In this document: piece after piece, positions 1 to 64,000 of the stretch
How the letters are laid out: each line of letters begins with the position of its first letter
How positions within the stretch are numbered: the stretch's first letter is position 1
Source of the DNA: an uncultured Erysipelotrichaceae bacterium
Lineage (GTDB): Bacteria > Bacillota_I > Bacilli_A > RF39 > UBA660
Length of the DNA stretch: 64,000 bases
Assembly (NCBI GenBank): GCA_902793375.1
Contig: CADBDE010000007.1
Span: 1 to 64,000, forward strand
Reading direction: 5' to 3'
Program-made: the position numbers and the translations under genes
Notes under the pieces: generated by a model
Told to the model about the DNA's origin: nothing
What the model saw: the letters and a program-made list of their open reading frames with translations, nothing else
Database searches by the model: none

Positions 1-5
1 TTTTC

Positions 6-30
6 ATTGAGTTAGATAAACTAACTCAAT
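6..30. repeat. 10-bp perfect inverted repeat
   Basis: The arms ATTGAGTTAG and CTAACTCAAT flank a 5-base loop. On the minus strand it lies downstream of the last glycosyltransferase gene, but the bases after the stem are GAAAA, not a U-run, so it is not a convincing intrinsic terminator. It could be an operator or part of a feature cut by the window edge. Confidence 0.5.
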
Positions 31-99
31 TGACAATTTAATTTTAGCACGATTTTACACTTTTTTCTTAAAAATTCCGGTTTCTACTTGAAATTTTGC

Positions 100-117
100 T
101 ATGATTCAATAATCATA
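100..117 (-). terminator. Weak hairpin after polysaccharide operon
   Basis: A 7-bp stem TATGATT/AATCATA with a 4-base loop sits directly after the stop codon of the GT2 gene. No U-run follows, so it may be only a 3'-end stabilising hairpin or a weak terminator. Confidence 0.3.
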
Positions 118-119
118 CC

Positions 120-1082
120 TTATTTTTTAATTAGATCTTTTACTCTATACATAATTGCTAGAACACTAATATATGGTCTTCTAAATATTTTAAATAGTTT
201 AACCTTCTTACTTGCATCTTTCCATTTAACTTCTTTATTAGTATCAAGTAATTCTTTATAGTATTTATTGAATACTTTTTTATTTTTTATTCTATAACTT
301 TTCATTTTAGAAAGATTAATTATTATATTATTCATTTTCTTATTTTTTTCTTTTAATGCTAAATCCAAGTAATCATTTTTTAAAAAGAAAACTATTTTTT
401 TATTGTTTGCATCTATTTTATCAAAATGATTAATATCAAACGTATTTACAATACTATCACTTCTATAACAATAATTATATAATGGCTTTATTAAGTACGA
501 AACTCTATTTGCTTCTTTCAATACATTACATATTATGTAAGAATCTTCATAAATTCTACCTTCAGGATATCTAATATTATTAAATATTTCCCTTTTATAT
601 ATTTTTCCCCAAGAAAATACTGTCAAATTTTCATATTCATTTTGAATATTACAAAATTTATTATATCCTGTAGAAACAAAAGATAATTTTTTTATTTTTT
701 CTCTTATTATTCGTTTATCATTTTTAAGATAATAATAATGACCTATCGATATATCAGAATTATACTTGTCCATATTTTTCTTTAGTTCATCAAACATATT
801 TAATTCTAAGTAATCATCACCATCTACAAAACTTATTAAATTCCCTTTTGCAATTTCAATTCCTTTATTTCTTGCATTTGATAAACCACAATTTTTTTGA
901 TGGACTACTACTATTCTATTATCTAATTCTTTATAATTATCACACATTTTTCCACAACCATCAGTTGATCCATCGTCTATAAGAATTATTTCCAAATTCT
1001 TATATGTTTGATTAATAATACTGTTCAAACATTTTTCTAAATAATTATAAACATTATATATTGGAACAATTACACTTATCAT
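120..1082 (-). CDS. Family 2 glycosyltransferase
   Basis: This is a GT-A fold transferase that should add one sugar from a nucleotide-sugar donor to a lipid-linked glycan on the cytoplasmic face. Numbered from the upstream start at 1094, the N-terminus has the usual strand-helix start, a DDGSTD motif near residue 40 and DGDD near residue 91 for nucleotide and metal binding. The C-terminal third is Lys-rich. I chose the ATG at 1082 (MISVIVPIY), where the family normally begins; the ATG at 1094 is also possible. The gene overlaps the end of the flippase gene by 29 bases and is the last gene of the leftward operon. Sugar specificity cannot be read. Confidence 0.9.
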   Translation of the reverse strand: MISVIVPIYNVYNYLEKCLNSIINQTYKNLEIILIDDGSTDGCGKMCDNYKELDNRIVVVHQKNCGLSNARNKGIEIAKGNLISFVDGDDYLELNMFDELKKNMDKYNSDISIGHYYYLKNDKRIIREKIKKLSFVSTGYNKFCNIQNEYENLTVFSWGKIYKREIFNNIRYPEGRIYEDSYIICNVLKEANRVSYLIKPLYNYCYRSDSIVNTFDINHFDKIDANNKKIVFFLKNDYLDLALKEKNKKMNNIIINLSKMKSYRIKNKKVFNKYYKELLDTNKEVKWKDASKKVKLFKIFRRPYISVLAIMYRVKDLIKK

Positions 1083-2589
1083 TTTTTTTACCATTTTTTT
1101 TAATCTTATGTAATAATACGAACATTTTTTCCTTATAAAAAATAAAATTTAAAACTATTTCAATAAAAAACCAAATCGAGAAAACTTTAATTGCTAAAAA
1201 CAACCATGATTGATAATTAATTGCAGCCATTGGAATGTTATAAGTAAGAAAACCAGATATTATTACTATTAAGCTATCAACCAAAATTTGTTTATAAAAA
1301 TTTTTTAATGGCCAACATATAATATTTTTAGAAATATACCAACTCATCCATAAAGTTTGATATAGCATAGCTATTAAAGTTCCAATTGAAACACCTATTA
1401 ATCCCCAAACTCTTACAGTAATAATTGAAATAATAATATTAATAAACATAGCTATAATAAAATTATTTTGAGTTTGTTTATAATGACCTGCTGCTTTAAT
1501 AAGATTATTATATGGTAATCTTAAACAATGTATTGCATTAGCCACAGTTATTAATACACCAAATAGTGGTTGAATATAATCTGCATCTGTTATACCCAAG
1601 GTATAAACTTTCACAAAATTAACTATCAAAATTGAAGTACATCCAAATAGTAATATTGTTATGCTATGAAGAAACCATTCTATATATCCAAACACATCAA
1701 ATAATTTTTTCTTTTCATCTCTAGCATATAAATTACCCATTAATGACAAAAACCCATTTGTAAGAGATGTTAATAGATTTTTAACACCAATTATGATATA
1801 ATTATATATCGTATAAATTGATACATTTGTTAAAGTTGAAAAAACACTTAAAACAATAGTATCTGTATTAACTAATACAATATGTGCAAAATGTTGTGCC
1901 ATACCATTCCATTTTTGTTTAATTGGTTCATCATCATATTTTATTTTTTTATTAATATTATAGTTTTTCTTAACATATAATTTTAAAAATAATGGCTTTA
2001 TTATTAATACTATTGAAGAAACCAATTTAACTACTTGTATAGGAAAATTTAATTTTATCATAATGTAACACACAATAATATTTAGTATCATAGAAACAAT
2101 ACTAATAATATACTGAATGTAATTATTTTGATCAGAATTTAATAACAATGTGTTTACTATTCCAAAATAATACTGACTAAAAGACGTGATACTCATTACT
2201 ATAATCAAAATATCAATATAACCAAATGAAAAATTACTATTAACAATAACAGGATAAATGAACAATAATACAACAATATAAACAACTAAAAAAAATGCTA
2301 TTTTTCTAAAAAACCTTTGTGCAGATGAATATATTTTACTAATCTCTTCGTAATTGTTATTAGCAATAGGCTTATACAAAGCAGATTGAACCACTGCTCC
2401 AACTCCCAATTCTAGAAATGATACAAATGCTAAAAATTGAGTTATTGAATTAACTAATCCATTAGTATCTGAACCAAATGTTTCCAATATAAGTCTTGGA
2501 AGAATTAATCCACTAATTAAAGTAACTATTTCTAACAAAACTGAAAATATAGTATTCAATAATAGCTTTTTTGATCTACTTTTTACCAT
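1054..2589 (-). CDS. Wzx-like polysaccharide flippase
   Basis: A 511-residue integral membrane protein with about 12-14 hydrophobic segments. The N-terminus (TIFSVLLEIVTLISGLILPR, then a LVNSITQFLAF stretch) is typical of the polysaccharide biosynthesis/MVF exporters that flip undecaprenyl-linked oligosaccharides across the membrane. The length fits the family. It lies among glycosyltransferases, a polymerase and a pyruvyl transferase, so export of the repeat unit of this glycan is the natural role. The ribosome site AGGTGATAA precedes the start. Confidence 0.88.
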   Translation of the reverse strand: MVKSRSKKLLLNTIFSVLLEIVTLISGLILPRLILETFGSDTNGLVNSITQFLAFVSFLELGVGAVVQSALYKPIANNNYEEISKIYSSAQRFFRKIAFFLVVYIVVLLFIYPVIVNSNFSFGYIDILIIVMSITSFSQYYFGIVNTLLLNSDQNNYIQYIISIVSMILNIIVCYIMIKLNFPIQVVKLVSSIVLIIKPLFLKLYVKKNYNINKKIKYDDEPIKQKWNGMAQHFAHIVLVNTDTIVLSVFSTLTNVSIYTIYNYIIIGVKNLLTSLTNGFLSLMGNLYARDEKKKLFDVFGYIEWFLHSITILLFGCTSILIVNFVKVYTLGITDADYIQPLFGVLITVANAIHCLRLPYNNLIKAAGHYKQTQNNFIIAMFINIIISIITVRVWGLIGVSIGTLIAMLYQTLWMSWYISKNIICWPLKNFYKQILVDSLIVIISGFLTYNIPMAAINYQSWLFLAIKVFSIWFFIEIVLNFIFYKEKMFVLLHKIKKNGKKNDKCNCSNI

Positions 2590-2614
2590 TTAATTATCAC
2601 CTCTTTTTTTCTAT

Positions 2615-3754
2615 TTATTTTTTTATATAATTATAAATTTTAGATAATAGTTTATTTTTTCGTAATTTATTCTTCAACAAAGCAAATCTATTAATCTTTT
2701 TATATGACTTAATAAATCCATATTTTATATATAATTTTTGAAATTTATTATACTTTTTATTTTTCTTTTTTGGATTGTTTAATTGATTATTACCATTCGA
2801 AGCTTCTTGATATTCTCTTTTTTCTAAAAGCATACTTCCTTTAGCAGCTCTCAATAAATCTTCTCCCTTTTTAGAATTTATTAATATGAGAGAAACTCCT
2901 TTTTTTCTTTCTTTATAAAACTTTGAATCACTTTTTAATCCCCAGAAATCACCCAGTGTTATATCAGAACACCTTTCTTTTTTGGCATACTGGCATGTGT
3001 AACAATTGTTTCTAAAAATCAATGCTTCAAAAAAAGCTCTATAATATAAAAAATCTCTCGAATCCGTTTCATTGATTATTTTATTATTATCATATTCTCT
3101 AAATACAAAGCCATTTTCTGTTCTAAATGATATATCATCTTCTTTTGAATTTGACAAGCATTCTTTCAAATATTTTTGAGATGGTACTCCGTGGCAAATC
3201 AAATCAATTAGATACAAATTATCACTTTTATTATAATTACCTATATAGTTTTTTAATCCAGCTATTTGGCAAGGAGTTCCAATATAAAGTACTTTTTTGT
3301 TGTTATTTAAATCATTTCTTACATTTTTAAATGTATCTAAAACATAAGAATGGACGTATTTAGAACCTTTTATTTTTTTTAATTCTTCAATTTTATCTAT
3401 TCTAATATGTTTTATGTAGCATCCTTTTGAGTATGTGCAACCATATACTACTCCACCTAATTCAATTATTTTCTCTGCAAAAATTGTCGCTGCTCCTCCA
3501 CTGCTACTTTCTTTTCTTTTATAACTATCTTTAGCAATCATTGCATAAGTATCCACAGGTTCATTAGAATTAACATTATTCAATACTGGACATACTTTTT
3601 TACATAGTCCACAATTTACACACTTTTCATGATTTATATGAGGATATATATATCCAAACTCATCTTCATACATTTCTATAGCTTTTTTAGGACAAATATT
3701 GTAACATGCAAAACATCCCGTACATTTATTTTTATTGCAAATCAAACTATTCAC
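2615..3754 (-). CDS. Fe-S protein with F420 hydrogenase beta-subunit-like domain
   Basis: A cytoplasmic 379-residue redox protein. Two [4Fe-4S] ferredoxin motifs lie at the N-terminus: CTGCFACYNICP (residues 13-24) and CVNCGLCKKVCP (residues 45-56). They are followed by the FrhB/FdhB-type N- and C-terminal domains, with conserved SSSGGAAT and GTPCQIAGLK stretches and a later CYTCQYAKKERCSD cluster. In surface-glycan loci this family is often paired with a polysaccharide pyruvyl transferase, as here, where that gene is the next one upstream. A role in modifying the glycan is inferred; the substrate is unknown and F420 use is not implied. Confidence 0.85.
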   Translation of the reverse strand: MNSLICNKNKCTGCFACYNICPKKAIEMYEDEFGYIYPHINHEKCVNCGLCKKVCPVLNNVNSNEPVDTYAMIAKDSYKRKESSSGGAATIFAEKIIELGGVVYGCTYSKGCYIKHIRIDKIEELKKIKGSKYVHSYVLDTFKNVRNDLNNNKKVLYIGTPCQIAGLKNYIGNYNKSDNLYLIDLICHGVPSQKYLKECLSNSKEDDISFRTENGFVFREYDNNKIINETDSRDFLYYRAFFEALIFRNNCYTCQYAKKERCSDITLGDFWGLKSDSKFYKERKKGVSLILINSKKGEDLLRAAKGSMLLEKREYQEASNGNNQLNNPKKKNKKYNKFQKLYIKYGFIKSYKKINRFALLKNKLRKNKLLSKIYNYIKK

Positions 3755-3778
3755 CTCTTTTTATCAAAATAGTAATTA

Positions 3779-4879
3779 TTATTTATTATTCTCTATGTTT
3801 TCTTTCAAAAACGAAAGAGAGTCTTTTCTATATTTTTCTATTAAACAATTAATTTTTGAATAATCCAATGGTTTCATTTTTAAATCATTTAGTTTTTCAT
3901 AAATATTCATATCTAATTTTGGATTAATATTCAAATCATTTAGTATATCTAATACTTTAAATGCATTATCTCTAATAGTTACAGAAAACTGTTTATTGAA
4001 AATCAATGAAAAAATAGTCCCATGAAATGTATCAGTAACAATGTATGTTGCATTACTAAATAATTCCACAAATTCACATGGATCTGCATTTACTATTTCA
4101 TCACACCAAGGATGATCATAACCAACAGATATAATTTTTAAATTATTCTCTTTAGCAAATAACTTTATTTTTTTTACTTCTGAATAACTATTCATATTAT
4201 AACTATACGAATAGATTAAAATATATTTTACCTTATTCCATTTATTATGATTCCATTTTTCTTTTTCCTGAGGAAACCCATATAACAATACAGGGTCTAT
4301 TACCTTTTTCCCATTTACTCCACAACATTTGTTCAATATTTCTCCAGTATTATCATCTCTATATGATATTGCATGCATAGAATTAAGAAGAGCTATTATT
4401 TCATCTTTTTTATTATAGTTTTTAAATGAATCAATAGTTGTATATCCAAAACAAGCGGCATAAGAAATAATTCTATTTGCTTTTACATCTTTACCATACA
4501 TAAAAGGATTATATCCTTCAAAAAAATCAAAGACCATATCACTTCCAATTATAGCGACATCAATATTATTTGAATCATCATAATAGTATTTTCCAACATT
4601 TAAATATTTTTTTCTAAAACTATCAAATTTCTCTTTTTTGATTTTTAGAAAAACATGCTGATTCATTTTTATTTTTATTTTATTTATATTTAATTTTTTA
4701 AAAACTGTCTTAATTCTATCAATTTTTGTATAATTATATTTTTTTGTTTCTCTATCGTAATCCAATTCTATAACACTATAACCATAAGATTTAAGTAATT
4801 CTTGTAAAGCATATGCCTGTAAAATAGCACCATGATTAATAGTTTTATGCCAAGTTAAAATCCCAATACTCTTTTTCAT
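3779..4879 (-). CDS. Polysaccharide pyruvyl transferase family protein
   Basis: The family (CsaB/WcaK type) transfers pyruvate from phosphoenolpyruvate as a ketal onto sugars, adding negative charge to surface polymers. The N-terminal GILTWHKTINHGAILQAYAL stretch and the later DTFHGTIFSLIF motif are characteristic. I place the start at MKKSIGIL (4879), preceded by GGAGGTGTTTTC; a longer frame reaches 4906 and overlaps the polymerase gene. The protein is about 366 residues. It pairs with the downstream Fe-S protein gene. Confidence 0.85.
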   Translation of the reverse strand: MKKSIGILTWHKTINHGAILQAYALQELLKSYGYSVIELDYDRETKKYNYTKIDRIKTVFKKLNINKIKIKMNQHVFLKIKKEKFDSFRKKYLNVGKYYYDDSNNIDVAIIGSDMVFDFFEGYNPFMYGKDVKANRIISYAACFGYTTIDSFKNYNKKDEIIALLNSMHAISYRDDNTGEILNKCCGVNGKKVIDPVLLYGFPQEKEKWNHNKWNKVKYILIYSYSYNMNSYSEVKKIKLFAKENNLKIISVGYDHPWCDEIVNADPCEFVELFSNATYIVTDTFHGTIFSLIFNKQFSVTIRDNAFKVLDILNDLNINPKLDMNIYEKLNDLKMKPLDYSKINCLIEKYRKDSLSFLKENIENNK

Positions 4880-4892
4880 GAAAACACCTCCA

Positions 4893-6362
4893 TTATTTTG
4901 ATTCAATTTGTTTTTTTGATAAGATTTTAATTACAACATAGATAATTAAAACATTAAAGAAAAATATTCTAAATGCTGAAGAAAATGATGACCTAATTAA
5001 AGATTTCATAACAGTCATTATAAATACAATTTGGAAAGTTGAATTAATAACGTCATCATCTGAATCTTCTCTTTTTGTTTTAGCAATAAATTTTGATACA
5101 ATAAATCCCATAAAAAGCATAGCAATAATACCAAACCAAGCAAAATTAATATATGATTCTGCTACCATAGTATAGCCAGGTCCATATGACATATTTAAAC
5201 TTTCTTGCAACCAATCACCAACATTAGAATAAATTACAGTTGGATGATTTCTTTTACCGCCAAAAAAAGATGAAGGAATCACCGAAAGAAATGAAGCTAA
5301 ATATGACTTACCACATCTAAAAGGATATTTACTAGGTACTAATTTCATCGTCCAACAAATCGATGAAAGATTCCAACCGAGTTCTCCTATAAAATAACCT
5401 AATGCATTTGAAAACGAATCAAATAGTGTTGTAAAAAAGGTTGTTAAATTCTTATTGGGAATATCTCTAATTTTAGCAATGCAATTCAAAACAGCAATTC
5501 CAAAGTAACCACCAATAACTCCTTTAGTCATATTTTTTTTATTAATAGGTTTAATAAAATAATGATATGCTAAAATAATTCCTAGAATCGTCATAACCGC
5601 ATTACTTCTTCCGCCAACGAATAATTCAATAAATACATCAATAAACATAAAAAATAATATTATTAATCTATTTTTCTTTTTATCTTTATTAGATATTAAT
5701 AATAGTAATAAACTGGGTTGGTAAAAATTAGCTAATATATCGATAATTGTTTTAAATGTTGTTGACCCGCTCTGTTCTATATATAAACTTGCATACCCTG
5801 ATTGACTCGCTGTTGTAAAATTACTATATGATTGTATTATGAACGCAGGAATGCTAATAAACAAAAAGAATTTACCTACTTTTTCAAAAGTTAATAATAA
5901 TTGTCTAAAATTATTTTTCTTATTTTTTTTATAATTTGATGTTATTTTCTCACCTATGATTGAACCTAAAAAGAACAAAGAAAGAGACAAAGAAGAATAT
6001 ATGATACCATCGAAAATCAACTGATGAGTCATTCCATGATCATTTCTATTCCACCAATCTCGAGTTCCTAAATCAATTCCAAAGGTCCAACCAATAGTTT
6101 GGCCTAATGTAAAAACAAATAAAACAACAAAGAATACTCCAAAAGGCGAAAACAACTCATTGGTTAATTTTTTCCATAATATAAGTTCAAGTATAAAAGA
6201 AATAATTGACAACCAAGAAACAATTATAACAGCTTTATCAATATTAGAATTACTAATACTTTTTGCATATTCAATAAATATAAATTGAAAAGCAATTAAT
6301 AGTATAGTAAACAATATTATAATAGATTTCTTCTTGTTAACCTTATATTTGCCATTTTTCAT
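4893..6362 (-). CDS. Wzy-like oligosaccharide repeat-unit polymerase
   Basis: A 489-residue protein with about 11-12 predicted membrane spans and a long extracytoplasmic loop (roughly residues 300-400, containing GELGWN and a GPGYTMVAESYINF stretch). This is the pattern of O-antigen polymerase family proteins (OapA/Wzy type), which join lipid-linked repeat units outside the membrane. Sequence conservation in this family is low, so the call rests on topology, the GELGWN/AESYINF signatures and the position between flippase and glycosyltransferase genes. Confidence 0.8.
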   Translation of the reverse strand: MKNGKYKVNKKKSIIILFTILLIAFQFIFIEYAKSISNSNIDKAVIIVSWLSIISFILELILWKKLTNELFSPFGVFFVVLFVFTLGQTIGWTFGIDLGTRDWWNRNDHGMTHQLIFDGIIYSSLSLSLFFLGSIIGEKITSNYKKNKKNNFRQLLLTFEKVGKFFLFISIPAFIIQSYSNFTTASQSGYASLYIEQSGSTTFKTIIDILANFYQPSLLLLLISNKDKKKNRLIILFFMFIDVFIELFVGGRSNAVMTILGIILAYHYFIKPINKKNMTKGVIGGYFGIAVLNCIAKIRDIPNKNLTTFFTTLFDSFSNALGYFIGELGWNLSSICWTMKLVPSKYPFRCGKSYLASFLSVIPSSFFGGKRNHPTVIYSNVGDWLQESLNMSYGPGYTMVAESYINFAWFGIIAMLFMGFIVSKFIAKTKREDSDDDVINSTFQIVFIMTVMKSLIRSSFSSAFRIFFFNVLIIYVVIKILSKKQIESK

Positions 6363-6394
6363 ACAGTTCCTCCTTACTTATATGATTATAAAAA

Positions 6395-7489
6395 TTAATT
6401 ATCATTTAAATATATTTTTGTTAAATCATTAGATAATTTCTTTACATCATATGAATTATTTACTATTTCATTTTTCATGTTTTTTCTAATATACTTTTCT
6501 TTTTTTAATATTTCTTTTGACCATCCCGTTGCTTCTATTTCTAATGGGAGAAAATGAATTAAATCTGTGATTTTTGACTCATGAGAAATGTTTTCTGATG
6601 CATAAATTTCAATTCCAGATGCTTGTGCTTCAATCAATGTAACCGGTAATCCTTCATAGTTTGAAGGGAAAATAAATAAATCCATCCCTTGTAATATTTC
6701 ATTAACATCATTCCTATTTTCTAGGAAAAACACTTTATCACATAAATCCATTTTTTTTACTTTATTTTTGATATTATCTTCTAACTCACCTGTACCAATT
6801 AAGAACAATTTATAATTATTTTCTGTTTTACATATCTCTTTAAAAACATCAATCAAAAAAGAATGATTCTTAGCATATACGAATCTTCCAACATGAACCA
6901 AAGCAGTTTCGTTTTCACTTATATTAAATTTCTTCCTTACTTTTTCTCTGGTATTTGAATTATAAATAAAATCATCAGTATTTATTCCATTATGGAACAA
7001 TTCGAATTTATTTTTTTTACCGAAAACAAAATTACCTGCCTCTGTTGAACAAGCCAATAATTTTGTTGAATAATTAGAAACTCTTTTTTTGTTTATAGAA
7101 AACAATAATTTATGAATCAATCCTCTTTGATTAGTACTATGAGCATGAATAATTCTATTTTTAATTCCATACTTTTTAGCTAATATAATAGGTATAATAG
7201 ATGTCAATGATGAGCAATTTAAACTAATTGCAAAGTATTTGCTTGCATTTTTCTTTAAAAAATCATTCCAATCTTTATAGTATTTAATAGGATTCTTTCT
7301 TCGATGTTCAAAATAATAAAAATTCCCTCCTAATTTTTTTATTTCTTTGTCATAATCTCCTTCTTCTCTACTAGTACAAGCAAAATCAAACTGAATTGTA
7401 TCTCTATCAACATTTCTATACATATTCATTAAAAATGATTCAATACCACCATATCCCATTTTATTAATTATTTGTAATACTCTTTTCAT
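6395..7489 (-). CDS. Family 4 glycosyltransferase (GT-B)
   Basis: A retaining GT-B glycosyltransferase. The N-terminal GYGGIESFLMNMYRN motif binds the acceptor side. The C-terminal Rossmann domain has VHVGRFVYAKNHSFLIDVF and the donor-binding FIFPSNYEGLPVTLIEAQASG motif with the conserved E-x7-E pair. The start at 7489 is set by AGGAG six bases upstream; a longer frame to 7525 has no ribosome site. It is closely related to the GT4 at 8706-9830, suggesting duplication within the operon. Confidence 0.9.
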   Translation of the reverse strand: MKRVLQIINKMGYGGIESFLMNMYRNVDRDTIQFDFACTSREEGDYDKEIKKLGGNFYYFEHRRKNPIKYYKDWNDFLKKNASKYFAISLNCSSLTSIIPIILAKKYGIKNRIIHAHSTNQRGLIHKLLFSINKKRVSNYSTKLLACSTEAGNFVFGKKNKFELFHNGINTDDFIYNSNTREKVRKKFNISENETALVHVGRFVYAKNHSFLIDVFKEICKTENNYKLFLIGTGELEDNIKNKVKKMDLCDKVFFLENRNDVNEILQGMDLFIFPSNYEGLPVTLIEAQASGIEIYASENISHESKITDLIHFLPLEIEATGWSKEILKKEKYIRKNMKNEIVNNSYDVKKLSNDLTKIYLNDN

Positions 7490-7543
7490 TTTGTTCTCCT
7501 CATTATAATAATTCCATACACTCATTTTTTGTGTTTCAAATGA

Positions 7544-8704
7544 TTATATATTTTTTAAAAATTCTTCATAAAAATCTTTTCTTTTTTTATCAAGTTTTGC
7601 TTTAAGATATTTTTTTGAATTATCAAAATTATTTTTACATATTACGTCTAAATTTGAATTATATATCTTTTCTATTTTATTCTTTATATCATCTACATTA
7701 CCAGGTTTAAATAGATAATCTTCTTGAATTAATTCTGGAATGCCTGCTATATTAGAACCAATGCATGGACAAGCATGATTCATTGCCTCAATCATAGCTC
7801 TTGGTAATCCTTCTTGTTTACTTGGCTGAATGTAAAAATCTATATTATTGTAAAATTCATCCATTTCATTTTTATTTAAAGATCCCATGAAAATTATTTT
7901 ATCTTCAACATTATATTTTTTTGCTATTTTTTTTAGATAATCATTACCATTTTGGCTTGTATATCCACCAGCAAGTTTATAATTAAAATTATAACCCTGT
8001 TTATTCAATTCACTAATTGCTTTTATAACATATTGTTGTCCTTTATATTTGACATCTATTGCAGCTGCTGTACCTAAAAAAATTGGACTTTTACCTTCTT
8101 TGATTTTTTTGTTGATTTTTTTTCTATAATCTAAAATATTTTCATCATAATTATTTAAAACAACATTAGAACAAGAAACTGTATTCCCTTTAGTTGGATA
8201 CCTTTTTTGTAAGAATTTATCCGTCACATAATATACATAATCAGCTTTCATTATAACTTTTTTCATCTTGATATAACTATATGGTGCGTATATCTTACCT
8301 AATAAACTATGATTCCAATATGAATCCCATGCGCATCCAACACATTCTATAATATATGGTTTATTGTATTTCTTTGCGTATTTGATACCTAATTGACAAA
8401 TCTCGCTTGGTAATCTAAAAACTATAATATCATTATTCAAAATATTTTCTTTAATAATTCTTTTTGCTTTTTTTAAATTTTTTAATGAAGAAATACTTTT
8501 AAAATTTGGAATGCTTATTACTTCAATTTCGTTTGGAACTTGAGTATATTTTCTATCTTTTGACAATTTATTTGTCCTCATCATAAAAGAAACATTTGAA
8601 CCAAGCATTTGATATCTCTCCAAAAGATTATGATACGCAAACTCATAGTATTTTCCATTTTTATCATAAAATAAAGGACCATCATGAACAAATAATACTC
8701 TCAT
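7544..8704 (-). CDS. Family 4 glycosyltransferase
   Basis: A GT-B glycosyltransferase of about 386 residues. MRVLFVHDGPLF opens the N-terminal domain. The C-terminal domain has a glycine-rich LGTAAAIDVKYKGQQYVIKA segment and the donor motif YIQPSKQEGLPRAMIEAM. The start at 8704 is preceded by AAGGAG at a longish distance (12 bases), and its stop-start arrangement with the upstream GT4 (stop at 8706) favours it over 8728. Its N-terminal half diverges from the other GT4s here, so it probably recognises a different acceptor. Confidence 0.88.
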   Translation of the reverse strand: MRVLFVHDGPLFYDKNGKYYEFAYHNLLERYQMLGSNVSFMMRTNKLSKDRKYTQVPNEIEVISIPNFKSISSLKNLKKAKRIIKENILNNDIIVFRLPSEICQLGIKYAKKYNKPYIIECVGCAWDSYWNHSLLGKIYAPYSYIKMKKVIMKADYVYYVTDKFLQKRYPTKGNTVSCSNVVLNNYDENILDYRKKINKKIKEGKSPIFLGTAAAIDVKYKGQQYVIKAISELNKQGYNFNYKLAGGYTSQNGNDYLKKIAKKYNVEDKIIFMGSLNKNEMDEFYNNIDFYIQPSKQEGLPRAMIEAMNHACPCIGSNIAGIPELIQEDYLFKPGNVDDIKNKIEKIYNSNLDVICKNNFDNSKKYLKAKLDKKRKDFYEEFLKNI

Positions 8705-8705
8705 T

Positions 8706-9830
8706 TTATAAACTTTCTCCTTTTTCATCTATATATTGTTTATATTTTCTTTCTAATTTTTTAGCTTCATTTTTTATATCAAAACCACTTTTTTTAATTT
8801 CATTAATACAATTAATTCTAGAAAAATCAGCATTCAAAATCTCTTTTTCCCATTTTTCTTTATTCTCCAACTGAATAAATTTAACTAAATTACCACAGTT
8901 TACCATTTTAGGAACATTAGATGATGAAATGCAATGAAGGCCCGAACTTTGTGCTTCTACTAAAACCAATCCTAATCCTTCATATAAACTTGGCAACAAA
9001 AAAATATCCATAGCACTATAATAATCTTGTATATTAGATTTTTGACCTAGAAAAAAAATACAATTACTTAATTTAAGTCTTTCTACTTCATTTTTTATAT
9101 TTTTAAACATTGGTCCTTGTCCTATTAATAACAATCTATAATTATTATTTTTTTTATATATTTCTTTGAATAAATCAATCAAAAAAATGTGATTTTTTAC
9201 AGACACAAATCTACCAACATGTCCAATAACAATACAATCGTTAGATATATTTAAACTTTTCCTAATTTGTTTTCTAATCTTATCATTATATTTAAAAGAC
9301 TCAACATCTATGGCATTATTAATAATTTCTACTTCATTATTATCATATGCTTTATTACCAAATTGAAATTTTGCAGCCTCTTCAGAACAAGCAAAATATA
9401 CATTTGAATATTTTTTGCTAAAATGTCGTAATAATTTTTTTATTATGTTCCTCTTCCATTCTTTTTTACTAGAAGTACTATGAGAATGAGCAATTCTTAT
9501 TGGAACACCAGCTTTTCTTGCAGAATATAATGGAAAAACTGATAACGTATTTATATGGGAATGAACTATCTTATAATCATTATCTTTAAATAAACTTTTT
9601 AAAAATTTTATATATTTAAATATTTTTTGATAAGGTGGGCAAATGATTACTCTCCCACCTAGAGACTTAATTTCAGAGTAAGGAATGTCACTAGAATCTT
9701 CATCACATATAAAATCAAATTGTATCTTAGATCTATCAATATGACGATAATAATTCATTACAAATGATTCTACCCCTCCACCAACCCACTTACCCATTAT
9801 TTGAGCAATTCTAATTGGTTCTTTATTCAT
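8706..9830 (-). CDS. Family 4 glycosyltransferase
   Basis: A GT-B glycosyltransferase with an N-terminal GGGVESFVMNYYRHID motif, central IGHVGRFVSVKNHIFLIDLF and C-terminal FLLPSLYEGLGLVLVEAQSSG motif. The start at 9830 has a G-rich ribosome site (GGGGGA) eight bases upstream; the longer frame to 9887 runs into the epimerase gene. It is a clear paralogue of the GT4 at 6395-7489 (same motif spacing, same HSHSTS region). It probably adds one sugar of the repeat unit. Confidence 0.9.
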   Translation of the reverse strand: MNKEPIRIAQIMGKWVGGGVESFVMNYYRHIDRSKIQFDFICDEDSSDIPYSEIKSLGGRVIICPPYQKIFKYIKFLKSLFKDNDYKIVHSHINTLSVFPLYSARKAGVPIRIAHSHSTSSKKEWKRNIIKKLLRHFSKKYSNVYFACSEEAAKFQFGNKAYDNNEVEIINNAIDVESFKYNDKIRKQIRKSLNISNDCIVIGHVGRFVSVKNHIFLIDLFKEIYKKNNNYRLLLIGQGPMFKNIKNEVERLKLSNCIFFLGQKSNIQDYYSAMDIFLLPSLYEGLGLVLVEAQSSGLHCISSSNVPKMVNCGNLVKFIQLENKEKWEKEILNADFSRINCINEIKKSGFDIKNEAKKLERKYKQYIDEKGESL

Positions 9831-9855
9831 AATTTTTCCCCCTATTATTTTATTT

Positions 9856-10899
9856 TTATTTATAAAACTCTTTATACCATTCTGCAAATTTTCTTAATCC
9901 ATATCTAAGACTTGTATTTGGTTTAAATCCAAAGTCTTTTTCTAGTGGTGTTGTATCTGCATATGTTACTGGTACATCCCCTGGTTGCATTGGTACTAAC
10001 TCTTTATGACTTTCAAAGTCATAATCACTAGGCAATACTTTTGCTCTTACTAATTCTTCTTGTAATATTTTTACAAATTCTAATAAGTTTTCTGGATTAG
10101 AGTTACCTATGTTATAAACTTTATATGGTGGAACTGGAAGTCCATCCTCTCCAGTTACTTTATCTGGAGCTTTTTTCATAACTCTTAATATTCCTTCTAC
10201 TATATCATCTACGTAAGTAAAATCTCTTTTACAATTTCCATAGTTAAATATTTTTATTGTTTCACCATTTATTAATTTATTTGTAAATCCAAAGTATGCC
10301 ATATCAGGTCTTCCTGCTGGACCATATACTGTAAAGAATCTTAAACCTGTACTTGGTATATCGTATAACTTTGAATAAGAGTGTGCTAAAAGTTCATTAC
10401 TTTTTTTAGTAGCAGCATATAAACTAACTGGATTATCTACTTTATCATCTGTAGAAAAAGGAACTTTTGTATTTCCTCCATATACACTTGATGATGAAGC
10501 ATATACTAAGTGTTCAACAGGATTATTTCTACATGCTTCAAGTATGTTATAAAATCCAATTAAATTTGATTCTATATAAGCATCAGGATTAGTAATTGAA
10601 TATCTAACTCCTGCTTGTGCAGCTAAATTAACTACTATTTCAGGCTTATATTCACTAAATACTTTATTAATTAATTCTTTATCTGCAATATTACCTTTAA
10701 TAAATATAAAATTATTAAAATCTTGTAATTCTTTTAATCTATATTCTTTAATATTAACATCATAATAATCATTCATATTATCAATACAGATTACATTTTT
10801 AACATTTTCTTCTTTTAATATTCTTTTAGCAAGATTAGATCCTATAAAACCTGCTGCACCAGTTACTAAAATATTTTTGTCTTTTAAATCAACTTTCAT
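9856..10899 (-). CDS. NAD-dependent UDP-glucuronate-4-epimerase-like protein
   Basis: An extended short-chain dehydrogenase/reductase of 347 residues. The N-terminal NAD site is GAAGFIGSNLA (residues 14-24). The catalytic SSSSVYG and YAATKKSNE (Tyr-x3-Lys) follow near residues 130-160. DNMNDYYDVNIKEYRL and the closing segment (VPVTYADTTPLEKDFGFKPNTSL) match CapI/LpsL-type UDP-glucuronate 4-epimerases, which make UDP-galacturonate; other UDP-hexose epimerases remain possible. It is the first gene of the operon, behind a G-rich ribosome site. Its coding sequence is noticeably less AT-rich than the glycosyltransferases that follow. Confidence 0.88.
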   Translation of the reverse strand: MKVDLKDKNILVTGAAGFIGSNLAKRILKEENVKNVICIDNMNDYYDVNIKEYRLKELQDFNNFIFIKGNIADKELINKVFSEYKPEIVVNLAAQAGVRYSITNPDAYIESNLIGFYNILEACRNNPVEHLVYASSSSVYGGNTKVPFSTDDKVDNPVSLYAATKKSNELLAHSYSKLYDIPSTGLRFFTVYGPAGRPDMAYFGFTNKLINGETIKIFNYGNCKRDFTYVDDIVEGILRVMKKAPDKVTGEDGLPVPPYKVYNIGNSNPENLLEFVKILQEELVRAKVLPSDYDFESHKELVPMQPGDVPVTYADTTPLEKDFGFKPNTSLRYGLRKFAEWYKEFYK

Positions 10900-10916
10900 A
10901 AGATACCCCCATTACA

Positions 10917-10962
10917 ATAAAATAAGTCTCAAAAGATTGAGGCCTTTTGAGACTTATTTTAT
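10917..10962 (-). promoter_or_regulatory. 19-bp leader hairpin before polysaccharide operon
   Basis: A perfect 19-bp stem (10917-10935 paired with 10944-10962) with an 8-base loop ends about 18 bases before the epimerase start. In the minus direction the 3' arm closes in UUAUUUUAUU, so it resembles an intrinsic terminator or attenuator placed inside the operon's own leader. Processive antitermination (LoaP/NusG-type) is one inferred explanation; a 3'-end hairpin for an unseen transcript is another. Confidence 0.6.
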
Positions 10963-11040
10963 GTAAATATTTAACCCCTGAATTCTTTTTTTTCTTCTTT
11001 ATTCTCGAAATAACACTATAGGTGTCTTTTCATTTTGGTT

Positions 11041-11069
11041 ATTTTAACACAAAAGTCTTATTTTGTCTA
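11041..11069 (-). promoter_or_regulatory. Promoter of polysaccharide operon
   Basis: A -35 box TAGACA (11064-11069), 17-base spacer and -10 box TAAAAT (11041-11046) with an extended TGT just upstream. It faces the epimerase gene and leaves a leader of about 135 bases that contains the 19-bp hairpin. Confidence 0.65.
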
Positions 11070-11119
11070 GTATTTTCTTATATTTATTGTTTTTTTATTA
11101 TAACTCTACGATTAGTTTA

Positions 11120-11149
11120 TTGTATTTTTATAAAAGTTATGGTTATACT
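11120..11149 (+). promoter_or_regulatory. Promoter of XRE regulator gene
   Basis: A -35 box TTGTAT (11120-11125), 18-base spacer and -10 box TATACT (11144-11149), pointing rightward to the regulator gene at 11172. It diverges from the polysaccharide-operon promoter only about 50 bases away. Confidence 0.55.
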
Positions 11150-11171
11150 TTTCTTATGGTAGGTGATAAAA

Positions 11172-12110
11172 ATGAATTATGATAAGATTGGTGAATTCAT
11201 AAAAAACAAAAGAAAAGAAAAAGGTTTAACCCAAAATGAACTTGCAACAAAAATTAATGTAACTGATAAAGCAATAAGTAAATGGGAACGAGGACTTGGA
11301 TGTCCTGACGTTTCTTTACTTGAATCTTTATCAAAAGAACTAGATATATCAATACTAGAATTATTAAATGGTGAAAAAATAGAAAATGAAGTTATTAAAG
11401 TTACTGATGCTGATAATTATATTAAGAATACTATTAATATTTCTAATGATTACACTAAAAATAAAATTAAAAATGTTTTTAATCGAATAATAGAAATATC
11501 AATTATATTTGTAGTATTATTATTAATTCTTTTAAATATAGTACAGTTTAATTATATGAATAAAGAATATACCTATATAGTTAATAGAGATACCTATGAA
11601 GTAATAACAGATACATTAAATTCAATTGAAGATAATATTAATATAATAAAAAATAATAAAACTATTTTTAATGATGAAGATAGAAAAATAATTATTAATA
11701 ATTTAGAAGAAGATAATAATAAAATTAATAATATTTATTATTTAAAGAAAATAAAAGATCTTAAACCAATTACTTATAAAGTAAATGATTTAAGACTTTT
11801 AACAGACATGTATTATAATCCAAATAATGAAGTAGATCTATTAAATATATTAGATAAGTATGTAGATAATAATTTAATTAAAGTTTATACAGATTATTCA
11901 ATTAGAAGCCTTAATAATACATCTAGAAGTTATGGACTATATAATAAAGTAATTGAATCATATTATTATAGTCTTTCAAATAATAATCAAAGTATTACAT
12001 CAGATAGAATTAATAATCTAACTGAATTAAATAGTAATTTAGAAGCAAGAGTTAAACAATTTTTATTTCTTACTGAACTTGTTATAAAGGTAGGTGTTAT
12101 AAATGACTAA
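11172..12110 (+). CDS. XRE-family regulator with membrane anchor
   Basis: A helix-turn-helix DNA-binding domain fills the first 60 residues (IKNKRKEKGLTQNELATKIN and DKAISKWERGLGCPDVSLL are classic XRE signatures). A hydrophobic segment (about residues 108-130) should span the membrane, leaving roughly 180 residues outside, rich in Asn, Ile and Asp. The start at 11172 is set by AGGTGAT; the in-frame GTG at 11163 is part of that ribosome site. The gene overlaps the next by 8 bases. A membrane-tethered transcription factor sensing an external signal is inferred; its divergence from the glycan operon makes that operon a possible target. Confidence 0.8.
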   Translation: MNYDKIGEFIKNKRKEKGLTQNELATKINVTDKAISKWERGLGCPDVSLLESLSKELDISILELLNGEKIENEVIKVTDADNYIKNTINISNDYTKNKIKNVFNRIIEISIIFVVLLLILLNIVQFNYMNKEYTYIVNRDTYEVITDTLNSIEDNINIIKNNKTIFNDEDRKIIINNLEEDNNKINNIYYLKKIKDLKPITYKVNDLRLLTDMYYNPNNEVDLLNILDKYVDNNLIKVYTDYSIRSLNNTSRSYGLYNKVIESYYYSLSNNNQSITSDRINNLTELNSNLEARVKQFLFLTELVIKVGVIND

Positions 12111-12552
12111 AATATTAAATATTATTAAAATAATTTTAATAATAATTCTTATTACATTAAATATATTGTTTTGGAATAGATTTAATTATACTGAATTTGG
12201 ACCATTTATGTTTTTTGTTTTTGGTATTATTTATATTCTATTATATTTAAAAGATATAATTAAAAAGAATAATATTATATCTAATAGAAATTATAATATT
12301 TTATCTATAATTGTTTTATTAATTATTAGTTTAATATTTATTAGGGCATTAACTGATAATCACTTTCTATTTAATAATATTTCTTATCAAAAAGAAATTG
12401 AAAATTATCAAAAAACTCAATATGGATTTACTGGTGGATATGATGATTCTGAACTTTTTAATTATATGAATCAAAATATGAAATATTTTATTTTAATGAT
12501 TATTCTTTTATTAACATATAGAAAAATAAATATAACTAAAAAATCTTTATAA
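12103..12552 (+). CDS. Small membrane protein
   Basis: A 149-residue protein with four likely membrane segments (about residues 5-25, 30-48, 65-83 and 130-145). I do not recognise a family. It overlaps the stop of the XRE regulator gene by 8 bases and has its own AAGGTAGG ribosome site, so the two are translationally coupled and probably act together, with this protein as partner or target of the anchored regulator. Confidence 0.65.
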   Translation: MTKILNIIKIILIIILITLNILFWNRFNYTEFGPFMFFVFGIIYILLYLKDIIKKNNIISNRNYNILSIIVLLIISLIFIRALTDNHFLFNNISYQKEIENYQKTQYGFTGGYDDSELFNYMNQNMKYFILMIILLLTYRKINITKKSL

Positions 12553-12628
12553 AATATTAATATATTTATTTATAATTTAGAAAAACAATTAATAAAGTTC
12601 TATAATCTCTATATAGGCTGGTGATTAT

Positions 12629-13504
12629 ATGAATGATATAATTGATAATAATATAAAAAATCTAATTTATGAAATTAATGGAAAACAAGTTATGCTTGAC
12701 TCTGATTTAGCTAAACTTTATGAATGTAAAAATGGTACAAAAGAAGTTAATCAAGCTGTTAAAAATAATCTAGAAAAATTTCCAGAAAGATTTTCTTGGA
12801 TACTAACAGATGAAGATAGTAATATTTTTTTGGTCAAAAATTTTGACCAAAAAATAGAAACTAGAGGTGGAAGATTTAAAAATCCAAGAGTATTTACAGA
12901 AGAAGGTATTGCAATGCTTGCAACTATATTACATACTAAAGTTGCTACTCAAATAAGTATTCAAATAATGGATGCTTTTGTATCAATGAGACATTTTATA
13001 TTAGACAATAAAGATATTTATCAATCATTAAATAATATTAATAATAAACTTATTGATCATGATGAAAAACTTGAATTTATATTTTCAAGATTTGATAAAA
13101 AAGAACAATTGTTTTTTCAAGGTAATTATTTTGATGCTTATTACAACCTTTATGAAATATTAAGTACTGCTAAAAAAGAAATAATTATAATAGATAATTA
13201 TGCCGATATTTCTTTATTAGATCTAATAAAAAATCTAAATTGTAATATAATTCTTATTACTAGAAATAATGATAGATTAAGCTCTAAAGAAATAGATAAA
13301 TATAACAAGCAGTATAATAATTTAAAAGTTCTTAGAGATAATTCTTTTCATGATAGATTCTATATAATTGATAGAACTGATTTTTATTTATCTGGTACTT
13401 CTATTAATAATGTTGGTGAAAAAATATTTATGATTATCAAAATTGAATATAAAATTGTTAAAGAGTCTTTATTAAGCTATTTAACAATATCTCACAATCT
13501 TTAA
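12629..13504 (+). CDS. ORF6N-domain protein with PLD-like C-terminus
   Basis: The N-terminal 120 residues form an ORF6N domain (VMLDSDLAKLYE, KEVNQAVKNN, FPERFSW and RVFTEEGIAMLATIL), a DNA-binding module common in phage and mobile-element proteins. Residues 165-285 look like a phospholipase-D-type fold (EIIIIDNYAD, then HDRFYIIDRTDFYLSGTSI), in which HDRFYIID resembles a half HKD motif. Length fits chromosomal ORF6N proteins. A 29-base perfect palindrome lies inside the ORF6N part. Function is unknown; a link to phage response or DNA repair is only inference. Confidence 0.8.
   Translation: MNDIIDNNIKNLIYEINGKQVMLDSDLAKLYECKNGTKEVNQAVKNNLEKFPERFSWILTDEDSNIFLVKNFDQKIETRGGRFKNPRVFTEEGIAMLATILHTKVATQISIQIMDAFVSMRHFILDNKDIYQSLNNINNKLIDHDEKLEFIFSRFDKKEQLFFQGNYFDAYYNLYEILSTAKKEIIIIDNYADISLLDLIKNLNCNIILITRNNDRLSSKEIDKYNKQYNNLKVLRDNSFHDRFYIIDRTDFYLSGTSINNVGEKIFMIIKIEYKIVKESLLSYLTISHNL
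12826..12854. repeat. Perfect 29-base palindrome inside the ORF6N gene
   Basis: Two 14-base arms around a single central A have the core GGTCAAAA/TTTTGACC. A decayed relative (GGTCAAAATTTTTGATC) occurs at 13592-13608 in the neighbouring ORF6N remnant. Confidence 0.6.
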
Positions 13505-13540
13505 TAAAAAAGTATAACAAGTAAACCAGGTAGTTAATAA

Positions 13541-13623
13541 AATGCAGATAGATTTTCTTAGTATTATCTAGTGAAGAATTATCTATTTTGTGGTCAAAAT
13601 TTTTGATCGCAAATTATAGTAAC
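13541..13623 (+). pseudogene. Decayed ORF6N-domain fragment
   Basis: Two adjoining frames spell parts of an ORF6N domain: NADRF at 13541-13555, then, one base shifted, LSSEELSILWSKFLIANYS from about 13564. ORF6N proteins carry the same order (..NxxRFPE..L..EE...LWSKFLT..). No start, no further domain and at least one frameshift are present, so this is a relic next to the intact ORF6N gene. Confidence 0.45.
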
Positions 13624-13632
13624 AAAATAAAA

Positions 13633-13666
13633 AAAGGAAAGATTATTCTGAATAAATCTTTCCTTT
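13633..13666 (-). terminator. Terminator of DUF2975-like gene
   Basis: A 12-bp stem with arms AAAGGAAAGATT and AATCTTTCCTTT and a 10-base loop is followed in the minus direction by a T-run. The stem contains the stop codon of the gene at 13643. Confidence 0.8.
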
Positions 13667-14392
13667 TGTTTCTTTTTGTAATTTATATCCATATTTGAAT
13701 ATATAGATAAATGCATATAATACAACAATTGTAAATATACTAGTCATTGGTACTGTTGTTCCTCTATTAATAAATATTGCACTAACAATACTAATTAATA
13801 TACCTACTATAAATTCTATTATTGATAACTTAGCTATTCCACTTAATAGATCAACATTTTCTTCAGTAAATGGTGTTGTTTTATCATAAATATTTTTAAA
13901 GAAATCATGAACTTTATTAAGTACCTTAATTTCAATTACTAATGCTACTATAACAAGAGCAAGTACTATTTCTGCATATACAGTTATCTTTGTATAATCA
14001 TTCTTTTCTAAGTAATCAAATACTTCATTTAATGTATTAATATCTCCTTGAGTTTTTATTTCAGTTTTTTCAGTTTCATTTCCATTATCATCTAATTTAA
14101 ATATTTCAAAGTTGTGTTCTCCACGTCTATAATAAATATCTTTATCAAATACTTTTATAACATTTGCATTTTCTTTCTTTTCTGTTTTAATATTTGAGCT
14201 TATTATTGGAATACATAACATAACAAGCGCAATTCCTACTATACCAATAATAGCAAATACTTTAAGAATTTTTGCAATTACATATAAAAACTTGCTTATT
14301 CCTTTCAATCTTTTTTGATCTTGTTTTTCAATTGAATAATCATTTGCTGTTACTTTTTCTTCAACTTTTTTTTCTTCTTTTTCTTTTTTCAT
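13643..14392 (-). CDS. DUF2975-like membrane protein
   Basis: A 249-residue membrane protein. A charged N-terminus rich in Lys and Glu is followed by a span at about residues 40-65, a hydrophilic loop with a KTQGDINTLNEVFDYL segment, and three more spans (about 138-155, 186-208, 215-232). The segment FFKNIYDKTTPFTEENVDLLSGIAKL and the YGYKLQKE end match the DUF2975 pattern. Role unknown. It has its own terminator and stands alone between accessory genes. Confidence 0.65.
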   Translation of the reverse strand: MKKEKEEKKVEEKVTANDYSIEKQDQKRLKGISKFLYVIAKILKVFAIIGIVGIALVMLCIPIISSNIKTEKKENANVIKVFDKDIYYRRGEHNFEIFKLDDNGNETEKTEIKTQGDINTLNEVFDYLEKNDYTKITVYAEIVLALVIVALVIEIKVLNKVHDFFKNIYDKTTPFTEENVDLLSGIAKLSIIEFIVGILISIVSAIFINRGTTVPMTSIFTIVVLYAFIYIFKYGYKLQKETKGKIYSE

Positions 14393-14467
14393 AATACTTC
14401 CTTTCTTTTATTTAATTAAAGTATATCATAAATACAATTAAAATAAAAGAACTAGTATTTTATAAAT

Positions 14468-14650
14468 CTAATTCTTTATATAACTTTTTTCAATCATTTT
14501 TTGTACTTTGTATTCACTAATTGGATATACAGTTGAAACATAACAATCTTTCTTTACTCTTAAATTCAATCTAACAACAACACATACATTTTCATCAATT
14601 CTTTTATAGTATTTTAAACTATTTCTATCTTTTACATTTTTATTGTTTAA
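14468..14650 (-). pseudogene. C-terminal gene remnant, possibly phage-type nuclease
   Basis: An open frame of about 60 codons with no start codon or ribosome site, bounded upstream by an in-frame stop at 14651. It encodes DENVCVVVRLNLRVKKDCYVS and a YPISEYKVQKMIEKSYIK end. The sequence is clearly protein-like and resembles the tail of phage-associated PBECR-type nuclease domains; that family match is tentative. It fills most of the otherwise empty 14393-14698 gap. Confidence 0.4.
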
Positions 14651-14698
14651 CTATACAATACTATTATTATACAAGTTTTAAATTATTACACTTATTAA

Positions 14699-15787
14699 TT
14701 ATTTCTTAATTTGAATATTTGGAGTTTCTTTTGCTAACTTTAATATTTTATTTCTTGTATCAATTATTTTTCCACTACTTTCATAAACAGTAACTATGTT
14801 ATTTATATTATTATTTTTAATATATAATTCTTCAAATACGTGTTTTACAAATGGATCTTCTGATCTATTAACATGATACATTAAACTCTTTTTTAATTTT
14901 TCTAATTCTTTCTTTTGTTCTTCTTTATCTAACTTTAAAAACTTAGTATCAAATATATGTGATCTTATTAAGTCTACTTGTAAAGCTTCTAAGACTGCTA
15001 CTACATGTTCTTTAGGAATATACTTTAACATACATACTTCTTTAGAATTATTTGCATATTTAAATCCTCTTGAATTAACATCAGTTGGATTAACATATTT
15101 GTTTTTAAACTTTAATGATAATGATGGATCATACTGACATAGTTCTGAAACTATATCTATTACCTTTTCATCATTAATCTCTATTTTATTACATAAATAA
15201 TTTTTTTCTTTTATTTTATCCATTGTAGATAAATCAACACTTAATATGTTATCAGAGTCAACTAGTCCTCCAGTATTAGATCTTATAACTGCAATTTTAT
15301 GTTCATCTTGTTTATTATAATATCTCATTATTGAATCAAAATCAGTTGATGTAGATATCCAATCAGTTAACTTTGTTGATCCATATAATAAATGAGTTTG
15401 TAAACTAGATAAATATTTAAAGAATTCTATATAACTTCCAAAGTTTATATTTTCTGTATTATTCTTTATTAATAATTCTAGCTCTTCTTTTGATTTAGAT
15501 TTAACTACAGTTACAAACTCACAAAATTCTTTTATATCTTCTCTTGATTTTTCTGAATGCTTATAATATTTATTCTTTAATTTTTTATTATGACTTTTAA
15601 TATACTCTTCCATATGTTCTTTAATAAATTCTTCTTTTTCTTCTTCATTTAATGACATATATTCTTTAACATTATTCTTTTCATAATAATTCTTTACTAT
15701 TTTATATATTAATTGCTTAGATGCAATTCCATTTTCAAGTGGATCTCCTAAAATATCATAATTATTTAATGCTCTTACTAATAACAT
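14699..15787 (-). CDS. Putative ADP-ribosyltransferase-like protein
   Basis: A protein of about 362 residues without signal peptide or membrane spans. The start MLLVRALNNYD at 15787 is chosen because AGAGG lies eight bases upstream; ATGs at 15793 and 15841 are less well placed. The early Arg (LLVRAL) and later LTDWISTSTDFDSIMRYY recall the Arg and STS elements of R-S-E ADP-ribosyltransferases. A convincing catalytic Glu is not evident (KIEINDEKV is a candidate). The C-terminal third is helical and charged. Enzymatic activity is inference only. Confidence 0.5.
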   Translation of the reverse strand: MLLVRALNNYDILGDPLENGIASKQLIYKIVKNYYEKNNVKEYMSLNEEEKEEFIKEHMEEYIKSHNKKLKNKYYKHSEKSREDIKEFCEFVTVVKSKSKEELELLIKNNTENINFGSYIEFFKYLSSLQTHLLYGSTKLTDWISTSTDFDSIMRYYNKQDEHKIAVIRSNTGGLVDSDNILSVDLSTMDKIKEKNYLCNKIEINDEKVIDIVSELCQYDPSLSLKFKNKYVNPTDVNSRGFKYANNSKEVCMLKYIPKEHVVAVLEALQVDLIRSHIFDTKFLKLDKEEQKKELEKLKKSLMYHVNRSEDPFVKHVFEELYIKNNNINNIVTVYESSGKIIDTRNKILKLAKETPNIQIKK

Positions 15788-15812
15788 ATACATTACCTCT
15801 TTAGTCCACGTT

Positions 15813-15841
15813 ATTATATAGTAAAAATAAATAGAATGCAA
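15813..15841 (-). promoter_or_regulatory. Promoter of ADP-ribosyltransferase-like gene
   Basis: A -10 box TATAAT (15813-15818), 17-base spacer and -35 box TTGCAT (15836-15841). The -35 box lies inside the terminator stem of the upstream pilin gene. Confidence 0.6.
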
Positions 15842-15856
15842 TCACTTGCATTCTAT
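15831..15856 (-). terminator. Terminator of split pilin gene
   Basis: An 11-bp perfect stem (ATAGAATGCAA/TTGCATTCTAT) with a 4-base loop, followed in the minus direction by TTATTTTTA. U-rich bases occur on both sides, so it could work in both directions. Confidence 0.8.
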
Positions 15857-15868
15857 TTTTTATATAGT

Positions 15869-16813
15869 TTATTTTTCTACTTTATTTGATGGTACTTCTA
15901 TTGCTGGTCTAAATCCATAACCGAAGTCTAAATCATTTGTAGATGGAGAAATATAAGTTGCACCACTCCAGTATGTTACTACATAAGCTGTATCAACAGT
16001 ACTTGGTGTTTCAAGCCACCAGCCACCATTACCATTTCCTAATGATACACCTGTTCCATCATTATCATCATAATCATTAAGTTCCATTCCAAAGCTTGTA
16101 TTTTCAACAGCAAATGTACAATTTTTTTCTCCACCACATACTGAATTAAATTCTTGATATGTTAATAATCTTGCTGCAAGTCCATTATAACTAAATGCTG
16201 TTGGAAGTGTATGTCCTCCAATTGATGTTTCTCCGTTTGGTCCTTTTATTGCTCTTGTTGTACTTCTCAATCTTACATTACTCCACTTACTAGTTGATGG
16301 TAGTGGTGTACTATAATGTGTATTTGCTGTTGTAATTTTTCCTGTTGCTCCAAGTGGTCCATTATATGTTCTAATATATGTACTATATCCATCAAGGTAT
16401 TCATCATATGACATATTACCAAATAGTGATGGTGTTCCATTATTTCTTACATTACTATAGTAAAGTAATATTGAATAATTTCCGTCACTCTTTATATAAT
16501 AGAATCTTTCATTTTGTGCATTATATACTCCATCTCCATTTACATCACAGTCATATGCGTCTCCTGTGTTATATTCTCCTACTGTTCCTAAAGATCCATA
16601 TGTTGTAGTTACTCCAACTGCTACTGAACATCTACCACTACATGTTTCTGTGTGAAGTGTTGTTGCTCTTCTACATACACAAGTTCCACTACATCCTCCT
16701 GATTCACTTCCAGAACCACTTCCACTTGCTTCTCCACCAGCTTCTGATATATTTCCGCTTATATCATCTAAATGAATTGGTCTCCATTCATTTGTGTCTG
16801 GATTTAACCTTTT
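15869..16813 (-). CDS. C-terminal part of frameshifted pilin
   Basis: An open frame continuing the pilin at 16804-17211 after a one-base shift. It begins RLNPDTNEWRPIHLDD, then has a Gly/Ser linker, a Cys-rich stretch (CSGTCVC, CSGRC), a DVNGDGVY loop, and a C-terminal domain ending WWLETP and DFGYGFRPAIEV. That ending is typical of FGE-sulfatase/DUF6273-like lectin folds. The first internal ATG is at 16414, with no good ribosome site, so it is most likely meant to be the exposed tail of the pilin. Role: surface-displayed binding domain (inferred). Confidence 0.65.
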   Translation of the reverse strand, partial: KRLNPDTNEWRPIHLDDISGNISEAGGEASGSGSGSESGGCSGTCVCRRATTLHTETCSGRCSVAVGVTTTYGSLGTVGEYNTGDAYDCDVNGDGVYNAQNERFYYIKSDGNYSILLYYSNVRNNGTPSLFGNMSYDEYLDGYSTYIRTYNGPLGATGKITTANTHYSTPLPSTSKWSNVRLRSTTRAIKGPNGETSIGGHTLPTAFSYNGLAARLLTYQEFNSVCGGEKNCTFAVENTSFGMELNDYDDNDGTGVSLGNGNGGWWLETPSTVDTAYVVTYWSGATYISPSTNDLDFGYGFRPAIEVPSNKVEK

Positions 16814-17211
16814 ACTCCTTGTCCTGCATCATCTACACTTATCCAATAATAACTATAACCTTTTCCATCATAAATAACTACTACATATGCTTCCACAAAT
16901 TCTCCATATGGACTCTTGCTTGCATTTTCTGTCTTAATATAACTAGCTGGAATATAATATGTTGTATTTGTATCATACATTCCTAATTTTCCCGAATTTC
17001 TAGTCCCTGATACTATTTCTTTTGCTGTATCTACGTAAGCTGATTTTCTTGAATTACTAATATAATTAGTTACAGATGGTATTGCTATAATCATTAAAAT
17101 ACCAAGAATAATAATAACTGCTAATAATTCAATTAATGTAAATCCTTTCTTTTTCTTTTTTTGTTGTTGTTCATCTTCTTCTTTTTCTTCAATTTTTTTC
17201 TTTTCGTTCAT
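16804..17211 (-). CDS. Type IV pilin-like protein, N-terminal part
   Basis: The cytoplasmic leader is rich in Glu, Gln and Lys. The prepilin site KG|FTLIELLAVIIILGILMII follows, with the conserved Glu at +5 and a hydrophobic helix. The globular start (SRKSAYVDTAKEIVSG, SPYGEFVEAYVVV, GYSYYWISVDDAGQG) is almost the same as in the pilin at 58989-59582. The frame stops after GQGVKG, but the next frame continues the protein, so one A appears lost in the A-run at 16810-16813. The start at 17211 has GGAGG six bases upstream. Assembly into a pilus after prepilin peptidase cleavage is expected. Confidence 0.8.
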   Translation of the reverse strand: MNEKKKIEEKEEDEQQQKKKKKGFTLIELLAVIIILGILMIIAIPSVTNYISNSRKSAYVDTAKEIVSGTRNSGKLGMYDTNTTYYIPASYIKTENASKSPYGEFVEAYVVVIYDGKGYSYYWISVDDAGQGVKG

Positions 17212-17239
17212 TTGTATCCTCCCATCTATTATATATATT

Positions 17240-17268
17240 AGTTTATCACAAATTACATTTATTATCAA
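17240..17268 (-). promoter_or_regulatory. Promoter of first pilin gene
   Basis: A -35 box TTGATA (17263-17268), 17-base spacer and -10 box TAAACT (17240-17245) preceded by TGA, an extended -10 arrangement. It lies about 30 bases upstream of the pilin start. Confidence 0.6.
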
Positions 17269-17297
17269 CAATCATAATAGAGCATTTTAACTTTATA

Positions 17298-18545
17298 TCA
17301 TCTCTCAATCAGTAGTCCTAAAGATATATAAAATATTGGTGCTACTTCTATAACACTAATATTAAACATAGATTGTACTATATAACCTACTACCGGTAGT
17401 AATAAATAAATCTCTTTCTTTTTAAAAGTTCTAATTGTTCCTTTAAAAAGTATTATTCCATATAATGCTAAATAACATAATAAACAAAAGATTCCTTCAG
17501 TAACTAATATTTGTAATAATTCATTATGTGCTTTATCAACTAGTTTTCTTCCTATTATTAAAGGCCCTCCATCATATGCAAGTCCAAGATTGTCTATTCC
17601 TACTCCATGTATTAAATTATCAGGAACTATTTCTAAAACACCTTTCCAAATTGCAATTCTTTGTGTACCATATCGCTCATTAACATTTCCTTTAGCAATT
17701 TCTACTGTCTCATTTTTTGTTTTTAATATATCTTGAGTTAATGTAGTAATATTACATTTATCAAGAATAATAAACATAGAAAATATTATTATTATAGGTA
17801 TTATTAGTTTTTTAACTATTTTTGTTTTTATACAATAAATTAAAAGTATTAATAATTCTACAAAAAGTCCTACTACACAACTTAATGTGTTACTTGCTAA
17901 AAGTCCAATTGTAAGTATTAGAACTAATGCTCCAAATATTATTTCTTTTGTTCTTTCTTTTTCATTAATAAATAATCCTAATACAAAAGATAAAGATAGT
18001 AACATATAACTTCCAAAGAAATTAGGATTGTTAGTAAACCCAATCGCCCATATTATTCCATCATTATCTATTACTTCAACAACACCAGATTGAGTTATTT
18101 GAAGATATCCAAATATAGCTTGTATAACTCCAGTAAATATTATTGTGTATGCTATATACTTTTTATTTTTCTTTTTAATAAAACTACTAATATAAAATAA
18201 AGTAAAATAATAAAGTATTGCATAAAAGCCTTCATATCTTCTAGGAAGTCCTTCTAAAGCATATCTACTAAATAATGCATATTTAACAGATATTAAACCA
18301 AATAATAAAATAAGTAATACTATAATATCTAATATATTAAATTTATATTTCTTCTTTATAAATTTTCTTCTAATAAATATTATTAAACATACTATTAAAT
18401 TTATAAAAGAAGCATATATTAATTCTTTACCAAAGTCTTCATATTTTATGGTATTACTATAAAATAAGAAACTATTAATAAATACAAATAATATATTTAA
18501 GCATAAATATATTTCTATTAAATTATCTTTTATTTTCTTTTTCAT
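17298..18545 (-). CDS. O-antigen ligase/polymerase family membrane protein
   Basis: A 415-residue protein with about 11-12 membrane spans and a large loop (about residues 265-325). In the loop, GTQRIAIWKGVLEIVPDNLI and VDKAHNELLQILVTEGI form the Wzy_C (O-antigen ligase) signature with the conserved HNE. It should join lipid-linked glycan to an acceptor or polymerise repeat units on the outer face. It is the last gene of the second polysaccharide operon, one base after the GT4-GT2 fusion gene. No flippase gene is found in this second operon. Confidence 0.85.
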   Translation of the reverse strand: MKKKIKDNLIEIYLCLNILFVFINSFLFYSNTIKYEDFGKELIYASFINLIVCLIIFIRRKFIKKKYKFNILDIIVLLILLFGLISVKYALFSRYALEGLPRRYEGFYAILYYFTLFYISSFIKKKNKKYIAYTIIFTGVIQAIFGYLQITQSGVVEVIDNDGIIWAIGFTNNPNFFGSYMLLSLSFVLGLFINEKERTKEIIFGALVLILTIGLLASNTLSCVVGLFVELLILLIYCIKTKIVKKLIIPIIIIFSMFIILDKCNITTLTQDILKTKNETVEIAKGNVNERYGTQRIAIWKGVLEIVPDNLIHGVGIDNLGLAYDGGPLIIGRKLVDKAHNELLQILVTEGIFCLLCYLALYGIILFKGTIRTFKKKEIYLLLPVVGYIVQSMFNISVIEVAPIFYISLGLLIER

Positions 18546-18546
18546 A

Positions 18547-20331
18547 TTAACCTCTTTTTATTGTAGATAGAAAGTCACTTGATCCTTCTTTCATATATTT
18601 ATAAGCTTTTCTAAATTTAATATCTTTTAATACTTCTTTATGTCTTAATAAATACTGTATCATTAATAACTTTCTAAATCTTTTATTAATTGCAGTAAAC
18701 ACTGCTCCTTTATCAAAGAAATATTTTTTATTATATCCATTAAACCAATTAGATTTATTATGATTAACTACTCCAATATTTTTAGTACTAGAATAAATCT
18801 TTAATTTATTACTTAAACAATTTACTAAGAATAAAGAATCTTCTCCACTTTCATATTTACTACCGGATCCAAATAAAGTATTAAACTTAATATTTTTAAT
18901 ACTATTTCTTCTAAAAGCTATTCTTGAAGAAGAATATCTTTGAATATTATAAAAATGAAGTCTTTTATTTCTTTTATTCATTTTTATTTTTCTATTTGGA
19001 CTATCTATATTAAATAATATTATATCTCCATCTTTATTATTTTTAAATTCATCAAGAATTATTTTTTCATAATCTTTATTATAAATAACATCATCATCAC
19101 ATAATACAATTATGTCATTTGATACTTTAGTTAATCCTAGATTTCTACTGTTAGATAATCCTCTATCTTTATTAGAATAAATTAAATAGTTATTATATTC
19201 TTCGAATGACTCTTTATTACACTGATTAATAATAGTACATTTAGAAAAAATATTCATTTTATTTAATTCTTTTTTATTTAAATTCATAATAGATAATAAT
19301 ACTTCTAATTCTATATTATTACTATATACTTTTTCTATTTTTTTAATCATTGTATTAATATCTAGTTTAATATCTTTATAAGCATTTGTTCTGTCACTTT
19401 CTCTTTCTTTAATTATTCTGGATACTAATTCTTGTTTATTATCATCTAGATTAAATATATGAGCATTTGCTTTTAATGCTTCACTAACATTATTTGAAGA
19501 GAAACAAATAAGTCCATTTGTTTCTGCTTCTAATAAAGATATTCCAAAGCCTTCAGATATACTTGGCATAATAAAGTAATCAAACATGTTATAAATGTTT
19601 TCTTGATAATCTAGAATTAACACTTTATCATTAATATTTAATTCAGTAATTCTATCAATATATTTATTTTTAAGAGAACCATTTCCTACTAACACAAGAT
19701 AAGCATTATCTTGTTTCTTTTGTATTTCATAGAATAAATCAATTAAATATAAATGATTCTTAACAGTTTCAAATCTTCCTACTGTTCCATATACAATCTT
19801 TTTATTTAAATCATATTTATTTCTTAATTCTTTTCTTGCTTTTTCATTAAATTTAAATTTATTAATATCTATTCCATTTTCAATAATAATAGCTTTATGC
19901 CTATACTTTTTTGTTAATAATGATTTAATAGGTTCTTCTGAAGTAGATAAAAATGTATCAACATTTTTAACATATCTAAAACAAGTTAATTTCATTATTA
20001 ACTTTCTTATTAAATTATATTTTGGAATACTGTGAGAATGTGCAATTACTTGACTTACTTTTCTTTTTTTACAAAGCTTAGCTATTTCTTTAGAAGATAA
20101 GTATACTGAACTATTAATATAAACGATATCATATTTATTTTCTTTTAAAAGCTTAGATAATCTATGATGATATTTTATCTTGTTTATTAACCCAATTCTA
20201 TTAATATCCAAATCTTTTGGTGTTAATATATCAACAGAATATTCTTTACTAATATTATTCTTTATTTCTTCTTGATATTTTTCTATACCACCGAAAGATT
20301 TTCCTAAACTAATCAGTAATACTTTCTTCAT
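18547..20331 (-). CDS. GT4-GT2 fusion glycosyltransferase
   Basis: Residues 1-335 form a GT-B GT4 enzyme (SFGGIEKYQEE, VYGTVGRFETVKNHLYLIDLF, MPSISEGFGISLLEAETNG). Residues 340-594 form a GT-A-like domain (VLLSIMNLNKKEL, NQCNKESF, VLCDDDVIYNKDYEK, GSGSKYESGEDSLFLVNCL). Two separate paralogues of these halves exist nearby at 21335-22423 (GT4) and 22450-23229 (GT2). The start at 20331 is set by GAGG six bases upstream; an in-frame GTG at 20343 overlaps that site. The enzyme probably adds two consecutive sugars, or glycosylates with one domain and positions with the other. Confidence 0.85.
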   Translation of the reverse strand: MKKVLLISLGKSFGGIEKYQEEIKNNISKEYSVDILTPKDLDINRIGLINKIKYHHRLSKLLKENKYDIVYINSSVYLSSKEIAKLCKKRKVSQVIAHSHSIPKYNLIRKLIMKLTCFRYVKNVDTFLSTSEEPIKSLLTKKYRHKAIIIENGIDINKFKFNEKARKELRNKYDLNKKIVYGTVGRFETVKNHLYLIDLFYEIQKKQDNAYLVLVGNGSLKNKYIDRITELNINDKVLILDYQENIYNMFDYFIMPSISEGFGISLLEAETNGLICFSSNNVSEALKANAHIFNLDDNKQELVSRIIKERESDRTNAYKDIKLDINTMIKKIEKVYSNNIELEVLLSIMNLNKKELNKMNIFSKCTIINQCNKESFEEYNNYLIYSNKDRGLSNSRNLGLTKVSNDIIVLCDDDVIYNKDYEKIILDEFKNNKDGDIILFNIDSPNRKIKMNKRNKRLHFYNIQRYSSSRIAFRRNSIKNIKFNTLFGSGSKYESGEDSLFLVNCLSNKLKIYSSTKNIGVVNHNKSNWFNGYNKKYFFDKGAVFTAINKRFRKLLMIQYLLRHKEVLKDIKFRKAYKYMKEGSSDFLSTIKRG

Positions 20332-20364
20332 AATAATCCTCACATTATTTTTTATTTAAATATT

Positions 20365-21318
20365 TTATCTCTTCCCTTTTATCTTTAAATATACTTTAGT
20401 AATAAATCTTAAAAATCTAGGACTTACTCTATAAATAACTATTTTAAATTTATCTTCAAAAGATATTTTAGATCTTAATACTTTAAAAGAGAATAATTTA
20501 TTATATAGTTTTTTTGCTTTCTTTTCTTTTAAATACTTATCTACTTTTTTATCATTAAAATTATTAATATCAATTAATAATTTTAAAATACAAATATCAT
20601 TTTCTATTAAATCTGGATATATATTTTTAATATAATTGTATCTTTCTATAGCAGCATCATATAAATCAATTGTCCATTCTGTTTTATGTTTTGCAACAAC
20701 GCTTTCCTTATGTCTTAAATAATAATATTTAGTTTTATTACTGAATGCTATTTTTTTTACTTTTAAAGCTAATTTATAAACTACTACTACATCATTTATT
20801 ATTCTATCTTCAAAACTAATATCATCAAATAATTCTCTTTTTATTAGTTTATTCCAAATAGTTCCTTTTCTGTTTTCTGATAATAATACTTTCTTTAATA
20901 AACTAATACCTGGTTCAATAGTTATTCTTTCTTCAACATCTTTAGCTTTAGTATCATAATCATAAACATCTAAACAATTACAAGTAGACATTTCTACTTT
21001 ATTTTTTTTACATAAATTATATAAATAGTCTATTGTATCTTTTTCTATATAATCATCTGAATCTACAAAGAATAAATATTCTCCTTTAGAATTTTCTATA
21101 CCTACATTTCTAGATAAAGAAAGTCCCATATTCTTTTTATTATTAATAATTCTAATTCTTTTATCTTTATATTCTTTTAATACTTTTAAAGTGTTATCAC
21201 TTGATCCATCATTTACAATAATTATTTCTATATCTTTGTATGTTTGATTAATAACACTATCTAAACATTTTTTAATATGTTTTTCATCATTATAAACATT
21301 TAAAACAACTGAGATCAT
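20365..21318 (-). CDS. Family 2 glycosyltransferase
   Basis: A 317-residue GT-A enzyme. MISVVLNVYNDEKHIKKCLD, VNDGSSD (residues 35-41) and FVDSDDYIE (about 88-96) are the donor and metal motifs, and the mid-protein GTIWNKLIKREL segment is typical of capsule GT2s. It is related to the GT2 at 120-1082. It lies between the two GT4 genes of the second glycan operon with short gaps on each side. Specificity unknown. Confidence 0.9.
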   Translation of the reverse strand: MISVVLNVYNDEKHIKKCLDSVINQTYKDIEIIIVNDGSSDNTLKVLKEYKDKRIRIINNKKNMGLSLSRNVGIENSKGEYLFFVDSDDYIEKDTIDYLYNLCKKNKVEMSTCNCLDVYDYDTKAKDVEERITIEPGISLLKKVLLSENRKGTIWNKLIKRELFDDISFEDRIINDVVVVYKLALKVKKIAFSNKTKYYYLRHKESVVAKHKTEWTIDLYDAAIERYNYIKNIYPDLIENDICILKLLIDINNFNDKKVDKYLKEKKAKKLYNKLFSFKVLRSKISFEDKFKIVIYRVSPRFLRFITKVYLKIKGKR

Positions 21319-21334
21319 AATAACACCTTCTTTC

Positions 21335-22423
21335 TTATTTATATATTACTTCATATTCTTTTACTACTTCTTTAATATCATAGCCACTTTCTATTGTATA
21401 TTTATAAGCATTCTTTCTATTTTTTATTTTTGTTTTATATATTCTATTTGCTAATTCTTTTTTTGAATCATTTAGATTAAATCTATAAAGGTTTGAAGAA
21501 ATATCAACTTCTTTAGGAATTGTGTCTGAAACAAATGTTATTACACCATTTGTTTGAGACTCAATTGCTACTATTCCAAGTCCTTCAGAAATACTTGGAA
21601 ATATAAAATAATCAAAAGTATTAATTATCTCATTCATATTATTTATATATCCTAAAAAAAGTACTTTATCATTAATTTTTAATTCTTTTATTTTTTTCTT
21701 AATATTTTCTTCTTCTTTTCCTTCTCCAATTAATAATAGAATACTATTACTATTTATTTTTAATAATTCATTAAATAATTCTATTAAAAATAAATGGTTT
21801 TTATTTTTATCAAAACCTCCTATATGACCGTATACTATTTTTTCATCTATTTTTAATTTCTTTCTATTTTTATTTCTTAATCCTTCATTATATTTAAATT
21901 TATCTATATCTATACCATTTTTAATTATTTTAATCTTTTTATTATTAATAAATACTGGCTTTATAGCATCTTTAGAGCATGTTAGATATTCATCAGTTAA
22001 TAACATTAATAATGGCTTAAATATGCTTATTAATATTTTTTTAAAGATAGACATTTTAGGTACACTATGACTATGTACAACTATCTTTTTTACTTTACGT
22101 CGTTTAGCAATAAACAAAACATTTAATATATAGAAAAAAGCAGAAGAATTAATATGAATAATATTATATTTATGTGTTTTTAAAAATTTAGATAGTTTTC
22201 TATTATATTTAATTTTATTAAAGAATCCTTTTCTATTACAATCAAGACTATATACTTTTCCACCCAATTTTTCTATTTCATCAATACAATTATTATATTT
22301 ATCACTATTATTAGATAGGAAATCAAATTTAATACTTTTATCTATATTTTTGAATACTTCTAATTGTTGTTTTTCTGCTCCTCTAAAATAGTCTCCCATA
22401 CTTATTTGCAGTACTCTAATCAT
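21335..22423 (-). CDS. Family 4 glycosyltransferase
   Basis: A 362-residue GT-B enzyme: MGDYFRGAEKQQLEVFKN, HSHSVPKMS, VYGHIGGFDKNKNHLFLIELF and FPSISEGLGIVAIESQTNG. It is a stand-alone paralogue of the N-terminal half of the fusion protein at 18547-20331 and ends (KEYEVIYK) where that protein joins its GT2 half. Cytoplasmic and membrane-associated by family. Confidence 0.9.
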   Translation of the reverse strand: MIRVLQISMGDYFRGAEKQQLEVFKNIDKSIKFDFLSNNSDKYNNCIDEIEKLGGKVYSLDCNRKGFFNKIKYNRKLSKFLKTHKYNIIHINSSAFFYILNVLFIAKRRKVKKIVVHSHSVPKMSIFKKILISIFKPLLMLLTDEYLTCSKDAIKPVFINNKKIKIIKNGIDIDKFKYNEGLRNKNRKKLKIDEKIVYGHIGGFDKNKNHLFLIELFNELLKINSNSILLLIGEGKEEENIKKKIKELKINDKVLFLGYINNMNEIINTFDYFIFPSISEGLGIVAIESQTNGVITFVSDTIPKEVDISSNLYRFNLNDSKKELANRIYKTKIKNRKNAYKYTIESGYDIKEVVKEYEVIYK

Positions 22424-22449
22424 ATTTACTCCTCAATAATATTTTCATA

Positions 22450-23229
22450 TTATTTTTTTTCTTTTACTAATCTTAAATATTCATCTGAACCCTTTTTCAT
22501 TATCTTATAAGCTTCATTTAATTTATAATTTGTTAATACACTTTTATGTCTTATTAAAAATTGTCTCATTAAGAATCTTCTATTTTTTGGAGATATAGCA
22601 GTGAATAATGCTCCTTTATCAAAGAAATACTTTTCATTATATCCATTAAACCATGTTGATTCATCACTTACTATTTGTCCAATATTAATTGGACTAGAAT
22701 ACATTTTTAATTTATTTTTTAAACAATCTACAATAAATAAAGTATCGTCTCCTCCACTTTTAAATATTGCTCCTGGTCCAAATAATGTATTCATTCTAAT
22801 ATTTTTATCTAATATACTTTTTCTTCTAAATGCTACATTATATGCAGCATAGTTTAAAGAGTTATATAAATGTAGTCTTCTTCTTTTCTTTATTATTCTT
22901 TTCTTTCTATATGGATTATATAAATTAAAAATAATAACATCAGCATCTGGATTATTTTTAAATTCATTTATTATATTTTTTTCATAATCTTTTTCATATA
23001 CAACATCATCATCACATAAAATAACTATATCTTCACTTATCTTTTCTAATCCTCTATTTCTACTATTAGCAGTTCCTAATTCATCATAAGAATAAATATT
23101 AAAGTTTTTATACTTTTTAAAACTATTTTTACCGCACTGATTTATTACAGTACATTTGCTAGTAATATTCATTTTATCTAAGTCTTTAATATTTAATTTT
23201 AATACTGATAATAATACTTCTAATTTCAT
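22450..23229 (-). CDS. GT2-like glycosyltransferase
   Basis: A 259-residue protein that opens MKLEVLLSVLKLN and carries NQCGKNSFKKY, NSRNRGLEKIS, ILCDDDVVYEKDYEK and GPGAIFKSGGDDTLFIVDCL. It is a stand-alone copy of the C-terminal half of the GT4-GT2 fusion. The DDD metal motif is intact. The N-terminal nucleotide-binding part differs from ordinary GT2s (no DDGS), so it belongs to a distinct subgroup. The start has GAGGAG upstream and a promoter directly before it. Confidence 0.8.
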   Translation of the reverse strand: MKLEVLLSVLKLNIKDLDKMNITSKCTVINQCGKNSFKKYKNFNIYSYDELGTANSRNRGLEKISEDIVILCDDDVVYEKDYEKNIINEFKNNPDADVIIFNLYNPYRKKRIIKKRRRLHLYNSLNYAAYNVAFRRKSILDKNIRMNTLFGPGAIFKSGGDDTLFIVDCLKNKLKMYSSPINIGQIVSDESTWFNGYNEKYFFDKGALFTAISPKNRRFLMRQFLIRHKSVLTNYKLNEAYKIMKKGSDEYLRLVKEKK

Positions 23230-23248
23230 AGATATTCTCCTCTATATA

Positions 23249-23276
23249 ATTATATCAAAAAATTATAATCATACAA
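23249..23276 (-). promoter_or_regulatory. Internal promoter of second glycan operon
   Basis: A -35 box TTGTAT (23271-23276), 16-base spacer and -10 box TATAAT (23249-23254). The -35 box abuts the preceding terminator stem. It could restart transcription for the four genes 22450-17298. Confidence 0.55.
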
Positions 23277-23305
23277 AGGAAAAGACACTTACGTGTCTTT
23301 TCCTT
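23276..23305 (-). terminator. Terminator after priming transferase
   Basis: A 13-bp perfect stem (AAGGAAAAGACAC/GTGTCTTTTCCTT) with loop TTAC between the priming transferase gene and the GT2-like gene. The U-run after it is short (TTTGTAT), so partial read-through is likely. Confidence 0.7.
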
Positions 23306-23325
23306 CCCCCTATTTATTTATAAAA

Positions 23326-24018
23326 TTATTTATCTGCACCTTTTCTTAAAATAACTGCTGCGAATGTTTTAAAAAATATTTTAATATCCATTCTTAGCCC
23401 TCTATAATTTGAATAATATTGTTCAAGTTTTAATCTTTCATCAAAAGTACAATTACTTCTTCCTGATACTTGCCAATAACCAGTAAGTCCAGGTTTTGTT
23501 TTTACTATGTCTTTAAAATATGATCCCATATCGTCTTTTTCTCTTGGTAAATATGGTCTATTACCAATAATAGACATTTGACCTAATAATATATTTATTA
23601 ATTGAGGTAATTCATCAAGTGATGATTTTCTTAATACTCTACCTACTTTAGTTATTCTTGGATCATTTTTCAATTTTTTATTAATAGTATATTCTTCTCT
23701 TATCTTTGGATCTTCTTCCATCATTTTAAATAATACTTCATCAGCATCTTTAATCATTGTTCTAAATTTAAAAAATTTAAATTCTTTACCGTTTTTACCA
23801 ATTCTTTTTTGACTAAAGAAAACACTTTTAAAATCTCCTGTAAACATATAAGATAGTTTTACTATTATTATAACTGGTATTAAAAATACTAAACCAATTA
23901 TCGCACATATTAAATCAAATACTCTTTTTATAATTAAATAAGTATATAATTTAATTGTTTTTCCAATCCCTTTAGTGCTCGTATCTTCAACTGAAGACAC
24001 TGCTACTGCCTCGTTCAT
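23326..24018 (-). CDS. Undecaprenyl-phosphate sugar phosphotransferase (priming enzyme)
   Basis: A bacterial sugar transferase of about 230 residues that starts glycan assembly by moving a sugar-1-phosphate from UDP-sugar to undecaprenyl phosphate. One membrane-embedded helix (about residues 30-55) is followed by FFSQKRIGKNGKEFKFFKFRTM, LRKSSLDELPQLINIL and TGYWQVSGRS, the catalytic signatures of the PglC/WbaP-core family. The start at 24018 follows a run of six G eight bases upstream. It is the first gene of the second glycan operon. The first operon has no such enzyme, so this protein may prime both. Confidence 0.92.
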   Translation of the reverse strand: MNEAVAVSSVEDTSTKGIGKTIKLYTYLIIKRVFDLICAIIGLVFLIPVIIIVKLSYMFTGDFKSVFFSQKRIGKNGKEFKFFKFRTMIKDADEVLFKMMEEDPKIREEYTINKKLKNDPRITKVGRVLRKSSLDELPQLINILLGQMSIIGNRPYLPREKDDMGSYFKDIVKTKPGLTGYWQVSGRSNCTFDERLKLEQYYSNYRGLRMDIKIFFKTFAAVILRKGADK

Positions 24019-24110
24019 AAAAAAAATCCCCCCGTACTGCATGAGGGAATTATTCTAAACAACCAAAAACTATTTATTTACCCCTCTACTGCTTAAGTGC
24101 CATTTATACT
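24019..24110 (-). promoter_or_regulatory. Structured leader of priming-transferase gene
   Basis: The leader contains a GAGGGG element, a CCCTC element and the G-run ribosome site, with the near-repeat GCAGTA before both G-runs. CCCTC can pair either with the upstream GAGGG or with the ribosome site, so a switch in translation is conceivable. It does not match a riboswitch class I know. Confidence 0.3.
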
Positions 24111-24128
24111 AACATAAAGGTAATAAAA

Positions 24129-24158
24129 AATCAAGCAATTTTTATTTTTTGCTTGATT
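24129..24158 (-). terminator. Hairpin downstream of 24194 gene
   Basis: A 10-bp stem (AATCAAGCAA/TTGCTTGATT) with a 10-base loop and a T-rich run in the minus direction. It ends the unit of the membrane protein at 24194-24811. Confidence 0.75.
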
Positions 24159-24193
24159 AATTTATAACAAATATTATAATTCTTTATAAGAAT

Positions 24194-24811
24194 TTATCTT
24201 TTTTTGTTCTTTTTTATAATATTAAGAATTATTCCAAATAATACAACATCAATTATTATAACAAGTATAAATAATCTAATATTAAATATTATTCTTGATA
24301 AAAGAACTAATAATAAAAACAATACTATAAATACAATATAAGAACTATATTCTTTATTATTTTCAATTTTATTATTAATTACTATTCCAATAACTGAAAA
24401 GAAAAACAATAATAAATAAACAAGTATTGAATTAAAAAATAAAACTAGTATATCGATATTTTCATTTTTATTTATTAATTCTTTAACAAACTCAAATATA
24501 TTTTTATGTGAATAAATACTTATAAAACTTATAAAAATAGTAAACATAGTTAAAAGTAATATTAGTATGCATAATAATAACTTACCAATTAATTTCTTAT
24601 CTTTTTCTTTTATATTTTCTTTAATATAATTACAACAATAAAACAAAGTATAAGTAATAAATATAATTGATACAATTAGAGTTATATCAGCAGTTAAAGA
24701 AGATAATGCTACAAAAAAATCATTTCCTCTTTGTTTATATGAAAATAAACTTATTAATGCTAATAATAATGTAATTATATAATAACTAATTAAAGTTTTA
24801 CTTCTTTTCAT
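24194..24811 (-). CDS. Uncharacterised membrane protein
   Basis: A 205-residue protein with about six hydrophobic segments (roughly 8-25, 33-58, 72-95, 118-140, 155-172 and 178-198) and a Lys-rich end. I do not recognise the family. It lies 9 bases downstream of the TIGR03943-type gene and shares its operon, so it may belong to the same permease system. Confidence 0.6.
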   Translation of the reverse strand: MKRSKTLISYYIITLLLALISLFSYKQRGNDFFVALSSLTADITLIVSIIFITYTLFYCCNYIKENIKEKDKKLIGKLLLCILILLLTMFTIFISFISIYSHKNIFEFVKELINKNENIDILVLFFNSILVYLLLFFFSVIGIVINNKIENNKEYSSYIVFIVLFLLLVLLSRIIFNIRLFILVIIIDVVLFGIILNIIKKNKKR

Positions 24812-24820
24812 TTTATACTC

Positions 24821-25630
24821 CTAATATTCTAAATCATATTTTTGAAGTTTTTCACATTCACCTTTTCCATAAGAATCACAACTATATACATTATTGTTTG
24901 AATCACCTTGGCTAACTTCTTTAACACTAGTTGGATTAATTGTCATAATATCATACCCTTCACTATCTTTTCCAAGTTCAAGGTATCCTTCTACTTCATA
25001 CCATTTTCCATATTCAATTTTATCACTAGGATATTTAACCATGAATCCAGTAAACTCGGCATCAGCCGCACAACAAGTTATCATATATCTTCCAAAAGCA
25101 AAATAATCATCTGTTAAATATTCACTATAATCAACAGCAAATCCTTTTGCCTTTATAGTTTTTCCAACATACTTTCTTGCTCCAGTCATATATGTTAAAT
25201 AATCTGCTAAATAACTATAAGTTGATTCCTCTATATCAAAATAAAAATCTTCTATTTTATTTTGAGTAATTGGTGTATTTTCTATTATATTATCATTTTG
25301 TTTATTCTCATCTTTTTTAATTTCATTTATTTCTGTTTTATTTCTACTTTTTGAAGTTGCTTTTACTTTAGCTATATCAACAGATAATACTCCATCACTT
25401 GTAAACATTATTAATATAAATGGTAACAATAATATTAAATCACTTACCTTAAACCTATAATTTATTTTATTAACAAATAATACAATTCCTATTATTATTA
25501 AAAAGAAAACTGATGATTTAATATATATTTGCATATTAGGTGCTATATAATTATTTAAATCACCTTTTAACCATATAAATATAATTAATGATGCATAAAG
25601 AAAACATACAAACGCTAAAAACTTCTTCAT
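24821..25630 (-). CDS. TIGR03943/DUF1980-type permease subunit
   Basis: Two or three N-terminal membrane spans and a Lys/Asn-rich linker precede a soluble domain with GKTIKAKGFAVDYSEY, FAFGRYMITCCAADAEFTGFMV and GKWYEVEGYLELG. This layout matches the YcgQ/TIGR03943 partner of YcgR/DUF318 permeases; the CCAAD motif is family-typical. The start at 25630 overlaps the permease stop as ATGA, so the two are translationally coupled. Likely part of a metal- or oxyanion-handling complex; the true substrate is unknown. Confidence 0.82.
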   Translation of the reverse strand: MKKFLAFVCFLYASLIIFIWLKGDLNNYIAPNMQIYIKSSVFFLIIIGIVLFVNKINYRFKVSDLILLLPFILIMFTSDGVLSVDIAKVKATSKSRNKTEINEIKKDENKQNDNIIENTPITQNKIEDFYFDIEESTYSYLADYLTYMTGARKYVGKTIKAKGFAVDYSEYLTDDYFAFGRYMITCCAADAEFTGFMVKYPSDKIEYGKWYEVEGYLELGKDSEGYDIMTINPTSVKEVSQGDSNNNVYSCDSYGKGECEKLQKYDLEY

Positions 25631-26553
25631 AACAACATCACCACCAATAATGAACATATAAATGTTACAACAAATATTAAACTAATTAAAGTAATTACAA
25701 AACTCTTTTTATAATTACCTAAAAGAACAAATGTGTTCTTAACATCTATCATTGGTCCAAGAAGTAAATATCCCATTATAGATCCTTTAGAAAAACTTGA
25801 TAATAATGATTTACCAATAAAAGAATCTGAGGTTGAACAAAGTGATATTAAATATGCAAAAATCATTAATACTAGTACTGATAATACTTGATTATTATCA
25901 AATACTAATAATACATTTCTAGGAAGCATAACTTGAACTAAACTAGCAATAAATGCTCCAAACATTAAGAATTTAACTACTTCAAAAAAGTCATTTGCAG
26001 TGTGTTTACAAATACTTATAAAATCATGCTTAAATGTATGTTTGTGTTTATGATTATGATGATCATGCCCACATTCACAACAACAGTCATCTTCATCTTC
26101 TTCTAACAATTCATTTTTAATTATATGTTTATTGTTATATATAATACCTATTATTATTCCAATAATAAGTGCTATCAAAATACCAAATAATAATCTATAC
26201 CAAAATATTTCTGGATTTTTATTATAAAAAGCATAATATGTAGATAAAAGTACAACAGGATTAATAATTGGAGATGCTAACATAAAAGATACTGATACAT
26301 TAATAGGAACTTTTTTCTTTAATAATCTTTTGGATATAGGTATTACTGCACAGTCACATGCAGGAAGAAAAAATCCTAAAAATATTCCAACAAAAGAACC
26401 TAATACTTTATTCCTTGGAATGATTTTTGCCATTGTTTCATTAGATATATATGTTTCTATTATTGACGAAATAAAAGCACCCAATAAAAGAAATGGAATG
26501 CTTTCAAAAAATATAGATGTAAATATTATTGATATATTCTTTATTGTATCCAT
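25627..26553 (-). CDS. ArsP_1/DUF318 family permease (YcgR-like)
   Basis: A 308-residue permease with about eight spans in two similar halves (FLLLGAFISSIIETYI, later FLMFGAFIASLVQVML; FLPACDCAVIPISKRL, later ISLCSTSDSFIGKSLL). A central loop DDCCCECGHDHHNHKHKH is strongly Cys/His-rich and should bind metal. The family includes the organoarsenical exporter ArsP and uncharacterised metal-linked permeases. The coupled TIGR03943 gene supports a two-component membrane system. Confidence 0.88.
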   Translation of the reverse strand: MDTIKNISIIFTSIFFESIPFLLLGAFISSIIETYISNETMAKIIPRNKVLGSFVGIFLGFFLPACDCAVIPISKRLLKKKVPINVSVSFMLASPIINPVVLLSTYYAFYNKNPEIFWYRLLFGILIALIIGIIIGIIYNNKHIIKNELLEEDEDDCCCECGHDHHNHKHKHTFKHDFISICKHTANDFFEVVKFLMFGAFIASLVQVMLPRNVLLVFDNNQVLSVLVLMIFAYLISLCSTSDSFIGKSLLSSFSKGSIMGYLLLGPMIDVKNTFVLLGNYKKSFVITLISLIFVVTFICSLLVVMLL

Positions 26554-26601
26554 ATCTTACTCCTTAATATTAATATTATATCAAATATTATTAATAAAAA
26601 A

Positions 26602-26619
26602 AAGACTTTAACAAGTCTT
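26602..26619 (-). terminator. Terminator of lipoprotein gene
   Basis: A 7-bp stem (AAGACTT/AAGTCTT) with loop TAAC followed in the minus direction by eight T. It overlaps the stop codon of the lipoprotein gene. Confidence 0.75.
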
Positions 26620-27306
26620 ATTTGGATCACATATAGTAATTGTGTATTTACTATTTCCTCTATATTCCCCTTTTTCATCAAAATCATCATCTGAATCATA
26701 TGTAAAAACAGTCAAATACACTTTAGATGTTATTTCACCACAAGATTTTTCTCCAAATAGTTTTATAGAAGAAAACATAGAAGAATCTGTTTCTTCTTCA
26801 ATATCAATATGTTTATATATTTTATTATTAACAGTTAAATCATAATCATCATATAAAAATACTAAAATATGTCCAGCATATGCATAATTATCAGGAATAT
26901 GTCTAATTGTATGTGAAAAATGTCTTCCATCAATAACATCATACTGTAGATTAAATCCTATTTTTAAATTACCATTAGTATTATATTCTTTCCATTTATT
27001 ATTAAATGATTCTCCAAAACTACCACTTAATGATAAATAATCTTCTGTAGATGGATATATTTTAAACATAGCTATATCTTTTCCAACTTTAAAAGTTTCT
27101 TTATACTCAGTCACTCTTTGATTATTCTTATATATTCCTATCGGAGTATTGTTTAAATCAACATATTCTGGTTCTTTTGGTTCTGGTTCAATAATTGGAG
27201 CAGGCTCTTTTTCTTTATTCTCAGTGTTTTCTTTATTATTTTCTTTTTTATTACATCCAAAAGTAAGTAATAATATAATTAATAATATTAAATATTTCTT
27301 TTTCAT
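26608..27306 (-). CDS. Putative lipoprotein
   Basis: A 232-residue protein with a lipoprotein signal peptide (LILLIILLLTFGC, lipid Cys at residue 18), a Lys/Glu/Asn spacer and a Pro/Glu stretch (APIIEPEPKEPEYV). A beta-rich C-terminal domain of about 170 residues follows, with a Cys near residue 198 and another at the very C-terminus. I do not recognise the domain. It should be anchored to the outer face of the membrane. It forms its own unit with a terminator; the metal-permease genes lie just downstream, so a functional link is possible but not shown. Confidence 0.75.
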   Translation of the reverse strand: MKKKYLILLIILLLTFGCNKKENNKENTENKEKEPAPIIEPEPKEPEYVDLNNTPIGIYKNNQRVTEYKETFKVGKDIAMFKIYPSTEDYLSLSGSFGESFNNKWKEYNTNGNLKIGFNLQYDVIDGRHFSHTIRHIPDNYAYAGHILVFLYDDYDLTVNNKIYKHIDIEEETDSSMFSSIKLFGEKSCGEITSKVYLTVFTYDSDDDFDEKGEYRGNSKYTITICDPNKTC

Positions 27307-27346
27307 TAAATCACTTCCTAAATATATTATAAAATTAATAAATAAA

Positions 27347-27364
27347 AAAAGCCATATGGCTTTT
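27347..27364 (-). terminator. Terminator of ClpX-like ATPase gene
   Basis: A 7-bp stem (AAAAGCC/GGCTTTT) with loop ATAT and a T-run in the minus direction, overlapping the end of the ATPase gene. Confidence 0.7.
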
Positions 27365-28985
27365 AATATAAATCAAATTTATTTGGATCATTTACTGTAT
27401 CTCTTGTTAATACAAGTTTTTTATAATGATTATTTTTATTTTTTAATATTTCTATTTCAGCTGGAGACATACTCTTTTTAACGATGTTATTAACGCTTCT
27501 CATGCCTACTTCAAAAGAAGTAGTTTGATCTATTATTGCATCAATATAATCATCACTTGCAACCAAATCAATTCCAAACTGTCTTAAATATCTTGCTCTT
27601 TTTTTTGCATAAGCACTTAATTTCGATGTTAATAAAATCTTTTTCTTGTCATCTTTTGTAAGTTCAGTAAAAGCAAGAGCTCTTGTAATTCTGTCTAAGT
27701 CTTCTGAAGTATAATACTTCTTCTCAACTATTTTTCTTTTTAATTCATCTTCACTTGGAAATAATGCTTGAGCATCAACTGTTCCACCAAAACCCATAGT
27801 TTTTTGTTTTCCATATATCTCTTCAAATACACCAGCATATATCCTATTGGTTAATCTAGAATCAAATATAAAATCATCATCATCCAAATTAACAGGTATT
27901 TCAGCACCATCTGAAATAGATAATAATATATCTTTAATAGGTTCTTTTATATCAAGACTTGCTCTTCCTAATTTATCAAATTCATCAAAGAAAATAGCTC
28001 CTCGTTGTGCAAGTTTTAAATCTCCATTTGCTTTATCACGTAAATCTTTTATTGCTCTTTCTACTGTATATCCTTTGATTCCTGCAGGTACTAAGTTTGC
28101 TGTATTAACATGAACAAACGGAAGACGTAAATATTCACAAGCTGCTTTAACAGTCGCCGTTTTTCCTGTTCCTGTTGGTCCAACAATTAAAATTGATTCT
28201 ACTTCTTCATCATCTGCTGCTGTACAATTCATATATAAAATATCAGCTAAGGCTGCTATTGATTCGTCATGTCCAACAATCTTTTCTTTTATAGCAGACA
28301 CTAATTCATTATAGTCAATTTCTCTTCCATTTATATTTTTTTTCTTTTCATAATTAAATATCTTAATATCTTTATCTATTTCTTTATCTTGATCTACTAT
28401 TACTTTTTTTGTATCAAATGATTCAATTTCACCATCTTTAACTTGTACTCTTGTAATACCTTTTTCTTTACTATAAGCATTAAATCTATTAATTAGAGTT
28501 TTATATTTTAAAAGTAATACTTTTATTTCATCAATTGTTTCACATTGATTTAATTTGTTTAATATATCACGATTAATAGTTAAAGCAGGTTTCCCCTTAT
28601 TTAATTGATAAACAGTTGTTTCTAAAACATTATCGTAATCTTCTAAATCAATTTCATATTTATCTAGTTTACCATTTTCATTTACTTTAACCAAATAATA
28701 TATATTTTGAAAATCTTGATAAAAATAATTTGATAAAAATTCAGTATCTTCACCATAATCATACATTTTTTCAAGTTCTTCAGTAGTAAATATATTATCT
28801 ATAACTTGATTAAACTTAAAATCTTTTTTATCATTTAATATTGGTATCATTCTATCTTCTGTTGAAAATATTTTGCCATCACTTAATCCACCTTCAATAG
28901 AAACAGGACTTAAAAGAAATCTTTCATCATCTATTTTTTTAACATCATATTTTATTCCATATTCATAAGTTTTATTAGTAACCAT
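27363..28985 (-). CDS. ClpX-like AAA+ ATPase without zinc domain
   Basis: A protein of about 540 residues. The first 230 are a novel N-terminal region (YDYGEDTEFLSNYFYQDFQN, LLKYKTLINRFNAYSKEKG). The AAA+ core follows, with Walker A GPTGTGKT, Walker B AIFFDEFDK, a pore-type GIKGYTVERA segment, arginine-bearing DSRLTNRIYAGVFEE and a ClpX-like C-terminal lid (VGMRSVNNIVKKSM). The Cys4 zinc-binding domain of ClpX and an obvious IGF ClpP-docking loop are not seen. It probably unfolds or remodels proteins, with substrate choice set by the new N-domain. Start at 28985 with a GGTGGG site. Confidence 0.8.
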   Translation of the reverse strand: MVTNKTYEYGIKYDVKKIDDERFLLSPVSIEGGLSDGKIFSTEDRMIPILNDKKDFKFNQVIDNIFTTEELEKMYDYGEDTEFLSNYFYQDFQNIYYLVKVNENGKLDKYEIDLEDYDNVLETTVYQLNKGKPALTINRDILNKLNQCETIDEIKVLLLKYKTLINRFNAYSKEKGITRVQVKDGEIESFDTKKVIVDQDKEIDKDIKIFNYEKKKNINGREIDYNELVSAIKEKIVGHDESIAALADILYMNCTAADDEEVESILIVGPTGTGKTATVKAACEYLRLPFVHVNTANLVPAGIKGYTVERAIKDLRDKANGDLKLAQRGAIFFDEFDKLGRASLDIKEPIKDILLSISDGAEIPVNLDDDDFIFDSRLTNRIYAGVFEEIYGKQKTMGFGGTVDAQALFPSEDELKRKIVEKKYYTSEDLDRITRALAFTELTKDDKKKILLTSKLSAYAKKRARYLRQFGIDLVASDDYIDAIIDQTTSFEVGMRSVNNIVKKSMSPAEIEILKNKNNHYKKLVLTRDTVNDPNKFDLY

Positions 28986-29026
28986 ATAACCCACCCAGTT
29001 AGTTATTATATAATAAAAAAATAAAA

Positions 29027-29048
29027 ATTGCTATATAAATATAGCAAT
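29027..29048 (-). terminator. Terminator of CYTH gene
   Basis: A 9-bp stem (ATTGCTATA/TATAGCAAT) with loop TAAA and a T-rich run in the minus direction. Confidence 0.75.
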
Positions 29049-29050
29049 CA

Positions 29051-29584
29051 CTAAAATTTTAATTTTTTAATACTATCTACATCAATATTATATATATCTT
29101 TATATATACTTTGACAATTTAAATTAGTTATCTTAGATTTATCTATTTCAAGTATTTCTTCTATCTTTTTAATTTCTTCTACACTATTTCCTTCAAGTTC
29201 CATATATGTTGGAATCATTGGCCAAGAATCAATATCTATTTCAACTTCATTTAATATATATCTTATTCTTTTATTCTCTTGATATGCTCTTGGAGTATAT
29301 CCTAAAATCTTTAACATATCATTTGTATCTTCAAAATTAGACACTTCTATTTCTAATTCTTTAGTACCATCAATAGTATTTTTTTCGACATTTTTATAAG
29401 TTAAAGTAATCTTCATCCCTGTATCTCTTAATCTAATCCATTCATCTTCTCTTTTTGGATTAAAATCATATACATATCTTTTTTGATACCAATCTCCAAC
29501 TTTTTTAGCATTTAAAGACTCTAATTTCTTAACTATTTTATCAACATCAATTTCTAATATTCTTTCTTCTATTTCTGTATGCAT
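29051..29584 (-). CDS. CYTH-domain protein
   Basis: A protein of about 177 residues with the CYTH (triphosphate tunnel metalloenzyme) signature. The N-terminal EIEERILEID corresponds to the ExExK element. It is followed by YVYDFNPKREDEWIRLRDTG, TLTYKN, ELEIEVSNFEDT and EIDIDSWPMIPTYMELEG. Such enzymes hydrolyse inorganic or organic triphosphates or act as class IV adenylate cyclases; which one cannot be read. The start at 29584 has GAGGAG close upstream and directly follows the apt stop, so the two are co-transcribed. Confidence 0.85.
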   Translation of the reverse strand: MHTEIEERILEIDVDKIVKKLESLNAKKVGDWYQKRYVYDFNPKREDEWIRLRDTGMKITLTYKNVEKNTIDGTKELEIEVSNFEDTNDMLKILGYTPRAYQENKRIRYILNEVEIDIDSWPMIPTYMELEGNSVEEIKKIEEILEIDKSKITNLNCQSIYKDIYNIDVDSIKKLKF

Positions 29585-29585
29585 A

Positions 29586-30125
29586 TTACTCCTCATTAAC
29601 ATCAATTAAAGAGAATAATCTATTATTATCATTTAATTCTTTTATATTTAATACTACACCCATACCAACTACAATACCACCTAATTTAGTAATTGCGTCT
29701 TCAATTGCTTTTAAAGTATTTCCTGTTGCATATATATCATCAATTAAATAAAATCTTTTTCCTTTATAACTATCATTAACAAGTTTTGGAAGTTCTAGTG
29801 TATCACTTCCATATTCTTTAACATAATCAAATTGACATTCACGAGTTGACGGAGCAAGCTTTCCTTTTTTTCTTACTGGAATTAACCCAATATTTAATTC
29901 ATTAGCAATAATTGATCCAAATAAGAAGCCTCTTGCTTCAGGAGAAACTATATAATCAATTTTTTTATTAATTAATTCTTCTGTAAATAACATAGTAATC
30001 TCTTTTAAAACATTTCCTTGTATCATTAATGGATTAATATCGATAAACTCTATTCCGTGAATTGGAAAATCTTTCTCACATCTAATATTTAGTTTATTCT
30101 TTAGTTTATTGTTAAGTATTTTCAT
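29586..30125 (-). CDS. apt: Adenine phosphoribosyltransferase
   Basis: Makes AMP from adenine and phosphoribosyl pyrophosphate in purine salvage. VSPEARGFLFGSIIANEL and PVRKKGKLA form the base- and PPi-binding loops. FYLIDDIYATGNTLKAIED is the PRPP-binding motif. The 179-residue length is usual. The flexible loop region (PSTRECQFDYVKEYGSDTLEL) differs somewhat from the common TISEEY form but keeps the YGSDTLEL element. Confidence 0.88.
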   Translation of the reverse strand: MKILNNKLKNKLNIRCEKDFPIHGIEFIDINPLMIQGNVLKEITMLFTEELINKKIDYIVSPEARGFLFGSIIANELNIGLIPVRKKGKLAPSTRECQFDYVKEYGSDTLELPKLVNDSYKGKRFYLIDDIYATGNTLKAIEDAITKLGGIVVGMGVVLNIKELNDNNRLFSLIDVNEE

Positions 30126-30161
30126 TTAATCACCTCAAAGAAATTATATCATTGTAAAAAA

Positions 30162-30185
30162 AATATAACAATTATTTGTTATATT
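30162..30185 (-). terminator. Terminator of DUF4186 gene
   Basis: A 10-bp stem (AATATAACAA/TTGTTATATT) with loop TTAT and a run of eight T in the minus direction, overlapping the gene's last codons. Confidence 0.75.
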
Positions 30186-30531
30186 CTTTTTTTATCCATT
30201 CCAGCAGTAAATCTACAATATAATCTACTTCAGTATTAGTTAATTCTCTATCTTTTGGAATATGATGCCATTTTTCAATGCATCCTCTACAACAACAAGC
30301 ACAAGCATGTTGTGCAATAAATACAGGATGAACTTGTTTCATAGGAGTTTGCTTACCATCATTTTTTGGATTCTTTGGTTTAATTCTAGAATTGATAAGA
30401 TTATAGGCATCATTTTTTATTTTATCTAGTCCCTTAATAGATACATAATCAATCATTTTTTTATTTAAATGAAAACTACTTCTAAACTTAGATTTTGACA
30501 ATTTTAAAATAATTAAATCTTTTTTATTCAT
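30172..30531 (-). CDS. DUF4186 domain protein
   Basis: A 119-residue protein matching DUF4186 over its whole length: LSKSKFRSSFHLNKK, NDGKQTP, HPVFIAQHACACCCRGCIEKWHHIP and VDYIVDLLLEWIKKE. The Cys/His cluster (HACACCCRGC, then WHH) looks like a metal site. The family is widespread but has no known function. Here it stands alone between apt and the sortase, with terminators on both sides. Confidence 0.88.
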   Translation of the reverse strand: MNKKDLIILKLSKSKFRSSFHLNKKMIDYVSIKGLDKIKNDAYNLINSRIKPKNPKNDGKQTPMKQVHPVFIAQHACACCCRGCIEKWHHIPKDRELTNTEVDYIVDLLLEWIKKEYNK

Positions 30532-30545
30532 AAATACCTCAAAAA

Positions 30546-30562
30546 AAGGACATAAAGTCCTT
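30546..30562 (-). terminator. Terminator of sortase gene
   Basis: A 6-bp stem (AAGGAC/GTCCTT) with a 5-base loop and seven T in the minus direction, at the end of the sortase gene. Confidence 0.65.
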
Positions 30563-31553
30563 ATATTTTTACTGCAGTTACAATATAAAATGCATTATCC
30601 CAGTGATGTGAACATGTTTGAAGTACTATTATTTCACTATTTTCGTTATATGGAATACTTCTTGAATTAAATACTCCCTCACCAGTAGTAATAGCTTGTA
30701 CATGATTTACAAAATCTTGTCCTACTTTATTAACAGCCATATGTTCATTATTCTCTTGACGAACTTCTTTGATTGATAAAATTCTATAAAAATTTTTTCC
30801 ACCATCATGTTGAAAAACAACATATTCATTATCATCAAAGAATTGTTTATCTAAGAATTTCTCTAATTTCATAAATGATACTTTAATATTGATATCTCTT
30901 GTATTATGTCCATAAAGATTAACTTGTTTTGATGTTGGTGTAACACGATAATCTATGAATTCAGTTCCACGAATATCATACTCTTTAGTTACTGAATGAG
31001 ATAAATAGAAACTATTATCTGTTCCTTTTGTTACTAATACATTAAATAGCTCAGGAATTTCTAATCTTCCAATAATATCGTTATTGTGATAGTATTGTCT
31101 TTCATGTTCCAAATTTACATCAGGAGCAAGTTTTAGAATTCTTTGCCCAACTTGTGCATCTTGTAATTCATTACTATCTACTTTAATTTCAGATGGTAAT
31201 GATTCATATATTTCAGGTTCTTTTTGTCTATCTTGATAATCAATATAATAAACTATTCCTGAAGCAATAATAAGTAGAATAAAGAATATATATAAGAAAA
31301 TCTTTTTTGCATTTTTCTTTTTCTTTTTCTTAATATTATTTTTTCCATTATTTGGATTCATTCCATTATTATTAGGATAATAATTGTTTTGATTATTGTT
31401 CATATTGTTTTGATTATTGTTCATATTATTATTAAAACTATTTTCTCTTATGTTAAAAGAAGTTTGACATTGTAAGCATGTTATAACATCAGAATCTGGG
31501 CTAACTTTTAAATTAGCTCCACAGTTTTTACATTTAATATCAATTAAATCCAT
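30561..31553 (-). CDS. Sortase-family protein with N-terminal zinc ribbon
   Basis: A 330-residue protein. Residues 8-29 hold CKNC and CLQC, a cytoplasmic zinc ribbon. An Asn-rich linker (residues 40-72), a Lys stretch and one membrane span (about 84-105) follow, then a class B-like sortase domain with His216 (LYGHNTRD) and Cys314 (LQTCSHHW). At the place of the catalytic Arg (class B: TCS..FDDARF) this protein has Phe322 (DNAFYIV). Sortases join LPXTG-type proteins to the wall. With Arg missing, activity is uncertain. No LPXTG target is obvious in the window. Confidence 0.82.
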   Translation of the reverse strand: MDLIDIKCKNCGANLKVSPDSDVITCLQCQTSFNIRENSFNNNMNNNQNNMNNNQNNYYPNNNGMNPNNGKNNIKKKKKKNAKKIFLYIFFILLIIASGIVYYIDYQDRQKEPEIYESLPSEIKVDSNELQDAQVGQRILKLAPDVNLEHERQYYHNNDIIGRLEIPELFNVLVTKGTDNSFYLSHSVTKEYDIRGTEFIDYRVTPTSKQVNLYGHNTRDINIKVSFMKLEKFLDKQFFDDNEYVVFQHDGGKNFYRILSIKEVRQENNEHMAVNKVGQDFVNHVQAITTGEGVFNSRSIPYNENSEIIVLQTCSHHWDNAFYIVTAVKI

Positions 31554-31632
31554 AAAAACACCTCTATTCTAATTATATTTTAACATAAAACTTAAATATT
31601 TACATAATAAAATGATTTACTTTACACATAAA

Positions 31633-31654
31633 AAAACCCTATTACTAGGGTTTT
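31633..31654 (-). terminator. Terminator of WXG100 operon
   Basis: A 9-bp stem (AAAACCCTA/TAGGGTTTT) with loop TTAC and a T-run in the minus direction, just after the 942-residue protein gene. Confidence 0.8.
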
Positions 31655-31665
31655 AGTCATTTTTT

Positions 31666-34494
31666 TTAAAAGAATTGTGGATTTGAATCAGTTTCTTCAG
31701 ATTTATTTGATTCTTCAGATTGTTCAGCATTTTCATCTTCAGGTTTTACTTCTTCGATAACGTGAACATCATCTTCATCCTCGTCTTCTTCATCTTCCTC
31801 ATCTTTATCTCTATCACCAATTAATCCAGTTAATCCAAGTCCTGCAGCTCCTGCAGCAAGTCCTGCTAAAGCTCCTAATCCTGTAGCACTTTGTTTAGTA
31901 TCACCAGTTCCATAGATAGCATCTAATCCTGTATGAGGAGAGTAAGGTCCTCCACCAGGTCCTATAGGTTCTCCACCAGGTCCTGTATAAATAATAGATG
32001 TCCAAGGTACTGTAAAGACAGGTATCTCAGGAATAGTTTCAGGTGGTGCTATTGTTCCTGGTGTTGTTGTTGCTGGTGTTGTTGTTGCTGGTGTTGTTGT
32101 TGCTGGTGTTGTTGTTGCTGGCGTTGTTGTTGCTGGCGTTGTTGTTGCTGGCGTTGTTGTTGCTGGCGTTGTTGTTGCTGGCGTTGTTGTTGCTGGAGGT
32201 GGTGTTGGTTGTGGTTTAGGGCCAGGTGGTGTTGGTTCAGGGTCTTCTGGTGTTTCTTCCTCTTTTGGTGGTAACGTATCTGGATAGTCCTCATAGAATT
32301 TATCAAATTGTCTAACATATTTTATTGGTACAATTTCTCTTTGATCCCATATACTAATTTCACTACCAACTTGTTTTCCTTCTTTTGTGAAACATGCAAT
32401 TTTAATTGTTCCAGATAATGGATCAAATTCACCAGTAACAGCATATACATATCCATGAGCATCATCAAACGCAATGACATCTCCAGGTTTGTAATCGCTG
32501 AGGTTGGTTATTACCGGCATCCGATTGTAATCCTGGAAGTCTTTGACAATATCATCATGTGATGATAATACTGTATTCAAATCAAAGTTACCATCAGCTC
32601 CATGAATCTTATTATAGTATTCATTTCCAGGTGTAAAGTAATCTTTGAATGAACTTGTAGTTGTTTCTAAGTTCTTTAAGTCATAATAGTACTCAAGAAC
32701 ATCTAACAATAACTCTTCACGTTCAGCTTCTAACTTAGCCATTTCTTGTTCAGCAGCTGTTTTTTCCTCTTGTAATTTTGTCAATTCTTCTTGTTTTGTT
32801 GTTAATGAAGATTGCATTTGATTTAATGCGTTTTTCCATGCTTCATATTTAGGGTTAGGATCACTTGCATGTTGTTTTCCATCTGGCTTTCCATCTGTAT
32901 ATTTTGTATGTTGACATGGAATTGTTGGTTCTTGTTTATTTTGATTATGCAATTTAATTTCTTTTTGAAGTTGTTGTATTTCTTCTTCTTTTTTTGTTAT
33001 TTCTTCATTTATTTGCTTTAAGTTTCTTTCAACAAATTGTCCAGAGAATCCATCAGCATCAGCAGGAGCTTCACCGCTAAGAGCAAATACAGCTTCTTCT
33101 TTAGCCTTTAATTCTTGTAATTTAGAAAATAATTCTTTAGACTTTGTACAAGCCTCACTAAGCCCTTTTGTAATATTACCAAGGGTTACTTCAAATTTTC
33201 CATTAATACATTGTAAAGTTGCTAAATCTTCTTTACTAGCTGATCCAGACCACTCATTAATTTGATCATGGAATTTTTTAAACTCATTAGTTAAATTTTC
33301 TATATCTGATTGATATTTTTTTTCTTCTGCTTCCCAATCTTTTGCTCCTAAATCTTTTATTAAATCTTTAAATAATGAATTATTGTAGAATACACTACTA
33401 TTTTTATCATTACCTGTAGTTTTACCACTAAAGTCTCTTATACCTGCTTGACTTAGAGCTTCTACAGTTTTTCTTAAATCTTTAACTGAATATTGTCCAG
33501 AAGATGCATAGGCAGCAATGAATTCTGCTTTACTAAATGCTTCTCCATCTTTAGAAGCTACATAATTACCTAAAACATTCTTGTTTATATTCTTTGTTAA
33601 TATTCCTCTAAATTGAGGATTTGTAGACAAGTTAATTTGTTGTCCTGGTAAGTATGCATGTTCATCATCTCTATCAGGAGATCCAGATGGTTGAGTAACA
33701 TGTGTATGCCACATAATACCTTCGCCTTCTTTAACAACTTGTCCATCTAATGGTCTTTCAAAATCTTCTAATGCAACATCATGAATATCTTCACGATTTC
33801 TAGCACCTAATCCATGAAGTCTAGCAGTTGATTCTGGTTTATCAGATAAAGTAGCATATTCATCTGCCTTAGTACGGTAAGCGTTTTGATCTTTAACTTT
33901 AATAGAATTTTTATCGTAATCAGTTACTTCTTTTCCATCTAAATCATTGATCTTGTATCCGCCTTTACCATCCCATTCAAGATTTCCAACTTTTGTATTT
34001 CCATCTTTATCTTTATAGTATATTTCGTAAGTATCTCCTTCAGCTTTATATTTTAATTTATCTAATTCAACACTTTTAGCATTTGAATAATCAGACTCAG
34101 TTGGTTTTTCTTCAAATGTTTTTCCATTAGCAGCTACTGCTTTTTTATATTCATCAGTATATGTTCTAGCTTGTGTATCATAATCTACTTTTTTAGCATT
34201 TTCTTCTACTGCAGCCATAGCTTCTTCTTTTGAGGCATTTGGATGAAGTTTTTGATAAGCATCTACTGCTTTATCTTTAGATTCTTGTATTTGTGCTTCT
34301 TGAGTTTTTGGCGCATCCCCTTTTGGTGTTTCTTGAGCTGCACTAGAATTTTTATCAGCAGGAGGTCCTTGAACACCTAATTTTTGTAATTCTTCTTTAC
34401 TATATACTTTTCCACTATTGTCTTGGAATCCACCATCTTCAGTTGGAGTACCTTCAACTTCAACACCATTAATTTTTAATTTGATTTTTTCCAT
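31666..34494 (-). CDS. Large surface or secreted protein of a WXG100 operon
   Basis: A 942-residue hydrophilic protein without a Sec signal peptide. The N-terminal 150 residues are Lys/Glu/Ala-rich. A middle domain has GIMWHTHVTQPSGSPDRDD (about 259-277). Two coiled coils lie at about 485-515 and 560-610. A beta-rich region (KPGDVIAFDDAHGYVYAV) follows, then Pro/Thr repeats (nine ATTTP units, about 767-812), a Gly/Ala hydrophobic segment (about 869-893) and an extreme acidic tail. It follows two WXG100 genes, so it is probably their co-secreted effector or surface component. The ribosome site is GGAGGTG. No family is recognised for the whole. Confidence 0.75.
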   Translation of the reverse strand: MEKIKLKINGVEVEGTPTEDGGFQDNSGKVYSKEELQKLGVQGPPADKNSSAAQETPKGDAPKTQEAQIQESKDKAVDAYQKLHPNASKEEAMAAVEENAKKVDYDTQARTYTDEYKKAVAANGKTFEEKPTESDYSNAKSVELDKLKYKAEGDTYEIYYKDKDGNTKVGNLEWDGKGGYKINDLDGKEVTDYDKNSIKVKDQNAYRTKADEYATLSDKPESTARLHGLGARNREDIHDVALEDFERPLDGQVVKEGEGIMWHTHVTQPSGSPDRDDEHAYLPGQQINLSTNPQFRGILTKNINKNVLGNYVASKDGEAFSKAEFIAAYASSGQYSVKDLRKTVEALSQAGIRDFSGKTTGNDKNSSVFYNNSLFKDLIKDLGAKDWEAEEKKYQSDIENLTNEFKKFHDQINEWSGSASKEDLATLQCINGKFEVTLGNITKGLSEACTKSKELFSKLQELKAKEEAVFALSGEAPADADGFSGQFVERNLKQINEEITKKEEEIQQLQKEIKLHNQNKQEPTIPCQHTKYTDGKPDGKQHASDPNPKYEAWKNALNQMQSSLTTKQEELTKLQEEKTAAEQEMAKLEAEREELLLDVLEYYYDLKNLETTTSSFKDYFTPGNEYYNKIHGADGNFDLNTVLSSHDDIVKDFQDYNRMPVITNLSDYKPGDVIAFDDAHGYVYAVTGEFDPLSGTIKIACFTKEGKQVGSEISIWDQREIVPIKYVRQFDKFYEDYPDTLPPKEEETPEDPEPTPPGPKPQPTPPPATTTPATTTPATTTPATTTPATTTPATTTPATTTPATTTPATTTPGTIAPPETIPEIPVFTVPWTSIIYTGPGGEPIGPGGGPYSPHTGLDAIYGTGDTKQSATGLGALAGLAAGAAGLGLTGLIGDRDKDEEDEEDEDEDDVHVIEEVKPEDENAEQSEESNKSEETDSNPQFF
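32060..32194. repeat. Nine 15-bp tandem repeats
   Basis: Nine exact-length units of GGYGTTGTTGTTGCT (plus strand) encode ATTTP in the minus-strand protein. The first four units have GGT and the last five GGC, so copies have spread in two blocks. Copy number is likely to vary by slippage without changing frame. Confidence 0.95.
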
Positions 34495-34504
34495 ATTGCA
34501 CCTC

Positions 34505-34837
34505 CTAACTGTTAACGTCTAAGCTTCTAGCCATAGCATCAATATTCTTTCCTTGTTCAGATATTAACAATGTATAATCTTCTAATGTTTTCTTTAAGAA
34601 CTTAATGTATATATCTAACGAATAATCTATTTGTTCATAATTTGAATTTAATAAAGTATATTTATTATAAACTGCTGCAGCTGTTTTACCAGTCCAAACT
34701 TTTGTTTGATTTATTCTTTCTACATTTTTCTTTTCTTTAGCCATAATATCTTTAATTCTATTATAAGACTCTTCTAATGAAGTTATTACTGATTGAAATT
34801 CTTCTGGTGAAGTAATTGTTATTCCACTATTCTTCAT
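34505..34837 (-). CDS. WXG100-like protein
   Basis: A protein of about 110 residues, almost all helix, with Trp-x-Gly (KVWTGKTAAAVYNKY) at the middle turn, as in ESAT-6-like WXG100 proteins exported as helical hairpins by type VII secretion. The start at 34837 has GGAGG nine bases upstream; the gene overlaps the previous gene's end by 11 bases. No Y-x3-D/E export signal is clear. Probable partner: the adjacent WXG100 protein or the large protein downstream. Confidence 0.75.
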   Translation of the reverse strand: MKNSGITITSPEEFQSVITSLEESYNRIKDIMAKEKKNVERINQTKVWTGKTAAAVYNKYTLLNSNYEQIDYSLDIYIKFLKKTLEDYTLLISEQGKNIDAMARSLDVNS

Positions 34838-35135
34838 AATTATTCGCCTCCACATTCAACTGTTTAGCAAATCCAGTATCTATATCAGCGAATCCTCGAT
34901 TTGCCTTATCGCAAAAGCTTTTTATATTTCCCATTGAAGTAGTAAGTTTTTTCATATTCTCTATATAATCGTGTGCTTTATCACAAAAGATTTTTGCATC
35001 TTGTCCTTGCCAAACTCCTCTAAGAATTTCAATTTGTCCAAGCATTTTTTCTATTTCTTTATCATAATCTTCTTGGTCTTTCTTTATTACATTAGTGAAA
35101 TCATATAATTCGTCATGTCCAACTTTAATTAACAT
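34827..35135 (-). CDS. WXG100-like protein
   Basis: A 102-residue helical protein with the central WQG turn (IEILRGVWQGQDAKIFCDKAHDYIENMKKL), the standard length and layout of WXG100 family members. The two flanking helices are amphipathic. It is coupled to the next WXG100 gene by an overlap. A secretion ATPase (EssC type) is not in the window, so the machinery must be elsewhere if this is exported. Confidence 0.78.
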   Translation of the reverse strand: MLIKVGHDELYDFTNVIKKDQEDYDKEIEKMLGQIEILRGVWQGQDAKIFCDKAHDYIENMKKLTTSMGNIKSFCDKANRGFADIDTGFAKQLNVEANNYEE

Positions 35136-35145
35136 ATCTTATCAC

Positions 35146-36018
35146 CTACATTCTTTCAGATGAATCTTTGTCATCATCTTTTGATGAAACATATTTTACA
35201 TCAATTTTATTACTGTCTGAAGTTTTCTTATCTTCTACTGCAGCGGCTATTGCATCATCATCAAAATTGCTTGTTGCTGTTTGATTTCCAATAACGTTTC
35301 CTAATATTGACTTACCAATTATTGTTGAATCATCATATTTTTGCTCAGTTGTTTGATTATTTCCCATATTATTAAGATTACTTTTTGAAACAACTGATGA
35401 ATCATCATAAGATTTTTCTTGAGTTTGATTTCCAGTAATACTCTTAAGTCTAGTATTACCAACAGATGTAGCATCATCATAAGTCTGTGCTTCTGTTTGA
35501 TTTCCACTAATATTTCCAAGAATTGATCTTCCAATAATTGTCGTATCATCATAAGTTTGAGCTTTTGTTTGATCTCCATGAATATCAGTTAATGCTTGTG
35601 CAGCAACTGTTGTTTCATCAATATCATTAGCTTTCTTAGTTTGATGTCCTTCATTAACACTTGTACCATCAACTTTGGAAACATATATAGCATTATATTT
35701 ATTTGTATCCATTGGATTTCCCGCTGTATAATCAACTGCTATATCAATTCCTTCAGCTGCAGAAGCCATTTCACTATCATAATTGTTAAACAGTTCTGCA
35801 CCTACTTTTAATTTCTCTGAATAATTTCTCATTGATTCTGAAATTGCACTCATTTGCTTTGATATTTTTTTAGTAGTATCACCAGCAACTTTATCCATTT
35901 CAGCAAATCTGCTTAAAACATCGCTACTAGCATCAGAAGCTTTTCCAACAATAGAACTATAGCCTCCAGCTGCACCTAATATAGATTCAGTATCAATAGA
36001 AATATCGCTTTTACTCAT
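35146..36018 (-). CDS. Helical protein with 24-residue repeats in WXG100 operon
   Basis: A 290-residue protein. Residues 1-95 are helical and Ser/Ala-rich with a WXG/LXG-like feel (no Trp). Residues 127-270 contain five clear and one decayed 24-residue repeats of the pattern T-x4-[YF]-DD-x-[TS]-x-[IV]-x3-S-x-L-x2-[IM]-x-G-[ND]-Q. The C-terminus is highly charged. It is the first gene of the operon, behind an AAGGTGAT ribosome site and a promoter. I know no named family for the repeat. Likely an exported or machinery-linked component. Confidence 0.65.
   Translation of the reverse strand: MSKSDISIDTESILGAAGGYSSIVGKASDASSDVLSRFAEMDKVAGDTTKKISKQMSAISESMRNYSEKLKVGAELFNNYDSEMASAAEGIDIAVDYTAGNPMDTNKYNAIYVSKVDGTSVNEGHQTKKANDIDETTVAAQALTDIHGDQTKAQTYDDTTIIGRSILGNISGNQTEAQTYDDATSVGNTRLKSITGNQTQEKSYDDSSVVSKSNLNNMGNNQTTEQKYDDSTIIGKSILGNVIGNQTATSNFDDDAIAAAVEDKKTSDSNKIDVKYVSSKDDDKDSSERM
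35209..35640 (-). repeat. Six 72-bp protein-coding repeats
   Basis: Repeats of 24 codons within the protein at 35146-36018, starting at residues 127, 151, 175, 199, 223 and 247. The ends are conserved as GNQT and the fronts as YDD; the last unit is degenerate. Confidence 0.85.
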
Positions 36019-36055
36019 TTTAATATCACCTTACCCTATATATCATATATAAACT

Positions 36056-36084
36056 ATTTTATATGATTTTTCAATTATTTGCAA
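36056..36084 (-). promoter_or_regulatory. Promoter of WXG100 operon
   Basis: A -35 box TTGCAA (36079-36084), 17-base spacer and -10 box TAAAAT (36056-36061), about 35 bases upstream of the first gene's start codon. The rest of the gap 36085-36183 is very AT-rich with nothing further visible. Confidence 0.5.
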
Positions 36085-36190
36085 GTTTTTATGAAATTAT
36101 TTTATATTATTTATTTATACATCTTTTTTATGTAAATTTCTTTACTTTTTTTTACATTATTTACACATTTCTATTACGTAACAAACAAAA

Positions 36191-36214
36191 AAAGTTGATA
36201 TAATATCAACCTTT
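36191..36214 (-). terminator. Terminator of LtaS-like gene
   Basis: A 7-bp core stem (GTTGATA/TATCAAC) with a 3-base loop, extended by A/T pairs around a one-base bulge, and a T-run in the minus direction. Confidence 0.7.
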
Positions 36215-36218
36215 TACT

Positions 36219-38180
36219 TTAAGTAAATAAGTAACGATAATAATCTGATTCTACCATTAATTTAGCAATATTTAATCTATTGTTAACTAAAGTATTTATA
36301 CTATCAATATACCCTTCTGGAAGAGTATTAATATCTCCAGTAAAATTTCCAGTATTTGCATAATATGTTCCTTTATCTGTAATCCAGCTATGGTTTCTCA
36401 TTATAGCAATTCCAAAAGAATCTGATAATATATCTCTTCCTGTAAATAATCTTGAGTCATATTCTACTCCAAACAAATTATATACGGTTGGTAATACATC
36501 ACTAGACATACATGGTTTAGTTATATGCATATCTTCTAATTTGCTATTCCAAATTATTAAATTATTATGATTAACAGTTACTGTTTCTTCTCTTTCATAT
36601 GAAGATAAACTATTAATTGAATTTAAATCAAGTTCATAAGGATAATGATCAGCAAGAAGTACTATTACTGTATTATCTAGTTTTCCAACATTTTCTAATT
36701 CTCTTAATAGTCTTTCTAAAGCTTTATCAAGTTCAATTTGTGTTGCTACATATGCTTTAGCAGCACTTGTAACATTCATATTAGCTACTTCATTTCTATG
36801 TTTATATGACATCATGTTATCATCATTAGTATATGCAAAATGTCCTGATACTGTCATATAATATGCCAAGAATGGTTGTTCACTATAAATGTAGTCAGTA
36901 ATTGTTTTCTCAATCATTTCATCATCACTTGCAGGCCATATTCTACAATTAATTCTATTTTGTAATCCATTTCCACATCCTAAATAATTATCAAAACCTT
37001 GACTCTTTAAATATTTATGTCTATCTTGAAATGTATATGTGTTATTATGAAATGCAAATGTATTATAGCCATATTTTTTAAAAGTATTAGCAATACCCAT
37101 AGGAAAATAATTATTTCCACTTCTCCACTTAGTAAGTATTGAAGAATCTGGATATAATCCAGTTAAAGATTGAAATTCCCCACCAATTGTTGATAAAACA
37201 TTTGGTGTGTAATAATTATCAAATATAAATCCTGTATGAGTTAATTTATAAAGTGTTGGAGTTAATTCTTCTGATACTCCTATTTCACTAAAACTTTCAG
37301 CTGTTATATATACTAAATTGTAGTCTTTAAACATACCAGTATACTTGTTTTTCATAGTACCAGAATCATTAGCAACATATACATTTACTTTTTGAATTGA
37401 TGATGAAGAAGTTTCTTTATCAAGATTTAAACTAATTATATTTGGTTCATATTCAGGTTCCTTTTCTTTTTCTTCTTCCACTTCTTCTTTTTCTTTATCT
37501 TTATCTATATCATCAACATCTATGTACTCTATTTTATTTGGAACAAAGCCAAAGAAAAATCTATATAAATCAAGTGAATAACTATTCATTACTCCAAGTT
37601 TAGGAATATTTAAATTAACCTCATTTACATTATGATACAAGTCATATGTACCATTAATTGTACCCTTGCTTGCATTTACATTAAAAAACATCAAAAATGC
37701 AAATATGGTAAATACAAATGATATACCTATATAGCTATATTTATTATTTCTTTCAAATACCATTTTTTTGTGAAATATTAAATAAATAATAAATGGTAAC
37801 ATAAAAACAATTATATTAAATATATTACTCATTATTGCAGAAAGTGCTTTATCTAAATAACTTGTTACTTGATCTCCTAATCCTAAATTACTAAATGAAA
37901 AATATATTTTAAAAATACTAAAAAATACACATTGTAACGAAAATAAGAATCCTAGAATAAATAAAATAACTGAATAAATAATTACATTTACTTTTGGTTT
38001 AAAGATATTTGTAATTATTGCTAAAAATGAAGATAAAAGAATACTATAGATTGTTATATTAATAATACTTTCTACCTCTATTTTAATCCCCAAAATAATA
38101 ATAAATACAATTTCTAAGAAAAAAATTGAAGCAAACCAAGTACCTATTTTACTAAATATATCAAACAACGTTTTCTTCAT
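36219..38180 (-). CDS. LTA synthase-family (LtaS-like) membrane sulfatase-fold enzyme
   Basis: The family polymerises glycerol phosphate from phosphatidylglycerol on the outer face. Five N-terminal membrane spans occupy about residues 1-180, followed by an acidic linker. The extracellular alkaline-phosphatase fold has VYITAESFSEIGV (metal Glu), GEFQSLTGLYPD (nucleophile Thr), a TVSGHFAY segment and VIVLLADHYPYEL (metal Asp-His). The length of about 653 residues fits LtaS. The start at 38180 has AAGGAG seven bases upstream; a longer frame lacks a site. LtaP- or phosphoglycerol-transferase-type roles are also possible. Confidence 0.85.
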   Translation of the reverse strand: MKKTLFDIFSKIGTWFASIFFLEIVFIIILGIKIEVESIINITIYSILLSSFLAIITNIFKPKVNVIIYSVILFILGFLFSLQCVFFSIFKIYFSFSNLGLGDQVTSYLDKALSAIMSNIFNIIVFMLPFIIYLIFHKKMVFERNNKYSYIGISFVFTIFAFLMFFNVNASKGTINGTYDLYHNVNEVNLNIPKLGVMNSYSLDLYRFFFGFVPNKIEYIDVDDIDKDKEKEEVEEEKEKEPEYEPNIISLNLDKETSSSSIQKVNVYVANDSGTMKNKYTGMFKDYNLVYITAESFSEIGVSEELTPTLYKLTHTGFIFDNYYTPNVLSTIGGEFQSLTGLYPDSSILTKWRSGNNYFPMGIANTFKKYGYNTFAFHNNTYTFQDRHKYLKSQGFDNYLGCGNGLQNRINCRIWPASDDEMIEKTITDYIYSEQPFLAYYMTVSGHFAYTNDDNMMSYKHRNEVANMNVTSAAKAYVATQIELDKALERLLRELENVGKLDNTVIVLLADHYPYELDLNSINSLSSYEREETVTVNHNNLIIWNSKLEDMHITKPCMSSDVLPTVYNLFGVEYDSRLFTGRDILSDSFGIAIMRNHSWITDKGTYYANTGNFTGDINTLPEGYIDSINTLVNNRLNIAKLMVESDYYRYLFT

Positions 38181-38198
38181 AAAGTTCTCCTTACTTTG

Positions 38199-38207
38199 AT
38201 TATAACA
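38199..38207 (-). promoter_or_regulatory. Extended -10 promoter of LtaS-like gene
   Basis: The sequence TGTTATAAT, a perfect extended -10 element, lies 18 bases upstream of the start codon; no good -35 box is visible because the region upstream is a T-run from the previous terminator. With so short a leader the ribosome site lies almost at the 5' end. Confidence 0.45.
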
Positions 38208-38219
38208 TAAATTAAAAAA

Positions 38220-38240
38220 AAACAAACTTTTAGTTTGTTT
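38220..38240 (-). terminator. Terminator of 38248 gene
   Basis: A 9-bp stem (AAACAAACT/AGTTTGTTT) with loop TTT, followed by a long T-run in the minus direction. Confidence 0.8.
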
Positions 38241-38247
38241 TTCAATT

Positions 38248-38808
38248 TTATTTAACTAATTTCTTTTCATTTTTGCTTACTGCATTCTTTATCGTTTTCA
38301 TAGCATATTTAATATTTAAGCTATTCATTCTATCTATATCTTCTATTTCATGATTTACTTTATGTAGATCACGAGTAAAATTGTTTAGTACTCTAATTTG
38401 ATAATCATTTAATTCATCAGGTATATATGGATCAAATCCCATAACACCACTATTATTAACTACTCTAAATAAAACATATCCTTCATCATTAAAGTGCTCA
38501 ATCATATCTTGACTATCATATCGATGTGGAAGTTCTTTATTTTCAAGAAACTTAAAAAATTTAATAAAAGCATCAGAGTGAATAAATATTGGACTAATAG
38601 CATAAAACTTGTTTTTTGATACTACTACAATCCCATCACTATCTTCTTTATTTAGAAAAGTATCACATATATCAAATTCATTTGTTTTCTTCTCTATATA
38701 GTCTAATTCAGCTTCTTTTGAATTAAAATCTAGTAAATCATAAGGTGTAATATTTTGTAACTCAACTAAATCATCTCTAAATATTTTTAAAGCTTCCTTC
38801 TTATTCAT
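38248..38808 (-). CDS. Uncharacterised soluble protein
   Basis: A 186-residue protein with no membrane span or signal peptide. Visible features are an acidic N-terminal helix, VVVSKNKFYAISPIFIHSDAF, VLFRVVNNSGVMGFDPYIPDELNDYQ and a basic C-terminal helix. I do not recognise a family. It is a single-gene unit between the LtaS-like gene and a hybrid histidine kinase, with terminators on both sides. Confidence 0.6.
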   Translation of the reverse strand: MNKKEALKIFRDDLVELQNITPYDLLDFNSKEAELDYIEKKTNEFDICDTFLNKEDSDGIVVVSKNKFYAISPIFIHSDAFIKFFKFLENKELPHRYDSQDMIEHFNDEGYVLFRVVNNSGVMGFDPYIPDELNDYQIRVLNNFTRDLHKVNHEIEDIDRMNSLNIKYAMKTIKNAVSKNEKKLVK

Positions 38809-38875
38809 TTTTATACCCCCAAATTAATGTGTTAATTATACCACAAAATAAGAAAAATGTCAATTTATACATAAA

Positions 38876-38899
38876 AAATAACCCTATTATGGGTTATTT
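38876..38899 (-). terminator. Terminator of histidine kinase gene
   Basis: A 9-bp stem (AAATAACCC/GGGTTATTT) with a 6-base loop and a T-run in the minus direction; it includes the gene's stop codon. Confidence 0.8.
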
Positions 38900-40825
38900 A
38901 AATAATACATCTAATTTTTCTTTTATTTGATCTCTTGTAAAAGGTTTAGCAAGATAATCATTAAATCCTACTTCTTTATAGTGCTCACATGCCCCTGCTA
39001 TAGCATCAGCTGTAAGTGCAATAGTTGGTATATTAAAGTTAGGATCAGTCTTTAATTCTTTAAACGCTTCTTCTCCATTTTTATTAGGCATCATTATATC
39101 CATAAGAATTAAATCATATTTATTTGCTTTAACTTTTTCTATTGCTTCATTTCCATCTTTTGCTTCATCAATTATAAAGTTAAAGTCTTTAAGCGCTCTT
39201 TTAGCAACTTTTATATTAAGCGGATTATCATCAGCAAGAAGAATTCTTTTAGCGCCATACTCTCCTACTGTTGGTACTCCTTCAACTTTTGGTGGAGCAT
39301 TAACAACTGGTTGTGTAAGTGCTATTACTTGTTTTTGCAAAGGCTGAGTAGGATCTACTTTAGGCATTTGCATAGTACGTTCAAATCCAACTCTTTCAGG
39401 CATTTCTGGGCCAGTCATTTTGCTTATTTTTTGTGGAAGGTTAACCATAAACATTGATCCTTGTCCAAACTGTGATTGAACGTTTATTTTTCCACCCATC
39501 ATCTCAATTAACTGTTTAGTAATAGCAAGTCCTAGTCCTGTTCCTTCTACAGTTGTATTTCTTTCAACATCAAGTCTATCAAACTTAGTAAACAAGTGAT
39601 TTATTTTATCAGCTTTAATTCCAATTCCTGTATCTTGAACAATAATAACTAACTCACATACACCATTTTGATTAATGCAGTTAACATTAAAGTTTACTTC
39701 ACCTTCATTTGTATATTTTATTGCATTAGATAATAAATTATTAAGTATTTGTTTAACATGAGTTTTATCTCCAAGTAACTCATAAGGAATATCTTCTGCT
39801 ATATGATATTTAAAATTAATTGGTTTTTCTCCTATCCTTACCGCATTTATCTTAGCAAGAGTTATTGCATCTTCTCTAAAGTTATATGGAATCTCTGTAA
39901 TTTCCATTTTATCTGATTCAATTTTACTAATATCTAGAATATTACCAACAATCTCTAATAATGTTTGAGAGGCATTTATAATATCTTCTGAATCTTCTTT
40001 AACTTCAGGAGGAACTTGATCTTTGTAAGTTCCAATGTCTTCTGATAATCCTACTATTGCATTTAAAGGTGTTCTAATCTCGTGAGACATAGAAGATAAG
40101 AAATCACTCTTAGCACGGTTAGCTTTTTCAGCTTGGGTTTTAGCTTCTTCTAATTGTTCAATCATCTTTACATCCGGATTTTCAATTGTATTATACATTA
40201 AAAATGTAACAAAACTAATTATTGAATTTGCTAATAAAAAATGTGGCCAAATAAATTGCACAACAGCATTTATGCTCATCAAAATTATTAAAGCAATAAT
40301 TGGAATAGACTTTTTACTTTTAACACTGTTTAAATGTCCAATTATTTCATAAAGCATAATCATTATTAAAACTGAAATGCTTGCAAACAAGAACAGAACA
40401 TTAGGCCCATAAGAATACTGCATATAATCAACATCATTTATTTCAACTGGTAACAATAAAAATAAAACCGCAGAAATAATTGCATATATAATTATTATCT
40501 TAAACTTTAAACTATGTGCATTTATTTTGTTGATAGAATGAATAACAGTATACAAATAAATAGCAATTGTAAAAACATAAGAAAATAAGCACATATCAAA
40601 CACCTTAAGCACGAAAGATAAAACAAATCCACCTATAGGTAAAAATAATATTAAACTACATTCCATAATTAAACTTACAATATTGATTCCTATCAAATAC
40701 TTATATAATTTTAATTCTAGAGAATCTATTTTATTCTTTGTTGCAAATAAAACTGCCAAAAATACTATATAAAAAAATGATATTACTGAAAACAATATAG
40801 TATTATTAACTCCTTCAAATAACAT
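38894..40825 (-). CDS. Hybrid sensor histidine kinase/response regulator
   Basis: A protein of about 643 residues. Seven or so membrane spans (to about residue 212) form an uncommon integral-membrane sensor. A HisKA dimerisation domain follows with [15 protein letters not shown] (phospho-acceptor His about 248), then an HATPase_c domain ([23 protein letters not shown]) and a C-terminal receiver ([22 protein letters not shown] with the phospho-Asp, TALTADA, LAKPF). The final output must go through another protein, as no DNA-binding domain is present. The start at 40825 follows AGGTGGT. Confidence 0.92.
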
Positions 40826-40885
40826 ACTAACCACCTATTATATATATTACCACTTGAAAGGCTTATAGTAAATTATTAAATAAAA

Positions 40886-40910
40886 AAAGATTATTTTTTC
40901 AATAATCTTT
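40886..40910 (-). terminator. Terminator of ANL-ligase gene
   Basis: A 10-bp stem (AAAGATTATT/AATAATCTTT) with a short T/C loop and seven T in the minus direction; it overlaps the gene end. Confidence 0.8.
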
Positions 40911-42786
40911 GATTATTTAAATTCATGTTGAAAGTTTTAACAAACTCTATTCCTTTTTTCTCATAAAATCTAAAATCATACTTATTATTATCAGTATATT
41001 TAAGGTTTCCTTCTACTTTTACATATTTAGGAATTTCATTTTCTTTCATAATTGACTTACAATCAACAAGAAGTTGATTTGCAATTTCTTCTTCTGACAT
41101 AGTACATCCTCTTTCAGGAACTACAAATACCATAGGAACATGTTCTTCTTCTTTATCAGGAACTTCTACTGCAATGCATTCCTTTATATATGGTAATGAA
41201 GTTATTGCATCTTCTATTGTATAAGCTGATAATTTAAATCCTAATCTTATTATAACTCTTTCATTTCTTCCAGATAGATGAATGTATCCATCAGAGTCCA
41301 TATATCCTTGGTCTCCAGTATGTAAATATTTAATTCCGTCATCATGAATTTGATATGTTTTGTTTGTTGCTGCTTCATTGTTTTCATATCCAATAAAACC
41401 AGTTTTGGTTTCAGTACATATTTCTCCCTGTTCGCCATATGTTAATTCTCTTTTATTTTCTGGATCATAAACAATTACTTTTTCACCATATTTTGGAGTA
41501 CCTACACTACCATATCTATTCGAATGTTGTGGATTAAATGATAAAGCTCCCCAATCTTCATTGTTTCCATAACCATTTAAAACAAATGAACCAAATAGTT
41601 TTTCATCGTTTGAATTTTCTAATGCAGAATACTTATCTCCTCCAGTAATCATACAATCAACTTTATTTTTTATGTATTCCTTTTGTTTATCTGTCAAACT
41701 ATCATAATTATCTCTTAAATATCTATAATGGAAAGGTGCAGCATATGATAAAGTAAAGTTACCAACATTTCTAAATACTGCATTTGGTTCAAAATCTGCA
41801 CATAGCATTACTTTTGACCCTAAAGCAAGTGACATTATTGTTGCGTCTCCTAATCCATATGCTATCCAAGGTGGAAGAGCTACTAAAGTAGTTTTTCCTT
41901 TTCCAAGAGGTAAGTCTGCTCTAGTAATTGACTTAGCAAATTCAACAGCAGATTTTTCTGAATGAACTATAGTTTTAGCCTTACCAGTTGTTCCACTTGA
42001 TTGAACTTTTATTGCAGGTCTATTTTCATCATATTCCACTCTAACTGCCTTTTTTGCGTTACCACGTTTAATAACATCAGTTAACTCAATAAATCTTTCA
42101 TCATCTGGCAACTCTTCATCTTTTTCCATTTGTTTTGATAAAATTTCTTTTCTATGCTCATAAGCATATTTTAATTTTTCTCCAATTGACAATGAATTTC
42201 CAGGTCTTAATACAAATACATTCTTAATATTAGTATCATTTATTACTGTTTCAAGTTTAGGTAATACAACTTTATCCAAACAAATCATGTAATTACAATT
42301 ACTTGAGTTTGCATAATTAGCAATTTCTTTTGAATTAGCCCTAATATCAAAAAACTTTGCAGATGCTCCCAATGAAACAACTGCTATTAAAGAAGCTATC
42401 ATTTCAGGTGTATTTGTAACTCCAAAAAGAACATTATCACCTTCGTGAACTCCTACTTTTGATAATGCTTCAATACACTTATCTGTTTTTCTTTTTAATT
42501 TTCTAAATGTCCAATTACATTTTCCATCTAAAAATCCAATTGCATCGGAATCCAAATCATTAGAATCAAAAATCATATCATATATAGTATTATACTTACT
42601 TAAATCCTTACTTGCTTTTTGCTTGTGTGCTTTAAGCCATGGCATATCAATATATGAGTATCCTGTCATAGGACCTAGGTATTCTCCTGAAGAAATTTTT
42701 CTTAAGTAATCCTCTCTTTGAAGTTGTTCTTGTTCATTTAATTTAGACAACTCTTTTTTTAGTTCTAGTAATTCTTCCTTTTTCAT
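40891..42786 (-). CDS. AMP-dependent acyl-CoA synthetase/ligase (ANL family)
   Basis: A protein of about 631 residues that should activate a carboxylic acid as an adenylate. The P-loop is VQSSGTTGKAKTIVHS; VLNGYGNNEDWG and HTGDQGYMDSDGYIHLSGRNERVIIRLGFKLS are the A5 and A7-A8 motifs, and the C-terminal subdomain carries the catalytic Lys (DNNKYDFR). A 60-residue N-terminal extension contains helical Glu/Leu repeats. The start at 42786 follows a GGGGGA site. Substrate unknown; no carrier-protein gene is next to it, and a signalling kinase lies downstream. Confidence 0.88.
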   Translation of the reverse strand: MKKEELLELKKELSKLNEQEQLQREDYLRKISSGEYLGPMTGYSYIDMPWLKAHKQKASKDLSKYNTIYDMIFDSNDLDSDAIGFLDGKCNWTFRKLKRKTDKCIEALSKVGVHEGDNVLFGVTNTPEMIASLIAVVSLGASAKFFDIRANSKEIANYANSSNCNYMICLDKVVLPKLETVINDTNIKNVFVLRPGNSLSIGEKLKYAYEHRKEILSKQMEKDEELPDDERFIELTDVIKRGNAKKAVRVEYDENRPAIKVQSSGTTGKAKTIVHSEKSAVEFAKSITRADLPLGKGKTTLVALPPWIAYGLGDATIMSLALGSKVMLCADFEPNAVFRNVGNFTLSYAAPFHYRYLRDNYDSLTDKQKEYIKNKVDCMITGGDKYSALENSNDEKLFGSFVLNGYGNNEDWGALSFNPQHSNRYGSVGTPKYGEKVIVYDPENKRELTYGEQGEICTETKTGFIGYENNEAATNKTYQIHDDGIKYLHTGDQGYMDSDGYIHLSGRNERVIIRLGFKLSAYTIEDAITSLPYIKECIAVEVPDKEEEHVPMVFVVPERGCTMSEEEIANQLLVDCKSIMKENEIPKYVKVEGNLKYTDNNKYDFRFYEKKGIEFVKTFNMNLNNQRLLKK

Positions 42787-42907
42787 ATTATTATCCCCCT
42801 TAAAATTGAGCATATTATATCATATTTTCCTTATTTTGTCAAAATATTCCTATTCCATTATACCATTAAAAAAAATATCAACAAGAAATGTGACATTTTT
42901 TTACACT

Positions 42908-43831
42908 TTAATAATATATTGTTTCAGTATGATGAACAGGTGTATTATGCCCTATTCTTTTTCCCATTAACCATATAATATTATCAAGTTCTATTGAATT
43001 AACTTTAATATTTCTTTTATTTAATTTTTCTTTAATTATTTCAATTACATAAAGCATATTAGCTCTTATCTCTATTTCCATTTCACTATCATGCTTTACT
43101 TCTTTTTCATTATCTACTAAATTTGTTAATTCTTTATTATAATTTAGAATTCCATATTCTCTGAATGTTCTTGGAATACCATAATCTGCACATCCAAATA
43201 AATTAGAAACACTTTTTATATTATTTTTAATTTTTGATGATACATTAAATAAATCATTAACTAGTAAATTAGCTCTTTTGTTAAAATGTATAGTTTTTCC
43301 TTTATAATTTGATTTATCATCAAAACATTTAAAGTTACTAGTTATATAATTTAATAATTCAATATCACTATTAATAGAATATAACTCATTATAAAAATCA
43401 TGATTTTTAATATATTCGATTACTTCTTTAAAATTATTAAATCTTTTATCTAAAAAAGGACATATTCCTTCAATACTTTCAAATATTTTATTAAACTCTT
43501 CTTGGTTTAATTTATCTAAATAATCTATATTTAAAAACTCTTTGTTATTTTCTACTTCTTTTATAATTGAATTAAATAATGCATTTGATCCACTAAAAGT
43601 ATTTCCTTTATATTCCATTATCCATTTTGGTTTCTTCCAAAAGCAAAAATTCATTGATTCAATTATAAAGCATAATAATATTTTTTCTTCTTCAGTTATA
43701 TTTAAATTAAAATTATTTATCCAATGAGAATAATTATTCTCTTTTATTTCTTTAATAAAAGAATCTAATTTATCATAATCAATTGTTACATACTTACTAT
43801 TATTTACAACATATTCATATTCATTATTCAT
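42908..43831 (-). CDS. Queuosine salvage protein (DUF2419/Qng1-like)
   Basis: A 307-residue protein matching queuosine 5'-phosphate N-glycosylases, which release queuine for tRNA modification. Family marks are NFCFW, GNTFSGSNAL, HFNKRANLLVNDLF, FGCADYGIPRTFREYGIL and the C-terminal LDNIIWLMGKR plus a HHTETIYY end. It suggests the cell scavenges queuosine derivatives, useful for an organism that cannot make preQ1. It is followed two bases earlier by the GNAT gene stop, so the two are co-transcribed. Confidence 0.88.
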   Translation of the reverse strand: MNNEYEYVVNNSKYVTIDYDKLDSFIKEIKENNYSHWINNFNLNITEEEKILLCFIIESMNFCFWKKPKWIMEYKGNTFSGSNALFNSIIKEVENNKEFLNIDYLDKLNQEEFNKIFESIEGICPFLDKRFNNFKEVIEYIKNHDFYNELYSINSDIELLNYITSNFKCFDDKSNYKGKTIHFNKRANLLVNDLFNVSSKIKNNIKSVSNLFGCADYGIPRTFREYGILNYNKELTNLVDNEKEVKHDSEMEIEIRANMLYVIEIIKEKLNKRNIKVNSIELDNIIWLMGKRIGHNTPVHHTETIYY

Positions 43832-43832
43832 A

Positions 43833-44333
43833 TTATTCTCCTTTTTTCATTAATAAATAATATTGTTCATTTCCAATTGTATCTTTTTCAACAAATTCAT
43901 TTTCTATAACAAATCCACATTTCTTATAACAATTAATAGCTTTTAAATTATTCTTTAGGGGACACATTATTATTTCTTTAGCATTATTATTAAATAAATA
44001 TTCACACATCTTGTTTATAACTAAATGACCTATTCCTTTATTATGTAGATTTATGTCTCCAATAAATATATCTAATTCATATTTATTTTTTTCTATTTCT
44101 TTATATTGAATTATTCCTATTGGAATACTTTTATATTCAATCATATAAACTGGTACTTTAGTATTATCAAGTGTTCTTTCATAATACTTATTTTTTATTT
44201 CTTCATAAGATAATACTCTTTGTTCAAAAGCATGATATACTTCTTTTTCTTTATACCACTTTTCTAAATATCTATAATCATTTTCAATATCTTTTAACCT
44301 TCTAAGTTTTAATTCATCATTTATTATAATCAT
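43833..44333 (-). CDS. GNAT N-acetyltransferase
   Basis: A 166-residue single-domain acetyltransferase. The acetyl-CoA loop is LDIFIGDINLHNKGIGHLVINKM (R/Q-x-x-G-x-G/A type), followed by NLKAINCYKKCGF near the end. The fold and N-terminus (LRRLKDIENDYRYLEKWYKEKEVYHAFE) resemble AAC(6')/RimJ-type aminoglycoside or protein acetyltransferases. Substrate unknown. Confidence 0.85.
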   Translation of the reverse strand: MIIINDELKLRRLKDIENDYRYLEKWYKEKEVYHAFEQRVLSYEEIKNKYYERTLDNTKVPVYMIEYKSIPIGIIQYKEIEKNKYELDIFIGDINLHNKGIGHLVINKMCEYLFNNNAKEIIMCPLKNNLKAINCYKKCGFVIENEFVEKDTIGNEQYYLLMKKGE

Positions 44334-44371
44334 TTACAATAATTTATCTCCCTTTTATACTATTATAATTT

Positions 44372-45397
44372 CTATTTGTTTTCTATTTGTTTTGCCTCTT
44401 TTAATAATTTATCAAAATCTGAAACATAATTATTATCTTGTATTACTCTATATTTTTCATATTCTTTTAATGCTTTTTCACTAGCTTTTTCATGAGATAT
44501 TTTACCTTTTCCATCTAATGAATTATAGTGAAATACTTTTATTGCATTTTCAACTTCATCCTTCCAATCATTCATATACATTGTTATATTTCTTTCAGCA
44601 TTGTTTTCTGCAATATCTAAAAACATATTAACTAAGTTATTAAGATTTTTTAATTCTTTTTCATCTAAATAATTTTTAGCAATAATAACATCTGATTTTA
44701 ATACTTTTCCATTTGGAGATTTTTCCCAATTAGTAAGCCCCATATTAGTCTTTTTTGAATCCACTCTATTGTATATTATTTCTGCTGCTGTATTACCTGT
44801 AATTGCATAATGAAACTTATTTTGAATTGTTGAATAAAACTCTTTAGCTACATCACTATTTTTATCATAATCAACTGAGCATTCTGCAAATATATCAGTT
44901 ATTTTTTGATAAAACATCCTTTCGCTTGTTCTGATTAATTTAATTCTTTCAAGTAATCTTTCAAAGTATTCTTGATCTGTTTTTCTTGCTTTCATAAATC
45001 TATCATCATTTAAAACAAATCCTTGAATCATATATTCTTTTATTATTTTATTAGCCCAGGTTCTAAACTTGATAGCTTTCTTAGAATTGACTCTAAAACC
45101 AATGGAAATAATCATATCAAGATTATAATATGAAATAAATCTCTTAACATCTCTATTTCCTTCCTTTTGAACTTGTGCAATTTTTTCACATGTTGAATTT
45201 TCAATTAATTCTTCATCTTTATAAATATTGTTAATATGTTTAGTAACTCCGCTTCTATCAATTTCAAAAAGTAATGCTAGTGCTTCAATATTTAACCAAA
45301 CATCTTCATTTTCTAATAATACTTCTATTTTAGTATTACCATCTTCATCATTATAAAATATAATATTTTTTTCATTTCCTATTGTTTTTTCATTCAT
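44372..45397 (-). CDS. RhuM family protein
   Basis: A 341-residue cytoplasmic protein. The N-terminal segment (VWLNIEALALLFEIDRSGVTKHINNIYKDEEL, with AQVQKEGNRDVKRFISYYNLDMIISIGFRVNS) and ANKIIKEYMIQGFVLNDDR are hallmarks of the RhuM/Fic-DOC-associated family (PF13310). TITGN-type and FLDIAE segments follow. Members often sit near restriction or toxin genes; the molecular role is unknown. Here it is directly upstream of GNAT and queuosine-salvage genes and downstream of a YhcG nuclease gene. Confidence 0.88.
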   Translation of the reverse strand: MNEKTIGNEKNIIFYNDEDGNTKIEVLLENEDVWLNIEALALLFEIDRSGVTKHINNIYKDEELIENSTCEKIAQVQKEGNRDVKRFISYYNLDMIISIGFRVNSKKAIKFRTWANKIIKEYMIQGFVLNDDRFMKARKTDQEYFERLLERIKLIRTSERMFYQKITDIFAECSVDYDKNSDVAKEFYSTIQNKFHYAITGNTAAEIIYNRVDSKKTNMGLTNWEKSPNGKVLKSDVIIAKNYLDEKELKNLNNLVNMFLDIAENNAERNITMYMNDWKDEVENAIKVFHYNSLDGKGKISHEKASEKALKEYEKYRVIQDNNYVSDFDKLLKEAKQIENK

Positions 45398-45458
45398 TTA
45401 AATATTCCCCCTTTAACTAACTAATATCTAAATATATTATACTATTTAACATAAAAAA

Positions 45459-46349
45459 TCACAAATAATACATTAACTTATAAGATTTTGAAATAATTCT
45501 TTTATCACTACAATATTCCATTATATATTTATCTTCTTTTTTTACAATTATTATTCCTATTGCTTTATCTTCATTTATTGTCTTTATATTCTTATCTATA
45601 TAGTTCATATATGTTTCTATTTGTCCTATATGTTCTTTTTTTAATTCTGTTATTTTAAGTTCTATTACTACATAACATTTATATTTTATATTATATAAAA
45701 GAAAATCTATATAATTATATCTATTTCCAAGTTTTATTTTATATTCGTTATCTATAAATGTAAATCCTTCTCCTAATTCTTTTAAGAAGTTTGGAATATC
45801 TTCTAATATTAATTTTTGTAATACTTTCTCTGATATTATTTCATAATTATTTTTATTATTAATCAGAATTGGATTCTTTATTAAATCATCTACTTTTGTC
45901 TCTTCTTTATATTTTAATTTTTCTTTTGTCTCATTTGGTAATCTTTCATACTCTTTATTCTTAATTCTTTGTCTTAGTTCTCTTACTGATAAGTTATATT
46001 GTTCTGATATTAAAATATAATAATTAATCTTTTTATCGTCAAACCATATTATTTCACAATAATGACTCCAAGTTAATTTGGCAGACACTGTCTGCCATTT
46101 CTGATACTTAAAATAAAATTGTCTTATGTTTCTTAAATTTCTTTCACTATAACCTTTTCCAAAATCATTAGTTAATTTAATAGAATACTCTTTAATTATT
46201 CCTTCTCCATAGTGTTTTCCTGCTTCGAATAACAATTTACCAACATTATAGTATGTTTCTAAATCGCTTCTATTTTTGCTATAATCTTTTGCTTTCTTTG
46301 TTATTTCATTATTTATTATTTGCTCTTTTATTTCATTGTAATAATTCAT
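45459..46349 (-). CDS. YhcG-like DUF1016 protein with PDDEXK nuclease domain
   Basis: A 296-residue protein. The N-terminal DUF1016_N region has YYNVGKLLFEAGKHYGEGIIKEYS, GYSERNLRNIRQFYFKY and LTWSHYCEIIWFDD. The C-terminal nuclease fold has IDFLLYN (Asp) and CYVVIELKITEL (Glu-x-Lys), then HIGQIETYMNYID. Such proteins often accompany type I restriction loci and mobile elements. It is about 40 residues shorter than many relatives. It is next to RhuM, forming a small defence-like pair. Confidence 0.88.
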   Translation of the reverse strand: MNYYNEIKEQIINNEITKKAKDYSKNRSDLETYYNVGKLLFEAGKHYGEGIIKEYSIKLTNDFGKGYSERNLRNIRQFYFKYQKWQTVSAKLTWSHYCEIIWFDDKKINYYILISEQYNLSVRELRQRIKNKEYERLPNETKEKLKYKEETKVDDLIKNPILINNKNNYEIISEKVLQKLILEDIPNFLKELGEGFTFIDNEYKIKLGNRYNYIDFLLYNIKYKCYVVIELKITELKKEHIGQIETYMNYIDKNIKTINEDKAIGIIIVKKEDKYIMEYCSDKRIISKSYKLMYYL

Positions 46350-46415
46350 GTACCTTCTTTCTCATATTTACTTACAATTATATTATTATTCTTTTATTAT
46401 ATTTTTTCTAAAAAA

Positions 46416-46433
46416 AAACACTTTTTTGTGTTT
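46416..46433 (-). terminator. Terminator after S66 pseudogene
   Basis: A 6-bp stem (AAACAC/GTGTTT) with a T6 loop and a T9 run in the minus direction, two bases after the gene's stop codon. Confidence 0.65.
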
Positions 46434-46434
46434 C

Positions 46435-47364
46435 TTATTTCATAAATTCTTGTTTTAGTTCATATCTTCCATTTTTAAATTCTATTGTTGCATAACTTCC
46501 ATTAATAATTGTATTTGCTGGTTTAACATGACCAATATTAGCATTTATTATTATGTTATCAAATTCTTTTAATGCTTTTTTAATAGCATCTTCATAACTC
46601 ATATCAGCATATATTGTTTCATGTCTAACAGTTCCAAATATAAATGTATTTGAATATTTAAACCATCCAGCTAGTTTTAATTGTAATAGCGTAAGATAAA
46701 CACTAACTGAACTCATTGCAAAGATATCAAAATACCAAATTATTTTTTTATCTTTATATTTTTCAATAAACTTTTTGGTATTGTCATATTTTGTTCCAAT
46801 GATATCTTTTAAACAATCAAGACATCCTCCTATGATTACCCCACTATCTTTAAAATTTCCATTTACAGATTCTATCTTTCTATCTTTATAATCATTTTGA
46901 ATATAATTATTATCCATTATCAATTTGATATTATCTTTAACGTCAATAGAATTGCTTTCAGAAAACTGTTTTGCATTTCTTCCGTATAATGTTGCTAAAT
47001 CATACTTAGTAGTTAATATATATAAAAGTGAAGTTGGATCACTTGCTCCTTATACCCATATATTTTTTTTCTTTATTTTTTTATAATCTATATCATCTAT
47101 TATTTCTAATAAAAAGTCTCCACCTCTTGCAATAATTATACCTTTAATATTTTGATCTAAAAGAGCATTTAATTCATCAATCCTTTGTTTTTTAGATGAA
47201 CTAACAAGACTACTTCCAAATACATTTTTAGTAACTTCTACTCTAAATATTTTATTCAAATTATCAATTGCTAATTCCATTTCTTCTTTGCAATCACTAG
47301 CACCACTTGATAATGCAGTTATTCCAATTAAATCATTATTTTTTAACAATTTTGGGTATTTCAT
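46435..47364 (-). pseudogene. S66 LD-carboxypeptidase/MccF-like gene with in-frame stop
   Basis: The frame is open over 310 codons except for one TAA at 47050-47052. The N-terminal half has GITALSSGASD and IIARGGDFLLEIIDDID; the half after the stop continues GASDPTSLLYILTTKYDLATLYG, then GGCLDCL and IGHVKPANTIINGSYATIE. Relatives read W-[VI]-[QI]-G-[YAF]-SD at the stop, so a CAA (Gln) to TAA change is the simplest cause. The family cleaves murein tetrapeptides or confers microcin C resistance. The conserved catalytic-site surroundings remain intact, so the loss is recent or the stop is leaky. Confidence 0.85.
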
Positions 47365-47393
47365 ATTTTCACTTCCATTATTTATATTTTTAA

Positions 47394-47416
47394 AAAGATA
47401 TTCTTTCGAATATCTT
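47394..47416 (-). terminator. Terminator of trpS
   Basis: A 9-bp stem (AAGATATTC/GAATATCTT) with loop TTTC and a TTTTTAAA run in the minus direction, at the trpS stop codon. Confidence 0.75.
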
Positions 47417-48506
47417 AATTATTATACTTTTCTTGTTGACTATTTATTAATTCTTGATTGTTTCTATAATCAAGTCCCATAGCACTTTTTACTTTTTTTA
47501 GTGTTTCTTGTACTTCTTTTCTTGCTTTATCACTACCCTCAAAAAGAATCTTATATACTCCAGGTATATCTTTTTCAAGTTCTTTTCTTCTTTTTCTTAT
47601 TGGTTCAAGTATATCTTGCATAACATAGATTAAAAACTTTTTAACAAACATATCCCCTAGTCCACCACGTTCATAATGAGCTTTTAATTCATCTAAGTTT
47701 TTATATTCTCCTTCAGTAAAATACTCTTCAAAGTGTTTTGGTGTTGAGAAAGCCTCTAGATAAATAAATACAGGATTTTCTTCAGTCTTACCTGGATCTT
47801 CTACTCTTAAGTGATTAGGATCAGTATACATTCCTTTAATCTTTCTTTCTACTTCTTCTTCTGTATCTGCTAAGAATATACAATTTCCAAGTGACTTACT
47901 CATTTTAGCTGATCCATCTGTTCCAGGAAGCCTTAAACATACTTTATTTTTTGGAAGTACTGCTTCTGGTTCTACTAAAGTTTCTCCATATAATCTATTA
48001 AAAGTTCTTACAATTTCTCTTGTTTGTTCAATCATTGGAAGTTGATCTTCTCCAACTGGAACAATATTAGCATTAAATCCAGTAATATCAGCTGCTTGTG
48101 AAATTGGATAAGTCATGAATCCAACAGGAATTGAATTACCAAATTCTCTATATTTAACTTCTTGTTTTACTGTTGGATTTCTCTCTAGTCTTGCAAGTGT
48201 TACTAGATTCATATAATAAAATGTTAAATCACTTAATTCTGGAATTTGGGATTGTAAAAAGATAGTACACTTATTTGGGTCAATTCCACATGATAAATAA
48301 TCAAGTGCTACTTCTAAAACATTATCTTGAACTTTTTGGAGATTTCCAGAGTTATCAGTAGTTGCTTGTGCATCTGCAATTTCTATAAATATTTTATCAA
48401 AATTATCTTGATCTTGTAATTCTACTCTTTGACGTAATGATCCAACTAAATGACCTACATGTAGTCTTCCTGTTGGTCTATCTCCTGTTAATAATATATC
48501 TTTCAT
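47415..48506 (-). CDS. trpS: Tryptophanyl-tRNA synthetase
   Basis: A class I aminoacyl-tRNA synthetase of 363 residues that charges tRNA-Trp. The HIGH-type motif is RLHVGHLVGSL (residues 14-24). GEDQLPMIEQTREIVR binds tryptophan and ATP. The KMSKS loop is AKMSKSLGN (about residue 204). The overall form (LTGDRPTGRLHVGH) is of the longer TrpS group with an insert after the KMSKS region. No T-box is seen in front of it. Confidence 0.93.
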   Translation of the reverse strand: MKDILLTGDRPTGRLHVGHLVGSLRQRVELQDQDNFDKIFIEIADAQATTDNSGNLQKVQDNVLEVALDYLSCGIDPNKCTIFLQSQIPELSDLTFYYMNLVTLARLERNPTVKQEVKYREFGNSIPVGFMTYPISQAADITGFNANIVPVGEDQLPMIEQTREIVRTFNRLYGETLVEPEAVLPKNKVCLRLPGTDGSAKMSKSLGNCIFLADTEEEVERKIKGMYTDPNHLRVEDPGKTEENPVFIYLEAFSTPKHFEEYFTEGEYKNLDELKAHYERGGLGDMFVKKFLIYVMQDILEPIRKRRKELEKDIPGVYKILFEGSDKARKEVQETLKKVKSAMGLDYRNNQELINSQQEKYNN

Positions 48507-48515
48507 ATACCCTCC

Positions 48516-49217
48516 TTATAATCCAAAATATGTTTCTTTAATTCTATCTATATCTGGATAATCTTCGTTTTTTATTGTTTTTTCAAACAATTTTCTATCA
48601 TAATCAATTTCTTTTTTAGTTATTCTTACACTTTTATCTACAACTTCTATTATTGTATAAAAAGTAGTATTATTACTTGTACATCCACTACTACCTACAC
48701 AAGTAAACAATCCATCATTATTTATCTGAAATGCTTCATGTGAGTGTCCAAAAAACATATAATCAGTTTCTAAACTTTTAGCAACATCAAATATTCTATT
48801 ATCTCCTAAAATATTCAATGGTTGAAAATATGTTTTATCTTCATTAAAGAAAAAGTGAGAAAAAGTAAATAAATTACCTTCAACTAACTCTTCAACTGTC
48901 ATTGGTAAATCAGCAATAAATGCTTTTTCTTGATCATCTAATTGGTTTTTAATCCAATCTCTATGTTTCTTTTCATCTTCTGTTAAATGATTATTATATA
49001 CTTCTTCATTTAATTGATATATTTCATGATTTCCTTTAACCATTTTTACTCTAGATTTCATAATTAAATCTAAACACTCTTTAGGATTAGGACCAAATCC
49101 AATTACATCTCCTAAATATATTACTTCATCTATACTATTTCTTTCTATATCATTTAGTATACTTTCAAGTGCTTGTAGGTTTCCATGTATATCACTAAAA
49201 ATTGCAATTCTTTTCAT
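48516..49217 (-). CDS. Calcineurin-like metallophosphoesterase
   Basis: A 233-residue cytoplasmic protein with all metal motifs: FSDIHGN (residues 7-13), YLGDVIGFGP, KGNHE, TFSHFFF and FGHSHEAF. The arrangement matches the YfcE/MJ0936-like group of phosphodiesterases or phosphatases. It lies nine bases upstream of trpS and just after a Nudix gene, so these probably form one unit. Substrate unknown. Confidence 0.88.
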   Translation of the reverse strand: MKRIAIFSDIHGNLQALESILNDIERNSIDEVIYLGDVIGFGPNPKECLDLIMKSRVKMVKGNHEIYQLNEEVYNNHLTEDEKKHRDWIKNQLDDQEKAFIADLPMTVEELVEGNLFTFSHFFFNEDKTYFQPLNILGDNRIFDVAKSLETDYMFFGHSHEAFQINNDGLFTCVGSSGCTSNNTTFYTIIEVVDKSVRITKKEIDYDRKLFEKTIKNEDYPDIDRIKETYFGL

Positions 49218-49219
49218 AA

Positions 49220-49738
49220 TTATCTATCCTTTATTTTATTATACTCTTTAATTACATCTAACATTTCTTCAACTATTACAGGGTTTCTTGGATTGTCTGG
49301 AATACTATCAATTAATACTTTTTCATAATCTTTTAATGGTATTGTTTTAACAGTAAAACCTCTTGCTTTTTCCCATTCATCAAGCGAAGAATTACTAATA
49401 TCAAATTTAGTATTAGTTCTAACAATATAATAATATATTTCATTTTTTCTATTTAAACCAGTATTATGATAATTCTTAGAATAATAAGTTATTTTTTGAA
49501 ATGGGTTCAATTTAGCATCTTTAACTTCTATTCCAGTCTCTTCTTTTATTTCACGAAGAAGACAATCAGATAATTCCTCATTTTCTTCTAAATGACCTCC
49601 AGGAAACTGATATGTACCATCACAATAACCCAAAGTAATTTCATCATTATCATTAATAATTAATCCTTTAGTTCTTATAACAGTTTCATCTATATCATCA
49701 ATTGTTAAATTATCATAATTATATAGTACTTCTTTCAT
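49220..49738 (-). CDS. Nudix hydrolase
   Basis: A protein of about 172 residues with a complete Nudix box (GGHLEENEELSDCLLREIKEETGIEV minus its first residue; the pattern is G-x5-E-x7-RE-x2-EE-x-G). It hydrolyses nucleoside diphosphate derivatives; the actual substrate is unknown. FPGGHLEE and the following YYSKNYHNTGLNRKNEIYYY segment resemble ADP-ribose or NADH pyrophosphatase-like members. The start at 49738 has GGAG eight bases upstream. Confidence 0.88.
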   Translation of the reverse strand: MKEVLYNYDNLTIDDIDETVIRTKGLIINDNDEITLGYCDGTYQFPGGHLEENEELSDCLLREIKEETGIEVKDAKLNPFQKITYYSKNYHNTGLNRKNEIYYYIVRTNTKFDISNSSLDEWEKARGFTVKTIPLKDYEKVLIDSIPDNPRNPVIVEEMLDVIKEYNKIKDR

Positions 49739-49815
49739 AATGTTTTCTCCATTTTTCAAATAACTAATTCACACATTCTTATTTTATCATATAAATACAA
49801 CTTTTATTATTTAAA

Positions 49816-51252
49816 TTATAATTTTTTAAATTCTTTTATTTTTCTTTTAGCTTGTGTAGTCTTAACTACATCAAGCCAATTGTATCTTGGTCCATATGAA
49901 TAATCATTAGTTATTATTTTTACTCTATCTTTGTTATGAAGAGTGGTTTCAGGTAATACATAATTTCCATTTATTTCTGCTCCAACCATTGTATTTCCAA
50001 TCTCTTCACCAAGTTCATATGCAAAATCAATTGCACATGATCCAGCAGGAAGTTCAACAACATTACCCTTTGTAGTATAAACATATATTTTATCTGTAAA
50101 TAGTTCTCCTTTAACTCTATCTACAAATTCTTTATTATCTCCAAACATTCTATTTATCTCTACTAAGGAATTAAAAAACTGATATTTCTTTTTTAAATCT
50201 TCTTGCATTTTAATTCTTGCTTCACCTTTATTTATATTCCAATATGCAGTTAATCCATATGTTGCAATATTATCCATATCAAATGTTCTTATTTGAGTTT
50301 GAACTAATCTTTCATCAGGTGCAAAAACAGTTGTATGAAGAGATTTATACATATTTGTTTTTGGATTACAAATATAATCTTTAAAAGTATCGTTTAAAGG
50401 ATGATATACACTATGAACAGCTCCTAATGTTCTATAACAATTATCTATATCATCTACCATTATTTTAAGAGCTAACAAATCATGAATATCTGAAATTCTT
50501 CCTTTTTCTTTTAATCTTTTATATATTCCATATATATTTTTTGTTCTTATTTTAATATCATTTGGTATATTCTTATCTTCTAGAACTTTTTTTATAGTTG
50601 AATACATTTCAATTAAACAATTATTACTTTCTTCTTCTATTTTATTTTTTTGATATTCTATAGTTCTATAAGTATCAGGATATAAATATCTTAATGATAA
50701 GTCCTCTAGCTCGGATTTAATATTATAGGCTCCAATGTAATACGCAAGTGGAACAAAAATATCCATTGTTTCCATAGAATTTTCTCTTTGTTTATTAACA
50801 GATTTAAATTGAAGTGTTCTCATATTATGAAGTCTATCAGCAAGTTTAATTATAATAATTCTTACATCATTTGTAAGACCTGTAATTATCTTTCTTGTAT
50901 TGGCAAGATTTTGAGACTCCTTTGAAGTAAAATTCATTTTAGCAAGTTTAGTAACTCCATCAACTAAAGATGCGATAGATGGATTAAACTCGTGAGCAAT
51001 TTCTTCCTTTGTTACGTTTGTATCTTCAATTGTATCATGCAAAAGACCTGCACAAACAGTATCTCTATCAGCTTTCATATCAGCTAATATATATGCTACA
51101 TTTAATGGGTGATTAATATATGGTTCTCCACTTTCACGGAATTGTCCTTCATGTAATTGTTCAGCATATTTATAAGCTTTAGTAATTATTTCTACTTCAT
51201 CTGGATTATAATCTTTTATTTTTCTAATTAAATCTTCAAATGTAATATTCAT
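49816..51252 (-). CDS. Short RelA/SpoT homologue (HD-synthetase-TGS)
   Basis: A 478-residue enzyme of (p)ppGpp metabolism. The HD hydrolase domain is complete: H48 (YINHPL), H72-D73 (LLHDTIED), D139 (KLADRLHNM). The synthetase domain has YGIYKRLKEKG, DIHDLLALKIMV and NMYKSLHTTV, but the usual E-x-QIRT catalytic Glu reads VQTQIRT (Gln318), and the DLIAFR Arg is Lys. A TGS domain (about 385-445) follows and the protein ends there, about 250 residues short of long RSHs (no helical, zinc-finger or ACT domains). It is likely a hydrolase with weak or no synthetase. Confidence 0.85.
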   Translation of the reverse strand: MNITFEDLIRKIKDYNPDEVEIITKAYKYAEQLHEGQFRESGEPYINHPLNVAYILADMKADRDTVCAGLLHDTIEDTNVTKEEIAHEFNPSIASLVDGVTKLAKMNFTSKESQNLANTRKIITGLTNDVRIIIIKLADRLHNMRTLQFKSVNKQRENSMETMDIFVPLAYYIGAYNIKSELEDLSLRYLYPDTYRTIEYQKNKIEEESNNCLIEMYSTIKKVLEDKNIPNDIKIRTKNIYGIYKRLKEKGRISDIHDLLALKIMVDDIDNCYRTLGAVHSVYHPLNDTFKDYICNPKTNMYKSLHTTVFAPDERLVQTQIRTFDMDNIATYGLTAYWNINKGEARIKMQEDLKKKYQFFNSLVEINRMFGDNKEFVDRVKGELFTDKIYVYTTKGNVVELPAGSCAIDFAYELGEEIGNTMVGAEINGNYVLPETTLHNKDRVKIITNDYSYGPRYNWLDVVKTTQAKRKIKEFKKL

Positions 51253-51269
51253 AAAAACCTCCTAAAAAA

Positions 51270-51298
51270 AAACCGCAAAATATTTATTTTTGCAGTTT
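51270..51298 (-). terminator. Terminator of small ORF unit
   Basis: An 11-bp stem with one G-U pair (AAACTGCAAAA/TTTTGCGGTTT in the minus strand) and a T8 run. It lies 18 bases upstream of the RSH start codon. Confidence 0.75.
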
Positions 51299-51390
51299 TA
51301 TTCATTATTTTTTACATAAGAAACGCAAGAACAGTTTGTTCTTTTTATCAACATTATTATAGAAATATAAATAAAAATAATTTTTTCCAT
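51298..51390 (-). CDS. Possible 30-residue hydrophobic peptide
   Basis: An ATG at 51390 opens 30 codons: a hydrophobic N-terminal half (MEKIIFIYISIIMLI), then KRTNCSCVSYVKNNE. AAGGA lies nine bases upstream, a strong promoter precedes it and a terminator follows directly, so this is a complete tiny transcription unit between ffh and the RSH gene. It resembles small membrane or toxin-like peptides in shape only. A non-coding RNA is the alternative. Confidence 0.4.
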   Translation of the reverse strand: MEKIIFIYISIIMLIKRTNCSCVSYVKNNE

Positions 51391-51411
51391 AATTTTGATT
51401 CCTTTTCGATA

Positions 51412-51440
51412 ACTTTACTCTTATTTTCATAATTTGTCAA
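51412..51440 (-). promoter_or_regulatory. Promoter of small ORF unit
   Basis: A perfect -35 box TTGACA (51435-51440), 17-base spacer and -10 box TAAAGT (51412-51417). The start site would fall directly before the AAGGA ribosome site. Confidence 0.6.
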
Positions 51441-51456
51441 TATTATAAATAAAAAA

Positions 51457-51472
51457 ATACCTAAAAAGGCAT
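51457..51472 (-). terminator. Terminator of SRP operon (ffh)
   Basis: A 6-bp stem (ATGCCT/AGGTAT in the minus strand, one G-U pair) with a T-rich loop and a T7 run. It overlaps the ffh stop codon. Confidence 0.6.
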
Positions 51473-52768
51473 TTTCATATTTCCATTTGACATTTGTTTC
51501 ATCATTTTCTTCATTTGTTCAAATTGTGTTAATAATTTATTAACTTCTTGAACAGATAATCCACATCCTTTAGCAATTCTAGTTTTTCTACTTGCTTTTA
51601 TAATATCTGGATTTCTTCTTTCTTTTGGAGTCATAGATTGTATTATTGCTTCAATGTGACTCATTTGTTTAGGATCAATTTTTACATTATTTAATCCCAT
51701 TTTTCTTGCTCCTGGAATTAATTTTATTAAGTTTTCTAGTGGCCCTAATTTTCTTATTTGTTTCATTTGTGATAAGAAGTCTTCTAAATCAAATTTACCA
51801 CTTTGCATTTTTCTTGCAGCTTTCTCAGCTTCTTTTTCATCTATTTCAGATTGGACTTTTTCAACAAGTGATACAATATCACCCATTCCAAGGATTCTTC
51901 CTGCCATTCTTTCTGGATCAAATGTATCAAGTCCGTCCATCTTTTCACTAATACCAATAAATTTAATTGGAACATTAGTCAAATGTCTTACTGATAATGC
52001 AACACCTCCACGAGTATCTCCATCAAGTTTAGTTAAGATTACTCCAGTAAGTGGCAACTTATCATTAAATCCTTGAATAACATTTATAGCATCTTGACCC
52101 ATCATAGCATCAATTACTAAAAGTATTTCTTGAGGATTTACTTTATTTTTAATATTATCTAGTTCATCCATTAATTCTTCATCAATATGAAGTCTTCCTG
52201 CAGTATCTATTAATACATAATCATATTTATTCTCTTTTGCGTATTTTATTGCGTTTTCTGCAATTTCTACAGGATCTTTTTTGCCTTCTTCATATACTGG
52301 GATATTAAGCTGTTTCCCAATTTGTTTTAACTGATCAATTGCAGCAGGACGATAAACATCACATGCAACAATTAATGGTCTTTTAGCATGCTTTTTTCTT
52401 AACATATTAGCAAGTTTTCCAATATGAGTTGTTTTACCACTACCTTGAAGACCTACTAACATAAGTATTGCAGGATTTCCTTTAAGATTTAAATCTTCTT
52501 GTTCTCCTCCTAAAAGTATAGTTAATTCATCTTTAACTATTTTCACAAATACTTCTCCTGGTTTTAAACTTTTTTGTACTTCTTCTCCAAGAGCTTTTTC
52601 TTTAACATTATTTGTAAACTCTTTAACAACTGTATAGTTAACATCAGCTTCTAATAACGCAAGACGAATCTCACGCATCATATCACTAATGTTATTTTCT
52701 GTAATCTTTCCTGTACCTTTTATTTTTGAAAGTGCATTTTGAAGTCTTTCTCCTAAACTTTCAAACAT
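51461..52768 (-). CDS. ffh: Signal recognition particle GTPase Ffh
   Basis: The protein subunit of the SRP, which carries signal peptides to FtsY at the membrane. N domain (residues 1-85), then a G domain with P-loop GLQGSGKTTHIGKLA, DVYRPAAIDQLK, DTAGRLHID and TKLDGDTRGG. The Met-rich M domain follows (MKQIRKLGPLENLIKLIPG, RIAKGCGLSVQEVNKLL, MKKMMKQM) and binds 4.5S RNA and signal peptides. The length of 435 is usual. It is the last gene of the ftsY-ylxM-HerA-ffh operon. Confidence 0.96.
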   Translation of the reverse strand: MFESLGERLQNALSKIKGTGKITENNISDMMREIRLALLEADVNYTVVKEFTNNVKEKALGEEVQKSLKPGEVFVKIVKDELTILLGGEQEDLNLKGNPAILMLVGLQGSGKTTHIGKLANMLRKKHAKRPLIVACDVYRPAAIDQLKQIGKQLNIPVYEEGKKDPVEIAENAIKYAKENKYDYVLIDTAGRLHIDEELMDELDNIKNKVNPQEILLVIDAMMGQDAINVIQGFNDKLPLTGVILTKLDGDTRGGVALSVRHLTNVPIKFIGISEKMDGLDTFDPERMAGRILGMGDIVSLVEKVQSEIDEKEAEKAARKMQSGKFDLEDFLSQMKQIRKLGPLENLIKLIPGARKMGLNNVKIDPKQMSHIEAIIQSMTPKERRNPDIIKASRKTRIAKGCGLSVQEVNKLLTQFEQMKKMMKQMSNGNMKMPF

Positions 52769-52786
52769 TGTAAATCACCTCTTGTA

Positions 52787-54538
52787 TTATATATTTTTCC
52801 AGTTCGCTACAATATCACTATTAGAAGATAAAGGTGATGGATCTGGCATATCTAAGTGTACAATTACTGGAATTTTAAATGCCGTTCCAAATCCAAGACA
52901 TGTACCTGATTGTAAACTTTTTTGTTTGTCTACTATATCTGTATTGATATTTGGTACCATTTTTCTTATATATTCTTCATCACTTGGATGGTTTGTTTTA
53001 AATATTAAGAAATTTGAGCACTGTGAAATAACAGTATCAGATAACTCAACAGGTCTTTGACTTATAACTCCTAATATAACCCCATATTTTCTTCCTTCTT
53101 TTGCAACACGTTCAAATATATTATAACCAATTAAGAAATGGTCAGTATCATTTTTAATATATCTATGTGCTTCTTCAACAATTATATGAAATGGAATAGA
53201 TCCTTTCTTTGGAACTGTTTTAGCAAAATCAAAAATAATTCTTGTATATATTTTTACTATAACAGCTGCTAAAGAATCATCCATATCTTCTGGATTAATA
53301 ATAACTATCTGTCTTTTTCTTCCATCTTTAAATAAAGTATTACTTAAGAATGTTTGAACATCTACTTGATTTGGATAGTTAAATATTTTACTTTGTTCAC
53401 CAGTTATTAATGAATGAAGTCTTACTCTTACACTTGCAGCATCTGCATATGTATTTGGATTATTATACCATCCTTCAGATATCAAAGTAAAGTCAAGTGC
53501 TCTTTCTAAATCTTGTAATCCATAAAACGTTAATGAAGTTGGCTCGTAATTATCAAGTTCTTCTTTTACAAATGATGTAGTGTATTCAGTAAACAAGATT
53601 CCTTCAGTAAATGTTCCTGTTTTATCTATATGAAAGCACTCTCTTAGTTTTCGTGTATATCCAATTCCATGAATTGTTGCATCCATATTAAAGTTTGGAG
53701 TTGGACATGTTTCAACAATTGAAAAAATATCATTTTTCTTTTTTACTGGTGTTGAATCACTAAATAATATTGAAATGATTGCTTTAGCTATTAAGTGATC
53801 TTTATATTGTTCACTCATTTGTGAAGATTCTGAAAATATTCTTGCAAGTTTTAGCATTCTTTCAATTAATGGAAGTTGTGAATGAGAATTAGCCATTAAT
53901 AAAAGTGCTAAATCATTTGCATTTAATAACCATAAAGGTATTCTTAATTGTTCATAAGCAGTATTATTTCCTGTTGTAAATACTCTATAATCATATTTTG
54001 GATCAATTGTAGATAGTTTAGAAAATGCATTTGCATATTCACCTGATACATCAAATATCAAAATATTTGCATTGTAAGGTGGGGTCTGCTTATTTTGAAA
54101 TACATTTTGCAATAGTCTTGCAGTACCACAAGATTTACCACTTCCAGAATTACCAAATATTGCAAAGTGATTACTGAAGAAATTATTAACACTTAAGCAA
54201 ACTGGAGCTCCATTATAAAATGGGCTTCTTCCTAAATACATAGCTCCTTCATTTGTTTGTCCAAGAATAATTGCTATTTCTTGTTCATTAATGCTTCTTA
54301 TTTTAGAGTTCATTAAAGGTTTTCTAATGATACCTCCAAATAATTGACCATTCATAAATTCTCCAAGTAACTTTATTCTTACTTGAGCATTATTTACTTC
54401 TGATATTTCTCCTAAAATTTGTTTTTCTTCATCTTCAATTACAACGTGTGAACTTAATATATTATTTGTTACTGCAACTCCAGGAGTTAAATCAACAACA
54501 ACACTAGTCTCATTAATTAATGATATCTTGTCAAACAT
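52787..54538 (-). CDS. HerA-like ATPase/DUF87 protein
   Basis: A 583-residue hexameric-ATPase-type protein. An N-terminal HAS-barrel-like domain (about 1-100, VVVDLTPGVAVTNNIL, VRIKLLGEFMNGQLFGG) is followed by Walker A GNSGSGKSCGTARLL, FDVSGEYANAF, Walker B FHIIVEEAHRYI and GVISQRPVELSDTVISQC, as in HerA DNA translocases. In other bacteria HerA works with the nuclease NurA; none is seen here. It sits between ylxM and ffh, an unusual place. The gene is 18 bases upstream of ffh and 10 downstream of ylxM. Confidence 0.88.
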   Translation of the reverse strand: MFDKISLINETSVVVDLTPGVAVTNNILSSHVVIEDEEKQILGEISEVNNAQVRIKLLGEFMNGQLFGGIIRKPLMNSKIRSINEQEIAIILGQTNEGAMYLGRSPFYNGAPVCLSVNNFFSNHFAIFGNSGSGKSCGTARLLQNVFQNKQTPPYNANILIFDVSGEYANAFSKLSTIDPKYDYRVFTTGNNTAYEQLRIPLWLLNANDLALLLMANSHSQLPLIERMLKLARIFSESSQMSEQYKDHLIAKAIISILFSDSTPVKKKNDIFSIVETCPTPNFNMDATIHGIGYTRKLRECFHIDKTGTFTEGILFTEYTTSFVKEELDNYEPTSLTFYGLQDLERALDFTLISEGWYNNPNTYADAASVRVRLHSLITGEQSKIFNYPNQVDVQTFLSNTLFKDGRKRQIVIINPEDMDDSLAAVIVKIYTRIIFDFAKTVPKKGSIPFHIIVEEAHRYIKNDTDHFLIGYNIFERVAKEGRKYGVILGVISQRPVELSDTVISQCSNFLIFKTNHPSDEEYIRKMVPNINTDIVDKQKSLQSGTCLGFGTAFKIPVIVHLDMPDPSPLSSNSDIVANWKNI

Positions 54539-54548
54539 ATTTCACCTC

Positions 54549-54842
54549 TTAAATTATTCTTTTTATTTTTTCATATAAATTTTTATCTGAACTATTCTTT
54601 ATTATATCTAATATTTTATCGTGTTTTTCTCTTAATTTCAATTTACTTTCTAATTCTTCTATTTTTTCTTCAATTAATTTCAATTGATTAAACACAGCAT
54701 TTCTTGATACATCAAAATTTTCTGCAATTTCTGCTAAAGATAAATTGTCAAAATAATATGCTTCATAATATTCTCTTTGTTTATCAGTCAATAAATCTTT
54801 ATAAATATCATATAAACTATTTAAATAAATCATTCTATCCAT
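54549..54842 (-). CDS. ylxM: YlxM family DNA-binding protein (UPF0122)
   Basis: A 97-residue protein with a sigma-region-4-like helix-turn-helix: LTDKQREYYEAYYFDNLSLAEIAENFDVSRNAVFNQLKLIEEKI. In Firmicutes and mollicutes this gene (also called p13) lies between ftsY and ffh, as here, and is linked to SRP function and possibly regulation. It starts seven bases after the ftsY stop. Confidence 0.9.
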   Translation of the reverse strand: MDRMIYLNSLYDIYKDLLTDKQREYYEAYYFDNLSLAEIAENFDVSRNAVFNQLKLIEEKIEELESKLKLREKHDKILDIIKNSSDKNLYEKIKRII

Positions 54843-54849
54843 AGTACAC

Positions 54850-56064
54850 CTACATCATATCTTTAAATAATCCATATATATATTTTTCTATATCAAATAC
54901 TTGTAAATCTTCTTTTCTCTCACCAAGTCCAATGTACTTAACTGGTATTCCAACGCTTTCTTTTATTGCAAGAACAATACCACCTTTTGCAGTTCCATCA
55001 AGTTTAGTAAGAACTATTCCAGTTACATTAGTTATTTCTTTAAATGCCTTTGCTTGGCTTATTCCATTTTGTCCAGTTGTAGCATCAATTACTAATAATG
55101 TCTCATGTGGTCCATCTGGAACAATTTTACCTATAACTTTGTTAATCTTTTCAAGCTCTCTCATCAAGTTATCTTTGTTTTGAAGACGTCCTGCAGTATC
55201 TATTAATACTACATCAGTTTTATTCTTTAAAGCTTCTTCTAATCCATCATAAATAACACTAGATGGATCAGCTCCTTCATCTTTTCCATAGAAATCTGAG
55301 TTTGTTCTTTCTGCCCACTCTTTTAACTGTTCTATTGCTCCTGCTCTAAAAGTATCTCCAGCAATCATCATAACACTTTTTCCTTCATCATGAAGTTTAG
55401 AAGCAATTTTAGCAATTGTAGTTGTTTTTCCAACTCCATTTACTCCTACAAAAAGAATAACTGTTGGAGCTTTTTCAGAATAATTAATTTTATTAACAAT
55501 TATTTCATCACTAACATAAATAATAAATAATTCATCAACTATTACTTCTTTTAAATATTCAACATCTTCTATATTTTCAGTTCTAACTCTTTTTCTTAAT
55601 CTATCCATAAAAGACATTACTGTATCTATTCCAATATCTGCCATTATAAGTATTTCTTCTAATTCATCAAAATATTCTTCTGATACCTTATTATATCTTT
55701 TAGTTAAACTAATTAATCTAGAAACAAAGTTTTCTCTTGTTTTAGTTAAACCTTTTTCATATACTTTTACAGATTCTTTTATTTCTTCTTTTTCTTCTTT
55801 GTTGGTTTCTTTCTTTGCTTCTTTTTTTTCTTCTTTTAATCTTTTTTTTCTTTCTTTTCTAGTTTCTTTTTTCTCAGGTTCATAAACTACTTCATTTTTT
55901 GATTCTTGTTCCTCTTGAACAAAATCATCTTCTATTTCATTTTCAAGATTTTCATCTTGTTCTACTACCTCTTCTTGTTCTTCTTCGTCTAGTTCACGTT
56001 CTTCTTCAATTTCTTCTTCATCAACGTGCTTAAACATGTTTTTAATTCTATTAAATAAACCCAT
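54850..56064 (-). CDS. ftsY: SRP receptor FtsY
   Basis: The membrane-associated receptor for SRP. Residues 1-105 form a strongly acidic then Lys/Glu-rich A domain (EEEIEEERELDEEEQEE). The NG domain has the P-loop GVNGVGKTTTIAKIA, DTFRAGAIEQLKEWAE, DTAGRLQNKDNLM, TKLDGTAKGG and the closing GIPVKYIGLGERKEDLQVFD. The length of 404 is usual. First gene of the SRP operon, behind a GGTGAT site. Confidence 0.96.
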   Translation of the reverse strand: MGLFNRIKNMFKHVDEEEIEEERELDEEEQEEVVEQDENLENEIEDDFVQEEQESKNEVVYEPEKKETRKERKKRLKEEKKEAKKETNKEEKEEIKESVKVYEKGLTKTRENFVSRLISLTKRYNKVSEEYFDELEEILIMADIGIDTVMSFMDRLRKRVRTENIEDVEYLKEVIVDELFIIYVSDEIIVNKINYSEKAPTVILFVGVNGVGKTTTIAKIASKLHDEGKSVMMIAGDTFRAGAIEQLKEWAERTNSDFYGKDEGADPSSVIYDGLEEALKNKTDVVLIDTAGRLQNKDNLMRELEKINKVIGKIVPDGPHETLLVIDATTGQNGISQAKAFKEITNVTGIVLTKLDGTAKGGIVLAIKESVGIPVKYIGLGERKEDLQVFDIEKYIYGLFKDMM

Positions 56065-56093
56065 AATTAATCACCATATTAAGTATATCAAAA

Positions 56094-56115
56094 AAAAGAT
56101 GAATAATCATCTTTT
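56094..56115 (-). terminator. Terminator of ezrA-pilin unit
   Basis: A 9-bp stem (AAAAGATGA/TCATCTTTT) with loop ATAA and a T8 run in the minus direction, overlapping the pilin-like gene's stop codon. Confidence 0.8.
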
Positions 56116-56752
56116 ATTTGAATTCTTTAAGTAATTTTTTCTCTCTATATAACATTTTAGTTACTAATTCTGTACCACTTGACTTAATATCATTAATATT
56201 TGATATATATTTTCCTGTTTTTTCAGAATAAATTCCAATCAATGACTTCTGTTGTACATAGTTTTCAAGAGCTAAATTACCATTTTGCTTATAGTTGTAT
56301 AATATATCTCCATCATTATGAAGTTCATCTTTAGTTTCACTCCAAGAGGATATTTCATATACCTTATAATAATCTCCTTGTACTGCTTCTACTAAATAAT
56401 CACCACACACTAGAACAATTGATTTCTTACTTGAATCTTTTATGTTTACGTATGATTCATATTTATCACATTTAACATTTTTATCAAATGGACTAGTTAG
56501 TTCATCAATATATCCATTTTTAGAAGTTTCGTATAAACTATATTCATCTTTTGCAATTATTGCTTTATCTTTATATCTCGCCACTGCATTTGCAAAATTA
56601 TTTGCTAAAGTTTTAAATGATCCATAACTTTTTGAACTATCAAGTGCAAGTTTTGAACCTATTGCAATTAATATTGCAATAACTGCTAGTAGAACCATAA
56701 ATTCTACTTTAGAAAATCCTTTTTTATTAATTTTTTTATTTGTTTTTCTCAT
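56114..56752 (-). CDS. Pilin-like (pseudopilin) protein coupled to ezrA
   Basis: A 212-residue protein with a short basic leader and prepilin-type site KKG|FSKVEFMVLLAVIAILIAIG. Glu is at +5, but the motif is FSKVE instead of FTLIE. The globular part (SKSYGSFKTLANNFANAVARYK, VLVCGDYLVEAVQGDYYKVYE, NGNLALENYVQQKSLIG) does not resemble the other two pilins here. It overlaps the ezrA stop by 17 bases and ends the unit. Likely a minor pilin or pseudopilin; no prepilin peptidase or assembly ATPase gene is in the window. Confidence 0.72.
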   Translation of the reverse strand: MRKTNKKINKKGFSKVEFMVLLAVIAILIAIGSKLALDSSKSYGSFKTLANNFANAVARYKDKAIIAKDEYSLYETSKNGYIDELTSPFDKNVKCDKYESYVNIKDSSKKSIVLVCGDYLVEAVQGDYYKVYEISSWSETKDELHNDGDILYNYKQNGNLALENYVQQKSLIGIYSEKTGKYISNINDIKSSGTELVTKMLYREKKLLKEFK

Positions 56753-58451
56753 ATAATTCTTTTACCTTCTTCCTAATGTCTTTATCTACTCTTTCTATAG
56801 TAGATACACTAACTTCAAGTGCTTTCTTATAATTACCTTTATAAAAGAACATTTGCGCTTGATTTAAACCACTATCAATATTTATATTTTTACTTCTATA
56901 TCTGTTTCCATAAACAATTGAATACTCTGCAAGTTTTGCAGTCTTTATCATCTCACTAGTAGTATTATATAATTTTAAAACCAAATCACGAGATGTATCT
57001 ACTCTTGTATTTAATGTCTTAATTACTATTGGTTTTCTTTCAAGTTCCTTAATTATTTCAAGTATTGATTCATTTGCTTCTTGTAATTGTACAAAATAAT
57101 TATCTGATATTATTGGAAGTTTATAACTTCTTATTTTTACTTTTGATTGTTTTAACAATTCTTGGATTTCATCTAATTGCTCTCTTGCTCTTGCTTCATC
57201 GTCATATAAGTTTCCTAGATTCTTCAAAGTAACATCTAATTCATCATCAATTTTTTTAAGTCTTTTAGCCAATTCCTCAATTGTTATAGATAATTCAGAA
57301 AATGGAGTTTTCTTTCTTGGAGCACTTTTCAAAAGTGCTTTATATTCATCATTTAATTCATTTGTTTTATCATTAACTACTCCAATTGTTTTAATATCAT
57401 TCTCAGTCAAATCATATGTGTTTTTTATCTCATCCATTTGATTATAAATATTTTTAACTGTTTCAGTAGTCTTATTTAATTTTTCATCAAAGATTTTTTT
57501 AGATTCTTCATATTGTTTCTTGGCTTGTTTTTCAAGTTCAAATTCATCAAATAATGAATCAAGGTATTCAAGCATTGTTTTTAACTCAAACATACAATTC
57601 TCTAAGTTCAATACTTTTATTCTATCTAATATCTTATTAACATTTTTAAGAGATTCTTCAACGTTATATTCAATTTTTAAATGTTTTAATGGAAATTTCT
57701 TTGCTTTTAATTCTTTATATGTTTCAGTTATTTGTTCTATTCTTCTTGGAATAATTCTATTAGTTAACAAAACTAAATCAGGAACTTCATTTATAACTAT
57801 TTCCATATGATCTATCATTATATCTATACCTTTAACAATATGATATACTTCTTGATAATCATTTTGCTCCATATACTCTTCAAAGTCTTGAAATAGTTTT
57901 TCTATATTTTCAAATTGCAATTCTATAGGTGTTGCTATTTGCTCATAATCTTTTTTGTTTAATTCAAATTTTTCATTTAATTCTCTATATTTTGTTTTTA
58001 ATTTAGTAATTATCTTACGATATTTTTCTTCACTTAAATTCATTTCTTTAATTTCATCAAGTAAAGTATCTATTCTTTGTTTTGATTTGTATATTTCAAT
58101 TTCAACTTTTGGAGCCGTAATCATGTATGTTTTTGAATCTTTATTATCAAGTAAAGAATCAAGTTCAATAAGCATGTCATTTATTACTGGAATATCATCA
58201 TTTTTAATACTTTCAAAAGAATTAAACCATTTTTTATATTTTTCTTCTAATTTTTCATTTTTAACAATTGTTTCAAGCTTAGCTAGTTCAGTGATAACTG
58301 GTGCACTTTCTATTTCATTCTTCTCTTTATCTAATTCTTCTAACTCTTTTCTATATTTTTTAAGTCTTCTCTTTTTTATTATAAGTAAGATAACAATAAT
58401 AAGAATAAGCATAATAACGCCATATATTCCTAAGAATACAATTTTTCTCAT
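56736..58451 (-). CDS. ezrA: Septation ring regulator EzrA
   Basis: A 571-residue protein. One N-terminal membrane span (residues 4-26, outside-in) is followed by a basic stretch and almost entirely coiled-coil or spectrin-like helices; KYKKWFNSFESIKNDDIPVINDMLIELD near the start is typical of EzrA. It regulates FtsZ ring placement and links division to wall synthesis. It shows that the host divides by FtsZ and has a Gram-positive type divisome. The ribosome site is AAGGTGAT. Confidence 0.88.
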   Translation of the reverse strand: MRKIVFLGIYGVIMLILIIVILLIIKKRRLKKYRKELEELDKEKNEIESAPVITELAKLETIVKNEKLEEKYKKWFNSFESIKNDDIPVINDMLIELDSLLDNKDSKTYMITAPKVEIEIYKSKQRIDTLLDEIKEMNLSEEKYRKIITKLKTKYRELNEKFELNKKDYEQIATPIELQFENIEKLFQDFEEYMEQNDYQEVYHIVKGIDIMIDHMEIVINEVPDLVLLTNRIIPRRIEQITETYKELKAKKFPLKHLKIEYNVEESLKNVNKILDRIKVLNLENCMFELKTMLEYLDSLFDEFELEKQAKKQYEESKKIFDEKLNKTTETVKNIYNQMDEIKNTYDLTENDIKTIGVVNDKTNELNDEYKALLKSAPRKKTPFSELSITIEELAKRLKKIDDELDVTLKNLGNLYDDEARAREQLDEIQELLKQSKVKIRSYKLPIISDNYFVQLQEANESILEIIKELERKPIVIKTLNTRVDTSRDLVLKLYNTTSEMIKTAKLAEYSIVYGNRYRSKNINIDSGLNQAQMFFYKGNYKKALEVSVSTIERVDKDIRKKVKELYEKNK

Positions 58452-58528
58452 TTTATCACCTTACCTTCCTATAATATTATCTTAACACATTTCTTATTTA
58501 TTTTCATTATTTTTTTTATTTATATAAA

Positions 58529-58575
58529 AAATAGATTTATTTAGGAATCATAGTAATTCTTAACTAAATCTATTT
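58529..58575 (-). terminator. Terminator of split DGR-like pilin unit
   Basis: A long imperfect stem (outer 11-bp arms AAATAGATTTA/TAAATCTATTT, further inner pairs) followed by a T-run in the minus direction, between the pilin tail and ezrA. Confidence 0.7.
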
Positions 58576-58667
58576 ATATAATTTACTATTAACTTTAAAT
58601 GACTAAAACAGGGCTAAAGTAAGTGTTAGAACGATTGTAACTGAAATTGCCATATATGACACCAAGG

Positions 58668-58689
58668 TATCTTTGCTTTCGCAAAGATA
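58668..58689 (-). promoter_or_regulatory. DGR-type target hairpin
   Basis: A perfect 9-bp stem (TATCTTTGC/GCAAAGATA) with a GAAA tetraloop on the coding strand, downstream of a GC-rich coding end. Known DGR variable regions are followed by a short hairpin/cruciform with a GAAA-like loop that guides retrohoming. No U-run follows, so a terminator role is unlikely. Confidence 0.6.
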
Positions 58690-58699
58690 GATTCTAGAA

Positions 58700-58867
58700 C
58701 TATAGATGCTCGGCGGCCACTACTAGAGGCATCCCACAGCACCAACACCATCCACGTAGCAGTACTCGTACGTACCGCGACCATCGCAGCTGACGTCGCC
58801 ATTCGAGTTGACATCGCAGCCGAAATCGGAGGCATAGCAGTACACGCCGTACGAGTCAACACCGCAG
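58700..58867 (-). other. Candidate DGR variable region and GC-rich initiation block
   Basis: An abrupt GC-rich segment (well above half G+C by eye) in an AT-rich genome. On the coding strand most codons are NNC or NNT (GAC, TAC, GGC, TGC, GCC, TTC, GTC, CGC, AGC), the pattern left when AAC/AAT codons of a template are mutated at A. It ends in GGATGCCTCTAGTAGTGGCC and GCCGAGC, a plausible initiation-of-homology block, 10-20 bases before the hairpin. The template repeat is not in the window. Confidence 0.55.
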
Positions 58868-58995
58868 CTAATATCTGAGAATACCTCTTGTAAGTGTTCT
58901 TTTTCTGCATCATAATTATTTGATTTAAAACAATGCTCAGTTCCATTTCTTTTTATACAAACTGCCAAACTGTTATCTGAATATAATCCTAATTT
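58723..58995 (-). CDS. C-terminal part of split pilin with variable tail
   Basis: An open frame that continues the pilin at 58989-59582 after a one-base shift: KLGLYSDNSLAVCIKRNGTEHCFKSNN without its last residues reads on directly from NDGT. The AEKEHLQEVFSDI helix is followed by a Cys/Gly/Tyr-rich tail (SCGVDSYGVYCYASDFGC, DVNSNGDVSC, GTYEYCYVDGVGAVGCL). The tail is the candidate DGR-diversified, surface-exposed end. A TTG at 58968 could start it alone, but no ribosome site is visible, so it is probably meant to be fused. Two stop codons (TAG TAG) end it. Confidence 0.6.
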   Translation of the reverse strand, partial: KLGLYSDNSLAVCIKRNGTEHCFKSNNYDAEKEHLQEVFSDISCGVDSYGVYCYASDFGCDVNSNGDVSCDGRGTYEYCYVDGVGAVGCL

Positions 58996-59582
58996 GTTCC
59001 ATCATTTATGTAATTTGTTGGATTATTACTTCCACCTTCTTCTCCTGTTTCAGAATTTACATTTATTAAGCCTTGATCATCAAATCCTGCTTTTTTACAA
59101 CTATGTCCTTCATCTATTATTATTACTTTTCCTCTTCCATCTATTGTTCTTTTTGTATTTATGTCATCGCTTGTTAAATCACTTTCTATTGAATCAGTAT
59201 CTAGTTTATTGTACGACACTATTTTTTTTACTCCTTGTCCTGCATCATCTACACTTGTCCAAAAATATGAGTATCCTTTACCATCATATGTTACTACTAC
59301 GTAAGCATTAGTAAAATCTCCATATGGACTTTTCATTGCATTTTCTGTCTTGATACAATTTACATCTATATAGTATGTTGCATCTGTATCATACATCTCT
59401 AACTTTCCAGCATTAACTAAGTTTCTAGCTGACCCAATTATCTCTTTTGCTGTATCGACATATGCATTTTTTCTTGAATCACTTATATATTTTGTTACAC
59501 TTGGTATTGCTATTATCATAAGAATTCCTAGAATTATGATAACTGCTAATAACTCTATTAAAGTAAATCCATTTTTGTTCAT
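58989..59582 (-). CDS. Type IV pilin-like protein, N-terminal part
   Basis: A 197-residue frame. The leader MNKNG precedes FTLIELLAVIIILGILMII with Glu at +5, the prepilin cleavage and assembly helix. The globular part (SRKNAYVDTAKEIIGSARNL, VNAGKLEMYDTDATYYIDV, SPYGDFTNAYVVVTYDGKG, VDDAGQGVKKI) is close to the pilin at 16804-17211. The frame ends NDGTN, but the next frame goes on without a gap, pointing to loss of one A in the A3 run at 58993-58995. AGGTGAT precedes the start. Expected to form a surface pilus after processing. Confidence 0.82.
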   Translation of the reverse strand: MNKNGFTLIELLAVIIILGILMIIAIPSVTKYISDSRKNAYVDTAKEIIGSARNLVNAGKLEMYDTDATYYIDVNCIKTENAMKSPYGDFTNAYVVVTYDGKGYSYFWTSVDDAGQGVKKIVSYNKLDTDSIESDLTSDDINTKRTIDGRGKVIIIDEGHSCKKAGFDDQGLINVNSETGEEGGSNNPTNYINDGTN

Positions 59583-59600
59583 CTACTATCACCTATTATG

Positions 59601-59630
59601 AATATAACTCATTTATATAAATAAAGTCAA
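59601..59630 (-). promoter_or_regulatory. Promoter of DGR-like pilin gene
   Basis: A -35 box TTGACT (59625-59630), 18-base spacer and -10 box TATATT (59601-59606), about 18 bases upstream of the pilin start. It diverges from the rpsD promoter with only about 8 bases between the two -35 boxes. Confidence 0.55.
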
Positions 59631-59637
59631 ATATTTA

Positions 59638-59666
59638 TTGACTTCTAAACCCTTTTAATATATAAT
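59638..59666 (+). promoter_or_regulatory. Promoter of rpsD
   Basis: A -35 box TTGACT (59638-59643), 17-base spacer and perfect -10 box TATAAT (59661-59666), leaving a leader of about 155 bases before rpsD. Confidence 0.7.
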
Positions 59667-59672
59667 CTATAT

Positions 59673-59815
59673 TGCATATTCAAACAGCAAGTATTTATTT
59701 GTTTTTAATGTGTTTATTAAGTTTATTAGTAACTTTGCTGTTAAGTGAAAGTATTAGAATAAACTCCCTAGGAACAATTAATACAGAGTCTTTTGTTTAT
59801 GTAATATAAATAAAG
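59673..59815 (+). promoter_or_regulatory. Likely S4 autoregulatory leader of rpsD
   Basis: The leader holds an 8-bp long-range stem (AACAGCAA at 59683-59690 with TTGCTGTT at 59735-59742) and further structured sequence up to the ribosome site. Firmicute rpsD leaders bind S4 to repress translation; the fit here is by position and size, not by a checked covariance model. Confidence 0.5.
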
Positions 59816-59827
59816 GAGGAAAAAATT

Positions 59828-60430
59828 ATGTCAAGATATACTGGTTCTAGTTACAAACAAGCTCGTAGAGTTGGTTTAAGTTTATTAGAAAATGGTAAAG
59901 AACTTGCAAGACGTCCATATGGTCCAGGACAACATGGAGCAGATAGACGTGGAAAATTATCTAACTATGGTGTTCAATTAAAAGAAAAACAAAAAGTTAG
60001 ATTTATGTACGGATTAAATGAAAAGCAATTCCGTAAAACATTCAATGAAGCTGGTAAAATGAAAGGTATCCATGGTGATAACTTCTTAAGACTTCTTGAA
60101 TCAAGACTTGATAACTTAGTTTATCGTATTGGATTTGCTAACACTAGACGTGCTGCAAGACAACTTGTAAATCATGGTCATATCTTAGTTGATGGACAAA
60201 AAGTTGATATTCCATCATTTAGAGTAAAAGTTGGATCAACAATTACTTTAAAAGATAAAGATAAAGATTTAAAAGTAGTTAATGAATCACTTGAAAAAGT
60301 AGTATCTCGTGTTGAGTATATTTCTTATGATGAAGCAAAGAAAGTTGCTACATTTGTAAGACTTCCAGAAAGACAAGAATTACCTGCTGACATCGATGAA
60401 TCATTAATCGTTGAATTCTATAACAGATAA
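59828..60430 (+). CDS. rpsD: 30S ribosomal protein S4
   Basis: The 16S rRNA-binding assembly protein, 200 residues. [47 protein letters not shown] and [39 protein letters not shown] (in sections) are diagnostic; the S4 RNA-binding domain is at about 90-155. It is the zinc-less form, as no N-terminal Cys cluster is present. AAAGGAGG is nine bases upstream of ATG. Single gene unit with its own promoter and terminator. Confidence 0.97.
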
Positions 60431-60434
60431 TATT

Positions 60435-60462
60435 AAAAGTTCGAACAATCGAACTTTTTTAT
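60435..60462 (+). terminator. Terminator of rpsD
   Basis: A 10-bp stem (AAAAGTTCGA/TCGAACTTTT) with loop ACAA followed by TTATTTT. Confidence 0.85.
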
Positions 60463-60509
60463 TTTATTATTATTAATTATTAGATATAATTTAACTGGAT
60501 GGTGATAAT

Positions 60510-60989
60510 ATGTATTTCAAGGATTATTTAGAAAAGTTTAAAAACAAAAAAATTAACATCTATATCGATATGGATGGTGTTGTTGCAGACTATGATGTAG
60601 TAAATTTTAAAAGTGAAAAGGATAAAGATGATGCTTATTTAAATAAAAGGCCTATAATGTCATCAATTAATGTATTAAAGGAAATATCTACAATGGATAA
60701 TATAACAATGTATATACTTTCTTGTACTAAAAAAGATAGTCAAAAAGAAGGTAAAGTCATTTGGTTATCAAAATATATGAATTTCATAAAAAAAGAAAAT
60801 ATTAATCTATTTTCAAGAGAAGAAAAAGATTATTTAAAATCTGCATTAATAAAAAAAGAGTTTTTAGAAAGTCACTATAATAAAGATGAAATAAATATAA
60901 TAATTGATGACTCACATGATGTATTAAAAGAAATTGAGCATTCAGGCTTAGGTATAATACCTCTACATATATCATCTATTTTAGATTAA
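60510..60989 (+). CDS. 5'(3')-deoxyribonucleotidase-like HAD protein
   Basis: A 159-residue protein of the HAD superfamily, NT5C type. IYIDMDGVVADYD is motif I with the two catalytic Asp. YILSCTKK is motif II (Ser). EKDYLKSALIKKEFL holds the Lys region, and IIIDDSHDVLKEIEHSG is motif IV. It should remove phosphate from (deoxy)nucleotides. The ribosome site is GGTGAT. It shares a bidirectional terminator with the gene to its right. Confidence 0.82.
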   Translation: MYFKDYLEKFKNKKINIYIDMDGVVADYDVVNFKSEKDKDDAYLNKRPIMSSINVLKEISTMDNITMYILSCTKKDSQKEGKVIWLSKYMNFIKKENINLFSREEKDYLKSALIKKEFLESHYNKDEINIIIDDSHDVLKEIEHSGLGIIPLHISSILD

Positions 60990-60990
60990 A

Positions 60991-61018
60991 AAAACAAAAG
61001 ACAAAAATCTTTTGTTTT
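60991..61018. terminator. Bidirectional terminator
   Basis: An 11-bp stem (AAAACAAAAGA/TCTTTTGTTTT) with a 6-base loop; T-runs on both strands. It serves the nucleotidase gene (plus) and the membrane protein gene at 61022 (minus). Confidence 0.8.
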
Positions 61019-61021
61019 TTA

Positions 61022-61552
61022 TTATTTATCATTCTTTTCATCAAGTGTAGTTACTACTTTATCTCTAGTAAAAGGTCCTTTACTATTAGAACAATATCCA
61101 GCTTCAAATGTTTCATTAGGCAAATCATCTAGATATACTTCAAACACAAAATCACATTTGTATCCATCTATTTCTTTTTGTGATTCATGATTATAATATG
61201 TAAATCCCTTAATATGATATGAACTTCCAAACTTTTCTTTTAAATAATTTTTAGTTATTTTATAATCCTTTATTAAATTGCTACACTTTTCCATATTATC
61301 TATATTGACAAATACGATTAAAGACATAACTATGCATAGTCCATCAACAATTAATTGTTTTTTTGAAGCTTTTTTTATACATCTTACACAAAATAGAATT
61401 ATAAAAATAATAGTTACTAGTTGCATAGCAAACATTATTAAAAGAAATGCAATGGCACCAACAAAACTTGGCAAAAAGCCTGTTAAACATCCACAAATAA
61501 ATATTAAGACTGGTACTATTAAATACCAATAATGAATTTCTTTTTTTTCCAT
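61022..61552 (-). CDS. Uncharacterised membrane protein
   Basis: A 176-residue protein with three N-terminal hydrophobic segments (about 9-28, 30-62 and 70-82), then a soluble C-terminal domain of about 90 residues (MEKCSNLIKDYKITKNYLKEKFG, YKCDFVFEVYLDDLPNETFEAGYC). I do not recognise a family. It ends at a bidirectional terminator; tyrS lies 33 bases upstream on the same strand, so read-through from tyrS is likely. Confidence 0.6.
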   Translation of the reverse strand: MEKKEIHYWYLIVPVLIFICGCLTGFLPSFVGAIAFLLIMFAMQLVTIIFIILFCVRCIKKASKKQLIVDGLCIVMSLIVFVNIDNMEKCSNLIKDYKITKNYLKEKFGSSYHIKGFTYYNHESQKEIDGYKCDFVFEVYLDDLPNETFEAGYCSNSKGPFTRDKVVTTLDEKNDK

Positions 61553-61585
61553 AACTTTCCTTTATTCTCCAAAATAAATAGTTGA

Positions 61586-62812
61586 TTATTTACATTCTAT
61601 TAAGAAATATTTCTTTTTTCCTCTTCTTAATATTATATATTTTCCTTCTATCGCATCTTTCCTAGAAATTATTTTTTCTAAGTTTGTTTCTTTATCTCCA
61701 TTAATTGAAATAGTACCACCAGTTACAAACTCTCTTGCTTCTCTTTTACTTGAACAAATTGATAAATTTACAAGTAAATCAACTAAATTCATTTCTTCAT
61801 TTAATTCTTTCTTTTCGGCATCTTTAAATAATAAATCAATATCTTTTACTGTTAAGTCTTTTACATTTCCGCTAAATAAAGCTTCACTCATTTTAACTGC
61901 TTTTTCATATTCTTCTTTTCCATGTAAATCAGTTATTATTTCTCTTGCAAGTGCTTGATGAGCAATTCTTTTTTCAGGAGCTTCATTGTGCTCTTTTTCA
62001 ATTTTTTCAATTTCCTCTTTTGATAAGAAAGTTAATTTCTTTAAGTATTCAATAATCATTGAATCTTCTAAATTAATTAAGTACTGGTACATTTCATAAC
62101 TTGATGTTTTATTCTTATCAAGCCATAAAGCATTGCCTTCAGTTTTTCCAAATTTTTTCCCAGTTGAATCAGTAACTAATGGCATTACCATACCATATGC
62201 TTCTTTATCTAGTTTCTTTCTAATTAACTCAATTCCAGAAGTAATATTTCCCCATTGATCTGATCCAGCTACTTGGAGTGTTACTCCTCTATTTTCATAT
62301 AAGTATAAGAAATCTAAGGCTTGTAAAATCATATATGAAAATTCAGCAAAAGTAATACCTGATTCCATTCTTGATTTTACTTTATCTTTAGCAAGCATAT
62401 AATTAACATTAAAGTATTTTCCATAATCTCTTAAGAAATCAATAACATTTATATCTTTTATCCAATCCCAGTTATTTACTACTTCAAATCCAAATAAGTC
62501 TTCTGCTTGTTTTTTTAATCCCTTAAAGTTATGTTCAACTTCTTCTTTTGTTATCATTGGACGTTCTGCATCTGGTTTAGGATCTCCAATTAGTCCAGTT
62601 GCGCCTCCAACTAATAATATTGGATGATGCCCTGCTTTAGCAAGTCTCTTTGATATAAGAAAAGATGAATAATGTCCAATATGCATAGAGTCTGCTGTAG
62701 GATCTGTTCCAATATAAAAAGTAAGTCCACCATTGTTAAGTTTTTCAATTAAATCTTGACTTGATATATCTTGTATTAATCCACGCCATTTTAATTCTTC
62801 ATATAATTTCAT
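61586..62812 (-). CDS. tyrS: Tyrosyl-tRNA synthetase
   Basis: A class I aminoacyl-tRNA synthetase of about 408 residues charging tRNA-Tyr. FYIGTDPTADSMHIGHYSSFL is the HIGH region, QVAGSDQWGNITSGIELIRK binds tyrosine and KKFGKTEGNALWLD is the KMSKS-type loop. A C-terminal S4-like domain (about 340-405) binds the tRNA. The start at 62812 has GGAGG five bases upstream. Expression is controlled by the T-box leader. Confidence 0.96.
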   Translation of the reverse strand: MKLYEELKWRGLIQDISSQDLIEKLNNGGLTFYIGTDPTADSMHIGHYSSFLISKRLAKAGHHPILLVGGATGLIGDPKPDAERPMITKEEVEHNFKGLKKQAEDLFGFEVVNNWDWIKDINVIDFLRDYGKYFNVNYMLAKDKVKSRMESGITFAEFSYMILQALDFLYLYENRGVTLQVAGSDQWGNITSGIELIRKKLDKEAYGMVMPLVTDSTGKKFGKTEGNALWLDKNKTSSYEMYQYLINLEDSMIIEYLKKLTFLSKEEIEKIEKEHNEAPEKRIAHQALAREIITDLHGKEEYEKAVKMSEALFSGNVKDLTVKDIDLLFKDAEKKELNEEMNLVDLLVNLSICSSKREAREFVTGGTISINGDKETNLEKIISRKDAIEGKYIILRRGKKKYFLIECK

Positions 62813-62825
62813 AATAACCTCCAAA

Positions 62826-63029
62826 AAAAAGATATTATAAATGTAAGAACGAGTTTACCCGTGGTACCATCTTACTTTATAACATCTTGTTATACACTTT
62901 TATCTTAACGCGAGTACACGTTTTGACTCCAAATATGTATCTTCATATATTACTCTCTTAAGTATTTCCACCATTCTACTCTCTCTATAAAGATTATAAT
63001 AACTACTATTATTCTTCACCATCAAATAT
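62826..63029 (-). promoter_or_regulatory. Tyr T-box riboswitch leader
   Basis: The minus-strand leader has stem I elements (AGAGAGAGTAGAA), a specifier loop with TAC (Tyr) inside AAACGTGTACTCGCG, and the T-box core TGGTACCACGG near 62856-62866. The alternative terminator pairs about 62825-62843 with 62872-62890 and ends in T8. Uncharged tRNA-Tyr would stabilise the antiterminator and switch tyrS on. Confidence 0.9.
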
Positions 63030-63035
63030 ATATAT

Positions 63036-63063
63036 AGTTTACCATATATTTAAAATAAATCAA
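63036..63063 (-). promoter_or_regulatory. Promoter of tyrS T-box transcript
   Basis: A -35 box TTGATT (63058-63063), 16-base spacer and -10 box TAAACT (63036-63041) with an extended TGG before it. Confidence 0.6.
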
Positions 63064-63066
63064 TAA

Positions 63067-63089
63067 AAAAGACTAAAATATAGTCTTTT
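63067..63089 (-). terminator. Terminator of ytxH unit
   Basis: A 9-bp stem (AAAAGACTA/TAGTCTTTT) with a 5-base loop and a T-run in the minus direction; it ends only a few bases before the tyrS promoter. Confidence 0.8.
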
Positions 63090-63498
63090 ACGCACCTTGT
63101 TTAGCTGCTTTTTTTTCTTCAATTCTAGAAATTACTTCTTTTGTTACAATTGATGCTTTTTCTTTTAATTCTTTAGCTGTTTTTTCAATAGCAGGAACAC
63201 CATATTCTTTAGCATATTTAATCAATTCTTCACATTTTTCTTTTAATAATGCTCCTTTTTGTTTAGCTATTTCTAAAACTTTTTCTTTATCTAATTCAGA
63301 AATACTTTTTTTAATTTCAGCAATCTTATTAGATAATGCATCTTTTACATCTTGTATATCAATATCTTTTATTTTATTAATTATTTCATCAAATAATTCT
63401 TTCAAATCTTCTCTTGTTTCGCTTCCTTTTTTTGGTGCAAATAAAACTCCTAGTGTTGCTCCAACTGCAACACCAGCAATAAACTTTCCTTTACCCAT
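63088..63498 (-). CDS. YtxH domain protein
   Basis: A 136-residue protein. The N-terminal glycine-zipper-like membrane helix GKFIAGVAVGATLGVLFAPKKGSETR is the YtxH signature. Long amphipathic helices with Lys and Glu follow. YtxH proteins are envelope-associated and stress-linked in Bacilli; the molecular role is not known. It starts within the stop codon of the DUF948 gene (TAATG). Confidence 0.88.
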   Translation of the reverse strand: MGKGKFIAGVAVGATLGVLFAPKKGSETREDLKELFDEIINKIKDIDIQDVKDALSNKIAEIKKSISELDKEKVLEIAKQKGALLKEKCEELIKYAKEYGVPAIEKTAKELKEKASIVTKEVISRIEEKKAAKQGA

Positions 63499-63803
63499 TA
63501 TTCATCTTCCTCCTCTTTTATAGTTTCCTTTTTCTTCTTCTTTTTTCCTTTAACTAACTTATTAACAACACCTGCAACAAATCCAGTTACTTTGTTATTT
63601 GCTGTTGATAAAGTATCACCAAGTTTTTCTATAGCATCAAATAAACCATTTAATTTTTGTGATTTACCTTCAACATCATCAAGTAAAATATTTACTTTAT
63701 CTATTGTTGAAATTAATTTTACTATAAGTATTATTATTACTATTAATAATACAGCACCTAGAAAATACAATACAATTGGCAGTATATCATTTAATACATC
63801 CAT
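63498..63803 (-). CDS. DUF948-like membrane protein
   Basis: A 101-residue protein with an N-terminal membrane span (about residues 8-30), a coiled-coil segment (TIDKVNILLDDVEGKSQKLNGLFDAIEKLGDTL) and a Lys-then-Glu-rich tail. Size, topology and coupling to ytxH match the YtxG/DUF948 type gene. AAGGAG is upstream of the start. Probably an envelope partner of the YtxH protein. Confidence 0.75.
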   Translation of the reverse strand: MDVLNDILPIVLYFLGAVLLIVIIILIVKLISTIDKVNILLDDVEGKSQKLNGLFDAIEKLGDTLSTANNKVTGFVAGVVNKLVKGKKKKKKETIKEEEDE

Positions 63804-63806
63804 ATA

Positions 63807-64000
63807 TTACTCCTTTTCTTCATCTTCATACATTGCATCGATTAAGTCAAACAAATTCTTGTCATCTTCTTTTTCTTCACCTTTTAATTTCTCAACTCTT
63901 GATGCTTTTGGTTTTTCTTCAATTACCTCTTTTGGTTCTTCTTTTTCAACCTTGTAATCTACATTATATTCTAACCCTAAATCATTAAAATATTCTTCTG
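63807..64000 (-). CDS. 3' end of an unidentified gene (cut by window edge)
   Basis: An open frame enters from the right edge and ends at the TAA at 63807. The visible 64 residues are charged (VEKEEPKEVIEEKPKASRVE, then DLIDAMYEDEEKE), looking like a low-complexity acidic tail of a cytoplasmic protein. The stop lies four bases from the DUF948 start, so they share an operon. Family not determinable from this part. Confidence 0.6.
   Translation of the reverse strand, partial: EEYFNDLGLEYNVDYKVEKEEPKEVIEEKPKASRVEKLKGEEKEDDKNLFDLIDAMYEDEEKE

Follow-up and report, generated by a model that had tools for sequence, protein, structure and literature searches.

The window analyzed here, a stretch of 64,000 nucleotides from a bacterial genome of 1.59 Mb, encodes what appears to be a membrane-anchored, class-B-like sortase that has lost the catalytic Arg and kept the Cys, the His, and the Thr that precedes the Cys. 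What could such a protein do, and to which substrate? We propose that the Arg-less sortase has most likely kept its cysteine transpeptidase activity, and that its main substrate is likely BIG, a large protein encoded just upstream. BIG would leave the cell through the type VII secretion system together with WXG100 partners, be retained via its weakly hydrophobic C-terminal segment, be cleaved between the Thr and Gly of its SPHTG motif, and then be joined to peptidoglycan. On balance, and with somewhat better than even confidence, we thus favor an Arg-less class-B-like sortase that is active and anchors a surface protein exported by type VII secretion.

The sortase gene is an ORF at window positions 30561-31553 on the minus strand (as are all features of the sortase, BIG, and their cassette located below) and encodes 330 aa. 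The protein begins with a zinc-ribbon-like motif at residues 8-29 (CKNC...CLQC; 31467-31532), with cysteines at C8-x-x-C11 and C26-x-x-C29; the motif is modeled at a pLDDT of ~90, and Pfam Zn_ribbon_4 matches it below cut-off. It is followed by an Asn-rich, low-confidence linker at residues ~40-75 (31329-31436; pLDDT <50 at 42-77), its Asn-rich stretch spanning ~40-72, then by six Lys and a predicted membrane helix at residues 81-109 (31227-31313). Since the ribbon and the linker both precede the lysine run and the membrane helix, they should be cytoplasmic, with the catalytic domain outside. The Shine-Dalgarno-like sequence AGAGGTG lies 5 bases ahead of the ATG, and the N-terminal ribbon is therefore probably translated. 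The original prediction had read a CxxC..CxxC ribbon and an Asn-rich linker ahead of the membrane helix, and we confirm both. Its further proposal of a coupling to a cytoplasmic signal fared poorly. A sortase regulated by, or signaling to, the cytoplasm through the zinc ribbon would agree with a ribbon that is in frame, confidently modeled, and preceded by an ATG after a Shine-Dalgarno-like sequence, but the ribbon is found in two of the 11 orthologues from the genus (the window sortase and L004), while the nine others begin just ahead of the membrane helix, and a pattern search of 137 sortase rows returned the same two matches. Given its presence in two of 11 orthologues, the ribbon seems accessory, and we hold a signaling role through it to be very improbable.

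Two observations concern the surroundings of this gene. A stand-alone 92-aa protein of the same genome (L251, G000:C18, 2633-2911) has a hydrophobic C-terminus and a ribbon resembling that of the window sortase, whose fused ribbon may derive from it. Directly after the sortase lies a DUF4186 gene (window 30172-30531; PF13811, 156.5 bits), a homologue of which occupies the same place in five of the ten other genus loci.

Orthologue and clade alignments place the catalytic His216 in a YGH sequence (30906-30908) and the catalytic Cys314 in LQTC (30612-30614). At Cys+8, the site of the catalytic Arg, they place Phe322 (30588-30590), just as the original prediction had stated. The accessible part of PMC5118464 gives the same +8 spacing for Cys209 and Arg217 of C. 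difficile SrtB. Orthologues were found in 11 of the 12 genus genomes searched, including the genome of the window, and the ten others are 47-61% identical to the window sortase. Among these 11 sequences 59 columns are invariant, those of His216 and Cys314 included, and residue 322 is Phe, Tyr, or Leu, never Arg. A sequencing artefact or a pseudogene was rejected, as the loss of Arg is common to all 11 orthologues.

Is this protein a class B sortase? AlphaFold2 was run on alignment A1, which has 46 rows and leaves out five more distant sortases of 51. The model has a mean pLDDT of 87.6, with values of ~90 or more across nearly all of the sortase domain. Among the matches listed by VIA-align for this predicted model, the first 16 are class B sortases (Z 19.8-23.7 over 167-199 aligned residues), and other sortases start at Z 12.8 and go down; C. 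difficile SrtB (5GYJ, 4UX7) and C. perfringens SrtB (5B23, 5YFK) match the predicted fold at Z 20.2-23.7, and the same two proteins are the closest solved sequences by score. As modeled, the sortase domain has a class B type fold. It also shares with class B sortases the Cys and His and the helix before beta-7, along with an SPxTG-type motif in its probable substrate, as known for C. difficile from partly accessible sources. The sequence profiles are less accommodating. PF04203 gives 19.6 bits for the window sortase, below its cut-off of 26.6, and matches six of the 11 genus orthologues at an E-value of 0.01 or better; TIGR03064, the class B sortase profile, gives 64.4 bits, below its cut-off of 153.75, and an Arg-bearing paralogue from the same genome (L002) scores 168.3 bits with it. 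Of the His-Cys-Arg triad that characterizes class B, the His and Cys are present and the Arg is absent in all 11 orthologues. The TLxTC signature reads VLQTC in the window sortase, with the Thr kept at -1 and Val replacing Thr at -4. In contrast to C. difficile and C. perfringens SrtB, the window sortase lacks an Arg at the Arg217 site, reads LQTC in place of TLSTC, has His284 in place of Tyr, and scores below the class B cut-off.

How widespread is the loss? Sortases were collected through GTDB family, order, and phylum searches and from further chosen regions, part of the matches of the broad searches being taken (the loci returned plus 40 hand-chosen regions). Of 137 distinct rows, one (L118), with a match that stops short of the Cys, was left out; the resulting 136-row sample is biased, its rows having been found with the window sortase or alignment A1. 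The presence of Arg was scored by a distance rule, with L189, L176, L205, L208, and L060 set by eye. In a tree of the 136 rows, built by a quick method with SH-aLRT as its sole support and a midpoint root, the Arg-less rows form one group of 71 (SH-aLRT 97), comprising 69 rows with neither Arg nor Lys and two with Lys; outside it are 62 rows with Arg and three with Lys. The GTDB family of the window genome contributes all 71 Arg-less rows and 24 others (L090 and L091 being counted with this family), and none of the 41 rows from other families of the class is Arg-less. This confinement counts against the reading that we favor. Counted by alignment column, although the distance rule places some rows otherwise, the Arg site of the 71 rows holds Tyr in 44, Phe in 18, Leu in five, Lys in two, and Asn in two. 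Within the sample, these comparisons support a loss of Arg that is fixed and lineage-wide. The Cys is kept in 71/71 of these rows, the His in 70/71, and the Thr at -1 in 67/71. The retention of sortases in the order RF39 is implied in the accessible part of PMC10868615.

Individual rows depart from these patterns. In L071 (G076:C7), which belongs to the Arg-less clade, Asn replaces the catalytic His and ETC replaces QTC; this sortase may truly be dead. L056, L180, L052, and L183 lack the Thr that precedes the Cys and read LQAC, LQAC, LQIC, and LQVC, respectively; the accessible part of PMC9520033 reports a proposed role of this Thr in the oxyanion hole. Outside the clade, L163 and L167 have Ser at Cys-2, and their Arg site is occupied by Lys.

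What changed along with the Arg? A column-by-column comparison of the 71 Arg-less rows with the 65 other rows shows strong differences at five positions near the active site. Arg at position 322 gives way to Tyr or Phe and Thr at position 310 to Ile or Val. At position 312 (Cys-2), Gln is found in 70/71 Arg-less rows, and Ser in 46/65 of the others; at position 284, His is found in 67/71, and Tyr, Phe, or Trp in 55/64 of the others; Arg occupies position 203 in 70/71 rows versus 29/64. Strong differences are also seen at positions 226, 210, and 163, and position 209, basic in 62/71 versus 15/65 rows, is a further candidate substitute for the Arg. In the window sortase, three of these residues are Gln312 (30618-30620), His284 (30702-30704), and Arg203 (30945-30947). 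The original prediction had suggested an alignment with class B and D sortases. HMMER alignment to C. difficile SrtB pairs residues 203, 271, 312, 314, and 322 with Arg102, Tyr167, Ser207, Cys209, and Arg217, so that Phe322 falls on Arg217. According to the accessible part of PMC5118464, Tyr101-Arg102 and Ser163-Tyr167 of C. difficile SrtB contact the P4 residue in simulations, and Arg203, as the equivalent of Arg102, therefore probably lines the groove.

Could another Arg have moved into the site? Arg298, Arg219, Arg195, and Arg163 are kept in 10 or 11 of the 11 genus orthologues, yet they are scarce in the Arg-less clade (13/70, 17/71, 12/71, and 17/71, respectively), and a simple relocation to one of these positions is unlikely. 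Arg203 is no plain substitute either, since C. difficile SrtB has Arg102 at this position and still keeps Arg217. A few clade members (L014, L053, L066, L145, and L177) have an Arg adjacent to the catalytic Arg site. A strict swap of Arg for Gln at Cys-2 was likewise discarded: seven rows of another family have both Arg and Gln, and one has Lys and Gln, so Gln at Cys-2 alone does not imply loss of the Arg. Instead, we infer that Gln312, His284, and Arg203 may jointly compensate for the missing Arg217 equivalent. The loss would probably be tolerated because the groove has been rebuilt, with Ser replaced by Gln at Cys-2, Tyr or Phe by His at 284, and Arg203 nearly fixed.

Can a sortase work without its Arg? 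The published record, as far as the accessible parts of the papers go, points both ways. PMC9520033 reports that R216A kills S. pyogenes SrtA and that the Arg makes contact with the carbonyls of P4 and P3 and not with the oxyanion; it assigns the Arg mainly to positioning of the substrate and asks for further work. PMC13257024 (2026) describes a class A sortase that is inactive as R200A and active as H128A, and states that all sortases have a His-Cys-Arg triad in which the Arg is indispensable. As the H128A protein stays active, the kept His of the Arg-less clade tells less about catalysis than the kept Cys. PMC9520033 also cites an engineered S. aureus sortase A, selective for LMVGG, in which the Arg has become Ser and transpeptidation is still efficient. 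Together with the Arg contacts described in the same source, this evolved enzyme makes activity despite loss of the Arg plausible. The engineered sortase A is a laboratory-evolved class A enzyme, whereas in the lineage of the window sortase the loss is natural and, so far as sampled, fixed.

The competing idea is a pseudosortase that would bind the sorting motif without catalysis and serve as a membrane receptor or scaffold for type VII cargo. The inactive Arg mutants of the two class A sortases above agree with it, as do the clade member that lacks the His as well (L071) and the four that have lost Thr(-1). But retention of the Cys in 71/71 and the His in 70/71 rows over a deep clade, and the place of both among the invariant columns of the orthologues, would be needless in a protein that merely binds. 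We consider such a pseudosortase unlikely, and more generally a dead or scaffolding sortase the less likely case; the Arg-less sortase is likely to be catalytically competent. The original prediction had called the protein non-catalytic or altered. The second term stands, in that the Arg is lost across the lineage, and the first is disfavored by the kept Cys, His, and Thr and by the co-occurrence of the sortase with BIG in 11 of the 12 genus genomes.

What is the substrate? The sortase closes a conserved cassette. Its first gene encodes an ESX-like protein, which we call ESX0 (35146-36018); no Pfam family matches it above cut-off, and the designation ESX-like is our own reading. It is followed by a WXG100 protein (34827-35135; PF06013, 31.2 bits with a cut-off of 27.3), a WXG100-like protein (34505-34855; PF06013 at E 5.9e-4, below cut-off) that is conserved in all nine loci with a full flank, and BIG, a probable substrate of 942 aa (31666-34494). 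The order ESX0-WXG100-WXG100-like-BIG-sortase holds in 9/9 genus loci with a full flank. In the remaining two BIG still precedes the sortase, at a contig end, and in L037 and L038 an extra 341-aa gene lies between them. The BIG profile matches 11 of the 12 genus genomes; the sole genome in which neither BIG nor a sortase orthologue was detected is G006, which is 94% complete. EssC is above cut-off in all 12 genus genomes, in five of six comparison genomes whose Arg-less sortase is unlinked to type VII, and in the genomes of both L090 and L091. EssC is thus no specific marker of an Arg-less sortase with a type VII link. DUF4176 is present in the EssC locus of the window genome as well.

Several features of BIG resemble type VII cargo. 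In a simple hydropathy test the maximal 15-residue hydropathy stays below 1 within the first 45 residues of all 11 BIG sequences, in agreement with the lack of a Sec signal peptide, although two of the 11 are truncated by contig ends and so lack their true start. A WxG motif (W415-S-G417; 33244-33252), with W and G invariant in 9/9 aligned sequences, lies at the turn of a helical hairpin: in a model of residues 340-740, which consists of helical hairpins and a small beta domain, W415 and G417 sit at the turn between two long helices, as in WXG100 proteins. Fold searches with part of BIG returned generic coiled-coil matches alone, none of them informative. Like WXG100/LXG type VIIb cassettes, the cassette sets small WXG100 proteins beside a large protein without a hydrophobic N-terminus, in a genome with EssC; unlike them, it includes a dedicated sortase, and its cargo has a C-terminal sorting signal. 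From these sequence features, type VII export of BIG appears probable, about as much so as catalysis by the sortase.

The C-terminus of BIG consists of a Pro/Thr-rich stalk, the sorting motif, a gap, a stretch rich in Gly and Ala that is weakly hydrophobic, and an acidic tail. Wall-anchored proteins usually have such a stalk immediately ahead of the motif, and the tail of a sorting signal is usually basic. The motif of the window protein is SPHTGL at residues 852-857 (31924-31941), and the Gly/Ala-rich segment ahead of the acidic tail (GALAGLAAGAAGLGLTGLI) lies at 31819-31875. Ten of the 11 BIG sequences have xP[HDNS]TG[LI], and one has PIHTGL. According to the accessible part of PMC4371152, C. 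difficile SrtB cleaves SPKTG. Between motif and helix BIG has 12-18 residues (7 in L009), the hydropathy is 1.4-1.8, and the net charge of the tail is -1 to -21; the other proteins listed besides L092 have gaps of 0-10 and tail charges between +1 and +5 (-1 in one case), in a comparison set that includes some FtsW-like proteins, which are no substrates. Judging from its sequence, the acidic tail is the main oddity of BIG as a substrate.

This oddity bears on a further alternative, in which the motif is cleaved and the cargo is hydrolytically released or moved to an unusual acceptor instead of being anchored to peptidoglycan. Such an altered outcome would suit the acidic tail and weak helix of BIG, as well as a groove rebuilt at positions 203, 284, 310, 312, and 322 relative to Arg-bearing relatives. 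Yet BIG keeps the stalk of wall-anchored proteins, and several other Arg-less sortases adjoin proteins with ordinary sorting signals. We judge this outcome improbable, slightly more so than the pseudosortase, and prefer anchoring of BIG to the wall. BIG may also not be the only cargo. Two stretches of the same genome, L243 (G000:C20, 536-3122) and L244 (G000:C1, 2059-3385), contain WXG100-type genes and a protein with a BIG-like C-terminus, in which APHTGL or ESKTGL is accompanied by a weak helix and an acidic tail. No sortase was found in the fetched stretches of L243 and L244, which suggests that one sortase may serve several cargoes.

Is the link with type VII secretion confined to this genus? 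Within the Arg-less clade the sortases of L052, L056, L180, and L183 form one group (SH-aLRT 97). The sortases of this second type VII association adjoin proteins of ~95-116 aa or DUF4176 proteins. L180 and L183 have a DUF4176 or WXG100-sized neighbor, DUF4176 is above cut-off in L096 and L217, and WXG100 matches the 116-aa protein of L218 below cut-off; neither the small L092 proteins that were tested nor the three helical proteins of L096 have a Pfam match above cut-off. L092, L096, and L217 also encode a protein whose C-terminus combines PxTGI with a hydrophobic stretch and a charged tail; it is truncated by the contig end in L096 and possibly in L217. L064 was rejected as type VII-linked: it adjoins a PPKTG protein, and its short contig is devoid of WXG-type genes. 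L090 and L091, the closest relatives of the genus group, do not belong to a type VII-like cassette. L090 adjoins a PPKTG protein whose N-terminus is hydrophobic from either candidate start, a first one that gives an ORF overlapping the sortase gene or a later Met. As L090 and L091 lie outside such cassettes, two recruitments into type VII cassettes, or one with losses, are suggested.

Across 36 wider Arg-less loci, a script found a sorting-signal protein at most two genes away in 14, or 13 after L108 was rejected by eye; L092 and L096 are type VII-like among these 13, and the rest are ordinary. The script found no sorting-signal neighbor in 22 of the 36 loci (23 with L108 rejected), its thresholds having missed some neighbors, such as those of L116 and L217. 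As a background, the 37 scanned loci have 359 ORFs of 150 aa or more, and 26 of these pass the same test, the matches included. By these script counts a good part, although not all, of the Arg-less sortases have an obvious local substrate.

Does this arrangement have precedents? In S. suis WapA/SrtB, too, a class B sortase adjoins one large surface protein and is reported to be needed for its delivery; the WapA cargo is exported by Sec, in contrast to the type VII route proposed for BIG (PMC12704120, accessible part). Among the matches listed in the open literature, outside of which most subscription papers lie, we found neither a natural Arg-less sortase lineage nor a sortase dedicated to type VII cargo. 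The window also holds two mutually alike ORFs with type IV pilin-like N-termini (GFTLIELLAVIIILGILMIIAIPSV) at 16804-17271 and 58989-59582 on the minus strand.

Taken to its full extent, our proposal is that a natural lineage catalyzes without the Arg through a groove rebuilt with Gln at Cys-2, His284, and Arg203, and has been recruited at two places of the tree into type VII cassettes, where it would anchor exported proteins with acidic-tailed signals and so provide a route from type VII secretion to the cell wall. We put this combined proposal forward tentatively, at a little short of an even chance. The role of the Arg becomes directly testable in a natural lineage that lacks it and has what appear to be dedicated substrates. 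If the proposal is true, a type VII-dedicated sortase would join two surface-display systems that are usually treated as separate.
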